Source: Hysterangium stoloniferum (taxonomy: Eukaryota > Basidiomycota > Agaricomycetes > Hysterangiales > Hysterangiaceae). Taken from it: a DNA stretch of 64,000 nucleotides. A model generated the notes under the pieces. The model was not told the origin of the DNA. It worked only from the letters and a program-made list of their open reading frames with translations, and did no database searches. This document shows positions 1 through 64,000 of this stretch, one piece after another. The position numbers and the translations under genes were made by a program. Positions within the stretch are counted from its first letter, which is position 1. Each line of letters opens with the position of its first letter. The stretch covers positions 558,001 to 622,000 of the forward strand of contig WHVD01000029.1 of NCBI GenBank assembly GCA_015178975.1. Direction: 5' to 3'.

Positions 1-741
1 TAAAATGGTTACCTCCGTCGTTGGCTTCCTTTATATCTTGATGATTGCATGTGGTGTGCGTTACCATTTCTTTGAATCATATGTACACTCACGGTGTGGT
101 TATCCGACCAGTGCGCTGTAGCGTCACAGTATAATGGAAGACCAATAGATGACTTCTCAGCAAGGGCCTTTTGCCAGATTTTACCCATTCCTTCCTGGAC
201 ACTCATTTCATACGCTTCATCGGTTTTATTTGATTCGGCTATGGTGCTTTTAGCACTATTCAAGTACAAATCATCTTCCATCTCATCAGGGTCCGCATAT
301 CACATCGACACGATATATTTTGCCTTGGTCCTGATGGTTAACCTCGCCTCCCTTGTTATCCAAACATTAGCGCAGGATTCAAATCAAGTAAAATTAGCGG
401 CTTCGTCATTCTCGACAGTTGCTCTTGTCATAACAGGCGCACGCATTTTTGTCCGCCAGAGACAGAGTCATCGTGAAGCGCAGGTTTTACCACTCGTATC
501 AACCAAGACCCACAGCTCATCGAGGAAGGAGACATCTCCCAACCCATCTGCTCCTTCTCCAAGCATCCCACCACGTTCTGATCAACCCACTTCTTTAAAT
601 CCTCTCAATCTCAGCGCAATACAGCTGCAAAGGTCCGATACGCCATTCGGATCCTACGATTACGAGGGAAACTCACCTATAGATGATACAAAGTACACAT
701 CAGCATATATCACGCGTGAGACCATTGTCATTGTTGAATAA
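1..741 (+). CDS. DUF6533-like multipass membrane protein, 3' part
   Basis: This is the downstream end of a gene that starts left of the window. Bases 2-54 read as a hydrophobic segment (MVTSVVGFLYILMIAC), then a probable intron of about 55 bases (GTGTGC to CCGACCAG, about 53-108), then an open frame to the TAA stop at 739-741. That frame has two further membrane segments (VLFDSAMVLLALFKYK and TIYFALVLMVNLASLVI), a third hydrophobic stretch ending in the basic TGARIFVRQRQ, and a long Ser/Pro-rich cytosolic-type tail ending in TIVIVE. This order matches the C-terminal half of the large DUF6533 family of Agaricomycete integral membrane proteins, whose function is unknown. I assigned the family from this pattern only. 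The methionine-like start at 94 is a GTG inside the intron and should not be used. Confidence 0.6.
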
Positions 742-1338
742 GTAGGGTGGTTGAAGCAGGATTATTAGTCATGTGTTGACGTAGCCTCCGATATGAACCT
801 TGCAAAGGACGCAGAAAATACCACATTTTATGGACATTGGATTTGTCAAAGATTAATTGTAATAACGACAGGATCCATTCTTTTGCTTGTTTTTCTACTT
901 CATTGTTTTCATCAAGTGTTTTGGACTACACATATTGTCATAATACCCACTGTCATAATGTCCAGTAGTAATCATATGTCACATACATCGCGAGAAGTTC
1001 CTCTGTTGTGTGGACTTCCTGCTATGACAAAGAAGGTATGGCTTTGGGCACACCAGCAGATATCAATATATATATTTTGATTCCTTCAATATCTTAATTC
1101 ACGTATGCTGGAATGTATTACTGAGATTGAACAATTATTTTATTCTATGCATAATTTTGATCTCTTTGACGTCGCGGGTTGCGCAGTTGGGGTTGTCGCT
1201 TTCTGGTCTGCTAGCTATCTCACTGAACTCACTATCATGTCTGTGGCGGCTTTCGATCCTCCATTTAGCTTTGCTCGGGGTACCGCGTATTCGCACGGTA
1301 TCGTGCGAACAACATTCGCGTCAGTCTTTGCGGTCTGA
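742..1338. other. No recognisable gene
   Basis: Short open frames occur here (for example 793-1080 and 1105-1338, plus strand) but they have no recognisable domain, no good intron structure and overlap each other in different frames. It lies directly downstream of the membrane protein gene and probably holds its 3' untranslated region plus unassigned sequence. Confidence 0.4.
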
Positions 1339-1505
1339 CATCAGGAAAGTGGGAAGATCAGTAAGTATGCCGTCTATATTGTCTAGAGCCATCTAGGAGA
1401 GCTAGCTAGGCACACTACAGATCCCTATTTACTAGTCGGTATAAAAGCTTACTATAGTTCTAGGGAGTCTACGTAATGGGTGTAGACAATCCCAAATCCC
1501 TGATG
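1339..1505. repeat. MITE-like element, copy a (167 bp)
   Basis: It begins CATCAGGAAAGTGGG and ends CCCAAATCCCTGATG, which are inverted repeats of each other with a few mismatches. A second copy with the same ends lies at 15427-16380 inside a Tc1 element, where TA flanks both sides. The flanks of this copy (GA and AA) are no longer a clean TA pair. This copy is valuable because it shows the site later hit by a solo LTR in the other copy: here the GGGAAGATCAGTAAG junction is uninterrupted. Confidence 0.7.
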
Positions 1506-1918
1506 AAGCATGTTAGGATCATGTTCGAGCTCTCCACCGACGCGAATTGGCCGCAAGCTTTACTCAACATCATCCCTCGTCAATGTCAGTCGCAACAAAG
1601 CCCGCACCCCTCGAATCACGTTATTATGGCCCTTACGACAAGCTCTTCAACTACGCTTTCGGCGAAGAATTTATCCTCTTCGTTGCCTGAACCACGAGTA
1701 GTAACCAGCTTTCATTAAATACTACTGATGGGCGAATGAACCTTATAACAGACAGAGGGCAGACACCCAGATGCGCCAGGAAGTCAGACTATGGAGGAGC
1801 TATGATGGTGCTATGGGTAAATCAATATGAATGTTGTAGTACACGTATGAAGGAGACATCGACAAGAAACATTGTTAAATAATGAGGCTATGCCACCCGT
1901 AATATATTATAACAGAAT
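1506..1918. other. No recognisable gene
   Basis: Small open frames are present (1510-1701, plus strand) without recognisable motifs. It separates the MITE from the converging minus-strand membrane gene and may hold that gene's 3' untranslated region. Confidence 0.35.
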
Positions 1919-2574
1919 TTACTCAAAAGCCGACAATTGATGCACGTCTTCATTCTCTTCTTGATGGTAATGCCCGGCGAGCTCGTCCCCAAAGAAGCCG
2001 GAAATGCCCACAGAGGTTAGGAGGACACTGTGGGAACCTTCGGTACCAGAATTGGACAATGTATTCTCCTCGTTCCAGCGATGTGCTTTTAGACGCAGCC
2101 GTAGGACTAATCTGCACACCGACACAATCGACAAGACCTGGCTATAGCTGGAGGAAGGGATCGATCTGGATTGAATGACTGTGGATCATGATGGAGTTTA
2201 GGAAGCCTACCATCCTCCCAAGCTTTTGTGTGTGTTGGGGGCAAACTGGAAGGGTTTATAAGAAACCATAGAGTGGTTGATCATAGGTATTCACGTACCA
2301 ATGTTAGAGCAAGATTAAAGAGATGGGTGAGACATACGACAACGTAGTACAATATTCCGTCCCGCACATATAAACGGATGACAGGGACTCTTCAGAAGAT
2401 GATCAGCCCCTTCACACGGCTAAAGAAAGGAGTGAACCCATACCCTGTTAAGGGCTTCACTCCTCTTCTACCAAACTCTCCAATTTTTTTGAGCGTCATC
2501 ACGAGGATTATAGTATCAGCTAAAAGTACCCCCGCATAATACGCCGAGCCGGATATGTCGACACTTTTGGCCAC
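1919..2574 (-). CDS. DUF6533-like membrane protein, two 3' exons
   Basis: Read on the minus strand, 2574 to 2299 gives a hydrophobic segment (YYAGVLLADTIILVMTL) and then, in a shifted frame, VPVIRLYVRDGILYYVVV followed by CLTHLFNLALTL. The RDGILYY motif followed by a membrane helix is characteristic of DUF6533 proteins. The frame ends at a canonical donor GTACGTG at 2298. A downstream exon ending at the stop near 1919 carries a last hydrophobic stretch (VLSIVSVCRLVLRLRLKA) and a polar tail. The frame shift between the first helix and RDGILYY means either a short unseen intron or a break. Upstream exons should lie between about 2600 and 3250 but I could not place them. It may be an intact spliced gene or a remnant; it converges on the gene at 1-741. 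Confidence 0.45.
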
Positions 2575-5165
2575 AAGGCATATTCTGGTAAGCGCTAATT
2601 ATAAACGACCACTGGTCAGCTTCGCACTCGGAGGAAAGTATTTTCCTCACCAATCAAAAATGGAGGTATATCTACGCGTTCTAAAGTATTTGACAGGCCC
2701 CATTATAAGTGGAAGAAAAATGTGATTGGCAACCTACTGGACAATTTGTATGTGGCAGTGAACATACAGCCTAACATGAGCATCCACAAGAAGGTAAGAA
2801 AGATCAAAATCCGGCGTCGCCTATTGTACAGCGCGTATGTCCTAAGAATCATTATCCCTTGAGGACAGTAATTTAGTATTACATCGAGCAGGGTAATATC
2901 GCTATGAATCTTCTCACACGTAGTAACTACATATTTGGAAATTTTTAAAAAAAAGTGTTAGCATCGCCGCACAACGGGCAGCAGGCGACATACCACTCAT
3001 AACAATGACGGCGGATGTGGTAGAGTATTGGGATTTCAAGAATATATTGCAGCTGAATTTTCTGTCGTTAACCACGCCTCGTGGAAAATAGTTCTGTTTT
3101 ACCTCTTTGAAAGGGATCTCAGTAACGTAGATGTTTAGGGAATAAAGATTGTCCTCCTCACCTTTGGAGACCATGAAGGATACATGGCTAAATATCAAAC
3201 AGTTGGTCAGAACGTGCAACTGTGTGAAATATTTGACTGGGGATATTACTGACTGAGGTTATTAATCACAAAAAAGAATGGGGTGAGATAGCGTGCGAGG
3301 AAAAATAGAAGAGTCATTCCACTCTTCTTATATTTCCAAATAGTTTCTATCTAGAACAACAGAAGAAATGGGCAGAGATCATTCGTTAATGATGAGTAGA
3401 CTGCCGACAGACGTTAAGAGCAATTGTACCTCGTCTCCCAATGTCAAAACTAGTCAATCAGCACCGAGATTGTACCAGGAGAGATGTTGAGTACCGTACC
3501 ATGATCGTATATCAATATGGTGGTGCCAACCATTACTGCATATCGCTGGTTGTTTCTGGGATGAGACTCGTGAGCAAAATATCCAGGAGTTCAATCAACC
3601 ACTGCTCAGTAAGTTGACTTACAACAGGACCTCAATATGCATAAATGCAGCAGCTTGCGTCTCTATAGGAGGAGCCATAAAATGACTTGATAATTTCATG
3701 CCTGACCATTCTCCGTATTTATCGCTCTCCAAACATCGCTTGACAGTGCTGACTGCAGGTGTATCCGCTCAGCTCAAGGGGCATCGGCATCGCTTCGACG
3801 ACCACAATTGCAAAGTTTGATAAGGTTTTTGAATGTGAGACGGGGTACGCGAGGCTGGAATTCGGGCTTGGCAAAATAAGAGATGGTTGTGGGCGGTTCT
3901 GATCCCAGATGAGATAGAGTGTGTGATTCCGGTGTAGCGATGAGGGGGAATTTGATAAGATGATAAGTTTTATCTTCCCGGCACAGGCAATCATGGGTCA
4001 TGTTACGTACATGGGCTTGTTGGGTTCACTGCCGCTCATAGGAGGGATACAAGTATATTTTGAGCGAAGCCGGGAGTGCCAGAAAGCGGCAAGCACTGGT
4101 CCGATGCAGTTGTTAGTCGTCCAGATAATGAGTGTTATTTTTTAGGGTACTATTTCATTTCGGTGATGTAGCACATGACGAGTGGAAAGGTCTCTCAGAC
4201 GGTCGGCTGCTGATAATTTGGCCAGACGTCCAAAGCAGACTGATATGATATGCGCATAGATAACACTAGGAAGGTATGAGATTTCCGAAAGAAACTGACT
4301 TGCTGTAATCGATTACATGATAGTATGATATTTATCAGATAACGGTGTTACCCCATATGGACATTCATTCCCACTAAAATTTCATTTCCGGCAAATAAAG
4401 ACAAAATTTAATTTTAATATACTCATGGCAATGGTTTGGTTCGTCGGACCGAAGTCAGGAAAGCCATACAACGATGCTCAAAGGAGTGACCGTTGGAACC
4501 AGCTTCATGTCGGTTGGAGAAAAACATGTTCCCAGAGCGCCTTCCTCGTACCTTTACAATAGGGTACATTGATTCCCCTTTCTTCGCGTAATTCATTCTC
4601 ATTTTCAGAGATTAAAAGTATTTACTCCGAGACAGAATGGTTGGTAGGAATTCAAATGCGTGCCAAAATGAGTTCATAGGGGAGATAAAGTTTGAGAACA
4701 CACGACCGGCCTGCGGTGCCGGTCTGGTACGAGAGGCAGGCTATGCTCTTGTTTTTGCCATGGTTCAAGGAAAAGTTGAGCTGAACCAACTGCCCTGAAC
4801 CAAAGCCACCACCAACTGTGTACTGTCCTCTCTCTATTGACTATTAGTGGCCAGCCAGGCGCCGACTTGAATAACCTGCTACCAGTTCTTTGGGACGAAT
4901 CAAAGTGGTAGGATCCGTCTTTCTCTGCCGAAATGGAAAAGCTTATTAGGGTTTACATACAGCAGATTGCGTTTCTCTAATCTCTAATAGAGCCGAGCCA
5001 GTCAGGGCCATACTTGATTTGGGCGTCCGGATATTTGGAGGGGCCAATATTAAGGAAAACCAAAGTTTCCGAATATCGTCCATACCTTGTTCCTAGAAAT
5101 GACAGATCCTCCTACATCCGCAATGCTGTATTCTCCATAGGTACCGAAATCCTCCGAAAATCAAA
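2575..5165. other. Unassigned, possibly upstream exons of the minus-strand membrane gene
   Basis: The minus strand from 3240 to 2914 is open and carries possible splice donors (GTGAGGAGG near 3161, GTAAAACAG near 3102), so it could contain 5' exons of the DUF6533-like gene, but I cannot tie it to the family. Open frames at 3719-4001 (minus) and 3960-4145 (plus) have no recognisable domain. The rest shows no gene, RNA or repeat that I can support. Confidence 0.3.
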
Positions 5166-5569
5166 GGCGCCCTATTAGGTAATATATTCACTCGTGTGAG
5201 GAATTCACCAGGAATTAACCGAAAAACTTGCATTCCTGATGTAAATACACAGTGGTTTTACTGGATATGGCTTTCTAAATCCGCAATACATAGAAAATGT
5301 CACGTCTCACTTATCTCAATGGCAGCACAAGTGTGGCTCAAGTCAGATTGTTAATACTAAAGGCCCAAGTCTAGTAGTCGTTGCTTCAAATCATAGTTCT
5401 CCTGTTTTTTTTTGAAAATCAATCTCCAGTTAATTTTCCTCATTTTACCATGATGGTAATTTCTTTGATTTTATTTGTGCTTTGGGTGTGCTTGGGCGCT
5501 TTCGAACTGGCCATGACACTCGGTCAATTCTCGGTCGCGAGTGAATGTATTACCTAATAGAGCGCCTTT
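5166..5569. repeat. Short element with 34-base inverted ends
   Basis: Bases 5166-5199 (AAAGGCGCCCTATTAGGTAA onward to CACTCG) are repeated in reverse complement at 5536-5569 with only about three mismatches. The interval between is about 340 bases, AT-rich, with no coding. This is the layout of a small non-autonomous DNA transposon. No clear target duplication flanks it, so the superfamily cannot be named. Confidence 0.6.
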
Positions 5570-6696
5570 ACTTCTCAAGCTCGCAAAACATTGTCATGGC
5601 CTCAACTCTCCTTTCCGAATTTTAACCGTAATACCAACAAGTGGAGCATCAATATGCTGGTATTATATTAGTGACTGGGGATTAGGGAATCGATGGTCTT
5701 GATATAGCGTGCGGATCGGAGCCAGATATGGGGCGGCAGAGGAACTATCCAAACTTAGAAGGATAGTAATTAAGGCAAAAGCCTAAAAGAGAAGGTTTGT
5801 TGATCATTCGGTTGCCTTTATGTAACGTTGTTGAACCACAAGACTGAGCTAGCCGACCCAGTCATTGTCGCCGGCGTCCGCCCACGGCGGCGTCGTTTTA
5901 CATACAGTCCTCCACTTCTATTTACCGCCACCATATGCGACCTATCTTGGGACATGCTGAAAAGAGATACTTGACAAATATGCACACTTATTTCTAAGTT
6001 CAGCAGAAGAACCATCAAACTATTGTAAGGAGCAATCACACTTTCTCTTGATAATCACACTTTCTCTTGATAATCAACATTCTCTTTTGGCTTCCATATG
6101 CCGCCTCATAACCTTCATTTCTATCTTGTTATCATACAACGAATCACAAATGATGTGGTACACCTCCTACGTCGTGGTGGTGTAACCACAACGAGCTTAC
6201 TTCACCACCCTTCCTCTGACGCCGTAATGCAGCCTAGCTGTAATTTTGTTCCACAACCACAATAGGAGGTGGATGTATTTACCAAAACTATGGTGCATTA
6301 TAAGCGCACTACTGCTTCCAGCACCTCAATTGATATATATAATCCTTCTCTCCACGAAGCATTAACGTTCGTAAAAGCGCAAGAGTAGCGCCGCCTAATC
6401 AGCGCAATCCCATTATTTCAGTTAGAGAATCTCAGCATCTAGAATTCCCGTTTCTTCACTGCGTACTGAAATAGGGACTGCCATTTCAAACCCAAGTCAC
6501 CCACAACGACTCGAAAAACCGTGTCTGTGCCTCCGCAGTCTGGCATGTATGTAAGCCTGGCGCCCCAGTCTTATGCTTTCACTCATTGTTCCCATTATGT
6601 GTTCACTCCTTGTTATGTGTTCACCCTTTGTTTCTTGTTTCCTTTGTTCCACTCCTTTGTTCTGGCACATGACCACAGCATGTATATAGCCTAGGT
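5570..6696. other. No gene seen; one tiny tandem repeat
   Basis: Apart from two adjacent copies of a 19-base unit (TCACACTTTCTCTTGATAA) at about 6036-6073, nothing recognisable was found. Minus-strand frames at 5818-6039 and 6497-6742 show no motifs. Confidence 0.35.
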
Positions 6697-6872
6697 CAGT
6701 GTTGTGACTGACCCGGGTAATTACCATTTGGCTAATAATCAAAGGTCATTCGATTTTTTTTACTGTATCTGACCATGGGTTAGTGGGGTAAAAAAGGGTA
6801 AATGTCTACGAAATTCACACTAGGCCTTGTATTCATTATCAGACACCTTGACACAGTTCAGAGATATGTCAG

Positions 6873-7429
6873 TGTTAAGTGCCGTGTCGGGAACTCATTC
6901 GGGAACTATCAGAAAGTCACCGGAAAGTCAGGAACTATTGGATAGGGTCAGGACGTTGGCTTCAGCTTATGTGCTGCGCCTCTATGCAAACACTCAAAGT
7001 CCTTAATTTCAGAGGTGAGACTTACAATGGAAGATACAGATATTCAGAGTTCTGAAGAGTTCTGAATATTGAGCGTACAGAAAGATGGAAGAGGGAATAA
7101 GAAACTAAGTCAATATCAGATCTAAAGTAAAGTACAAATTCGCAGAAACTAATATAAGTCTTCTCGTTATTGTACTACAAACTAAGACCATAATAAGACA
7201 GAAATAGGAGTATTCTGAAACAGGAATACAATAAGACATATCGGGGAGACAATATTTCGAAATGGGAATATAATAGACAAACGAGTGAATACTTGTCAAT
7301 GGACAGATTACCAAATATGGAACAAGGGAAGAATGTGGAAGATACAGTAACTATGATGTTCCATAGTCGGAGGTCGGAAGTTGGAGGTCGGGAGTTGGAT
7401 ATTGAAACATCCGGGAATGGGTTGTAACA
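6873..7429. mobile_element. Solo LTR (TGTTAAG...TTGTAACA family) in the hAT element
   Basis: A 557-bp segment beginning TGTTAAGTGCCG and ending GGGTTGTAACA is flanked by the 5-bp duplication GTCAG (6868-6872, 7430-7434). TG...CA ends and a 5-bp duplication identify an LTR-class insertion. It carries the TTGGCTTCAGCTTATGTGC core near its left end, as do other LTRs of this window. Confidence 0.85.
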
Positions 7430-7487
7430 GTCAGTAACCTCTGATGTGCCTCCTGAACCATCATTCTCTGTCCCAGGCCCAAATGGC

Positions 7488-7799
7488 TCAGCATTTCATA
7501 GAACTCCAGCTTTTGTCTGTAATTTTGGACACCCTGTATCCAGAACGTGTCCCATCCTGCTTCAACTGACCAATTAAACATGTCTGCATGCACTTCTGTT
7601 TTTTCCTCTTCAGACCACTTCCTGCTGAATTGTTTGTCCCTTTTTCCTTTTCGACTGAACTACTATCTGATTCAGCCTCTTGCTTATACATGCATGCCTT
7701 CTTTTTGACCTCATCAGGACAATACTCACAATTAAGAAGGTGATTTGTCCTGACTGCCATCTTGCCAGTGTGTTGTTTTACACCCTGTTTTGCTGCCAT
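7488..7799 (-). pseudogene. hAT transposase N-terminal fragment
   Basis: The frame starts MAAKQGVKQHTGKMAVRTNH and continues with a Cys-x2-Cys motif (CEYCPDEVKKKAC), an acidic Ser-rich stretch and a basic patch KRKKQK. This is compatible with the BED-type zinc finger region at the start of fungal hAT transposases. The frame stops after about 103 residues and the catalytic domain is absent from the element. Its position inside hAT termini supports the call more than the sequence itself does. Confidence 0.5.
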
Positions 7800-8255
7800 A
7801 AGGTCAATTTAGTGTAAAGTGGACATATAGGGGCTCCTCATTGACATGCCTTCAATCATGAGAAACTCAGCAGGACAAGCCAATTCCACAAGTCCACATG
7901 CAACAGCTTTCTCCTCTTGATCCTTAATAATGGTTAACCTTTCCTTGGTACAATAAATACACCTGGCACCATGAAATGTTGAATTGACTTTCTGAGCATC
8001 TCAATGAAAGTGTTCCCAGAGCCAGGACTTCTCTCGCCCCATTGAGGTATCACTGAACAGGTAAATACAACCCAAATGTTTGTGCATGCTTTCATTTGGC
8101 AGTTTCAAATCTAAGTTTGATGTGGCTTCAGGATTAGCTGACTGACTCTACTGACCCCCCAAAATTCTCCCATCCAAATGACTGACAGTAATTACCCCCT
8201 GACCTGGGTAAGGTAAATACTATTTTTACTGGTCAGTCACAACACTGGCCTAGGT

Positions 8256-9067
8256 AGTTTTCTCTCTCTTTCCTTACTGTACGCTGTAACCTCCTGTATT
8301 CCATCTCAGTTCTAGACAATACACCGTGGTCCTGTTAACTCGTGTGACCACCAGTGATCTCATTGACAATGGGATTCCAATGTATGAGCAAACATGTATG
8401 CTTTACAATGCTTCCAACCCAATTTTGGTCGGTGGTCCTCTATAATCCATTAGTTGATGATGCTCCTCATGGCAACACAATCAAAACCCTTGGTGAGATT
8501 GTGTCCCTCTTCAGCTTTTGGTTTGTCAATGGCTGTCAATTCCCATCACTGAGCAGCATCTTTCACACATGGTGGCCATGACTCCTGTGGTACAAGATGC
8601 CCTTGGACCTTGCAGTAGCTGCATGGGCGACAGTTCTCTCTTCAGTGATCTGTGCCTGCTGACTCACCAGTTACTAGAGGCGTATTTCAACTATGTCATG
8701 GTCACCCTTGCTATGTACCAGGATGTGTCATCTCATAAGTAGTTCTGTATTTACAAGCCAATCCAAATATTGACTAAGTTAACCTTGAGTAAGTTTAATC
8801 TAACTAAGAATACTGACAAATCTTACTGTAATTAAGCTTGTCAGGTCTACTTCAGGACTCCCTGATCACTACTCTTATATCTTTGACCTCCTGGATTCTC
8901 TCTACTCCCAGTTCTCACCCACACCTACTAACACCTATCTCATCACCCTGTGTTCATCCAGAGCCCTTCAGCTTAACCTCTGGTCTTGGTCTGACATCAG
9001 ATCAAACAATGCACTAAGTACTCATCCATTTGAAATTAGGACAACTAAGTAGAGTTGTGAGAGTATA
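8256..9067. other. Unassigned; possibly degraded gag-type sequence
   Basis: Plus-strand frames at 8354-8581 and 8518-8742 are open but not recognisable. The stretch lies immediately left of gypsy gag sequence and may be a decayed part of it, but I see no motif that proves this. Confidence 0.25.
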
Positions 9068-9087
9068 GCACATAAGCTGAAGCCAAG
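9068..9087 (-). repeat. Isolated copy of the shared LTR core
   Basis: GCACATAAGCTGAAGCCAAG occurs here, identical to the core found in reverse complement in several complete LTRs of the window. It sits at the edge of the gag fragment and probably marks an LTR scrap. Confidence 0.6.
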
Positions 9088-9249
9088 CTGGCAATAATAA
9101 TGACAATGGTAACAACTTGTCAAAAAGGTTTAAGGATAAGAATAAGACCAATTCAACATTGAACAACACTACAGCCTCTGGCAGCAACTCTGGGGCCTCC
9201 ACATTGAAGCCCAAAGATGATTTGAGTGGCAACTCAATGAAAATGGTAT

Positions 9250-10514
9250 TGTAATGTATTCAAGGGTTTCTCTTAGATAGCTCAATATATGCTATGTATA
9301 GTGTCACAGAGCTTCAACAATAAAACAAGCAAAGGTCCAGTAATTTAATGAGCTGCGCTATGAAGCTTAAACAACTCAAATCAATGCTTATTTTGATTAT
9401 TGAAAGGTTCAATAGAACAATATATGACTCTTTTAGCAAATAAAAGAACTATTCCTTGAGAATAGGGGCTAGACGCTGAGTATATGCGCAGTAACTTAGC
9501 AGAGACTTGATATAAAGCTCCGGATTCTTGTATGATTATTTGTAACTATTAATAGTTATTTAACAAGGTGTTGGATAATTTATTAATAGAGAACATAATG
9601 TGTATTGGATTATTTGAGTGCTTGTACTTGATTAATTCAATAAACTTAGGGCTGGGCCTTGAATAATCTAGTATTGGCAGGGAATTTCAGTAAGGATACT
9701 TAGATACTTATTAGGTTTATTATGTAATTAATAGCCTAAAGGGTAGCTGTGAGGCTGAGGGAACTTAGATGATTAGCTAAGTTCAAGAGTTGTTGACAAA
9801 GATTCAAGATTCTGCAAGTGTAGGTGCTTGCAGTTAGTGTATCAGACTAAGGCTATTATTGTCCTTAGGATGATTAGATAAGCTTCTGAGCTGTGCAGTA
9901 AAATATGTGAGAGATAGATTGATTTTATTGGAAACTTGGCCCTCCTTGTATACATTTTGATAACTAAATATTTAATAATTTATTTACTTTATGAGGTCAT
10001 TATTTAGGTTATAATGACCTCATATTCTACTTATTTTTTACCCTTTATTTACCATGTGATTCCCCTCTCTGAGACAAGGTTCCAACCTTTGGCTTGAACA
10101 TGAAGGTTCAAGGCCGCGGTCCCGGGACGGAAGCATTTGACGAGTCGGCGGAATCAAATTATGACTCGAGTAAGCCGTTACAGTCACATTCGTGACTTGT
10201 GTGATATCCCGACACCGGAGGCTTATCTAATACGTCACGTGACTCCAAAAATGCGCACATTGAAGCAAAACAATGTGCCGAAAAGCAATAACTAAGTAAA
10301 TAAAATATAAATAATTAGTTAAAAATTATGATAAAATAAATAAGATATAATAGCATTATATGAGCTCATATATGGTATTATTATGCAAAGTTAAAAGGAA
10401 TTAGGCCTTATATTTCACAATAAAAATATAATAAAAATACAATAAATTCGAGAAAATATTAAATAATTCACAGAAAATTAAGAGAATATTATGAGATGAG
10501 GCTGATACCTCACA
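9250..10514. mobile_element. Solo LTR-like insertion, 1265 bp
   Basis: It begins TGTAATGTATTC and ends TACCTCACA, flanked by the 5-bp duplication GGTAT (9245-9249, 10515-10519). The gag sequence resumes on the other side, so the boundaries are firm. The inside is AT-rich except for a GC-rich block at about 10110-10270, as is common in LTR promoter regions. No internal genes are seen. Confidence 0.8.
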
Positions 10515-12282
10515 GGTATGCTCATGGATGCTGAAAAGCAGTGATAAAAGGACAACAACCTCTGCTTGTGGTGTGGTGCCACCAGTCACATAGCTGACAG
10601 ATGTCCTCTCAATATGAAAAGTCACACTCCCAAAGTGGAAAAGACATTGGAACTGCCCAGACTGGTGACTGAAGCAAAAAAAGAATAAGCTGCCTTCAGG
10701 CCTCCACACAGGCTGAGGGTTATGTTGAATCCCGCTGTGTGAATGAGGAATTTCATCTCAACACTTGCTCTTTCCAATCCTAATTCTTTTCTTGTTACCT
10801 TAACTTCAGACCCTTCCAGTTTTCAAGCATTGATCAATTCTGACTCAACTGATTGTTTTATAGATACTGCTTTCTTGACTTCACACAAGCTCAAGATGCA
10901 ATCAGTCAACCTGATCCCTCTTCATTTATTCAATGGCTCAAGTAATAATGTGATTACACAGGTTTGTGGCTGACTGATAGTTTTTCCTGTGGAACCCTTT
11001 GGCACATTACTCTGTATGTGACCCTGTTGGATTCAGGTTGCATGGTGATCCTTGGACACGACTGTCTCACCTGCTACAACCATTGATTGATTGGGCATTA
11101 AGACATCTCACTTTCTGGAGACCCAACACCGGTTTGCCAACACCCTCTTTAGTTTTGGCCAGGGCAGGAGCAGCAGCTCCACTGGCAACCCCCTCCATGA
11201 TGGAATCCCCATCTATCTCCCTTATTGGTGCTGATGCCTTTTTATGTGCTAGCAAATTAGATGAATCCCAGACTCGAATGTCTCTCAGATTGGCACATCC
11301 ATGAAATTGCCTGCTCTTTCAGAGACTCCAGTTGATCTTGGTGGCATCCTGTGGAAGTACCACAACTTTGCAGACATGTTTAATAAATGGCATGCTGTCA
11401 CTTTACCTCCCCATAGACCCTACAACCTTAAATTGACCTTGAGGATGGCATGGAACTGTCACAATCATCACAAAATGTACAAGACCATTTCTGATGACAC
11501 TTTGACTCAACTTTGGCAGTCAAGAAAATCTGATTTGTGTCAGTATTTTATGACTACTCCTGTTGATGAGGCCTAGGACACCATCCTAGGCAGCCAAAGA
11601 GTTGAGTACTTTCACTTCAATCTGTCACATCTATTCCTACATCAAGAGCTGCTAGACCATCAAGAATTCCATTATCACTGTTAACTAAAACAAGAGCAAC
11701 TACGATGCAAACTAGTCCTCAAGCATCATCATCAATCCATAAATCAATAGAAGTTCCAGAATAGTGTACAAAATCACCAAAATCACTGACTCTCCCAATT
11801 CAAGAACCTGAATCCCCACCTCCAGAATCAGTACTTTTGGGAAATGTCAAAATGTTTCAACAATTTGGAGATGTCTTTGGGAAAGTCCTTAAAGAACAAA
11901 TATCTACTTTGAAAGAAAATGAAATTATCATGAACAAACTGGAAGAGTTTACCAGAGAAGAACCATCAATGTTCAAGAATTTTATCACTCAATGGAAAAT
12001 GGGTTTTTGAGTTTGACTGAAGTTGTATGAATCTGATCAGTCAAAAATTATGATAGCTTCATACAGTATTTCCATAAAACCAGCTCAAGAATGGTGGCAA
12101 TTATATATGTATGTTGAATCCTCCAATTCCCCCTCTATCTTTTTTAGTGGATTATCTTGATTTCTTGGATGAACTATATGCTCAATTTTGGAGAAGCTGA
12201 TGCAGAAGGTTAAGCTGAGGAACAATTTGACAATATTTGAATGAAGAGTCATCATTATGTCATGAAATATTTGATACAGTTT

Positions 12283-13021
12283 TGTTAAGAACTGAAAACT
12301 GACTAAAGTCGGTTGGCTGACAGGGACCGATCGGAAGGACTTGGCTTCAGCTTATGTGCTGCACCCTCGCAGTTATCTGTCAGGTGTCCTTAAATTTTGG
12401 GTGGGCGAAGACTAGTCCCAACCAACACCTCTTGGTGAAAACTACTGATCGGAATCGAGGGATAAGTTGAGTGTCAGGCCAAGGGGTCGGGGACCGAAAG
12501 GGGGCGAGCGCACACAAAGGCGGATAGTGGAATTCTTAGTATGAGATTACTATAGATGTAAGAGGGTGTTCTGAGTCGATATTCTGATTGCCTAGTAACT
12601 ACAACTACAGCGGGTTCATATACAAGTATCAGGCGTCTAGAAAATACTAACTAGGAGAAGGGTGGAAAACAGTATTAACAATAAGCTTGACTAGGAACGG
12701 GAAGTTTATAATTAGTTCGGAGGCCGTGAGATAACCAAGAGCGGAATTACGGTAAAAGGAAATAGTTCGAGGGTTACAAGTATATATAGACATATGTGAA
12801 ACATAGGATAAACAGATCATTATAATAAAAAAGGGACGTATCAAAGTTTAACCAGATAGTACGAGTATATTTTGATGTGGGCGTAAATGGAGTTTGATCA
12901 CCACGAAAGCATACATCAGCTTCGGGAGGCCGATGGTTTCCGATGTGGTGAACAGTAACTTGAATCATCGATAGGTGGCGATAACCTCGGGGACCGATAG
13001 GGTTGTGACACGGTCGTAACA
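12283..13021. mobile_element. Solo LTR (TGTTAAGAAC...GTCGTAACA), 739 bp
   Basis: The ends are TGTTAAGAACTG and GGTCGTAACA with the 5-bp duplication AGTTT on both sides (12278-12282, 13022-13026). It lies inside gag of the fragment at 11640-15370. Close relatives are at 15446-16180 and 47720-49154. The shared core CTTGGCTTCAGCTTATGTGC is at 12340. Confidence 0.9.
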
Positions 13022-14157
13022 AGTTTACAAGTTTAGCTGCTCAGACTCAATATGACAAAACTCACTTTGTGATGATGATTTTATAAGGGACTTCCTGATT
13101 GTATCAAGGATGAAATAGTAAAGCTTCAAGTACAACCAGAAATCTTTACAGAATTATGAACAGCTGCTCTTTGACATGATTCCTATTATTGGAGAAGAGA
13201 AAATGAATGTCAACAAGATACAACTATGATATTTACACCACAAGATTTGAGAGAAAACAATTAACTATACATTTGACATCAAATATGAGCCAAAGAATAG
13301 CTTTGACTTCAAAACTGACTCAAGCCCTGAGAATAATCAATTGGATCCAATGGTTGATTACTTCCTGCCAAGTGTGAAAGAAGGTTCAAGGAAGGATTGT
13401 GTATTCTATATGGAGAAAAGGGCATTCACCAAGAAATTCTCTTAAATGACAACCTTGACCAGGAGCAAAAGGAAGATTTGTCAAGTGTCAAGATATAAAA
13501 ACTCAGTCTGACAAGAATTCAACTTCTAATTTTCAGTTGAATCAAGAGTTGAAACATTAAATGAAAAATTAAAGAAGGATACTCTTCAGATGTGTGTGGA
13601 GTATTGAAAGAAATTAAATCATGTTGAAAAAAATCCAACACTAATACTATGAGTGGTAACAACTTCTGTTTCTTTAATTATTGAGCTTAAATCAGAGAAA
13701 ATTCTGAAAATAAAAGCATTAATTGATTCAGGATCTTGTCACATATTTATCAAAAAAACATTTTCCAAACAGAAGAATCTTGTGTATAATTGGCTCAACA
13801 ATCCACTATCTTTAAAATTAATCAATGGATCTATTCTGACATCTGGAACATTTATGCATACAACCACCTTACAAGTTTATTTTCCATCCAGGCAGACTCA
13901 AGATCCACAATTCTTTTTAACCAATCTGGATATGTCTTGTCAAGTGGTATTAGGACTCAACTGGCTGAAACAATACAATCCTATGATTGACAGGTGTTCT
14001 TGCTGTATAATGTTCAAACCTACTTTGACATATTTGACAAATCTGAATGTGATTCAATGATCAGTCAAGACATTATTGGACAAGAAGCATGCTTTGATCT
14101 CAGTGAGTCATTCATTTATTTCTGAGAGAGTTCATGAAAAATTGAAACCTGAGACTA

Positions 14158-14328
14158 TGTCACAAAAAACCAAAAAACCTGATGAACCTGATAAGTGACA
14201 AAAGCTGCTGAATAGGTCTGGTCAGCCCTGATCAACCACCTGATCAACACTTGAACAGGCATGACCAAGCCTATTCAGTGGCTTTTGTCACTTATCAGGT
14301 CTATCAGGCTTTTTGGAATTTTGTGACA
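14158..14328. repeat. TA-flanked MITE, 171 bp, nearly palindromic
   Basis: It begins TGTCACAAAA and ends TTTTGTGACA, with TA on both sides. The two arms of roughly 75 bases are inverted repeats and include CCTGATAAGTGACAAAAGC and its complement, so the whole element can fold into one hairpin. TA duplication suggests mobilisation by a Tc1/mariner transposase. The related minus-strand chromovirus near 47100 lacks it at the corresponding place, which confirms the boundaries. Confidence 0.85.
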
Positions 14329-14559
14329 TATTAACTCAAGTATCAATATAGTAGACCAAAAAACATATTTGTGAGCCACATGAGCTAAAGATTCACAAAC
14401 TTTCATGATTATTATTCACAATGAATCCTTCAAGACTTGTATGGCCTCTGGTGCTGCTATTGCAACTTCAACTTCTGTTCCATTCAATATACTGAATGTA
14501 CTGACAGAATATTCCAACTTTGTCAATGTCTTTGACAAGCAATGACATAGATCAAATTT

Positions 14560-15150
14560 TCTTCATCTAATACATATTGAAGTAGTACTTGAATGTCCTC
14601 AACTCTGTCAAATACAAAATTTCCTCCTTTGACAAAGTATAAGGCTAATTAGGACACAAGAGGCTCACAAATATATTAGTTGAAGATCTCATGGAAGGTT
14701 TCAACAAATATATATTAATGATGTAATAGAGGACATATTTTACAAATTTTCTGATTGACTTCCCTCACTCCTTTCATTGCCCTTTTATGCCTTTGAATGT
14801 CAGTCAATGACTATTATTTGACTTAACAATGATATCATGTATGAAATAACAAATGATGTCAATCTGAGACAAGTCTGAGGTTAGTTGGAAATTAAGCTGA
14901 AGGAAAAGTTGAAGGAAAGGTTGAAGAAAAAGTTGAAGGAAAGGTTGAAGGAAAAGTTGAAGGGAAGGTTGAAGGAAAAGTTGAAGGAAAGGTTGAAGGA
15001 AAAGTTAAAGGAAAGGTTGAAGTGAAGGAAAGGTTGAAGTGAAGAAAAGGTTGAAGTGAAGGAAAGGTTGAAGTGAAGGAAAGGTTGAAGGAAAGTTGAA
15101 GGAAAGTCAAGTTGAAATATTGTAGGAAATATTGTTAGAACTGATATTGT
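14560..15150 (-). mobile_element. LTR-type fragment of the chromovirus family
   Basis: Sequence around TCAACTCTGTCAAATACAAA and TCTGAGACAAGTC recurs at 18390-19112 and, in part, at 62760-63240 next to gag starts, which identifies it as LTR of the same family in minus orientation. It lies in the middle of what should be RT and includes the purine-rich repeat at 14889-15120. Its exact ends could not be fixed. Confidence 0.5.
14889..15120. repeat. Purine-rich minisatellite (GAAGGAAAGGTT-like)
   Basis: About 230 bases made of irregular copies of a 12-base unit such as GTTGAAGGAAAG. Similar but shorter GTTGAA/GTCAA-rich stretches occur at the same place in related LTRs (19010-19090, 53110-53220, 63100-63220), so this is an expansion of an LTR-internal feature. 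Confidence 0.8.
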
Positions 15151-15426
15151 ATGATCATCAGTGTTGAATTTCTAGGGTATGTCATTACTCCTGACAGCAT
15201 ATTTATGGATGAAGAAAAAATCAAAGTCATTCAAGAATGGCCTGACCCACAAAAGGTTTGTGACATCCCCTCATTGTAGGATTCACAAATGTTTATCAAA
15301 TTTTTATCCCAAGCTATTCTGCCATTATTCTACCTCTTAATCCCACACAAACAAACAACTCACTGTAAGGGTTTTGTTGCACACTATTTTGAAATCTATT
15401 ATTGTAACAAATTAGTATTTAGAATA

Positions 15427-16380
15427 TATCAGGAAAGTGGGAAGATGTTAAGAACAGAAAACTGACTAATGTTGGTAGGCTGATGGGGACCAATTGGAAG
15501 GACTTGGCTTCAGCTTATGTGCTGCACCCTCGCAAGTTACCATCGGGTGTCCTTAAATTTTGGGCAGGCGAAGACTAGTCCTATTGAATTCCTCATGGTG
15601 AGTTACCAATCAGAAATGAAGGATAAGCCAGGTGTCAGGCTGAGTGGTCAGAGGCTGAGGGTGAGTGCATGCAGAGGCGGGGAGTGGGGTACTTAGTGCA
15701 AGGCTTATAGGGATGTATGTGGGTGTTCTGAGTTGATATTCTGATTGCCTAGTAACTACAACTACAGTGAATTTATATATGAGTCATTGGCATCTAGAAA
15801 ATACTAACTAAGGGAAGAGCGGAAACACTATTGACAAGTAAACTTGACTAGGAACTGGAAGGTTATGATAAATTCAGAGGCCATGAATTAACCGAGAGTG
15901 GAATTACGAGAAAAGGAAATAGTCCACGGGTTACAAGTATATATGGGCATATGTGAAACATAGAGTAGAATGGATCATCATAATAAAAAGCATATCAAAG
16001 CATAACCAGATAGTACAAGTATAACTTGACAGGGGTGTAAACGGGGTTTGATCACCATGAAGGCATACGTCAGTGTCAGGTGACCGATGGTTTCTGATGC
16101 GATGACTTGATCGATAACTTGAAACGTCAGTTGACGGTAATATCCTCGGGGACCATTGGGTTGTGACACGGTTGTAACAGAAGATCAGTAAGTCTCCCAT
16201 CTATATTGTCTAGAGCCATCTAGGAGAGCTAGCCAGCTCAGCTAGACTCAGCTAGACACACTACTTTCAGGAGATCCCTATTTACTAGTTGGCATAAAAG
16301 CTTACTATAAATCTAGGGAGTCTGGGTAGGCTAGGGAGTCTATGTACATAATGGGTGTAGACATTCCCAAATCCCTGATG
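15427..16380. repeat. MITE-like element, copy b, split by a solo LTR
   Basis: It begins TATCAGGAAAGTGGG and ends CCCAAATCCCTGATG with TA on both sides (15425-15426, 16381-16382). It is the same family as 1339-1505. Its internal part GGGAAGA is duplicated around the solo LTR at 15446-16180. Confidence 0.75.
15446..16180. mobile_element. Solo LTR, 735 bp, in MITE copy b
   Basis: TGTTAAGAACAG to GGTTGTAACA, flanked by the duplication GAAGA (15441-15445, 16181-16185). The undisturbed site exists in the other MITE copy at about 1351-1358, so the target site is confirmed independently. Same family as 12283-13021. Confidence 0.92.
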
Positions 16381-16384
16381 TAAC

Positions 16385-17400
16385 CCCCCTTTGCCCTGAT
16401 CACTGCTGCAAGCCTTCTAGGCATGCTTTCAATAAGTTTCTGACACTTCTCCTTTGGAATCTAGAGGGCATTACAGGTTATTCATACTCCCCAGCTTCTT
16501 GGAATGATTCCAGAGATGTTCAATAGGATTCATGTCTGGAGATTGTGCAGATCACTTGAGGACTGTAACACACCATGAGTGTTGAATCATTTCTGGGCCT
16601 TTTTGCTAGTGTACTTGGGGTCATTGTCTTGTTGAAAGATGACATCATCCATTGATTTGTTGTAATAGTTGAGGATTTGCTAGAGTTCATCATCCAGGAT
16701 GCTCATATAAAGGTCAGCATCCATCTTTCCATCAATTTGGTTGTAACCCCAACCCCAACCCAGCCCATACATCCCCACATCATCAAATTTGCTCCTCCAA
16801 ACTTGACTGTTCCCTCTACCAACCTATCAGTTAAGCCTTCACCCACATCCTTCCTTCCATCTGACCCCAACCAATTAATTTTAGTCTCCTCAGACCATAT
16901 GGCCCACTTCCAGTCCTCCAGAGTCCATTCTAAATGCCTTTCTGCAAACTCCGACCAAAATTTCCAATGATAAGATTTGAAAAGTGGCCTTTTTCTCTCT
17001 TCACCACAGCCATCATGCCTTTGGTTTTGAAGTGGCAAGGCAATGTTTGTGAAGTAATGGGAGTGTTGATGATGTCCTGAAATGCCTTGGTTGCCTGTGT
17101 AGCATTATCAACCTTCCCTATGCAAATTATCTGTCTAGCATAGTCACTATTGGTAGGGTAAGCTTGGTGGGATGGCCACAAGAGGAATTGGGGAGGTCAG
17201 GATGATGCTCAGAGCAAATATTATTGGTTGTGGCACTGCTGAGATGAGCTTGGTGACAGATTTGAGCTCCAGAAATGCCAGAGTCAAGCAGAGAGAATAT
17301 GCTGAATTTGACTGGAGGAGAGCTTTTGCATTGTGGGCTAGAGTGTTTATGGGATTCCAACTGGTTGTTTTCACCTTATATATGTACATTGGAAGAGGGT
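16385..17400 (-). pseudogene. Tc1-like transposase, broken
   Basis: On the minus strand, in order: a DNA-binding N-terminal region (SATTNNICSEHHPDLPNSS, about 17200), a linker (SDYARQIICIGKVDNATQAT, about 17110), the catalytic start WSEETKINWLGSDGRK (about 16890) and KFGGANLMMWGCMGW (about 16770), then an IFQQDNDPK-like segment near 16640 and a C-terminal MPRRLAAVIRAKGG-like segment at about 16410. This is the usual order of a DDE Tc1 transposase of about 340 residues. The reading passes between frames at least three times and contains stops, so the gene is dead. The first catalytic Asp appears as Glu (WSEETK). Confidence 0.8.
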
Positions 17401-17510
17401 GGTTGCATGACTTTGTTGAATGTAATAAACAAAATCACATGACTAGGACCCATTTTGAACTTTAAAGATGTGTGCACAAACCCTTACAATGAGTTGTTGG
17501 TTTGTGTGAG

Positions 17511-17690
17511 ATGATGGATTTACCAAATATGCCTTGTGGCTGTGCATGCAAGAAGGTATGATGTTGAAGTATATTATGTAATATTTCCAGAAATTTAGAG
17601 AATTTATTTCTTGAGGAATAGAAATGTCTTTCAAACAAGTACAAAAAATTGTAAGGGTTTTGTTCCCTACTGTATTTGTATGTATGTACC
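17511..17690. repeat. Tc1-adjacent repeat ending in CAGTAGGGAACAAAACCC
   Basis: This stretch also follows the second Tc1 copy (28935-29120). It contains ATTGTAAGGGTTTTGTTCCC, an inverted partner of AAACCCTTACAAT at about 17478. On the minus strand the outer edge reads TACAGTAGGGAACAAAACCC, which looks like a Tc1 terminus after a TA. It is either the true subterminal region of the Tc1 element or a separate 200-base hairpin element. Confidence 0.45.
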
Positions 17691-18350
17691 TCATCCAAGA
17701 ATTCATGATAACTACTAGAAATGATGGAGGTGGAATTGGAGGGTCCAACAAATAAGGTTGCAATCCACCATTCTTGAGCTGTTTTACAAAGTACAAAGTT
17801 ACCATTGTAATTTTTGACTGATCAGATTCAAACAACTTGGGTCAAGCTTGAAAAACCATTTCACATTGGGCAATAAAATCCTTCAACATTTATGGCTCTT
17901 CTCCAATAAACTCTCCTGGTTTATTAATGAAAATTTCATTTTCTTTCAGAGTGAATATTTGTTCTTTAAGGACCTTTCCAGAAGCATCTATGAATTGTCA
18001 AATCATTTTGACATCTCCAGTGTTGATATTTCTAGAGACTCTCATTTCAGGAGATGGCAATTCAGATTCTTGAACTGGGTAAGTCAGAGATTTTGGCAAT
18101 TTTATGCACTCCTCTATAACCTCTATTGCTTCATGAATTGGTGATGTTGCTTGAAGACTAGTCATCATTGTAGTTCTTCATGTTTTAGTTAATGAGAACA
18201 CTGGAATTCTTGATGGTCTAGCAGGTCTTGATGTTGGAAAAGAGGCCACAGGTTGAAGTGCCATAATACTTGACTCATTGGCAGACTCATATGGCATTCT
18301 AGGCTCCATCAACAGCAGTAGTCAGAAAATACTGAGATGGGACCAGATTT
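17690..18350 (-). mobile_element. Chromovirus gag fragment
   Basis: Fossil. The minus strand carries gag-type sequence (QFIDASGKVLKEQIFTLKE, then FESDQSKITMVTLYFVKQL, then QPYLLDPPIPPPSFLV). The same segments recur at 49155-50340 in minus orientation. It is broken and truncated at the Tc1 side. Confidence 0.6.
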
Positions 18351-19112
18351 TCTTGACAATTATCAAAGTAATAATCAAATATCTTCAACTCTGTCAAATA
18401 CAAAATTGCCTCTTTTGACAAAGTCTTAATTCATCCTGCAGATGAAGTGAGGGACTAACTAGGACAGAGGGCTCACAAATAGATATGTCAAATATAATCT
18501 CAAAGGATGCAATGACAATTAGTAATACACTGAATGTGAAATGGATTATGGTATGGATTTTCTGACTGCCTGTCAGGGGACCAAGTTAAGCACACTGGAA
18601 GTCGACTTCACACCTGACACCATCGATAGCCATTATCGACTGAAGGTGGACTCCCAACCGGTCAAACACCTCATCGAATCCCCTGATGGGGATCTGGAAT
18701 GCGTCAGGCATGAGAGGCCGCACTGAGGTGTTATCCCGGGGACTGTTGCTATGGTCTTAGTGTAATATTCTTTTTGACTATTTAGTCTCATCGCCAGTAG
18801 AGGGCTCCGTAGATCTTTTATCTTCGGATTCCCTCTACTAGCGCCCCTACTTAGCTGTTGTGCAAGTTAGTGTGAGCTGGAGAGTTGCCCTTACACTGCC
18901 TTCCTCACTCCTTTTGTTACCCTTTTATGCCTTTGGATATCAGTCATGACCATTATATGACTTGAAAATGATATTATGTACATATGAAATAATGCATGAT
19001 GTCAATCTGAGACAAGTCAAAAGTTAAGTCAAAAATGTTGAAGGATAGCTGAGTTGAAGAGTCAAAAGGTTGTCAGGAATTTTGTCAGAACTGGTCTTGT
19101 AATGGTTGTGAC
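18350..19112 (-). mobile_element. Chromovirus LTR region next to gag, split by a solo LTR
   Basis: It adjoins the minus-strand gag start and ends AATGGTTGTGACA, so read on the minus strand it begins TGTCACAACCATT like an LTR. Parts recur at 14560-15150 and 62760-63240. The solo LTR at 18571-18895 divides it. Confidence 0.5.
18571..18895 (+). mobile_element. Solo LTR (TGTCAGGGG...CCCTTACA), 325 bp
   Basis: The ends are TGTCAGGGGACC and GTTGCCCTTACA, and the 5-bp duplication CTGCC flanks it (18566-18570, 18896-18900). A relative with its own duplication is at 56475-56776; both contain the segment CTTCGGATTCCCTCTRCTAG. Confidence 0.9.
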
Positions 19113-19450
19113 ACTGTCATGCTTTGCACAAACTGCTTCCCATATCTCATCATGGGTAGTTTTGAATTTCCAACTTTTATAATGAAACTTTCAGGGATCA
19201 TTGTGAATATATGAGCTTTGATAAGTTACTCCTGTTGGTCATACTCATCCCAGTGCTTCTCAAGTTCTTTGAGAGCTGCTTCATCTTCTTTTATGACAGC
19301 ACAAGCAGTGGGTAGTTCCAGCAGTACTTGGATGGTACCATCAATGTGTCACTTCATTCCCTTGCCTGCCACTGACAGTGTGGATATTGTCTGTGTCTTC
19401 CATGTGAGCCAATTAGATCAATCTGATTTGAGCATAGGACTTGGAAGGAC
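19113..19450 (-). mobile_element. Ty1/copia gag fragment
   Basis: Fossil. On the minus strand the sequence reads KWHIDGTIQVLLELPTACAV, then LKELEKHWDEYDQQE, and then AHIFTMIPESFIIKV. A spaced LIKAHIFT-IP-S segment after an ELEKWDE-like segment is typical of the N-terminal gag region of fungal copia elements. It is a short broken scrap and the only copia trace I see in the window. Confidence 0.5.
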
Positions 19451-19586
19451 TTGGAAGGACTTGGAAGCAGAAATTATAGTCCCATAACCTGAAAAGATTA
19501 TGTATGGATTCTATAGATGATATACTCAGTGATATGGCAAATCACTATTATAACAATCATTAGATCTCAGTTGACAGGTAGGTAAG

Positions 19587-20062
19587 TTGAAATTGCCTTC
19601 CATGAAAATCCATCCAGTCTTTAATGTGGCCAAGCTCAGGCCTTTCCAAGAGGATAATATTCAAGGGAGGATACCTCCAGTTAGGCCTCCTCTGGTTGTT
19701 AAGGGAGAAACTCTTGAATGGGAGGTTGAATATATCAAAGATTGCAGATTGGCAAAGGGAAAACTACAATACCTAATGAAATGGAAAGGGTATCCTCAAG
19801 AGGAATGCACATGGGAACCTGCTGATAATCTTGGAAACTCCAAAAAATTAGTGGATAAATTCCATAGCCAACACCTCCTTACACCCAGGAGGATCTCTGC
19901 TTTGACCTTCAAAAGACTTCATTTTCAAGCATATATCAATTTCACAGAGACTGTGACTCAGACTGAAACCCTTTGGACCTCTGGCAAGCACATTGAGGGC
20001 AATGTGCCTTAAGTAGGGGGTGATGTCAGGGTATTGATTTTATTTTTATTGTCCTGACAGAT
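19587..20062 (+). mobile_element. Chromovirus 3' end: integrase tail and chromodomain
   Basis: Fossil. The frame has the integrase C-terminal motif HPVFNVAKLRPF followed by a chromodomain (WEVEYIKDCRLAKGKLQYLM, then KWKGYPQEECTWEPADNL) and ends at TAA (20010-20012). A purine tract (AAGTAGGGGG) follows, and then a 39-base stub from TGTCAGGG to CCTGACA (20024-20062), which looks like an LTR deleted to its two ends. The complete LTR of this type is at 26825-27138. Confidence 0.75.
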
Positions 20063-20469
20063 CTTCATATCTAATGCTAATGTCTTCCATCACATACTTC
20101 CCCATATTCCGGTTATATCAGAAATTAAACTCAAATAGGGATCCAAAATTCAAGCTCACCTGCCTTGTCTGCCTGTGTAAATGGATTGATGATGGGGCAC
20201 CCCATATGCTCACAACATATGTCACAGAAGTTCCCACTAATAGCAGTGTAGGCTACAAACTACCCATCTATGAATCCACTCAGTGCTAATCTCTGGCATT
20301 CCTTCTCGCCAAAGCTAACTTGTGGATGCCCTCTATACCTTTGTAATCTGGCCCTTCAGGAAGCTTGTTCCTTTGAGACCAAAGCACAAACATGATAATA
20401 TAGGGCACCCTCTTGTCATACAATGCCTGACCCATTTCCTGGATATAATTGATTAATTAATAGGGGAAC

Positions 20470-21331
20470 TGTTACGACTGGAATTCCTGCTGGACTCTGG
20501 GGACTAACTTATACACACCTGCACCCTATACGCACCAATTGTCAGTTTACCAGAATTCCCGCCAGACTCTGTACATCAGACTTGTCCATGCTCGACTTTC
20601 ATTACTTCATGTACATATCAGTCACTGGAATACCCACCGGACTCTGTCCCTGGCTATGTCTGACTCTGTCCCACACATCAGTCACTGGACCCCGCTTGGA
20701 AAACCCATCATCCCTCTAACTGAGCCCTGTTCCCATTATATTCAAATGACCTGTCATGATTCGGACTCCACTCCCGCTCCATTCCTGTTTTGGTTTCATG
20801 ACCTGTCACAATTCGGACTCCTCTCCATTCCATCCTGTTCCTAACACCAAGTTTGGTGTTTACTTATCTCGTTTTATATTTGTTAGTTTTGTTTTCATTA
20901 TTACTGGATTTGGTATGTTATTCATTCCACAGTCTATATAGTCTGGCAGATGTTGTACATACAATCCAGTCAGAAAATCAGCTTAGATTCTCCCCAGTAA
21001 TCTTAGTATATTTTCTGCTCTAAATTCCTCTTTGAATCACACTGCTCTTATTAGTTGGAGCCCACGGGCTCCGACACATCTATCACTCGACCTCCAACTT
21101 ATCTATCTCGACTCCCCAACCTCTTGACCCATGACCTCTTGACCCATGACCTCTTGACCCATGACCTCTTGACCCATGACCTCTTGACCCATGAACTCCC
21201 CGGGATTCCTGTCTGCCCGTTTGAAATTGGACAAGACAATCTCATGAGGGTGCAGCCTATAAGCTGAAGCCAAGTCCTACCAGATTTCCCATGGGTTTCT
21301 CTGGAAACCCTCTGTGTACACATCCTTAACA
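20470..21331 (+). mobile_element. Solo LTR (TGTTACGAC...TTAACA), 862 bp, in the helicase
   Basis: TGTTACGACTGGAATTCC to CATCCTTAACA with flanks GGAAC (20465-20469) and GGATC (21332-21336), one mismatch in the 5-bp duplication. Helicase sequence continues on both sides, which fixes the boundaries. The same family is at 55592-62687. It contains a 15-base tandem repeat (21121-21195) and the shared core near its right end (21251-21274). Confidence 0.85.
21121..21195. repeat. 15-base tandem repeat, five copies
   Basis: CTCTTGACCCATGAC is repeated five times in perfect register, the last differing by one base. The sister LTR at 55592-62687 has only one or two related words at this place, so the array expanded in this copy. 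Confidence 0.9.
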
Positions 21332-22100
21332 GGATCCCTGCATGTATCACAGATTAGACATTCTTCCCATCCAAACCAGTCCTGAAAGCTGTCATGGCCA
21401 CCACCAAAGGTGTTCTACCCTCTGCCCAATCCTCTTGGATAGACTTCTAGTCAGCAAGAGGCACACCAGAATGATATGCTCTAACTTCTAGTTCTTCTGC
21501 AAACATTACACAATCCTCCCAGGTTCAACAAAAAACTATGCCCTCAGCTTCCTCTGATTTTAACTAAGCCAATGCAGATCTCACACAATCCAAAATCCTA
21601 TTTTTCCATGCTGTCCAACTGTCCTTCTGGTGAACTTGGATTGATGCTGAGCCTATCATCATATTCTCCCTAATCATTCTGAGATCCCAGACCCCCAAAA
21701 GTCCTTCAAGTAAGATGTCAGATGTAGAGGAATTGTCACAGAGAGCAGTGTCACAGGTACCCCATAAGTATACAGGTCTGGGAGGTGTTGGACATCCCCC
21801 CTATAATCTCCAGCAGTTAGGATCACATGTGCCTCATCTACTATGATTCACACCAGGCATTTTTGGTTCTTTAGCATGTGAACAAATGCATGAAATTTTG
21901 CCAGTTTCAACTGTTCTAGTGGAACCAAAAACATGGAAACCTTTCCCTTCACAGTCCAGTCTTCTTCATCCACTCCTCACAGAGCCCAGCCATATAACAT
22001 TGAATGTCTTGTTTAAGTGCCACAAATAGCACCACTACCAATGTCACTTGATGTGATAGAAAGGTAGTGGCTGGCAGCTGCCACAGAAGGGATTGGCCTC

Positions 22101-22961
22101 TGTAATGTTTCCAATTACTTTTGTAGCATAAAACAAATCAGTTAAGATGAGTTGTTATAGCGTAGCTTAAGAAAGGGGGAACTTAGATTAAGTAATTCGA
22201 TTTTTAGGGATTTATTAATCTATTCAGGACTCACTTAGTATGCCTGTCCTGCCTATCTGAGGAGAGACCTTCACTCGAAGATAAGAGACTATATGTATCA
22301 CCTGTGCCACTTATCTGAGAAGAGACCTTCACTCGAAGATAAGAGACTATATGTATCACCTGTGCCACTTATCTGAGGAGAGACCTTCACTCAAAGATAA
22401 GGGGTTGTCTACAAATTGGCAAGGAGTTTTACTCTACTTGAACACAATGTGTGGACCTGTATAAGGTAATGCAGCTGGTAGGCAAGTAAAGTGATGTGAT
22501 AAAAAGATAGTTTTATGTACATGATTTGATCCTGTATTTATACTAATCCATAACCCTGCTTTACTAAGAAATAAACTACTTGAGTCATACACAGTATTTC
22601 TAATGCTGTGTTAAGTTGTCAAGGGAACACTGATCCCTAGTCATAGTTTAGCACAGCCTAGTAGTATGACTTGTCCTATGAGTCAAGGCCAGAAGTCTTG
22701 TACAGCATAACTAGTGTCATGAGTCATAGCCGAGAACTCTGCATAGCCTAATAGATCACTCCGGGTAGTCAAGGCTATGAGGGTTTTAGAGACTAATGAG
22801 TGAGTCACTACACCAGTGCCGCTAAACTAAGTAGAGTGACTAGGTGATAATACCAGGTCTTTTTCGGTAATAACAGGAAGTTTAGTGTACTAGTTTTAGG
22901 AGTAACTCTCAAGTCAAAGATAAAGGCTCCAGTCCTCTATTTTGGCTGTACCGGGGTTACA
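22101..22961. mobile_element. LTR-like insertion in the helicase, 861 bp
   Basis: It begins TGTAATGTTTCC and ends CCGGGGTTACA, so the terminal TGTAA/TTACA pair is inverted. Helicase sequence lies on both sides. The flanks (GCCTC and AACTA) show no target duplication. No coding is seen; three copies of a 58-base unit lie at 22250-22410. It could be a solo LTR or a non-autonomous DNA element. Confidence 0.55.
22250..22410. repeat. 58-base tandem repeat, about three copies
   Basis: AGAGACCTTCACTCGAAGAT recurs at 22263, 22321 and 22379, exactly 58 bases apart, with near-identical spacer sequence. Confidence 0.9.
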
Positions 22962-24781
22962 AACTAATATAGTAAAAGTCCTAAATACATAACAGCCTCC
23001 ACCAGTACACATGACAACCACCATATACAGTCCTTTCCCTCCCAAATAGCTTCAAGGGCCTGCAGTTGTGTCAGTGACTTGAAACTTATGAAACTCAGAC
23101 CAGGTGAATAACAACCTTGACAGGCTTGCTGTATCACAGGGGTCAATGCTGATGTGGTTGCAAACCTGCCCAAGATAAGATTGGAAAATTGTGCCAAACT
23201 TTTCTCATAATTTTATTTAGTATGCTATTCACTTTGTGCCAAGGCATCATAGAGTTCCAGTTTCATAGCATTAAAATATGCCCCTTCCCCAGCTGTTCTG
23301 GATCTTCCCACCAATGAAGGAAGTTCCTCACTAGCTTTCTTGGCTGCATTCACCACTTCCATTCCCCGGAAACAATGAACCCCATCAGAATAATATCAAT
23401 CCTCTTCATTAGTAAACCAGAAATCTAGAGGATGGAATACCTACAGCCTGTAGTGCCCACCATTGTCTCTCCTGCACTAGTGGAAAAGAATGTTCTTCCA
23501 CCCCATAATGGTGATCTGCCACTAATGTAGAATGGCCAGCTTGCATGTCACCAATCTCATTTCATTCTCTTATCCAATCATCCTTACATTCCTCATTTCT
23601 AACCGCATATTGACAATGGTGATGATAGAGGAAGATGGTGATCTGTCAAATGGCTGCCAGCCCCAGAGTACATGCTGGTCCAAATATGTTTTTGGCACTT
23701 TGTAAGGTTATCTGTCAGAGCCTGACTTTTCCAAAGTCTAGCTGGGCCAGTAAAGAGATGGTTCTTGAAACTATGCATGATAGGCTTACTGAAGATTGCA
23801 GCAGTGATTTCCACCTCTACTGGGTGAACTAAACTCAGGTAGATGTTCAGTAAAAGGGAGACTTCTGATGGAAGAAAACATGGGATGGGCTCATCTGCCC
23901 CAGTCTGGCTTTGCTGTTTATTTGCCCTCAAAGCATTGATCACCTGTCCATTATGAAAGAACAAGGTCTGGGGGCAGTTGGGGTGGTTACAGATGCTTGT
24001 CATCATTAGTTCCATTCATCTTCCTGGTTGACCCTGAAAGAATTGGATCACAACCAAGAGAAGTTTCAAGAATTCTTGCCCATGCTTTAACCATTGGTGG
24101 CATGACACCACATTCCAGACAAACTGAGGTTCATTAGAACCAATGGGAAAGATAGTATGTCCAAAAAATTCTCAGACACCTGGTGTGAAGAGTCAACAAA
24201 GGATATTGACCATTTAGGTACAACATGATGATATATTGACTATTAAAGTACAATATAAAAGTGGAATGTGTTCAGTTGACTTAAGTAGCCATAGGATAAC
24301 TAAGATGACTAAATAAAATGGAATTGACCTCACAGTATGATTCCAAAGGGTGAGTTAACAAAGTAATGATTCTAGAAGAGATAGGATGATACGAGTAATG
24401 TGAGATAGAAACTGATGGTGAGCTTTGACTATACAGTACAAAGCTATGTAGATAGATGTTGCAGATTCAAATTGGAAGCCATTCAGGATGGCTGAGATGA
24501 TACCCCAATCACAACTTGCAGGACACTGAAAAAGGGTGTCTGGGCAAGTCATGGTTATAGGGTAAAAGTGTCTCAGTTTTTTGTTACACCCACTAGTGTA
24601 CATAAGTATACAGTATGTAAGCACTCATAAGGTCTATGTACCCACAGGCATATATAGACCTTTGAACTAATATAAATGGATGTAATCAGAGAATTAGATG
24701 ATTTAGAAAATAGTAGAAAATAAGGAGACAATGTAGGGAATATAGTCTGACAAGATAGTTACATTCCCATCCATGAAGGGT

Positions 24782-26339
24782 TGTAATGTATTAGCCTTAT
24801 TTTAATACTATTTTCCGAAAAAGGAGTCCAATGCTCTATCAAAATGTGCAAATACTCAATTCACTACAAGGTAAAATAATTTAAGTATTTGATATTAATC
24901 AGTGGCAGCCTAAATAGACTTAGAACCCCTGAAGTCAAGAGTTTACTTGAATATATGCACCCTACTTCGCAAAGAAGGTTTTGAGAGCTGCTTGTGCAAG
25001 CTTGTTCTTTTTCTGTGATAACAACTACTAAAATAAGAATAACAATTTACTGATTCCGAAGCTAGATTTAACTTCAATGCTAGCTAGTTTATATATATTT
25101 TATACTATTTGTCAAACAGTAAAAATATTTATAAACGGGTCAAAAGATTAGATATAGAATAAAACACTTATTTGGCTAATATATGCTTTATTTACACTAA
25201 CCTACAGGGTCTACTGTGATACTAACTTATCAGGATCTTAATGTAGTCTTAAGGATTCTGCAAGGATATTCTCAGTATTTGTTTATGTGAATATGCTTTA
25301 CTGATTCACAATAAATGAACAAAGGAACGGGATTATTTGCAATGTAATAAACAGTCAAATTACTCAACTAGAGGTGACTGAAGTTTACTGGAATCTTATA
25401 GAATATTCTACAATATTCTATCTATTATTAGTATCTACAATCTTACTACACTTTATCAGCCACATCAGTGTGCCACTGCAGCAAGCAGTTTATTCCACCC
25501 CTTGTTGGGCTGTTGGACAAATAAATACAAATACTTAGTCACCTCTAGTTGAGCTGCTGACCTAAGTTAACTCAGGATTCTTTGTCACCTCTTTTTGAGT
25601 AATTTGACTATAATCCTACAATCAGGATTCCCTGCCACCTCTTGTTGAGCTTCTGGTATTAATCCTTTATACTATAGTCACCTCTTAATTGAGTATTGAT
25701 TATTAGTTTTCTTTACATTGTTATTTGTAGTCTAAAACTTCAGTCACCTCTAGTTGAGTAATTTGACTGTTTATTACATTGCAAATAATCCCGTTCCTTT
25801 GTTCATTTATTGTGAATCAGTAAAGCATATTCACATAAACAAATACTGAGAATATCCTTGCAGAATCCTTAAGACTACATTAAGATCCTGATAAGTTAGT
25901 ATCACAGTAGACCCTGTAGGTTAGTGTAAATAAAGCATATATTAGCCAAATAAGTGTTTTATTCTATATCTAATCTTTTGACCCGTTTATAAATATTTTT
26001 ACTGTTTGACAAATAGTATAAAATATATATAAACTAGCTAGCATTGAAGTTAAATCTAGCTTCGGAATCAGTAAATTGTTATTCTTATTTTAGTAGTTGT
26101 TATCACAGAAAAAGAACAAGCTTGCACAAGCAGCTCTCAAAACCTTCTTTGCGAAGTAGGGTGCATATATTCAAGTAAACTCTTGACTTCAGGGGTTCTA
26201 AGTCTATTTAGGCCGCCACTGATTAATATCAAATACTTAAATTATTTTACCTTGTAGTGAATTGAGTATTTGCACATTTTGATAGAGCATTGGACTCCTT
26301 TTTCGGAAAATAGTATTAAAATAAGGCTAATACATTACA
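24782..26339. mobile_element. Foldback element, 605-bp inverted arms, Ginger-like ends
   Basis: The left arm 24782-25386 and right arm 25735-26339 are reverse complements of equal length, with only one mismatch noticed by eye (CAGTGGCAGCC against CAGTGGCGGCC). The outer ends are TGTAATGTATTAGCC and GGCTAATACATTACA; the 5-bp duplication AGGGT flanks it (24777-24781, 26340-26344). The 348-base centre has no gene but repeats the word TCACCTCTAGTTGAG in several variants. TGTnR...YnACA ends with a 4-5 bp duplication are described for Ginger-type DNA transposons, whose transposase resembles gypsy integrase, so this is best read as a non-autonomous member; that class assignment is inference. Confidence 0.8.
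25387..25734. other. Central spacer of the foldback element
   Basis: 348 bases, AT-rich, without coding. Variants of CACCTCTAGTTGAG occur at about 25540, 25588, 25641 and 25679, with further copies just inside each arm (25368-25382 inverted, 25743-25757). Such spaced short repeats could be transposase binding sites; this is a guess. Confidence 0.6.
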
Positions 26340-26354
26340 AGGGTACTGCTCACA

Positions 26355-26424
26355 CCTGGTACTTTTGATTGTAAAAAGAGTGCCATTAAGGCTGACCTAT
26401 GTAGCTCTTTGAACTGGGGGGCAC
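26355..26424 (+). mobile_element. 3' end of a gypsy element with purine tract
   Basis: Fossil. The 14 bases GAACTGGGGGGCAC directly precede the LTR at 26425, exactly as in the elements ending at 45175 and 61675. The matching piece before the solo LTR (CAGACACCTGG, about 24173-24183) is the same element's sequence. The rest of the element is missing. Confidence 0.6.
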
Positions 26425-27391
26425 TGTGAGGGGTGCCCTAGGAAATATAATTATTCTACTGTATTATATTTCACATATTTTTCCTTATTTTTCTACCATT
26501 TTTCTAGTTAGGATATTCTTCATATAGCCTCATTTTCATTACTATATATACTTGTGGCTACATAGACTGTTGTGGGTTCACACATACTGTAGTTTTGTGT
26601 ACACTAGGCACAAGTAATATTCAGACACTTTTACCCCATAACCACAATTTGCCATAGACATCATTTAGAGTGTCCACTGCAAGCTGTGATTGGGGTATCA
26701 TCTCAGCCATCCCAAATGGCTATTACTTGAACTCTAATGTTTCTCTCTCAGCTTTGTACTTTACAGTTGAAGCTTAGAGTTCATCACTTAAACTGACTCA
26801 TAGCCATCAACACTTCCTCACATCTGTCAGGGCTCTGAATATTTTTCTTGTTTTTTAATCTCTGTTTAAATTTGTGTTTAGTTTAGTTTATTTTGTCACA
26901 TGATACACACATGTCAAAATATTGAGTTTAAACTTTATTTAGTTTTGCTTTAGTATAAATACTTCAGGATGCACATAACTAGACCCCAGTTTCAATCTCT
27001 TAGGATTTCCACTAAACACAAGTGTGATATTCTTAAGTCATTAGAACTTCTATCCCTCTATCCCTTATCCTTGTCTTCCTTTCCTTCTTTGTGTTTTGGT
27101 AGCCTTGTTAGTGTTTTCCTAACAATTTTGTCCTAACAACATCCTTCCATTCTCTGCTGTAAACCATCTTACTCTGTTTCATTGGACTAGATCCATTAGG
27201 AATTGTACTGTTAAAGGTCAATTCTGTTTTCTTATCTTAGTTGCCTTCAGCTACTGTACAGTTGCTTATAGTGATTGACACATTTTATACTTGTATTGTA
27301 CTTTAATAGTCAATGCATCTGTATCATACCTAGAAGGTCAATATTCTTTGTACAGTATATTAAACAGTTAGAATCCTAATGACTCTTCACA
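26425..27391 (+). mobile_element. 3' LTR (TGTGAGGGG...CTCTTCACA), with a nested LTR
   Basis: It begins TGTGAGGGGTGCC after a purine tract and ends GACTCTTCACA. After removal of the nested LTR (26825-27138) and one duplication it is about 648 bp. It contains the family words CAGACACTTTTACCCC and GATTGGGGTATCATCTCAGC. The right flank is Tc1 sequence; no left duplication is expected because the left side is internal sequence. Confidence 0.8.
26825..27138 (+). mobile_element. Solo LTR (TGTCAGGG...CCTAACA), 314 bp
   Basis: TGTCAGGGCTCTG to TTGTCCTAACA with the duplication ACATC on both sides (26820-26824, 27139-27143). It matches the LTR stub after the chromodomain fragment at 20024-20062, so it belongs to that chromovirus family. 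Confidence 0.88.
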
Positions 27392-27471
27392 TGAAGTGCC
27401 TTGGGAAGCTTGGTGGGGATGTCCACCAGAGGATTTGGGGAGGTCAGGACAATGCTCAGAGCAAATATGAC

Positions 27472-28094
27472 TGTGAGAGGTACTGTGAAATATATTCCAA
27501 AATATACATAGTCTGGACAGGCCCACACTATATTTCAATTATTATTTCTATTTCTCTCTATTTTATCATATGCATATATTAGTTTGATGATCTATGTACT
27601 CCTATGGGTACATAGACTCTTGTGGGCACATACACACTAGACCAATGTACTTTAGCACCTGTAATTGAAACTCAGACACTTTTTACCCCACAACCATGAC
27701 TTACCCAGACACTCCTTTAGTGTACTGTAAGTCATGACTGGGGTATCATCTCAGCCATCCTGAATGGCTTACAACTGAATCCACCATTGCTATCTAGCTT
27801 TGCACTGAATAGTCGAAGCTTGAACTACTGTCAGTTTCAACTCACACTTTATAGCACTTGTATTAAGCTCCTTCTCTTTCAACTCATTACTTAGTTGATT
27901 CACTTCCTGGAATCATACTGCAAAGTCAATTCTGTTCCTTTAGGTCGACTTAGGTGTCTTACCAGTGCTAAGTTGACCAGAACTATTTATTTCATATATT
28001 GTACTTGATAGTCAATATGTATATTGTCATGTCATACCTAAGCAGTCAATATTCTTCATATATAGAACAGTTATAACTTCCACAACTCTTCACA
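27472..28094 (+). mobile_element. Solo LTR, 623 bp, in Tc1 copy 2
   Basis: TGTGAGAGGTACTG to ACAACTCTTCACA, flanked by ATGAC (27467-27471, 28095-28099). Tc1 sequence resumes immediately (compare 17220-17235). It is closely related to the 3' LTR at 45176-45800. Confidence 0.92.
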
Positions 28095-28282
28095 ATGACT
28101 AATTGTGGCACTGCTGAGATGAGTTTGGTGATAGATGTAAGCTCCTGAAATGCCAGAGTCAGGCAGAGTAAGAATGTGCTGAATTTGGTTGGAGGAGAGC
28201 TTTTGCATTGTAGGCTAGGGTGTTTATGGGATTTGAACTGGTTGTTTTCACCTTATACATTGGGGGAGGGTGGTCACATGAC

Positions 28283-28835
28283 AAGGCTCTCTTGTTCTGT
28301 GACCACCACCTGCCTCTGGGGTTGGGTCCCCCATGCTCATGGTAGAAGGATAGAGAGGTGGATGACAGTGAACAGGCTTGGGGAGATTCACTGCTCTGTC
28401 AAAGTCGGCAGCCTTCAGCCACACACCAGTGTCACCTGTGGACCGTCACTGGCATCTCCTAAACCATGACCGCAGCCTGGCAGTGGTCTTTTCTTCCTAC
28501 GCACCCCTGACTCCAGCATTCACTTATGCACTAGCAATGCAAGACTTTGGTGTGCCTGCAGCCGTTGTTGACACCTGTTAGCAGGATCTTGGGTTCTTCC
28601 TGGGGCTTTGGCCCAAATGGCATATGCTATTCACTGGGCAAGTTCAGTGCAATCACCTCTCTTTATTCGACCATCCTGCCAACTACCACTTGCTCCAATG
28701 CATCTGGCCTGCTTCTCTTCATTCTCCCGTAGATACTATAGTAGCTATGCTCTATACAATGCTACAGAACTGCTATGTATCTTAGTTATGCGACGCAGTA
28801 TATAAATGTATTAAATAAATAAAAAATAAAAAAAA
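28283..28835 (+). mobile_element. Poly(A)-tailed retroinsertion, 553 bp
   Basis: It ends in an A-rich tail (TTAAATAAATAAAAAATAAA then A) and is flanked by a 15-bp direct repeat GGGTGGTCACATGAC (28268-28282, 28836-28850) that is single in Tc1 copy 1 (GGGTGGTTGCATGAC). A long duplication plus A-tail means target-primed insertion by a LINE machinery. The body has plus-strand open frames (28378-28581, 28608-28805) but no LINE domain that I recognise; it could be a 5'-truncated LINE, a SINE, or a retrocopy of a host transcript. Confidence 0.75.
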
Positions 28836-29130
28836 GGGTGGTCACATGACTTTGTTGAATGTAATAACCAAAGTCATGTGACTAGGACATGTTTTGAACT
28901 TTAAAAATGTATGCAACAAACCCTTACAAAGAGTTGTGGTGTGTGAGATGATGGACTTACCAAATAAGGACATGGATCCTCATGGCTGTGCATTCACGGA
29001 GGTATGATGCTGAAGTATATTACATAATATTTTCAGAAATTTGGAGAATTTATTTCTTGAGGAATAGACATGTCTTTCAAAAAGTACAAAATATTGTAAG
29101 GGCTTTGTTGCCTACTGTGTGTGTAAGGGT

Positions 29131-29796
29131 GTTCTCTGTTCCACAAGCAAATGCCAGTCATAAGGCTATTACTGTACCTAATGTCACTCAAGATTCGCAC
29201 AACCAAGTCTCGTGTTTATATTAATATAGAGACATGTTGATCAAATAGTTTCCCTCTCGCCTTATAATAAAATTTTCAATTAAATGACGATTAGGTTTGG
29301 TTCTGGTACTTCGCCCGCCTCACAAAAACGATTTCGTCGCTTTCTTCAGTGACTTTCCATTCACCCACTATTAATTCACAGACCAGAACAACGGAAATAA
29401 GCATCATCTGATTTAGTTTTATAATACTCAATTTTTTTTTTGAGTCCCAGAACGTAGTGCTCTTCTTCTGGCGGCTATCTCCATGCGCCTCATCAGTGCC
29501 ATTCCTGATCATTTTATGTTCTGACCTATAACAGACATTCTACCAAAAAAAAAAAGGATACAGAGGGTGCTTAATGACGACAAACATGGGGTAATCGAGG
29601 GACCTCGCCCATAAGGCTTTGATTCCTTGCGGAAACACCGATGGCGACCAGTGCCGAAAACCACACATTACTAGAGGGACGCCACTTATAAAGCTCTGAT
29701 TTATTTCGCAAACATTCGATCATGACATGGTGAGTTCCAAGGAGCAATATATGAAAATAGTTCCATCACACGAAGCAGTGACATTGAAACGGTTAC
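29131..29796. other. Junction from repeats to the P450 gene; no gene seen
   Basis: After the Tc1 tail the sequence becomes less repetitive. A minus-strand frame at 29291-29512 has no recognisable motif. The right part is downstream of the P450 stop codon and should include its 3' untranslated region and polyadenylation site, which I cannot pinpoint. Confidence 0.4.
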
Positions 29797-31873
29797 CTAA
29801 TGGTGTTCTTTAATCAACGCCTCTGCCGCTACTGAACGAGGCACGAAACTACATTTGAAAGGTGCAGGACGTCTGTCAGGATCTTCAACATTTCAGTTAT
29901 ATGATATCTAGTGACAATACTCACGAAAGCATTCCTGGAATAAATGCGTTAGCATCCGGACGGAGTGCGCCAGGGGGGAGAATGATGTTGAAGACGTGCA
30001 GAATTGATGCTATGGTAATGAAGAGACTACTTTCCGCCATAGCGCGGCCAGGACATGCCCTACCACGCTCAGTTAGTTGTGAATAATAATCCAAATCCTC
30101 TTTACCTTCTTCCGAAACCAAAAGCAGCGGCCGGGTCTTTCATGTCGGGGGAGTGTAGAAATCGTTCGGGCTTGAATTCCATTGTATCCGGGCCATACAT
30201 GGCCTCAGAGTGAAGTATGCCCCTATACCAGCTCTTGCAAGACTAAATTAACTCAATGGTGGCACACGAACCATGCATTTCCTTGGACTATAGTGCCAGC
30301 AGGTATGAAGTATTGGCCAACGACGTCATCTTGCATAAGACGATGCGGGATTGCGATAGTTGCGACGGGATGCCAGCGCAATGTCTCCTTGCACAATGCG
30401 ACAAGGTATGGTAGCTGGCTGCGATCTTCGAACGACGGCAAACGGTTTGGTCCTATAACCGCATCGAACTCTTTCTGGGCAGTCAATTGAGCTTCTGGAT
30501 ACAGAATCATGGCAAGAATAAAGATTTCCAAGGTACAAGATGTCTGAAACATTAAAACTATTGAGCATTGCCGGAACCAAAAACCGAGATGCTTACCGTC
30601 TCAGCGCCTGCCCCATAAACGACTCCTGCTAAGTTGCGAATAAGTTCTTCTTCACCTTCCGAGACCTTCTGATCCTTCGCTTTTGCATATGCTTCCTCTA
30701 ATAATGTGGCGGTCAATGACGGTTTCGCAGTTCCAGCCGCCTGAGCACTTGTCTTATCTCCAATCACTGGTCAACCAGAGAATAAACATACAAGTTCGTT
30801 CTTTACCCATTGGAAGGGTATAGTAGGCATATCCAGGACTCTTTTCTTCCAAATTTTGGCCTTCTTCTGAAAGCCGGCGCCCGGAAACCATTCAGGAAGT
30901 CGTTGCACTATGACATTAGTGAGATGGAGGGGTGGACAGAGGAATAATGGTTACATATGGGTATTGTATTGACCAAATATGAGCTTGGAGGGCCAATTTC
31001 TCCAGCCAATCCGAGTACAAATTCAGCAGTTGCAATGTATGGATCGTTTTTCGGGAGTATATCTATCCCATATGTAATCTGCATCGATTCAAGGAATGAA
31101 CGTCTGTCTGAATTTTTTTATTTGATACTGGATTACCTCCATAATAGCTGCTCCTATCGAGTGTCGGATAAGTGATTCCCAGTTATCCTTGGAGTTATGG
31201 AGCTGGTATAGCAGGTTCCTACCAATGGTTCCGGATCACACTTCTGCTATGTGGTATACGAGGATATGGCTCACCTTGAATGTTTGGTTTGTACTGGGGT
31301 GTATTGGCTCAGCACTCTGCTGTTGAACTTCTGGTGAAAGGCATGTCGGTGCTGTCGCCATCGTTCACCGTAGGGAATCAAGGCAAGCGACCAAGGCATT
31401 CCTGCTCTAGCAAAGATGAACACATAAGACTTCGGTAACGATTTAAATATAACAGAACACGGCATACAGTTCAAACATAGGTACGATGGGTCGATCAGAA
31501 TAAATTGCGGATCTTTTATCCAAAAGTTCATACGCCATTTCGGTCGAGTTAATATATAACAGACAGGTCCCGAAAACATTGAGACAAACGAGGTCACCTG
31601 AAAGAAAATTAGACATGTGTTAAGCTCGTACATGGACGCCATTTTACCATATTTCTTATGCCATTCGGAATATGTTTCCCATTCGTGATGGGATGGTACT
31701 TGTCGCAGATTACCTATCAAAAAATCACCAGGAGGACCTGGAGGTAGCTTCAGTCCTGGTGGAAGGGGGCCATTTAGTAGACCTTTAGGAACCCGTGTCC
31801 GAAATACTAAGCGTAACATCACAACGAATAAGCCAACAGTAGTAAAAATCCCTACGGCAGTAGACGAAGGCAT
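29797..31873 (-). CDS. Microsomal cytochrome P450, spliced and apparently intact
   Basis: A class II fungal P450 monooxygenase, expected to be anchored in the endoplasmic reticulum and fed by P450 reductase. Start ATG at 31873; an N-terminal membrane anchor (GIFTTVGLFVVMLRLVF) is followed by the proline hinge LPPGPPGD. Exon 1 ends at 31648 and introns run 31647-31598 and 31467-31407, with exons reading YGDLVCLNVFG across the first and PYGERWRQHRHAFHQKF (C-helix WxxxR) after the second. Further on are YGIDILPKNDPYIATAEFVL, LPEWFPGAGFQKKAKIW, the I-helix oxygen-binding region AGVVYGAGAETVS, ExxR as KETLRWHP, and the heme loop FGFGRR/ACPG, split by a 47-base intron (about 30110-30064). The last exon ends RPAPFKCSFVPRS...KEHH with a stop at 29797-29799. 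It resembles ordA-like Agaricomycete P450s; the CYP family and substrate are unknown. No break was found in any exon read. Confidence 0.92.
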
Positions 31874-31899
31874 GATTGTGAGTGCAAGCTACTTAGCTG

Positions 31900-32434
31900 C
31901 CCCTATGTTCTCTTTTGTATGCTTCAATGTCATTACCCGACGGCGCGTCCGGGTTGTTTGCAATTAACTTTGACAAGGCTACTAGTATTCTCCCCTATGT
32001 TCTCTTTTGTATGCTTCAATGTCATTATGCAACCTGACGGCGCGTCCGGGTTGTTGCAATTCATTTTGACAAGGCTACTAGTATTCTCCCCTATGTTCTC
32101 TTTTGTATGCTTCAATGTCATTATGCAACCGTCCGGGTTGTTGCAATTCATTTTGACAAGGCTACTAGTATTCTCCCCTATGTTCTCTTTTGTATGCTTC
32201 AATGTCATTATGCAACCGTCCGGGTTGTTGCAATTCATTTTGACAAGGCTACTAGTATTCTCCCCTATGTTCTCTTTTGTATGCTTCAATGTCATTATGC
32301 AACCGTCCGGGTTGTTGCAATTCATTTTGACAAGGCTACTAGTATTCTCCCCTATGTTCTCTTTTGTATGCTTCAATGTCATTATGCAACCGTCCGGGTT
32401 GTTTGCAATTCATTTTGACAAGGCGATAGTCCCC
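31900..32434. repeat. 87-base minisatellite, six copies, at the P450 5' side
   Basis: CCCCTATGTTCTCTTTTGTA starts at 31900, 31992, 32088, 32175, 32262 and 32349, giving spacings of 92, 96, 87, 87 and 87. The last copies are virtually identical, so expansion is recent. Because 87 is a multiple of three the array is open on both strands; this does not make it a gene. The first copy lies only 27 bases from the P450 start codon, so it occupies the 5' untranslated region or core promoter. Confidence 0.92.
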
Positions 32435-32436
32435 CT

Positions 32437-32547
32437 TTTCGTAGAAGACTCCAATGTTTTCGTAGAAGACTTCGTAGCTTTTGTAGAAGATTCCCCAGTT
32501 TTTGTAGAAGACTCCGCAGCTTTTGTAGAAAACTCCACCGTTTTCTA
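32437..32547. repeat. 21-base tandem repeat, five copies
   Basis: Variants of GTAGAAGACTCCNNNGTTTT occur five times in a row directly beyond the 87-base array. The unit is a multiple of three and reads VEDSNVF-like on the plus strand. Confidence 0.85.
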
Positions 32548-32651
32548 GACAAAAAGTCATCTAGCCGGAAAAAGCTGGCAGTTTACCGAGGGCGCGGAAG
32601 TATGGCAGTTTAGACACCATCCCCCCTACTCACACATACATGCACAGCGAT

Positions 32652-33535
32652 TGTTACGACTCGGCATCCCGGCCCCAGATCTCATCCCATTAGCGTCAAT
32701 TTAAGCTTACTTGCTCTTATGCGCCGTACCGTCCCCCAGACACGCACTCAGACTTTTACAATGTGTAATCATCAATTTTTAATAAAGAAATTATTCTCCT
32801 GCCATAATGAGACAAATTTCTGTTGTTGTATTTACATAATAGCATCTAAAATTAAGTTTTTATAAAAAAAGTCTTATTATCTGGACCAAAAAGGAGATGT
32901 GTAAGAATAAAATTCATTAGGATATCACTCTGTGACATTAGTGTTGAAATAGGATGGATAGTAACTTGCAGGATTCCCGGTGTTGATGGCAGCGAGTTGA
33001 GGGGGGTCGATTAAGCGTGTGGTGACTGGACCATTTAACACTGGGTAAAGGGGGGCTATAGGATATGTTTGTGAATTTTGTGTTAAAATTTCGGGCCCTA
33101 CACGAGGAAAGGAAATGGCGAGTTGTGGATTCGTACAGGTACTTGTATTGCGATAATTGCGAAGCAGCATACCCTGACGATGGGATCCACTATTGTCACC
33201 ATCAGCGCCAACGGGAATTTAGCAAATAATTCCTCATTCTCTCGCAAATCATTTCTTTGCTATATTAATTATATACATACTTTTAATGCTTGAGGGCTAA
33301 TTTTCATATTGATGGCAGTTTTCGACATTGCCAGGCCTGAGGTTTTCCTTCTAATTTTCATAATGCTTGTGTTCCGGCTAGACTACACTGCTTTTAATAT
33401 CATTTGTCTGGGAGTTTATCAATTTATTTATAATAAATAAAAGTAGCTGGGGGCTCAATGAGGCGATATGACACCGGTATGACATAGCGAATATTGATGT
33501 GATCAGATCTGTGGCTGGGATGCCAAGTCGTAACA
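32652..33535. mobile_element. DNA element with about 37-base inverted ends
   Basis: The left end TGTTACGACTCGGCATCCC onward (32652-32688) and the reverse complement of the right end (33499-33535, TGTTACGACTTGGCATCCC onward) agree in about 32 of 37 positions. The 884-bp element has no recognisable transposase. Flanks give only AT on each side and no longer duplication. Ends of the TGTTA type occur both in LTRs and in some integrase-related DNA transposons; the long inverted match favours a DNA element. Confidence 0.6.
32925..33170 (-). CDS. Small unknown frame inside the inverted-end element
   Basis: 81 codons (MLLRNYRNTSTCTNPQLAIS to YFNTNVTE). No known motif; moderately rich in Asn, Thr and Pro. 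It may be chance. An in-frame stop lies about 50 bases upstream, so it cannot extend far without splicing. Confidence 0.2.
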   Translation of the reverse strand: MLLRNYRNTSTCTNPQLAISFPRVGPEILTQNSQTYPIAPLYPVLNGPVTTRLIDPPQLAAINTGNPASYYPSYFNTNVTE

Positions 33536-34384
33536 ATTGACTGAGTCCTGCATGCACACAGGAAACTCGTCTATATATGTGTTATTTCCACACATGCACA
33601 CAAAAAACCCGTCTTTTCCCCACAAATTATGATTTATCCAAAAACTCTTTGGACTCTTCTCCAAAAAAGGTGGACCCTCCACCTCAGGGGGGAATTTGTT
33701 AGCAGCCTGATCAAAACCCAACATAACTTTCATCTCACTGTCCCTTCCAACAGGAGTAGCCTTAGGAACCATACACTTGATGACATGAACAAGTCACTTG
33801 TAAGCCTCAGTCATCACTTCTTTTTCCAACAATGGCAATCCAGCATCCTTGGTGGACCTAGCACCTGAACCAGACAGATCCCACACTCTTGCAGTCCACT
33901 GAGTTATGTATCTGAAAAGGAAACATGACTCATGTTTAATGTATTGTCTATCTAGATATTCTGGCATTCAGAACAAGTGACTGAATTTAGTGACATTGAA
34001 CATACATACATCATCAAATGTATTATGCACCTTTTGAAAAAATCCTCTGGCCTAGGCCCAAATGAACTGAACTCATTCTGCCATGCCTTCACATATTGTG
34101 AGAAGGTAATCCAACCCCAACCATCACTTTTTTTGCCCAAAATGTCTTTGATTGTACTGTGCAGTGTTTTATAAACTGATTGGAAAAATAGGCTCCAACC
34201 AGTCTGCTACTGTGTCCAGTCCTTCACCTTCTTAGCAAATAACAAATTACTAGCAATCTCATCCCAAAGGGGAAATCCTTTATTAGTGGGATTCTGCAAA
34301 GTCATATGTACCATGAATACATTATTTCTTCTGAGCTAGATCTCATGTAAAATAATGTGATAACCTTATTGAATAGTATAAACA
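33536..34384 (-). pseudogene. Unrecognised minus-strand coding remnant
   Basis: Read on the minus strand from about 34300 there are protein-like segments: NPTNKGFPLWDEIASNLLFA, then GWGWITFSQYVKAWQNEFSS and FGPRPEDFF near 34050, and MVPKATPVGRDSEMKVMLGF near 33760 leading to a Cys-containing stretch. They lie in more than one frame with stops between. I do not recognise the family; the surroundings suggest a decayed transposon protein, but a host pseudogene is possible. Confidence 0.35.
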
Positions 34385-34930
34385 GTACCTCTCAAATCAG
34401 AAGGCCCATGGGCTCTGATGAGGTTGAGAGTGTTGTACTTGAGATGAGAGGTGGAGATATGTAGAGTAGAATATATGCTAAAGTTTCTGGGGGGAACTAA
34501 GTTGATTTTCTGACCAAATTGTATGTACAAACATCAGCTAGACTATATAGACTGTGGAATGTATGCAATACCAAATCCAGTAATAATGAAAGCCTAAACA
34601 AGTAATCATGAATCAGGACGAGTAAACACCAAACTAGGTGTTAGGGACAGAATGGAACAGAGGTGGAGTGTGAAACATGACAGGTCATTTGACCATAATG
34701 GGAGGGGGCTCAGTTAGAGGGCTGATGGGTTGTCTGGGCAGAGTCTGGTGACTGGTGCATGAAACAGAGTTGGATATAGACAGGTTCAATGTGCATGGGT
34801 CCCAGTGGGTTGTCTGATGACTGATGCATGAGACACAGAGGGTTGGCATAGACAGGTTTGAATGTGTGGGTGGGTCCCAGTGGACAGGAGGAGCAATATG
34901 GATTACCCTTCTTTACTGGTGACTGTAGCA
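34385..34930 (-). mobile_element. LTR fragment (TGTTACGAC family), reverse orientation
   Basis: Its reverse complement matches parts of 20540-21060 (for example the words ACACCAAACTAGGTGTT, ACAGGTCATTTGACC and ATACCAAATCCAGTAATAAT in plus reading). Neither terminus is complete. It abuts the truncated gag of the large gypsy element. Confidence 0.7.
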
Positions 34931-34979
34931 GTCTGGTTAAGTCATTATCAGGCCATCTTATTGGCGCAGGACTTATTCA

Positions 34980-36545
34980 CATGACCAGGAACCCTTGAGG
35001 ATCTGACCCACTTGATTCCCGAATGGTTGAGTGAGGTTACTTCTGTTATGGAAGGAGGAAGGATGATTTTTAAGCAGGAAGCATTCTCCTTATTCCTCGA
35101 AGTGCTCCATGCACACGATGATGCATTGCAAATCCTTCACATCCTACTCGGTGGGGATCACATCATGCCCAAGGTTGACTACCAGTATATATACATCTGA
35201 ATGTTGGAGGAATCTCTTAACGGGGTCACTCGAAATTCATCATTCGCGTATTTTACTCTAAGGGGTCGGTTGAGGCAAAATCAGAGGAGACTCAATAAGA
35301 TGGTTTTGGAAGTGCTCTACCCTTATAACAAGTGCCTGATTCGCCCATCTCCACAACTAGTTCATTTGTTCGTAACCTAAATGGGTCTCCTGACACTCGT
35401 TTCCTTCATTCGCTCAATTGTCCCATTATTTTGCAAGACTTCCCGTTGGATATGAGGATGCAAGTTGCAGACCATCTTCAGGAAAAGGGGATGGAAATCT
35501 GCACTCCCTTCCACCAACCTCAGCTGCATCGGCCTTTGAATATGATTGAAATTGAGAGAGAAATCTCGAAGGAACTCAGCCCGACACCCCACCAGGGGAT
35601 TCATCGCTCTCGTGTCGTGTTCAAATGAATTCCAGATAATCCTACCTTCGGTGATGAACTACCCACGACTAGGAATAGATCAGTTGCCAACAGGGGTTGA
35701 CTGTCCTTCTCTACCACATTCACCGAGGCCATAGCTGGTCAGGTTGCTGGTCAAGGATCTCTGAACCCAGACGATCCCCACCATTCCCTGCCGATCTCCT
35801 CGAATCCCTTTCTGCCACCAGGAGGACCCCCTAGCAGTTCATCCAGGAGCTCTAGTAGTTCAGACTATGCAGGGAATTCAGGACATGGGGGGCATCATGG
35901 TGGAGTACCTAACTCTCCCTTTCGAACTCCAATGCAGCCTCGAGCCAGTGTGCCTATCGATGATTTACCTAAGGATAAAAAGATCTCTCTTAACACCAAC
36001 GACATCAAGATAAAATGGTCTGACCTTCCTGAATACAATGGAACTCAATCCAAAGCCTTGGACTACATCATGGATATCATGAGTCTCTTGGAGATCTCAG
36101 ACTCCATGAGCACATTGTTAGGAGTTGTTCTGCCAAGACAACTCACTGGTAATGCCAAGATCTGGTGGAGCACTCTAGACTGTGAACATTGCACTGAATT
36201 CAGTCGATCTCACGGATTGTTCCTTTGGGGTATTGTAGAGGGATTACTCGGAACTCGTTGGCACAAATCCTTAGCCTTAGAATGGGAAGCCATGAAATTT
36301 TGACACGTCAGCCACAATCGGGAGACACCTATTCACTATATTCAATGGAGAATTAAGCTTTATTGATTCTTGTATGGCTTCCACCAAAATCGAAAGGACG
36401 AAACATGCAGACTCATACTCACACTGCCTATGGAATGGCTTTACCTTCTACACGGACAACCCATTAACGACATCATGAGCTTACAGACTTATGCTAACAA
36501 TCTGCAAGAGGCTCTGATTAATGCTTGGGTCCAAACACATTGAGA
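34980..36545 (+). mobile_element. gag region of the large chromovirus
   Basis: Fossil part. LDPLDSRMV-type and SLFLEVLHAHDDALQILHIL segments, and further on KIKWSDLPEYNGTQSKALDY and PRQLTGNAKIWWSTLD, the latter resembling the capsid region of gypsy gag. The first part is shared with the non-autonomous element at 56777-57340 (LLSDLLCVHDDLLQIMHILL), which shows that the two elements are relatives. Confidence 0.75.
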
Positions 36546-37539
36546 GTGTTATCAGTTGCAGAAGCCCAGAGTCATGATCGCCGAACAGGAAGAATCGGAT
36601 CTCTGGCATGAAGAAGAGCACTTCAGGGGAATCGATTCCACTAATCAAGGCCACGTCCTTCTCAGCGAAGCTGAAGATAAAACCACCCCTAGAAGATCCA
36701 ACACGAAACAGGGTAAAAAACACGGCAAGTTCTTTTTTGAACGAAGTGACAAGAAAAGCATTGCTAAACCCCCAAAGGCGTGCTGGATTTGGGGGAGCTT
36801 AGAGCATTTTAAGATTGACTGCCCTCATGCTGGTAAGATGTCGCACTATGTCTCTATTAACAAATGCTCCATGCAGAACCCAACCAAGGAGGGGGAGGAT
36901 CAGAGGGCTTACGAAACGGTTTATGGATTAAGCATACAGGGACAAGTACATAATGTTGATGAGGAATTGATTTTCATTTCTGTCTACCTTCCTCCATCAG
37001 AGGACGAGGTTGTTTTAGATGTGAGTTCATCCCCAAATGAGAACGAAGTATCGCAAGTCTATGTTTCTATATCAGACTATGATTTCCTTGAGAAAGGAGA
37101 CTGGCTAGATGCTCATTGTCAGAACCAGAAAGGTCTGACTGAGACGGGAGCCTTATTGCGATCTAAACCTCCTACCATTGAGGAAATCGTTGACGAGGAA
37201 GTATTTGCAAACCGATCTAAAGAAATAAGTCAGACCTACGTTATAGAAGACCCCTCTGAGTTAGAGGGATCGGAGGAGGAGAACTTCCCCTTCGACCCAG
37301 GGCAGTTACCCAACCTAATTCCTTGTGACGAATTGGATTCTGAAGTGGACGACTTTGTTCTGAATGTACCTAACGGTAGACATGTCAGGAGGGATGTCAA
37401 GCTGGCCATAAGAAAGGAAAGCAAAAGACCCAGGGTCCAATACCCTCGATCCAGTCAGCTTATGAAAGAGGATTTGACCATTATCTACCACAGAAGGGAT
37501 CCCCCGGGTGGATACTCCAGTATTGGGATTTCAGCATTA

Positions 37540-37866
37540 CGCATCTACAGATGCGTAGGGGACTCCAAATCCTCTAATCCTATTAAAATCAGGCTGGACA
37601 CCGGAGCCGATCTTTCCTTAATTTCGGAGGATTTCTATAAGGAACTAGTGGACCACCCCAAGCTCAAGCAAGGACTTAAATTACACCTTGTACAGCTTAC
37701 CGGTAATGCTAAGGTTTTAGGATATGTTAATATCCCCATTTACCTCGAGGACGACACCAGTATGCTCCTTAAATTTACTGCCAAAATGTACGTTGTCCGA
37801 GGCATGACTGTCCCAATTCTTCTCGGTGAAGACTTTCATGTGAACTATGAAATTGGAACACTATGA
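37540..37866 (+). mobile_element. Protease region of the large chromovirus
   Basis: Fossil part. RLDTGADLSLISEDFY is a retropepsin active-site segment and MTVPILLGEDFHVNYEI is the typical downstream LGxDF-type motif. It lies at the end of a 436-codon open stretch starting at 36556 that also carries an acidic, low-complexity linker. Confidence 0.85.
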
Positions 37867-38307
37867 GACCAGCCGTTGGGCTCTAGATTGATTCTGCCAG
37901 GGAGGGCAGGGTCTATCCCAGCCAGTTCCTCCAAGGAGCCACAGCCTTTGGCCTTTTCAATTAGCAAGATCCCCCTTGAGGAACTAGCCAATGACTCACC
38001 TGAATTGACTTCCAAACCAGACAAAGGGGTGCATACTGAAAGAGTCGCACGGGCCCTACAGGATTGTACTATAGAGCCAGAATCAGCTTGACTAGTACCA
38101 GTTTTTGTTGGTGATCTTATTGGTGACCAATGGATAATTGAGGGAGCCATGCTGCAGAATGATGATGGGAGTATACTAGCTGCTCCCACCACTGCTATCT
38201 CTAGGGAATGCACCATGATACCTCTCACTAACCCCTCTCTGACACCAAGAATCATTTGATGAGGGGAAACCGTTGGATTAATTCACGATGCAAATGAAGG
38301 GGCCCAG

Positions 38308-39492
38308 ATGCCTAGATCTTCAACTGAGAAAGCATCGATGCAGTCAATGGCTACCAAGATCGCTCACCTCGTGGAGAGCCTATTGAGAATAGAAGAGGAG
38401 CATGTCCTTAATCCTCAACCTTCCGGACAGCCTCCAGAACAGGAACTTGCAGACGATTTTGACCCAGCAGGCCCTAAAACATCAGAAGTCGCCACCACGG
38501 AAACATTTCGAGTGGAGGACCGACATAAGTTGGTCAATTTAGGACCTGACATTCCGGCTGATGTCTCCTCCTGCCTAGAGTCAGTACTGACTAAGAATGT
38601 TCAAGCCTTTGGAGTAGATGGGCATTTAGGACAAGTAGACATCAAAGTCAATGTCCCGTTGAAAGAAGGCATGCAACCTATTTCGATGTCAATGCTTCCA
38701 ACTTCCCCAGCCAATAGGAAGGTCATTGATGAGCAAATGGATACTTGGTTTCAACAGGGAGTAATCGAACCATCCAAAAGTCCTTGGGGGGCGCCAGCCT
38801 TCGTTGTCTATTGTAATGGGAAACCGAGAGTGGTGATTGACTATAGAAAATTGAATAGCCTAACAGTTCCCGACAAATTCCCATTGCCACATCAGTCCAA
38901 AATCATGCAAGCACTTTCAGGGGCCAACATCCTATCTTCCTTTGATACATTAGCTGGCTTTCCCCAACTCGAAATGTTAGAAGAAGATAAACCAAAGACT
39001 GCTTTCAGATCCCATCAAGGACTGTGGCAATTCAGGCGAATGCCCTTTGGACTTCGTAATGGACCCTCTATATTCCAGAGAGTTATGCAAACTGTACTCG
39101 CACCTTACCTATGGATATTCTGTCTCGTTTATATTGACGACATTGTGATCTTTTCTAAGACATGGGATGACCATTTAGAGCATCTAGATCAGGTTTTACA
39201 AGCCATAATTGCAGCAGGAATCACTCTCTCACCCAAAAAATGCTACGTTGGGTATAACTCAATTCTATTACTAGGTCATAAGGTGTCTAGACTCGGTTTT
39301 TCAACCCACCAAGAGAAGGTCACTGCCATACTGGAAGTAGCTACTCCTTCCAAGATAGCAGATCTTCAACGCTTTCTAGGGATGGTCCTGTACTTTTCAG
39401 CTTACATACCATTTTATTCCTGGATAATTACTCCGCTCTTTAACCTCTTAAAGAAAGGAGTCCATTGGACTTGGGATTCAGAACACGCCTGA
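38308..39492 (+). mobile_element. Reverse transcriptase region
   Basis: Fossil part. GVIEPSKSPWGAPAFVV, VVIDYRKLNSLT, the palm motif LVYIDDIVIFSKTWDDH (YIDD) and LGHKVSRLGFS, followed by the connection KIADLQRFLGMVLYFSAYI, all in the order usual for Ty3/gypsy RT. Open over 394 codons. Confidence 0.92.
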
Positions 39493-39516
39493 GCTTTTGA
39501 AGACATCAAGGTTGCG

Positions 39517-39990
39517 TTGAGCTCTGCTCCAGTACTTGGACACCCTGCGAGTGGCATCCCTTATCGGTTATACATGGACACTTCGGACTTCGGACTGGGA
39601 TGTTGTCTTCAACAAATACAGAAAATGACACTCAGGGATCTAAAGGACACTAAAATCTATGCCCAAGCAAGATCAGCCTTCAATCAATCTCAAGACATGC
39701 CCATTTTCGTTACTCATTATAAAACCAAGGAGCCGGAATTCACTTGGGCAGATTCCTGGGCCTCAGATTTTGATGACACCAGTGTCACAGTCGAGCGCAT
39801 CATTGCATATTGGAGCCGCACGCTCAAGAAAGTGGAATGTAATTATTCAGCCATGGAGCGAGAAGCGTTAGCTGCTAAGGAGGGACTAGTCCATTTCCAG
39901 CCCTTTATTGAAGGAGAACATATCCTTTTGATCACTGACCATGTGGTGTTACAATGGGCCAGATCTTACGAGAATACCAATCGTTGACTG
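39517..39990 (+). mobile_element. RNase H region
   Basis: Fossil part. YMDTSDFGLGCCL, then AYWSRTLKKVECNYSAMERE and LLITDHVVLQWA are the standard motifs of gypsy RNase H. Confidence 0.85.
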
Positions 39991-40499
39991 GCCACATGGG
40001 GGGCGGTATACACTGCATACCCCGGTCTGGAAATCTTACATTGAGTGGGGTGGGTACACAGCAATGTTGACCCACTGTCTAGACTTCCTCAAGTACCTGA
40101 CTGTGCTAGTCCCGCGAGAGATGACCTCTTACCAATCATAGCAGATTCTCACAACCGGAATGACACTGAGACATTATGGGAGAACAAACCAGCGGAAAAG
40201 GCCATCTTCCTCACTCAGCATGAGTTAGTTGAACCAGTTGGGACAATGGAAGAGGTCCCCCAAATGAAATGGGATTTACACAACCTCCCCAGAAACAATG
40301 AAATTGACGAGGTGACCTTTAATCTCTTGAACCCCCAATTGCTCATAGAAATTGATGAGAATTATGTCAAGAAACTTCATGATGGATATCAGAAAGATCC
40401 TGCCTTCAAAAATCATTATGCCGCTGATCCCATTTCCCCAAATATGGTAGCTATCCCCTCGCACTATTTCATTGGCAAGAATAAGCTATTATTCTTTTG

Positions 40500-42471
40500 A
40501 GATTTGGAGAAAAGTCGAATCTGCGTACCTAGCAGCATGATGTCAACCATACTCAAATTGATAACCCCTTCGAAGGAGCTCATGCAGGTGGTCGCAGACT
40601 TTTTCAACTGATGAAGGATCAATTTTTCTGGCCTAGGATGTTACAGGACTGTGTGGCATATGCTTGCAGCTGTGACATATGCCAGAAAACTAAGGTTGAT
40701 CATTCCACTCGACAGGGAGCTCTTTGACCCACGGATGTACCCTTAAGGCCATTTGAGGTTGTCTCAATGGACCTGATTACCGGATTGCCTCCTTCTACAG
40801 AAGGCACCTACTCAACCATCTTTGTCGCTGTGGATAAACTCACGCATTTCTTAATTTGTGAGCCCACGACTTCAGATCTATCTGCAGAAGGATTCACATG
40901 AATATTTGTGAATAAAGTAGCAGCTCCTTTTGGCTTACCCTCAAGGATAATCTGTGATCGAGACAAGAGATGGACCTGTAGGTTCTGGAGAGAAGTCTGC
41001 AAGGTACATATATGGAAGCGCCCTCATGGTATCTTCGTCTCACCATCCTCAAACTGATGGTCAAACGGACAATGCCAATGCCATCATTGAGCAAATGCTC
41101 AGAGCATACTGCACTTCTTCGAAAGAGGAATGGTCTAAATGGACTCAGATAGTGGCTCATACCTACAATTCGACGGTTCAGAGTTCAACAAGTTATGCAC
41201 CGGCCTTTTTGCTTATGGGATACCTACCAAGAGGAATGTCTCACTGGAGGATAGTCACAATTCATTGAATACACGAAATTTTATGAAAAACTCCTCATAT
41301 TTTTAAGTGAGACTATTTCTCCTGGCTATGACTACATGTTTTAGAAATTTATATTTCATTAACCCAAAATTTCATCTTTAAGACTTGTACATTCCCTTAA
41401 AATATGCACAAATGTCATGGTTATACAAGATTATCTGGGTTGTTACCTAATCTTTGGGATAAAATACATTCTCTAGTATCTCCATGACTTTTAAAATGTC
41501 CACAGACATTATAGTTAACCAAAATTATTTGGGTTATGACTTAATCCTTGGGATGAGATGCATTCTCTTGTATATTATACAAACTTTCAAATGTAGTTCA
41601 TATAATTTAAATTCATTTGGTTTAGAAAGTTAACCAGAACTATCTGGCCAACCAATCCATGTTGTGGAATTTATCCCCAAAAGGATAATCTATATATGTT
41701 TGTTTGACTAACTTTTGTCAGATACAAGATAAATATTAATATTTCCTTATTCTCCAGAATATTATCTGATAGGCTGAATTTGATTAAATATTAATTTTAC
41801 AACAAACAATATAAATATATATACTTTAGTGGATAAACAGCTTTTAAAGTTTTCAGTTATCCTCCACTGCCTAGGAGGGGACGACCCCATGGTTCCCAGG
41901 GAATTGTCCAATAGCCCTTTAGCCGACCAATGGATTTTAGAATTGGAAAACCATCAACAGGTGGTGCGGGACTCGATTGCATGAGCACAAGAAATGCAAG
42001 CTCACAGCTACAATAAGAAAAGGAGACCAGTGGAAGATATCTCAGAAGGAGATTATGTCCTAATCAATCCCCATTCCCTCAAGCTTGTCAAAGCCAAAGG
42101 ACCTGGGAGGAAACTTATACAAAGACGAATAGGACCGTTCGAAGTCTTGGAGAAGATCAATCCTCAAGTCTTTTGACTCTGCATTCCCTCGGATTATCAA
42201 CTACACCCAGTGATCAACTGAGACCATCTTAAAAAATACCATCTCCCCCAAGGAATTCAGATCGAGGGAGCTACTCGAGAATCCTCGGGAACTAGACCAT
42301 AATGATGAGGAGTATGAGGTAGAAGCTATAGTAGGACACAAAAAGCATTGAAATCGACTCCTCTTCCAAGTTCGATGGAAAGGGTATGGACCAGAAGAGG
42401 ACACCTGGTTAAACGGCAATGACCTTCATAACGCACCCGCTCTTCTCAGAGCTTACAAAACTATTTACTGA
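40500..42471 (+). mobile_element. Integrase and chromodomain region
   Basis: Fossil part. An HHCC zinc region (GRRLFQLMKDQFFWPRM, CDICQKTK at about 40680), a catalytic core with SMDLITGLPPSTEGTYSTIF and SSHHPQTDGQTDNANAIIEQ, a C-terminal GPFEVLEKINPQVF segment, and a chromodomain-like end (LLFQVRWKGYGPEEDTW). The chromodomain places the element among chromoviruses, which tend to integrate in heterochromatin. Confidence 0.85.
41242..41879. mobile_element. AT-rich insertion in the integrase region, 638 bp
   Basis: Left edge CACTGGAGGATA and right edge TATCCTCCACTG are inverted repeats (11 of 12), integrase-type sequence lies on both sides, and the inside is strongly AT-rich without genes. Such ends resemble hAT-type MITEs, but no 8-bp duplication is visible, so the class stays open. 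Confidence 0.5.
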
Positions 42472-42639
42472 ATCTAACAATCATTTCACCTTTTCATGAT
42501 GACAACACTGTTTATTTACTTTAACTCTACTCCTTACTATTCACCCCCCTCGGCTTTTTACCTCAATAACCAAGCGGAGCTTGAATTTAATATAAAAACA
42601 TAAAACTGCTAAAAGAAAATTTTATCCCCCTATCCCTTC

Positions 42640-45160
42640 CCTCCATGTCAAACTCTCAAACTAGTACACTATGTTGCAGGACCAACAACCCAAACCCAAA
42701 TTCCCCAACTTCAAAAGAATACCGTGACCCCAACCTATTGATACTTCTACCACATCGTCTCATACTGCAAACGTCGAGCACAGTATGGGTAATTCTGGGA
42801 TGCCATCGTCGGTGCACTCCACCTCGCAGGACAATGACAGGCACCTCCACCAACTCGGGAAGCAGCACTGCTTTCACTCCATATACTCCTCCCCCCAGAC
42901 CCCAACTCCCCAATTTCAAAAGAATACCTCGACCTCAAATGATGGTTTCCCTTCCCCCACTGCCTCGAACAGAAATTGTCGAGCACCTGGGGGAAGCCTC
43001 TTTGTCCACATACCCTACACGGATGGACCCCATTCCAGAAGGCGTGTCCCAGCCTTCCAGTACTTGGGGGGCTCCCTCGGGAGCATGGAGCGAAACCCCC
43101 CACCCCCTCGTAGTATCCTCCCTTCCACTGAGGAGATCAGGAAGAAATGACAGTCTGAGGCTTTCTCTGCGCAGGTTCAGGAGGAATTGAAAACACTCAA
43201 GAGGAAGAGGAGAGAGGAGTACTTAGAAGGACAGCGAAAGAGGGGTGCTAGGGATAATGTCCCCTCAAAGCAGACACAGCGGGAATGGAGGAGAATGGAA
43301 GGAAACAGCAACCCTTCAATCATCGCTCCCCCCCCTGGTCCATAAATGGATGGATTTCGCTGAGACAGATTGCAGTGATGGGGGTACGCCATGCGTTTGG
43401 AGTGTGGGACAGAAAAGCAAGAAAGGAAAGGATGGGGTCACCTTCTATGATTGGGACAAAGTACAAGGATCAAGCTACAAAGCATTGCATTGCAATGTGG
43501 GGACGGAGTCACACTACCTCCCAGACCTCCTTCCCAACGTGGGCCTCAGGAACAAACCTACCAGATGGGACCCATCGACTTCTCATCCGATTCGGAGGAT
43601 GCCGATCACACTACCCCACCTATGACAGCAGGTACCTCGGCACTGATTGCCACGAAGGGTTTTTACTTCTGGACAACATTCACTTCTTCACAAGTGACCC
43701 TAATCAACGACGAAAACTGCCAACTTCCGTCAGAGTTTGGAGGGGGTATCATCCAGCTGATCCTGTGATGTCGCCCAGCTCCACTCCTCTCCCTCCACCT
43801 CCATCAGTTTCTTCCGTGCCTGCACTGCAACGCTTTACACCCTTTTCAGAGCTGCCGGGAGGTCATGAACCATCCACTGATCTGCCTTCTCTTCCTCCCA
43901 TACTGTTGCCCCTCCTCCCAGCAGAACCTTCCCCCATGCCACCGCCTTCGCCTGCACCCAAGCCCTCTCCAGCACCGCAGCCAACCCCACCCCTCTGCAT
44001 GTCCCCTGAACCCCTTGTCGTCACCCACTCTACCCCAGCGCCAATCTTCCCCACAGTGTCAGATGCTTCCCTGGTTCCCCTGCCAGCGCGGAGCCCACCC
44101 CCCATCTCTCCCTGCTCACCTTGCTGGGGAGCCCCATTCATCAACCCAATACTATGTTGATGGATGTTGATCACCCTGTCCAGGACTTCCTCGCGGGGCC
44201 TTCCTCAGTCATGGAGGAAGTCCTCAAAGTGCCTCCCCCAGCCATGGATGTCGTTGAGGAACCCCCCCCTCCCTGCCACAGAGGTCTTCAAGGAGCCTCC
44301 CCCAGCCATGGAAGTCTTCGAGCAGCCTCCCCCCTTAAGCGAGAAAGTGAAGGGGAAGTGGAAAGCTGACATTCAGGTGGATGGGCCCCTTGACCCTTTC
44401 CCGGCTGACCCCATTTGTCGCCCCCTGTCACAGCTGCCCTCTCCCCCTCACTCTTGGGACGCAGCCGACTTGGCTCGTTTCTTACAGACTGGTTGGATGC
44501 ACGTGTCCATCAACTACCCCTCTGACATTTTCACAGTGGGTAACGTGCCTGGGGCCAACCTTGTGGCACCCCCTTCTTAAAGGACATGTCCAAGGGTATA
44601 GCGGATCTCTCATGTTATCGGATCACATGGGTACCTTTTACTTGTGCATCAATGATCCTAAGGAACAGCTGCGATTAGCAGAGGATATCGAGCGGGTTGA
44701 GCTCTCTATGTTTCGGTCCCTGCTTGTTGATTCCTCCTGTATCCTTCCTGAGCACACACCAATCCACTTGGCTGTCGACCTAGTTGACCTGTTGGAGCAT
44801 CTGTTGTCAGATTCCAACACCCTGGGAGGACTTCCCTCTGGTGGAGATGCAAGCTGTGTACCTCTTCTCACTCCTGCCCCACTGTCACTACACCCCCAGC
44901 CTCCTCTCATCGCTCGCCTCACTGACGCCTCCACTGACCACGTTCGTGCCGTCATTCACACATGCCAGAAGGCCTACAGCCATTGGGTTGACATCCACCA
45001 GCGATGTTTCAAAATGGGAAGACATTGCCCTCTCCTTTCGTGCCAAGTGTCTCACCTGGGGAAATGCTATCCTACACCTTGGAGGTTCCTCACAGGACAC
45101 ATGGGGAGGAGTTCCAAATATCCTTCGCCACCTTCTTTGACATAGTTCTTCGACCTGGGG
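42640..45160 (+). mobile_element. Long proline-rich 3' region of the large chromovirus
   Basis: Fossil part. Several overlapping plus-strand frames (42645-43190, 43285-44160, 44164-44580, 44381-45145) encode Pro/Ser-rich sequence such as PPPSPAPKPSPAPQPTPP, and a less biased part reading ITYWVTCLGPTL-like and LARFLQTGWMHVSINYP. Base composition is C-rich here, unlike pol. Most gypsy elements have little sequence between chromodomain and 3' LTR, so this is an additional module of unknown function. Confidence 0.6.
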
Positions 45161-45175
45161 GGCACTGTGAGAGGT

Positions 45176-45800
45176 ATGGCAAAATATGCTCAGGAAATAT
45201 AGTCTGGATAAGCCCATACTATATTCCCATTATTATTTCTTCTTTCTCTCTATTCTATTATACACTTATATTAGTTCGATGACCTATGTATGCAGTACAT
45301 CGACTCTTGTGGGTGCATACACACCAGACTCATGTATTCTAGCACCTGTAATTAGAACTCAGACACTTTTTACCCCGCAACCACGACTTACCCAGACACC
45401 CAGTTAGTGTCCTGTAAGTTGTGATTGGGGTATCGTCTCAACCATTACAGATGGGCTTCGACTATTCACGCAATCAGAGTTTCAAACTGTACCAGTCGAA
45501 ACTCCATCTATATCTCAATCCGCGTGGACTACATCTGCACTACTCCATTATTCGACTCTCTCATTACTCTTTTCTACACTCGAGCAGTCATTCAGAATCA
45601 CACTTAACAGTCGATTCCCTTTATTCGTTTTAGCTCTCTACTTTACTTTAGATAGCTACTTCACTCAGTCATATTGAACTCAGTAGTCAATACCTGTTCG
45701 GTCTGTATTAGACTTAGACAGTCAATACATCTATGTGTTGTACCTAAATGGTTGATATTCTTTGTATATAGAACAGTTAGAACTTCCACCACTCTTCACA
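45176..45800 (+). mobile_element. 3' LTR of the large chromovirus, 625 bp
   Basis: TGTGAGAGGTATGG to CACCACTCTTCACA, preceded by the purine tract CGACCTGGGGGGCAC. Nearly the same length as the solo LTR at 27472-28094 (623 bp). Contains the family words CAGACACTTTTTACCCCGC and GATTGGGGTATCGTCTC. Confidence 0.9.
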
Positions 45801-46500
45801 CCTGGGAAGGATATCTGAAAAATATTAAGTACACCAAATTCTAATATACTCTAAATGTCATTTAAACATCTGGGATGTGATTCAAACATAATTTGGTTTT
45901 TAAAACTTTCAAAAAGTTTTAAACACTCTTGTACATTATAAACTAAAGAATCTTTCCAGACATGAGTAGACAATAAAAAAAATTAGTAATTTGAAACACT
46001 AATACTTTTAAAAAATAGATACCTTTAGATAGTCCATTCCATGCATATGTACTGTACATATATCATTGGCACTTCTAAATACATATGTATTACTTTGGAA
46101 TGGATCTGTCAATCTGAACAGATTTCTACTTGATTCAACATACCCAGAATATAGGTGGTTTCACTTAATCAAGAAAGCCATAGGATGAAAAATCTCCAAT
46201 AACATTTTACATATTTACATGGAAATAACTACATTACAACTTTTAAAAAACAAAGTACTAATAAAAGTATTAGTAGGCATCTGTAAAAGGAAGGAAATTA
46301 TATACAATGGAATTTGTTAAATAACTATGGGTTGTATAAGATGTAATATGAGAGCTATTTCTGATGGTTGTTTTTTGATGATATAATTGTTTCAGAATAG
46401 ATATCACTATTTAAAGATGGAGTTTTGTACAAATAAGACTTTTATTAGTAAATATTTGAGATTATAGTAATTATAAACACCCTCCTGGGGCAATCCTAAC
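45801..46500. other. AT-rich stretch without recognisable features
   Basis: About 700 bases of AT-rich sequence between the 3' LTR and the minus-strand RT fragment. No gene, LTR terminus or inverted repeat that I can support. Confidence 0.4.
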
Positions 46501-47719
46501 TAAATTATAGGTGCCTCAAAGATTGATTTTCATAAAATATTTTGCTGTTCAAAGTCAATCCAAAAGATCAGAAATTAAAGGAAGTGGATATTGATTTTTT
46601 TGAGTAAGTTTATTCCATTCTCAATAGTCCATGCAAGGTTGTAAATTTCCGTCTTTTTTCTTGATGAATAAAATTGGTGTGCCAGCAGGAGATTGTGACA
46701 ATCAAATAAATTATTTGATAGATTTTCTTGGAGATATTCTCATAACACTTAGAGTTCTGTCTCAGATAATGAACAGATTGGACCCATAGGTGGAATAGTT
46801 CCTTCTTCTAATGGGATAGTGTGATCATAACTTTGATGTTGAGGTAAGGCTTCAGCTTCTCTTTTGTCAAAAATATCTGAGAAGTCAGAATATTTGGTCA
46901 GAACATTTGGTATGTCAAATGAAGTCAAAGTCATGGTTTTTGCACCAGAGGCCTTACAAGTCTTGAAAGATTCATCACAATTGAAGACCACAAAAGTTTG
47001 TGAATCTTTTGTTTTCACAGCTTGTAAGAATGTTTTCTGGTTGACTATATTTATACTCAGATTAATAGTCTTGGATTTCGATTTTTCACAGATTTTCTCA
47101 GAAGTAAATGGACAACTTGTCAAGGCTGAAGCATGCTTCTCTTCCAATAATGTTGCAATTGATGGTTGAATTGGATTTGGATTTGTCAAAGGTGTCAAAG
47201 TAGGTTCAAATGATATACAGCCAGATTGCCAGTCAATCACAAGATTGTATTGCTTCAGCCAGTTGAGTCCTAATACCACTTGACAAGACAAGTCCAGATT
47301 GGTTAAGAAGAATTGTAATTATTGAGTTTGCCCAGATGGAAAATAAACTTGTAATGTAGTTGTATGGGTAATTTGTCCTGATGTCAGAATTGATCCATCA
47401 ATTAATTTCAATGATAACAAATTTTTAAGTTGATTGAAAGAAAGATTATTTTGTCAAGCAAATGTTTTGTCCATAAAAATGTGACTAGACCCTGAATCAA
47501 TTAATGCTTTTATTTTCGGAATTTTCTTCAATTTAAGTTCGATAACTAAAGAATCAGAAATTGTTACCACTCATAATATTACACAGAAATATTTTTTGAC
47601 ATGATCAAGTTTTTTTCAATACTCTTCACATGCCTGAAGAGTATCCTTTTTCAATTTTCCAATTGAACTTTCAATTCTTGATTTGACTGATTGGATTGAG
47701 TTGTTGAATCTTGAACTTC

Positions 47720-49154
47720 TGTTTAAAACAGAAAACAGACTGATGTCAGAAGACCGATGGGGACCAAACGGAAGGACTTGGCTTCAGCTTATGTGCTGTG
47801 CCCTTGCAAGTTACCATCAGATGTCCCTAAATTTCGGGTGGGCGGAAAACTAAGTCCTATCAGATAATCCTCTTGGTAAGTCACTGATTGGAAACTGAAG
47901 GATAATTGGGGGTCATAGGGTCGGAGACCAAGAGTGAGCGAGCGCAAGCAGAGGCAGAGAGCAGGATACTTAGAGCGAGACTATGGGAGATGTATATAGG
48001 TGTTCTGAGTTGATATTCTGATTGCCTCGTACCTACATTACAGTGGGTTTACATATATACAAGTTATCGGCGTCTAGAAACTACTAACTAAGGGAAGAGA
48101 GGAAATATTATTGACAAATAGACTTGACTAGAAACTGGAAGGTTACGATAAGATTGGAAGCCACAATTAACTGAGAGCAGAATTATGAGAAAAGGAAATA
48201 GTCCAAGGGCTACAAGTATATATGGGCATAGGTGAAACATAGAGTAGAACAGATCATCATAAGTAAAAGGGGATGTATCAAAGCAATAACCAGATAGTAT
48301 GTATGAGTATAACTTGACAGGGGTGTAAATGGGGTTTGATTGCCATGGAGGTATATGTCAGTGTCGGGTTACTGATGGTTTCCAATATGATGACTTGACC
48401 ACTAACTTGAAGTGCAGGTGGACAATAGTATCATTGGTGTAAAGGGTCAAGTAGTTTACTACTCAATGTGCGATCATTATTGACTAATGATAGTACGAAT
48501 TACAGCCGACTAGTAGTTTGAAGTGATCAAATATAGATTACAATTGACCCTTAAGGTGCAATCAGTAGATAATTACAAGAGCGGATCGACCTTACAGTAC
48601 GATCTGATTGCGTAGCTAGCTGGGCCAATGGCCAAGTAGTGGAGAGAAAGTATATATTGTGAGAGAGAGAGAATATCCTAAGAACGTGAGCTACAATGGA
48701 TATTCTTACCACGCGAACCAAGAGGTAGAAGTCAAGTTGAGTAGTAGTAACTGACTTCGACTGTTTCAGTGCGAAGTGTAGTTACTGTAGATTTAGGAAG
48801 AGAGGTAAGGCAAAGACTAGTTTCAGACTAGACCCTGGACCAGTACTTGCGTGTGCAGGTGATGGTTGTCGGGGTTGAAAAGTGTCTGAGTTTTATCGTG
48901 TGTGACTACTACTGTGACATGCACATACTTCTTGTGGGTGAGAGCACCCACAAGCATACATGGATTCTCGAACTAAATAAAGGGGGTTTGACCCGTATTT
49001 ATGAGATATAGAAATAGAATAAAAATATAGAACATAAAGAAAATAATGAAATTATAAAGCGGCTAAGGAGTAAGGCTTAGAGCCTTTAGCCGCACCTCCC
49101 ATGTGACCTATCCTTCACAATTGGAGACCATCAGGTTGTGACACAGTTGTAACA
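47720..49154. mobile_element. Solo LTR with a second LTR inside
   Basis: TGTTTAAAACAG to CAGTTGTAACA, flanked by ACTTC (47715-47719, 49155-49159). After removing the inner LTR (48438-49119) and one ATTGG it is about 748 bp, like its relatives at 12283 and 15446. The shared core is at about 47777. Confidence 0.9.
48438..49119 (-). mobile_element. Solo LTR nested in a solo LTR, 682 bp
   Basis: TGTAAAGGGTC to CTATCCTTCACA with the duplication ATTGG (48433-48437, 49120-49124). It contains GAAAAGTGTCTGAGTTTTAT, the reverse form of the core of the TGTGAG...CTTCACA families, so it is a distant member; orientation is inferred from that word. Confidence 0.88.
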
Positions 49155-50489
49155 ACTTCAATGATTCTTCCTTTTGCTATGAGTTTTTCTCCTTGGACAA
49201 TTCCTTGCTGAATGGCATTCACCCCCCACATAATATACATAATCCTTCTTTAAATCTTCTCTCCCATTCAGCAGAAAGTAATTGACCATCAGGTTCTAGA
49301 ATTGTCAAAGACAGTTTCACTTGAGTTGAAGGCCTAATTATTCTTGGAGTCTGTGTCATTGATTTTGAAGTTGAAGGTATTCATGATGTTGAAGAATAAG
49401 TCAAAGGCATTGTTGTTTGTTTCCTTTCAAATCTTGATGGAGTCAAACTTGATTCTGTTTCACATTGTCTTTCATTTTCTCACATCCAATAATAAGAATC
49501 AAGTCAAAGGGCTGCCATTTGTAATTTGGTAAAACTTTCCAGTTGAACTTGAGAGTTCACTATGTTGTCCTTAATTTGATTTGGAAGTCCTTTATAAAAC
49601 CATTGTCATAAAGTGAATTCATGATATTGAGTTTGAGCAAGTGAGACTTGTAAATTGTATTGAATACTTTGCAGCTTCTCCTTCTGCGTCAATTTCTCCA
49701 AACTGAGCATATAATTTGTCCAACAAATCAAGATAATCCACAAGGAAAGATGGAGGAGGGATTGGGGGATTCAACAAATAAGGTTGTCACCACTCTTGAG
49801 CTGTCTTCCAGAAATATGAATTTACCATCATAGTTTTTGATTGATTGGAGTTGAATGACTTTGGTCAAGATCAAAAAAGCATTTCACATTGAGCAATAAA
49901 ATTCTTTAACATCAAAGGCTATTCTCCAGTAAACTCCTCAGGTTTATTCACCATAATTTCAGGCTCCTTCAAAGTAGATATCTGTTCCTTCAATACTTTT
50001 CTGAGTGCATCTCCAAAATGTCAAAACATTGTCTCATCCTCAGAAGTAACAGGTTCTGGGGGCAGAGGCTTGGGTAAAGATGTTAAAAGCAATTTGGATC
50101 CTTGAATTGGCAATGTTGGCTCTTCTCAAACTTCTTCAGATTCTTAAATTGGTGATGTGGCTTGAATAGTAGTCGACATTGTAGCTCTTTGGGTTTTGGT
50201 TAATGGGGATACTGGAATTCATGATGGTTGAATAGCTCTTGGTGAGGGAATGGGAACCACAGTTTGAAGTGCCATAGTACTTGATGCTTTGGTAGTCTCA
50301 GATCGCATCCTAGGCTTCATCAACAGTTGATAGTCAGAAAATACTGACATGAATTGAATTTCTTTTGATCTAGTTGAATAATAATTGTAATAGATTCTAT
50401 TAAACTGAATCCAGAAGCCTCATTCAATGAAGTATTACTTTGTCCTGTTAATAAAGTGAGAGGCTAATACCAGATGTGAAGGCTCACTG

Positions 50490-50915
50490 ATGTTAATGTT
50501 GAACAACTTGACCCTTGAAAAAACTATCAGAAAATTATTAGGCCCTTTTGAAATCATCACTCAACCAGGATCTCATTCTTATACATTAAAACTCCCCAAT
50601 CGTCTCAAAGAAATTCATCCTGTATTTCACATCTCTATGTTAGCACCATTTTATCCCGATACTTTCACAAATTGAAAACAACCACCTCCACCACTTATTT
50701 ACATTGAAGAAGAACCTGAATATGAAATTTGAGAAATTTTGGATTCAAAATTTGACAAAAGATGCAAGGACTCATTATGATATTTAGTTGCTTGGTTAGG
50801 ATGCAAAGGGACAGATGAAGCAACTTCTTGATTAGGATCTCAAGATCTCAAACATGCTTTTGACCTTATCGAAGAATTTCATCAAAAATCCAAATCTTCC
50901 ATGACATTAAAATTT
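50490..50915 (+). mobile_element. Chromovirus 3' fragment: integrase tail and chromodomain
   Basis: Fossil. KLLGPFEIITQPGSHSYTLK, then PNRLKEIHPVFHISMLAPF, then a chromodomain-like stretch (EYEI...ILDSKFDK, LVAWLGCKGTDEATS, HAFDLIEEFHQKS). Broken; it directly abuts the minus-strand LTR/gag fragment on its left. Confidence 0.7.
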
Positions 50916-51105
50916 TAACTCAAGAAAATTTCAACACTATTTTTGATATTTATTCAACTTATCAAAAAACAACTTCAAATCACAATAAACAAAGAAAAAT
51001 CAATTAAAATCAAATTTTCAAATATCTACATGTCTTCAATTCCCTCTTCTCTCAATCCTGCCATCTTTTTAAACCATTTCCCTCTAAATCTCCCACTATT
51101 AACAC

Positions 51106-51351
51106 TTATATTGGTCCCTCACTAAACTCCCCATTTTCAACTAATTTCTTCAACAAAACAAAAAAATCATCTCTGAACAATTCCACCTCACCAATCAAAT
51201 CATCAATTGTCTTCTCCATTTTCGACATTTCTTCACGCATCAATTTTATTTCAGTCTTCAAGTCATTTTCTGACCCATTTTCGACCATTTGACCAACTAT
51301 TCCTGACCTTCTAGATTGGATCAACCTTCTCAAAAAAGCTGACATTCTCAA
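51106..51351 (-). CDS. Small coiled-coil frame near the chromodomain fragment
   Basis: 81 codons starting MRMSAFLRRLIQSRRSGIVG and continuing with a heptad-like acidic/basic helix (KTEIKLMREEMSKMEKTIDD). A short coiled-coil is predicted from the pattern. Such small frames occur near gypsy elements in Agaricomycetes, but I cannot place it in a family; it may be part of the neighbouring fossil. Confidence 0.3.
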   Translation of the reverse strand: MRMSAFLRRLIQSRRSGIVGQMVENGSENDLKTEIKLMREEMSKMEKTIDDLIGEVELFRDDFFVLLKKLVENGEFSEGPI

Positions 51352-51639
51352 AGTGACATTTCAATGGGCATTCTTCCTTTGACTGAGTTTCCGAATTTCA
51401 GGACTATTGTTTTCAACTTCACCATCCGATTCTTCAATCACAATTCGACAAGGCATTTGTTTTCTTGCACAAAACATTTGTATTACATTTGTTGTTTTGG
51501 AAAGATTGATTCACAATACACATACCAGACATCAGAACATTCTTAAAATATAACCCCACATAGCATATTAGTTTGAAATAGATGCTTAGCTTATGTAATT
51601 TGAAGCCAAAATGGTGGAATAATAAATGAAACAAAATAA

Positions 51640-52585
51640 TCACTCATTGGAACAATTTTTTGACCCTATATTATTTTAACAGAAAAGCCACTATTTCAGT
51701 AAAAATATAAGTCTAAACCAATTGTAGTAATAATGAACATGTCATGTGACTTTGTTTACATCTGTTTGACATGTTGACAGTTGGTTCAACCACTTCTTAG
51801 CTTTTACCATCACTATGAAAACTATTTCTGCTACTCAGCACTTTAATATTATCTCTCTTCTCCCAGAGGGGTGTTCCTATCCTCAAATCCAGACTAACAC
51901 TGACTCAGAAGGGATACAATAAGTGTGATCAAGGTTGAAGTACTTTTGGATAAAGAAAAAACCCCAGCTGGCCATCCTTCCAAGCTTATTACTCAACAAC
52001 AAATAGTCAATTGTCTATCAAATTAGCTCTGGAAATCTTGACAACACTGTTCAAGCTACCCAATTCATTAATTGTACTATCCCCAACTCTGTCACTCCCC
52101 AAACAGTCAGGAATGTACTCAAGAACAATGGTTTTTACACTGCAACAAAGAAGAAAGTACCCATGTTGAAGAAGACTCATTATCAGAAGTCACTTACTTG
52201 AGTTTGCTCAGTACTATGAAAACTGGAATATGACACCTTTCTACCGGCAATTTTGTTAATATTGGTCTTATCTATCCACAACACTCTTTTGGAGTCCCCT
52301 ACAATCCAGGTTTTATGGTACTAAGCAAACTCAAGTCACTTCTGATAATGAGCCTTCTTCAACATGGGTGCTTTCTTCTTTGTTGCAAAGTAAAAACCAT
52401 TGTTCTTGAGTACATTCCTGACTGTTTGGGGAGTGACAGATTTGGGGATAGTAGAATTAATGAATTGGGTAGCTTGAACAGCATTGTCAAGATTTCTAGA
52501 GCTAATTTGATGGACAATTGATATTGTATAACTTGTTTTTCAGTTGCACAATGTGTTTTACAGTGGCTCAAAAAATTGTTCCAAT
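51640..52585 (+). mobile_element. Tc1-like element, N-terminal half plus inverted copy
   Basis: The edges CATTGGAACAATTTTTTGA (about 51645) and TCAAAAAATTGTTCCAATG (about 52564) are inverted repeats. The plus strand from 51815 encodes a Tc1 DNA-binding start (ISATQHFNIISLLPEGCSYP, then GNLDNTVQATQFINCTIPNS and VRNVLKNNGFYTATKKK). From about 52320 to 52545 the same segment returns in reverse complement. The catalytic domain is missing. The coding part has stops and at least one frame change. The inverted arrangement could come from an aberrant transposition or a gap-repair event. Confidence 0.65.
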
Positions 52586-53105
52586 GTTTTGTTGTTTTGG
52601 AAAGATTGATTCACAATACAAATACCAGATATCAGAAAGTTCTTAAAATATTACCCCATATAGTATAGCATATTAGCTTGAAATGGATGCTTAGCTTATG
52701 TGATCTGAAGCAAAAATGGTGGAATAATAAATGAAACACAATAATTGCTCATTGGAATGATTTTTTGACCCTATATTATTTTAACAGAAAAGCAGTAAAA
52801 ATATAAGTCTAAACCAATTGCAATAATAATGAACATGTCATGTGATTTTGTTTACATCTGTTTGACATGTTGACATTTGGTTCAACCACTTCTTAGCTTT
52901 TAACATCACTATGAAAGCTATTTCTGCTACTCAGCACTTTAATATTATCTCTCTTCTTCCAGAGGGGTGTTCCTATCCTCAAATCCAGACTAACACTGGC
53001 TCAGGAAGGGATACAATAAGTGTGATCAAGGCTGAAGTACTTTTGGATAAAGAAAACACCCTAGCTGGCCATCCTTCCAAGCTTATTACTCATGACAAAC
53101 AGTGA
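52553..53105 (+). mobile_element. Second Tc1-like 5' end, tandem to the first
   Basis: 52590-53105 repeats 51480-51990 at high identity (for example TTGTTTTGGAAAGATTGATT and CTATTTCTGCTACTCAGCAC). The left edge reads TACAGTGGCTCAAAAAATTG, the classical TA plus CAGTG start of Tc1 elements. It stops in the DNA-binding region (MKAISATQHFNIISLLPEGC), so it is truncated. Confidence 0.65.
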
Positions 53106-53245
53106 ACTGAGACATGTTGAAGATATTCAATATTATTGAAGAAAGTTGAATAGAAGTCAAGTTGAATTCATTAGTCAAGTCAAAGTTGAATAGTTGAGTT
53201 GAAAATTACCTTGAATATTTTGTGACAATGTTGTGACAGTATCCT
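53106..53245. repeat. GTTGAA/GTCAA-rich LTR scrap
   Basis: Repeated words GTTGAATAG, AGTCAAGTTGAA and the end TTGTGACAATGTTGTGACA match the purine-rich part and terminus of the chromovirus LTRs at 19000-19112 and 63100-63240. Confidence 0.5.
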
Positions 53246-53276
53246 CCCTTTGTGACCGAGCCCACAAGGTCAGAGT

Positions 53277-53593
53277 TTGAAAAGTTTTCATTATCTATCT
53301 CATCATCAATCAATGTCTGATATCAAATTTGCAGGATTTGGTTCTGAGGCTGAATTTTTGGGTTTTGAAAATGATAATAATGGTGTTAATGGTGTGAGTA
53401 AGTGCTGTTTTTGGGTTTTCTTGAAAGTAGTATTAATTAGTGATTTTTTAGAAGAAATTCCCAAAAAATATTTGTTGGATTCTGATGAACCATTTGATAA
53501 GGCAACTTGCAAAGGTATTGAAATGCATTGGGAGTTTGAAGCTAAATTGGAAAATTTGTAAGTTTTTCATTTTGTCAAATTTTCTATGACCAC
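53277..53593 (+). other. Unassigned open stretch before the P450 fragment
   Basis: A frame from 53277 to 53561 (MKSFHYLSHHQSMSDIKFAG onward) has no motif I know and is not a P450 N-terminus. It may be unrelated sequence joined to the fragment. Confidence 0.25.
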
Positions 53594-54269
53594 ATGGAAG
53601 CAGGATTAAAACCGACGTCAATCTTATTTCCATGGGTTCCTACCCCAGTGAGAATGGGCAGATTTTTTGCAGGAGCAGAATTGTATAAAATGGTCAACAA
53701 TGTTGTTCAAACTCGCAAGAAGGAAGGCAGATATGAAGACAACCCTTTGCAAGTTCTCATTGACAAGGAATTATCTCTAGTTGATATCACCAGGGTGAGT
53801 AGTTTGACATCATGTTTCGAATCATGAAGAGTGACAAGGTGCTGTTTAAACAAAGTTCATTGCAATGACACTTTTCGCGGCTGTCATTAATACTGGCAAT
53901 ATACTATGTTAGGTTATAATCTACCTCGAAGCCAACCCAACTTGGAAAGCATGAGTGCAGGGTGAAATAGACAAGCTCATACAGGACAATTGCCCTGGTG
54001 ATTCCCCAGATATCCCGTCCTTCCTCGCAACAGTGTCCATAGATTATTTGGAGGACACAACATGGAGCTTGGAATTGTGTATTCACGAAACACTTTGCAT
54101 GACCTTCACCGGCACATTCATAAGGCAGAACATTGGGGATGACATTGTCATCTCAGGAAGACGCATAAAACACGGGACCTTTCTGATGTTCTCCCCAGGC
54201 GATCTGCACTTCAATCCTACAATATTCCCGAATCCAGACATATTCGACCCTACCAAATTTACATTTTGA
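53594..54269 (+). pseudogene. Cytochrome P450 fragment, central part
   Basis: 53620-53790 reads PTPVRMGRFFAGAELYKMVN and then NPLQVLIDKELSLVDITR; 53870-53960 gives an I-helix region (FAAVINTGNIL, YLEANPTWKA) with stops; 53955-54269 gives EIDKLIQDNCPGDSPDIPSF, then HETLCMTFTGTFIRQNIGDD and PGDLHFNPTIFPNPDIFDPT. The ExxR helix reads ETLC, so its Arg is lost, and the heme-binding Cys loop is absent because an LTR fragment begins at 54270. It is a different P450 family from the intact gene at 29797-31873. This is a dead piece of a host gene enclosed by repeats. Confidence 0.8.
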
Positions 54270-54725
54270 AGTACGATTCAGAATGACTGCTCGAGTGTTT
54301 AAGGAAATAATGAGAGAGTCGAATAAACAGAGTAGGACAGATATAGTCTGTGCAGATCAAGATAATGGTTCAAGTTTCGACTAGTGTAGTTTGAAACCAT
54401 GATTGCACTGGTAGTTAAGCCCATCTGTGATGGTCGAGATGATACCCCAATCACAACTTGCAGGACACTAAGTAGGTGTCTGGGCAAGTCGTGGTTATGG
54501 GGTAAAAAGTGTCTGAGTTCTAACTATCAGCTCTAGAATACATAGGTCTGGCACGTATGTGCCCACAAGAGTCAATGTACCAAATGCATAGGTTGTCGAA
54601 CTAAATATATCCATATAATAAAATAGAGATATAATAAAATAGAGAGAAAATAGAAATGATAATGGAAATATAGTGTGGGCTTGTCCAGACTATATTTTGG
54701 AGTATATTTCGCAGTACCTCTCACA
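54270..54725 (-). mobile_element. LTR fragment (TGTGAG...CTTCACA family), reverse
   Basis: The right end GTACCTCTCACA is a complete terminus in reverse orientation (TGTGAGAGGTAC). Internal words CGACTGCTCGAGTG-like, GATACCCCAATCACAACTTG and GGTAAAAAGTGTCTGAG agree with 45176-45800. The left end is missing. Confidence 0.8.
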
Positions 54726-54779
54726 CCAGACTATCTGACATAGGTTGCAGGCACTATAAAAACACTTGGCATGTCACAT

Positions 54780-55085
54780 ATATTCACCAACCCTGCCTTG
54801 GATGACCCATCCATGTACCTCCCCTTAAGGTACCAAACCTCTGAGGTGCCACCAGTGATGACTTCTGAACAGGTTCAACCAGGCCTGTCTGTGGCTTATG
54901 TAACTCAGGTTATCTAATCAAGTTTATATAATAGCCCCCCACAATCACCCATGTGATCATGTAAGCCAGAGTTCCCAGGGTCCCTTACTTAAGCAATAAC
55001 CAACCAGAAATTATTGCATTCAGTGGGAATTGAACTCCTGACACCTTGGCAGCCTGGCATACTTGTTTGACTTGCCCATATCAAA
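54780..55085 (-). mobile_element. Possible tRNA-headed SINE
   Basis: The minus strand near 55070-55010 reads GGCAAGTCAAACAAGTATGC and then GTCAGGAGTTCAATTCCCAC. AGTTCAATTCC resembles a tRNA-type B box (GGTTCAAATCC). About 220 bases of unrelated body follow. No A-tail or duplication is visible, and no second copy exists in the window, so the call is tentative. The sequence does not form a complete tRNA. Confidence 0.35.
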
Positions 55086-55591
55086 GCATGCCTCTTTTCC
55101 AATAAAGTCTCAATTGACAATTGAATTGGATTCAGATTTCTCAAAGATTGTCAAAGTAGGTTTGAATGATATAATGGCCAGATCACTAGTCAATCTCAGG
55201 ATTGTATTGCTTCAGCCAATTGTTGGAATTGGTGATGAAACCACCCTTTTCCTAGGGGCGGTTCACCCATTTCCTCACTTTTTCATAGGAGGATGCTAAT
55301 TGTGGACCATGTTTTCTGAGGTTAATGCATGCCAGAACCAGTGTACACCTAAACTAGCATCCTACCTATCATGTCAGAAGGTAATTCACTAACTGACACA
55401 TTGATTGACAAACAAGTACTATTATTACAAGTCTATTACCCCACTTGTAGATTGTGTATTACAATAAGTCAACGCATACTATTTTTAATACCAATTGAGT
55501 CCTAATACCACTTGACATGACAAGTCCAGATAATGTGGTCATAGGAATGATGGGTAAAGGGGATGTGAAATGAATTGGATTTGTAGTGTGT
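55080..55591 (-). mobile_element. Chromovirus protease fragment with an insertion
   Basis: Fossil. The stretch matches 47130-47310 (TGTATTGCTTCAGCCA and GAGTCCTAATACCACTTGAC), that is, the protease part of the minus-strand chromovirus family. It is interrupted by 55223-55490 and ends at the solo LTR starting 55592. Confidence 0.6.
55223..55490. repeat. 268-bp insertion flanked by CCAATTG
   Basis: CCAATTG is present at 55216-55222 and again at 55491-55497; in the related sequence at about 47255 the site is continuous (CAGCCAGTTGAGTCC). The inserted piece has no obvious inverted ends and no A-tail, so its class is unknown. Confidence 0.6.
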
Positions 55592-55798
55592 TGTTACGAC
55601 CGGAATTCCCGCTGGACTCTGGGCACTAACTTATATGCACCTGTGCCTTACACACACCAATTGTCAGTTTACTGGAACTCCTGCCGGACTCTGTACATCA
55701 GACTTGTCTACGTTCGACTTCATTACGTTGTGTTTCAGTCACCAGAATACCCACTGGACTCTGTCCCTGTCTATGTCTGACCCCATCCCACACATCAG

Positions 55799-56206
55799 TG
55801 TGAGGAGTATGCTTTTACCACAGTTTCATTATGGTAAAACACTCCTTTTATTTTATTTATATTTTACACATTTTATTCATATTTTTCTATCCTTTATATT
55901 CTTCGAATATTGCACCATTTTATTAGTTCAAAGCTTTGTGTATACTTGTGGGTGCACTCGGCACCAAATAGAACTCAGACACACTTTTACCCAAGCACCA
56001 CCATTCGTAAGACATAAACTAGGTCTACAGTGAGCGGCGATCAGGGTAACATGTCAGCTACCACATAGGTAGCATTATCTGAGCTATCTATGTAACACTT
56101 CAGGCCTCGAACTATAGCAGTTGAGGCCTCCACTTGAATCATCCTTCTTCCCATTCTACTCATTTCTTCGTATATAGAATGGTCAGAACATCTACCACTC
56201 TTCACA
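55799..56206 (+). mobile_element. 5' LTR, 408 bp
   Basis: TGTGAGGAGTATGC to ACTCTTCACA. The sequence after it (GTGGTGATCCGGGCTGG) sits where a tRNA primer site would be. Confidence 0.9.
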
Positions 56207-56279
56207 GTGGTGATCCGGGCTGGACCGTACTTTCCCTACAAAGAAAATCTTTTATATTCAACTACCTAATACCAAATTC

Positions 56280-57340
56280 TAACTACACAGCTATGAGGTG
56301 TCAACATTTGCGACTTCGCAAAACACTGTCTGGAACTCCTCGCATGCTGAGCGTCGTGAATCTGGTTAAATGGAAGGTAACTCGAACTTTGAGCAGTCGA
56401 GTCCCTTGGAAAGGCAAAATGCTCACACCTTCATGAAGGATACCCTGGTCTTCCCACCGAGGCAAGTTATGCTCTGTCAGGGGACAATCTCAAGTTTTCT
56501 AAATTCATCCCTGACCTTCCTTAATATAGTCTCATAAGTCAAGGATAAGAGTACTTTGTTTTTATCACATTTTCAAACTCAGCTGCACCTTTAGTTAGTC
56601 ACTTGCTAGCCGAGGATTCCTTAGACATTTCTCTTCGGATTCCCTCTGCTAGGTAAGTAATGATGTACATTGTATGTATATAATAGATAGGTATAAAACT
56701 TACTTCGGATTCCCTCTGCTAGTGCCCCAACTCAGTCATAGTGTGAGTCAGTGTGGTCTAGAGAGTCGCCCTTACATGCTCAAGCATCATGGCCAACCAC
56801 TTTATTCGGAGCCTGTCAATGTGAAGTGGGGCTCTTACTATGCTTCTCGAGTTTCAAGGGATAAGGTTGTCACTGCCACAAAGGATTACAAGACAAGGTA
56901 CCCATCCATGCCTACGAGAATAGCCATCTGGCTGGGAAGGTACCATGGCATCATATCAGCACATGACTTATTCACTTGGCCTGGAACTCTTGACAAGGTA
57001 GCAAAGTTGATCCCAAAGTGGTCAAACGAAGTGACGTTCTTCTGTGAAAAGGGAATAGCGGGTATCAAGATGGAACTGTTCATTCTGCTCTCCGATTTAC
57101 TTTGTGTGCATGATGATCTGCTACAGATTATGCACATACTGCTTGGAGGGGACCACGTGCCAAGGGTCGATACAGATTTCATATACATTCAAATGTTGAA
57201 GGAATCCATATACAGTAAACCTTCAAATGTGTGTTTCACCTACTTTACTCTCAGGTCAAGATTGATGCACAACCTGGAGAGATGTAACAAGATGATGGTG
57301 GAATTGCTCAGTGGGTTTGATGAGCCAGAATGAACACCCT
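56280..57340 (+). mobile_element. gag region of the non-autonomous element
   Basis: Fossil part. Left portion to 56469, then the solo LTR, then 56782-57330 with HHGQPLYSEPVNVKWGSYYA, GRYHGIISAHDLFTWPGTLD and LLSDLLCVHDDLLQIMHILL. The last segments match gag of the chromovirus at 34980 onward. Confidence 0.75.
56475..56776 (+). mobile_element. Solo LTR in gag, 302 bp
   Basis: TGTCAGGGGACAATC to GTCGCCCTTACA, flanked by TGCTC (56470-56474, 56777-56781). Same family as 18571-18895. It is the innermost and therefore youngest layer of this nest. Confidence 0.9.
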
Positions 57341-58037
57341 CATCCTCCAGCTCTGGTCCCTTTCATGGAGAATGTCCTGGAATCTATGCCAGATCAACTG
57401 CCAAAAAGGACAGTCATCTTTCTCAAATGTGTCTGCAGAAAAGATCACAGTCAAAGTCGTCTCCAGTTCCCCATCATCCTCAGGTCGAGATTCACAGTGT
57501 CCTGACGAATCTCGCCATCCATCACCTATCCATCCTATCCCATTTACTCCCCCAAGTGGACCCTCCAACAAGTTATCCAATAGCTCGAATGATTGGGACT
57601 GTGATAAAGGCTTGGGAACTAGGGGGCAGAAATCAGATGATGGTTTTATGATAGAAAAGGTCCAGGACAGGACTCACCAACGGTAAAGCCATCCCATCTC
57701 GCAGAGCTCAACAAAAGCCTTCCTATGGAGATGCCACTGGGAATTCGTCAATATAAACCCCTAATCCCAGAATCAGAGGCACTAACAAAGTTTCTGCAAA
57801 TGGAGGGCAATCATGGACACACCGCACTGGACACCCCTCAATGGACCAAGCCAAGGACAGATACATTCCCATTTGACCCAGGATGCTCCCTCGAAAATTA
57901 TGTCACATGGGGGATGATCGTTATGTTGTGAGATTGTTCTGGAACAACTATATTGCAACAGGGGGGGAGTATAGGGGGTATAGGAGAAGGCACATATGGA
58001 TCATCACCTACAGCCAGCAAGAGTGCACAAACAACTG

Positions 58038-58222
58038 TGTCACCAGTCTCGCCGATGAAACAGTCAAGAGCTGGGTGCAGGCGTATGGGTGTGTGGTGTG
58101 TGAATGTGAGTGTGTGGTGCATGGATGTGGGCATGGGTGTTCAGCACATGGATGTGGGTGTGGCAGTGTGCAAAAGACTATGTCACCAGTCTTGCCGATG
58201 AAACGGTCGAAAGCTGGGTGCA
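58038..58222. repeat. Two copies of a WD40-end-like segment
   Basis: CACCAGTCTYGCCGATGAAA followed by CRGTCRARAGCTGGGTGCA occurs at 58038 and again at 58185, separated by GTG-rich sequence. On the minus strand these resemble the blade end in 59440-59630 (compare ACCCAGCTCTTGACTG with ATCCAGCTCTGGGATG). Confidence 0.6.
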
Positions 58223-58477
58223 GTGCATGAGCATGTAGCGGCACAGGTGTGCAAGCATTAAAACACACTGTGCAAGCATGCGAGCACACTGTGAGAGTGT
58301 GCAAGTGCACCATGCAGGTACGCAAGTATGCAACTGTGCTGCACAAGTGCATGCAAGTGCACCCACAGGTACGCAAGTACACGACTGCACTGCACGAGTG
58401 CACAGGTGTGCTGTGCGGATGCAGTTTGAAGGTGTGCCATGTGGGTGTGCAACTGCAGGCACGTAGGTGTGCACGGC

Positions 58478-59180
58478 ATAGGTGCACTGCATAGGTGCAC
58501 TGTGTAGGTGCACTGCATAGGTGCACTGTGTAGGTGCACTGCATAGGTGCACTGTGTAGGTGCACTGTGTAGGTGCACTGTGTAGGTGCACTGTGTAGGT
58601 GCACTGTGTAGGTGCACTGTGTAGGTGCACTGTGTAGGTGCACTGTGTAGGTGCACTGTGTAGGTGCACTGTGTAGGTGCACTGTGTAGGTGCACTGTGT
58701 AGGTGCACTGTGTAGGTGCACTGTGTAGGTGCACTGTGTAGGTGCACTGTGTAGGTGCACTGTGTAGGTGCACTGTGTAGGTGCACTGTGTAGGTGCACT
58801 GTGTAGGTGCACTGTGTAGGTGCACTGCGTAGGTGCACTGCGTAGGTGCACTGCGTAGGTGCACTGCGTAGGTGCACTGCGTAGGTGCACTGCGTAGGTG
58901 CACTGCGTAGGTGCACTGCGTAGGTGCACTGCGTAGGTGCACTGCGTAGGTGCACTGCGTAGGTGCACTGCGTAGGTGCACTGCGTAGGTGCACTGCGTA
59001 GGTGCACTGCGTAGGTGCACTGCGTAGGTGCACTGCGTAGGTGCACTGCGTAGGTGCACTGCGTAGGTGCACTGCGTAGGTGCACTGCGTAGGTGCACTG
59101 CGTAGGTGCACTGCGTAGGTGCACTGCGTAGGTGCACTGCGTAGGTGCACTGCGTAGGTGCACTCCATAGGTGCACTGTG
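58478..59180. repeat. 13-base minisatellite, about 53 copies
   Basis: Unit GGTGCACTGNGTA in three variants: the left end alternates GCATA and TGTGTA forms, then a uniform block of TGTGTA units (to about 58825), then a uniform block of TGCGTA units (to about 59163). Since 13 is not a multiple of three and no unit contains a stop, all three minus-strand frames are open through it, producing long frames (up to 567 codons at 58008-59711) that should not be taken as genes. Confidence 0.95.
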
Positions 59181-59439
59181 CAGGTGTGGGCGTATGGGTG
59201 TGGTGCATGAACGTGGGTGCGTGCGTGCAGTACGTGGATGGGGGTGCACTGTGTAAGTGAAGGTGTATGGATGTGAGCACGCCACATGGGTGTGCAAACG
59301 CACTGCATGGATGCGTGAGTGCACCGTGCAGATACACAAGTGCATCATGGAGGTGTGCGGAATGTGGATATGGAGTGTGGTGCATGGATGTGGGCATGCT
59401 GCATGGGTGCGCGAGTGCACCACATGGCCACACAAGTAA

Positions 59440-59630
59440 CAATGGCTCCCCCAACGGTTCCTCGTCACCACATCCCAGATCTGGATTGTCGAGCCATGTG
59501 AACTGGACACAATTTGAGTCCCATATGGCAAAAATGAGACTGACATGACCGACCCAGCGTACCCCTCCAACAGCTTTCCCAACAGCTTCCCTGTTGCAGC
59601 ATCCCAGAGCTGGATCGAGCCAACTGCACA
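59440..59630 (-). pseudogene. WD40-repeat gene scrap
   Basis: On the minus strand: SIQLWDAATGKLLGKLLEGY, then VMSVSFLPYGTQIVSSSHGS, then TIQIWDVVT. This is the end of one WD40 blade and one complete blade, in the style of the high-identity repeats of fungal NACHT-WD40 (STAND) proteins. No NACHT or other domain is present. It lies inside an LTR element, flanked on both sides by GC-rich minisatellite, so it looks like captured host sequence, now non-functional. Confidence 0.8.
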
Positions 59631-59897
59631 AGTGCACCACGCAGATATGCAAGCACACTGCGTGAGCATGTCAACATGTCGTGCATGCGTGCAAGTACAC
59701 TGCACGAGCACACCAATACATCACGCAAGCACATGAGTGTGCCCCATGGGATACAGCACACGGGCGTGGTTTGAAGACACGGTTGCACAACTGCACAACT
59801 GCACTGTGTGGGTGCGCAGGTGCAGTGCGGGGGTGTAGTTTGAAGGTGCATGGGCATGCAAGTGCACCACATGGGTGTGCCAAGTGTGGTATGGGTG

Positions 59898-60118
59898 TGG
59901 TTCAAGGGTGCGCTGCACGGTGGTTCAAGGTGTGCTGTGTGGTGGTTCAAGGGTGCACTGCGTGGTGGTTCAAGGGTGCACTGCGTGGTGATTCAAGGGT
60001 GTACTACATGGTGGTTCAAGGGTGCACTGTGTGGTGGTTCAAGGGTGCACTGCACGGTGGTTCAAGGGTGCACTGCACGGTGGTTCAAGGGTGCACTGTG
60101 TGGCAATTCGAGGGCATG
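59898..60118. repeat. 23-base tandem repeat, about nine copies
   Basis: Unit GGTGGTTCAAGGGTGCACTG plus CGT with small variations. It shares the word GGTGCACTG with the 13-base array, suggesting that both grew from one GC-rich seed. Confidence 0.9.
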
Positions 60119-60199
60119 CTGTACAGCAGTTTGAGGGTGTGCTATGCAGGTGTACAAGTCAGTGTGTGGATGGCATCACCGAGCAAGGTGACACCAGAG

Positions 60200-61675
60200 A
60201 GGTGAACATACCTTATCCAGTCTTTTCAAATGACGAGGATGTGAGGTCAACAGTCAAGCATGAAACAGAGTAAAGGACTGACCTCCAAAACCTGTGGACA
60301 CAGGACCGTGTCACCTCACAATGAAGCCTTCACACCGTCTTGACTTTCAAGGTCACCTACTCTTAGCCCTCCCCTCCACTAAAGCTTCACACTGAAATAG
60401 TCGAACCTTTGCCTTTCTGACCTTCACAACTTACGGGTTCAGTGCACACTGTTCAACAAGGTGTGGCTAACGGTTCAGTTCAGCTTGGGTTCAGCATGCG
60501 ACATTTTTCAACAAGGTATCCATGGGTTCAGGTTTGGGTTCAGAAGAAGAGAGTCTGCAATGATAAATTCACTATCCCAGAAATTCAGCAGATCTTTGAT
60601 TTCACCTCCACCTGGTGCTCTTAGCATCTTCGATGCCTACAAAATGCACTCGTTGCTCGCAGTCAAATTCACAAGTCACGTCAATGTGCTTGTCACTCAC
60701 AGTCGCATTCACAAGCATCCTTCCCACACATATCAACGCGCTTGTAGCCCTCTGGTTGTGCAACACCATGCCCTGACAATATCTTACCAACAGACATGGA
60801 CCCTTTCCCCTCCACCCCTCCACTTTACTTTTACTGGATACGTCTGGAGGGAACTGTGGAAAGTGTACACACCCAACCCCAGTGCCATATTTGGGTTCAC
60901 TATCACAGTCGCACTGAACTCAGTCGATTTTGTGATTTTTTCTTTTTCCTCTGGACCCACCCACCTACTCACAGCATTTATGGACACATTCTAGACCCAC
61001 CATGGGCTAGACCTTTTGGGAACACAGACTGCAACCTAACTGTGCACGACAATGGTTAATTTGCAAGATTGCCGTGGAACAACAATATTGCAAATGGGGG
61101 GTGGTATAGGGGGTATAGAGTATACATCTGGGCCAGGAAGGCTCACAGCATCATGTATGCTGCTAGATCCCATAGACTAGCAGCATGGGAAGATCCTAAT
61201 TCCGAGTCTTACACTATCTGGCCACAGTGAAACATCATGAACTTCCTCCAGTACTCCTTTAAGGAGGAGGTGATTCCGATGGACTCTAATGATAGCTTAC
61301 CTTCCTAACCCCAAGATGCACTGCTCAACGAGTTAGATGACAGTCTGTCTGCCTACAGGACATCTACTATGCGGAATACCTCGTGTCCTGGAAGGAGACA
61401 ATGTGGCAGTGTCTAGAAGGCTATCAAGTAGTCCATTTGCTGTTCAAGGACTGGAGGAGTGCTCGACTAGGGACTGGAAGGAAAAGAATGGATCCTTTTT
61501 TTTTCCCCTTTCCACATCAATATCTTCCCTCACTGCCCCTAAACCCACCAACCTCTCTTTGAATGCTGGGGTCTTGGCACCTTGCAGTTTGGGGGGCTCC
61601 ACACAAGACACCTGGGGGGCATCCCCGAAACTTTCCAGAACTTTGTATAGCACATCCCTTCGAACTGGGGGGCAC
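60200..61675 (+). mobile_element. 3' region and purine tract of the non-autonomous element
   Basis: Fossil part. Frames at 60461-60994 and 61337-61714 are partly open. GAACAACAATATTGCAA and TATAGGGGGTATAG (61068-61115) repeat 57941-57985, so the GC-rich WD40 block is bracketed by a short duplicated segment. The region ends CGAACTGGGGGGCAC. Confidence 0.6.
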
Positions 61676-62079
61676 TGTGAGGAGTATGCTTTTACCACAG
61701 TTTCATTATGGTAAAAACACTCCTTTTATTTTATTTATATTTTACACATTTTATTCATATTTTTCTATCCTTTATATTCTTTGAATATTGCACCATTTTA
61801 TTAGTTCGAAGCTTTGTGTATCTTGTGGGTGCACTCAGCACCAAATAGAACTTAGACACACTTTTACCCAAGCACCACCACTCGTAAGACATAAACTAGG
61901 TCTACAGCGAGTGGTGATCAGGGTAATGTGTCAGCTACCACATAGGTAGCATTATCTGAGCTATCTAACACTTCAGGCCTCGAACTATAGCAGTCGAGGC
62001 CTCCACTTGAATCATCCTTCTTCCCATTCTACTCATTTCTTTGTATATAGAACAGTCAGAACTTCTACCACTCTTCACA
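61676..62079 (+). mobile_element. 3' LTR, 404 bp
   Basis: TGTGAGGAGTATGC to ACTCTTCACA; nearly the same as 55799-56206, four bases shorter. Confidence 0.9.
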
Positions 62080-62692
62080 ATCAGTCACCAGACCCTGCTC
62101 GGAAAACCCATCTTCCCTCTAACAGAGCCCCATTCCCGTTTTAGTCAAATGACCTGTCACAATTTGGACTCCACTCCCACTCTGTTTCCCATTATGGTTT
62201 ATGATTTGTCACGATTCGGACTCTGCTCTGTTCTGTCCCATTCCTAACACCAAATTTGGTGTTTACTATTCTCGTTTTATGTTTTGCTAGTTTCATTTCA
62301 TTATTACTGGATTTGGTATGTTATTAATTCCACAGTCTATATAGTCTGGCAGATGTTGTACATACAATCCAGTCAGAAAATTGGCTTAGATTCCCCCCCA
62401 GTAATCTAATACATTTTCCACTCTAAACTCCTACTTGAATCACACCACTCACGCTAGTCGGAGCCCACAGGCTCTGGCACATCTATCTCTCTTATCTATC
62501 TCGACTCACGACCTCCAACCTATGACCCCTCGACCCATGAACCCTGCCTGGACTCCCCGGGATTCCCGTCTACCTGTCTGAAATTGGACAACACAATCTC
62601 GTGAAGGCACAGCCTATAAGCTGAAGCCAAGTCCTACTGGATATTCTGTGGGTTTCTCCGAAAACCCGCCGTGTATGTACCCTAACATGTGT

Positions 62693-63252
62693 GCTCAGAG
62701 TGTCCTATGCTTCATCAACAGTTGGTAGTCAGAAAACACTGATATAAATCGGATTTTACTCAATAAAGTCAAATAAACAATCAAAGAATATTCAACAATA
62801 TCAAGTACAGATGCCTCATTTGATGAAGTATTAATTTGTCCTGTTGATAAAGCATGAGGCAAAGATAGGACACAGAGACTCACAAATAATTAAGTCAAAG
62901 AAGGTCTCAGAAAAATTCAATAATTATATAATACAGTTAATAATATAATTATGGTACAGGTTTTCTGACTGACTTCCCTTGCTCCTATCATAGCCCTTTT
63001 ATGCTATTTATCATTTACCTATGATGATAATATGATATCAGAGTGAAATCATTAATGACATCCAACTGAGACAAGTCAAAGATTAGTTGGAGACTAGTCA
63101 AAGAATCTCGAATGACAGTCAAGTCAGAAATCAAGTCAGAAGTCAAGTCAAAAATTGAGTCAAAAAGTTGAAAAGTCAAAAGAATGTCAAAGAAATGTTA
63201 AAGGAACATCAAATTGAATATTATCAAAATTTGAGCTTGTACATTTGTAACA
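62693..63252 (-). mobile_element. Chromovirus gag start and LTR, reverse orientation
   Basis: Fossil. CTTCATCAACAGTTGGTAGT then CAGAAAACACTGATAT matches 50310-50350 at a gag/LTR junction, and the remainder matches the LTR sequence of 18390-19112. It is the far side of the chromovirus copy whose protease is at 55080-55591; the solo LTR at 55592-62687 lies between them. Confidence 0.6.
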
Positions 63253-63611
63253 GAGACTACATGAAGATCCTGATAAGTTAGTATCACAGTAGATCTGGTA
63301 GGTTGGTTCAAATAAAGCATATATTAGCCAAATCTAGTTTTGGAATCAGTGAATTGTTATTCATATTTTAGTAATTGTTTTCACAGAAAGAGAACAGCTT
63401 GCAAAAGCAGCTCTCAAAACTTCTTTGCGAAGTAGGGTGCATATTCAAGTAAACTCTTGACTTCAGGGGTTCTAAGTATTCAGGCTGCACTGATTAATAT
63501 CAAATACTTAAATTATTCTACCTTGCAGTGAATTGAGTATTTGCACATTTTGATAGAGCATTGGATTCCTTTTTCCAGAAGATAGCATTAAAATAAGGCT
63601 AATACATCACA
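63253..63611 (+). mobile_element. One-arm fragment related to the foldback element
   Basis: ACTACATGAAGATCCTGATA to GGCTAATACATCACA corresponds to 25875-26339 (the right arm) at roughly 90 percent identity by eye, with several deletions. Only one arm is present; the outer end is kept and the inner end is cut. Confidence 0.75.
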
Positions 63612-63636
63612 CTGAGCACCATGATGTGATGTATGA

Positions 63637-63715
63637 CTAAAAGCCCAGGCCCAAGGGCTCAGCTCAGGCTTTGAGGGCTCAGCAGCCTGGACTTTTGGGC
63701 TTTGTGCCAGGCTTT
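63637..63715. repeat. GGGCT-rich inverted repeat
   Basis: AAAAGCCCAGGCC near the left and GGCTTTGTGCC/CTTTTGGGCTT near the right can pair; the word GGGCTCAG recurs. Probably a small hairpin repeat; no family assigned. Confidence 0.4.
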
Positions 63716-63724
63716 GCAAACTAC

Positions 63725-64000
63725 TAGGTAGAACTTGGCTTCAGCTTATGTGCTGCACTTTCACACAATTGTTGTGTCCAATTTCTGACAGAGTGAATGG
63801 GTAGTCTGAGGAGTCTGGAAAGAGGGAAGGATGGTAGGTACAAGAGGAAGTTGAGATGGGAGGTCCCAAAGACTCCCAGTCAGAGGGCCCATGGGCTCCA
63901 AGGATATGCTGGGACAAGTTTCACTGATAGTGTACTAGGGAATACCAAGTTGATTTTCTGATTGGATTGTAACTACAAATTAGTCTAGTTTATATAGACA
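63725..64000 (-). mobile_element. LTR (TGTTACGAC family), reverse, cut by the window end
   Basis: It carries AACTTGGCTTCAGCTTATGT at 63732, GGGCCCATGGGCTCCAAGG and GTTTATATAGACA, in the order found in the reverse complement of 20950-21275. Confidence 0.65.

Follow-up and report, generated by a model that had tools for sequence, protein, structure and literature searches.

The window, a stretch of 64,000 nucleotides, carries a 1,558-bp foldback whose inverted arms end in TGTAATG and CATTACA, and the question it raises is whether this structure is a mobile element in its own right or a derivative of another one. The preliminary description had read it as a long-arm DNA transposon of the Ginger type, and had offered two LTRs joined head to head as the alternative. 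Its account of two equal, near-identical 605-bp arms with these termini is borne out, with a single mismatch at arm position 126 (604/605 identical), and the one difference in 605 supports its view that the insertion is recent. The coordinates of all features are collected in Table 1.

Table 1. Positions of the features described in the text (window positions unless a locus or contig is named)
Feature	Position	Strand	Remarks
Left target-site duplication AGGGT	24777-24781	.	adjoins left arm
Left arm, U5-terminal 605 bp of LTR	24782-25386	-	minus strand reads CATTACA at end
Short U3 segment	25387-25438	-	LTR ~1098-1151 counted from U5 end; orientation as left arm
Fold junction	25438-25439	.	minus-sense U3 abuts plus-sense R start
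R-U5 segment, ~901 nt	25439-26339	+	predicted RNA start to U5 end; includes right arm
Right arm, 605 bp	25735-26339	+	within R-U5 segment
Right target-site duplication AGGGT	26340-26344	.	adjoins right arm
Diverged truncated U5 end of related LTR	63254-63611	+	~91%; outside palindrome
Long ORF, protease + integrase-like parts	L040:3025-6540		1,172 aa
Long ORF, protease + integrase-like parts	L093:239-3775		layout as L040
U3-outward LTR palindrome	G000:C246:208407-212379 (L061)		3.97 kb, perfect

The LTR family behind the arms

The window's own genome (G000; 111 Mb, 554 contigs) was searched with one arm, which yielded 959 candidates. Among the best 40 of these, 38 are other copies, nearly all of which match positions 1-603 of the arm at 99% or more. 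In loci L039 and L040 the arm is part of a directly oriented repeat of about 2 kb, which starts with TGTTATGTATT and ends with AATACATTACA. In L040 one LTR spans 775-2784 and the other starts at 8595 and is cut off by the end of the locus; protease and integrase ORFs lie between them. An arm in direct orientation around gag/pol was the arrangement that the preliminary description had named as speaking against its transposon reading, and it is found in L040. Perfect 5-bp duplications border 17 of the 24 distinct LTRs with both ends in the fetched loci; among the other seven, three run into the primer-binding site (PBS), two are preceded by a polypurine stretch, one matches at 4/5 positions and one is mismatched. 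The 18-nt PBS, TGGTGGACGCTCTGGGAA, lies 3 nt after the LTR in L040 and is complementary to 18 nt at the 3' end of tRNA-Ala(CGC), CCA included, and a one-base variant of it occurs in L005 and L042. Copies of the family also occur as solo LTRs with 5-bp duplications. Because direct LTRs enclose gag-protease-integrase and solo LTRs carry 5-bp duplications, the arm is the 3' (U5) end of the ~2-kb LTR of a Ty3/gypsy-type retrotransposon. A single arm at 63253-63611 had been taken as a sign that the foldback belongs to a family; a family it is, of LTRs and not of foldbacks.

The base directly after exact U5 ends (n = 256) is G in 112, A in 75, C in 57 and T in 12 cases, the count for A including LTRs that lead into the AAT of the PBS region. 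So strong a bias at the first base after the LTR suggests a target-site preference.

In the single long ORFs of the internal regions of L040 and L093, the protease leads directly to the integrase in place of the order RT-RH-IN. A fragment of the L040 ORF matches the aspartic protease family PF13975 (E 0.0012, a weak match below Pfam's cut-off), and a Pfam scan of the whole ORF returned nothing at E 0.01. For the integrase core of L040 the closest solved structure is Ty3 Gag-Pol 7q5b (E 1.7e-15), with foamy-virus integrase as a weaker match, and the same part resembles the canonical integrase ORF in L039 (E 4e-14). The probable gypsy affinity of the LTR family rests on this integrase. Inspection by eye found a CCHC-like motif in the gag-like part and an altered second catalytic Asp of the integrase in both L040 and L093. 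No reverse transcriptase was recognised between protease and integrase in these two internal regions, with Pfam applied to L040. The two copies apparently belong to a non-autonomous, RT-less lineage, and given the altered integrase Asp, the reverse transcriptase and integrase at work would have been supplied by some other copy.

Structure and insertion of the window element

The anatomy of the window element was read against L042/L010, the nearest full LTR seen (98%). The left arm is 98.2% identical to this LTR at its U5 end, the R-U5 segment 98.3% identical to the LTR of L042 over 904 columns, and the short U3 segment, with BLAST boundaries at 25385-25448, 96.9% identical to L042. LTR positions ~606-1097 are absent between the left arm and the short U3 segment. 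The resulting deletion joint (605 to 1098) has no second occurrence in the genome at up to three mismatches, and as read by eye from the letters, AA alone is common to its two sides. Splicing was considered as the source of this inner deletion, a GTAAGT-like donor being present there, and was dropped since the joint, by eye, is unlike a splice product. The geneless 348-base centre of the preliminary description keeps its length and its lack of a gene between the arms, but it consists of LTR sequence and not of filler, and the alternative of two LTRs joined head to head was right as anatomy. A normal LTR insertion ends in U3 on one side and in U5 on the other; the window element instead shows outward-pointing U5 ends on both sides of a head-to-head joint, and the U3 terminus is absent. 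Because both termini are U5, the element is classed as an aberrant product of the LTR family and not as a normal member.

The near identity of the arms was compared with that of other copies. Of 33 further U5 ends that were sampled, the closest has five differences from the right arm. Among the 33, single-position differences separate 4/528 pairs, and among the ten closest copies four of the 45 possible pairs differ at one position only. One difference between the arms alone does not prove a single template, because 4/528 pairs among other U5 ends are equally close. No private arm variant was found, every variant of the arms occurring among the 33 sampled copies, so that the case for a common origin of the arms rests on their overall similarity and on the empty sites.

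These empty sites were identified in the same genome with a query in which both window flanks were joined at a single AGGGT. Two paralogous sites, C212:702490-702806 (99%) and C527:24980-25297 (97%), match the joined flanks end to end, and inspection of their letters showed one AGGGT and uninterrupted flanks in both. The perfect AGGGT duplication noted earlier outside the arms is thus confirmed, and because the empty sites carry AGGGT once, the 1,558-bp palindrome was inserted as one unit with a 5-bp duplication. It also follows from the empty sites that the head-to-head joint predates the insertion.

The flanks at 23342-24781 and 26340-27984 recur at C212:702490 and C527:24980 with 97-99% identity where aligned, about 1.2-1.7 kb being seen per side. 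Since the same sequence is found in at least two further copies, the flanks of the window element appear to be duplicated or mobile themselves.

The frequency of such structures was assessed from the exact 15-base U5 end, which occurs 256 times in the genome; 244 of these occurrences were listed by position, the other 12 being G-type ends on late contigs. Among the 244, the window holds the only U5-outward neighbour pair closer than 3 kb, and five others lie within 10 kb. Four of these five (C5, C37, C46 and C533; 5.9-8.4 kb) were checked for matching flanking 5-mers and have none. A palindrome origin was rejected for these four, whose differing flanks indicate independent insertions; the fifth lies on C29 with a spacing of 9.4 kb. 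Facing pairs with a spacer of 15-45 nt, in a search that took in diverged ends, occur on C246 and C513 only. On C513 the left LTR has its own duplication, GCCAA, so that this pair was set aside as two insertions. Close pairs in the same direction on C4, C2 and C523 were considered as further aberrant cDNAs and rejected, having truncated LTR ends and no matching duplication. On C35 two LTRs face each other across 500 bp of other DNA, and the two stretches fetched there showed no U3 end. No repeated foldback structure was found, the inner joint being unique and the window pair the sole close one among 244 of 256 exact ends. Both palindromes, that of the window and that on C246, are rare by-products with one example each and not a replicating family.

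A tRNA-centred palindrome and the position of the fold

The palindrome on C246 is the mirror image of the window element. Two facing LTRs of 1,966 bp each, with 0 differences, lie 41 nt apart with U5 inside and U3 outside, and the outer 5-mers are GACTC on both sides. The 41-nt centre consists of an A, 37 nt of the 3' part of tRNA-Ala(CGC) with CCA, and ATT, which complements the AAT between U5 and PBS. One of the LTRs is extended by the copied tRNA piece, and its partner ends at U5 with a single A added, the joint reading CATTACA/ACGAA. This joint could result from integrase-mediated end joining. Three tRNA-Ala genes match the centre, at C1:3394310, at C1:3394519 (one mismatch) and at C356:440714, as identified by Rfam and by ARAGORN allowing introns; both of the genes run in ARAGORN, of the three, have a 9-nt intron. 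Without introns ARAGORN reported zero tRNAs in four loci, because the genes contain introns. The CCA is encoded in none of the three matching genes. Because the CCA is non-genomic, the centre points to copying from a mature tRNA primer. A one-base difference between the tRNA copy and the PBS was considered as diagnostic and dropped, since PBS copies vary at that base. Interstitial TAACCC-like repeats lie ~270 bp to the left of the palindrome.

The fold of the window element lies 39 nt past the start of a conserved TATA motif, TATATAAGG (measured in L010), which was found in 39 of 43 LTR rows when up to one mismatch was allowed at 800-1200 from the U5 end, the rows including the C246 and C513 duplicates. 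In ten young copies aligned over 1,250 bp, 40 of the 46 columns from +29 to +75 of the motif are variable, as against 108/1247 elsewhere, and the fold falls in this hypervariable patch of the related LTRs. The patch is A-rich and begins 27-30 nt beyond TATATAAGGAGCTCAGCTCCAGCCTTG, a block that is strictly conserved; examples are found at L040:1736 and L040:9531 and in loci L003-L008, L039 and L061. It differs between most insertions, yet it is identical in both LTRs of L040. L003 and L005 share one patch, and their arms differ at one position. The fold coincides with the RNA 5' end predicted from these motifs, and minus-strand strong-stop DNA would be expected to have its 3' end there. A hypervariable patch would be expected if RNA starts there and each first-strand transfer leaves its own mark, and the patch could then serve as a per-insertion tag and as a mark of the RNA start.

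Origin of the palindromes

The window element is interpreted, with a probability of roughly 80%, as an aberrant reverse-transcription product of the retrotransposon with ~2-kb LTRs, formed by a strong-stop route and integrated as a unit. Minus-strand strong-stop DNA, which comprises R-U5 and ends at the RNA 5' end, would have missed the normal strand transfer. Through a brief and imperfect pairing of TAGTAAGAT with TAGTAGAT, read by eye from the letters of the joint, its 3' end may have mis-annealed to a second minus strand, within U3. Extension would then run to the 5' U5 end of the second strand, with ~490 nt skipped on the way, and second-strand fill-in would give a linear duplex with U5 at both tips. 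Integrase would process both U5 tips and insert the duplex with the usual 5-bp stagger, here AGGGT; integrase is the likely inserter because exact LTR termini and 5-bp duplications are seen as in ordinary copies. Two template molecules are proposed because the right half holds LTR positions that are missing from the left, unless these were deleted later, and the window copy needs two template switches, namely the fold and the 490-nt skip.

For C246, a plus-strand strong-stop DNA with 37 nt of tRNA-Ala would have been joined end to end with another that had stopped at U5, and the duplex inserted through its two U3 ends at GACTC. In a general scheme, strong-stop 3' ends would prime each other, minus-strand products giving U5-U5 and plus-strand products U3-U3 palindromes. 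It is considered rather probable, with less assurance than the origin of the window element, that strong-stop cDNAs, which textbooks treat as dead ends of reverse transcription, extend on each other in the particle and that integrase inserts the like-ended palindromes naturally and with normal duplications, with C246 as a fossil of both plus-strand strong-stop kinds and the patch as a mark of each single insertion, made by untemplated or slipped synthesis where the RNA has its 5' end.

A single strand may also have sufficed for the window element. If one strong-stop DNA copied itself by snapback, and the hairpin was opened or replicated, one molecule would likewise yield two U5 ends and near-identical arms. 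The centre would have been trimmed later in the chromosome, and the centres of long palindromes are prone to deletion. The 490-nt skip could indeed be such a later deletion, in which case the arms could be put down to one strand snapping back on itself. This course is nevertheless unlikely, given that LTR positions 606-901 are present in the right half only, which makes a later 490-nt deletion necessary, and that a hairpin is open at one end only, so that a further step must precede two-ended integration. Autointegration, in which integrase joins a processed LTR end into another cDNA and the product is then inserted, fits one feature of C246, where the left LTR stops exactly at CATTACA beside ACGAA as strand transfer predicts; both autointegration and circles that contain inverted segments are mentioned in PMC5314604. 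It would leave the window unexplained, as the inner joints there have no LTR terminus, and the partner at C246 must still be a tRNA-tailed plus-strand product, which together make it a quite improbable source.

Two opposite LTR insertions that arose independently and were fused by deletion of the intervening DNA are conceivable in so abundant a family (256 exact U5 ends), and inverted neighbours exist, such as the C513 pair and the pairs at 6-8 kb with unmatched flanks. Matching outer 5-mers together with two empty sites holding a single AGGGT would then be a coincidence, the arms differ at 1/605, and the LTR terminus is absent from both inner joints, so that such a history is highly improbable. 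The TGTAATG/CATTACA ends, the 5-bp duplication and the long inverted arms would all suit a cut-and-paste DNA transposon, Ginger-like or otherwise, that is bounded by long terminal inverted repeats. That reading is hardly tenable in the face of the other arm copies, which are LTRs with unlike U3 and U5 ends in direct orientation around gag-protease-integrase and belong to a family with PBS, polypurine tract and solo-LTR forms. Moreover, no second close U5-outward pair exists among 244 of the 256 U5 ends, and the 1,558 bp hold no integrase-like transposase gene between the arms.

The palindromes share traits with several known systems. With solo LTRs and LTR elements of the Ty3/gypsy type, the window element has in common the LTR sequence, the U5 terminus and the 5-bp duplication; in a solo LTR, however, the ends are of different kinds, U3 and U5, whereas those of the window element are both U5 and those of C246 both U3. 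DIRS-type and foldback elements have inverted terminal repeats as well, but they are families that propagate with that structure, whereas the window and C246 each provide a single instance. In vitro, concerted integration with a pair of U5 ends or a pair of U3 ends is already known and indicates that identical ends suffice for integrase; the products here differ in being genomic, covalent palindromes.

Junctions of 2-LTR circles are also known, and as described in PMC1905944 and PMC5314604 they resemble the present cases in that LTR ends meet outside a provirus and are recognised by integrase. Such circles have a U5-U3 joint between LTRs of the same direction, whereas here whole LTRs are inverted with like ends outward. 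In the polypurine-tract recycling model for Ty1 and Ty3 (PMC5371799), plus-strand strong-stop DNA comes in two forms, an initial one that runs 12 nt into the tRNA and a later one that stops at U5; the review also reports a build-up of dead-end plus-strand strong-stop products inside particles. C246 resembles one product of each kind joined together, but with 37 nt of tRNA copied instead of 12, and as a joined pair in a chromosome instead of dead-end intermediates. No report of naturally integrated like-ended LTR palindromes was recognised in the open-access literature, represented mostly by titles and the beginnings of abstracts.

If the proposed origin is true, such insertions preserve reverse-transcription intermediates that are normally confined to particles: they record where the strong-stop 3' end lay, how much of the tRNA was copied and both kinds of plus-strand strong-stop DNA. 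C246 would then fossilise products of the Ty1/Ty3 model in a genome distant from that of budding yeast, and the palindromes would be natural-genome evidence that integrase accepts two identical LTR ends. Insertions of this kind would also give rise to long perfect palindromes, which repeat annotation would class as DNA transposons. Similar insertions would be searchable in any assembled genome as like LTR ends pointing outward with one duplication and a fold at the RNA start or a tRNA centre.

Within the window itself, the 605-bp arms far exceed the other near-perfect inverted pairs (25 longest of 35 pairs compared). A second inverted repeat at 52007-52521 has 189-nt arms that are 94% complementary, lie 137 nt apart and are unlike the LTR, and a tandem repeat at ~58500-58900 (L058) has units resembling GTAGGTGCACTGT.
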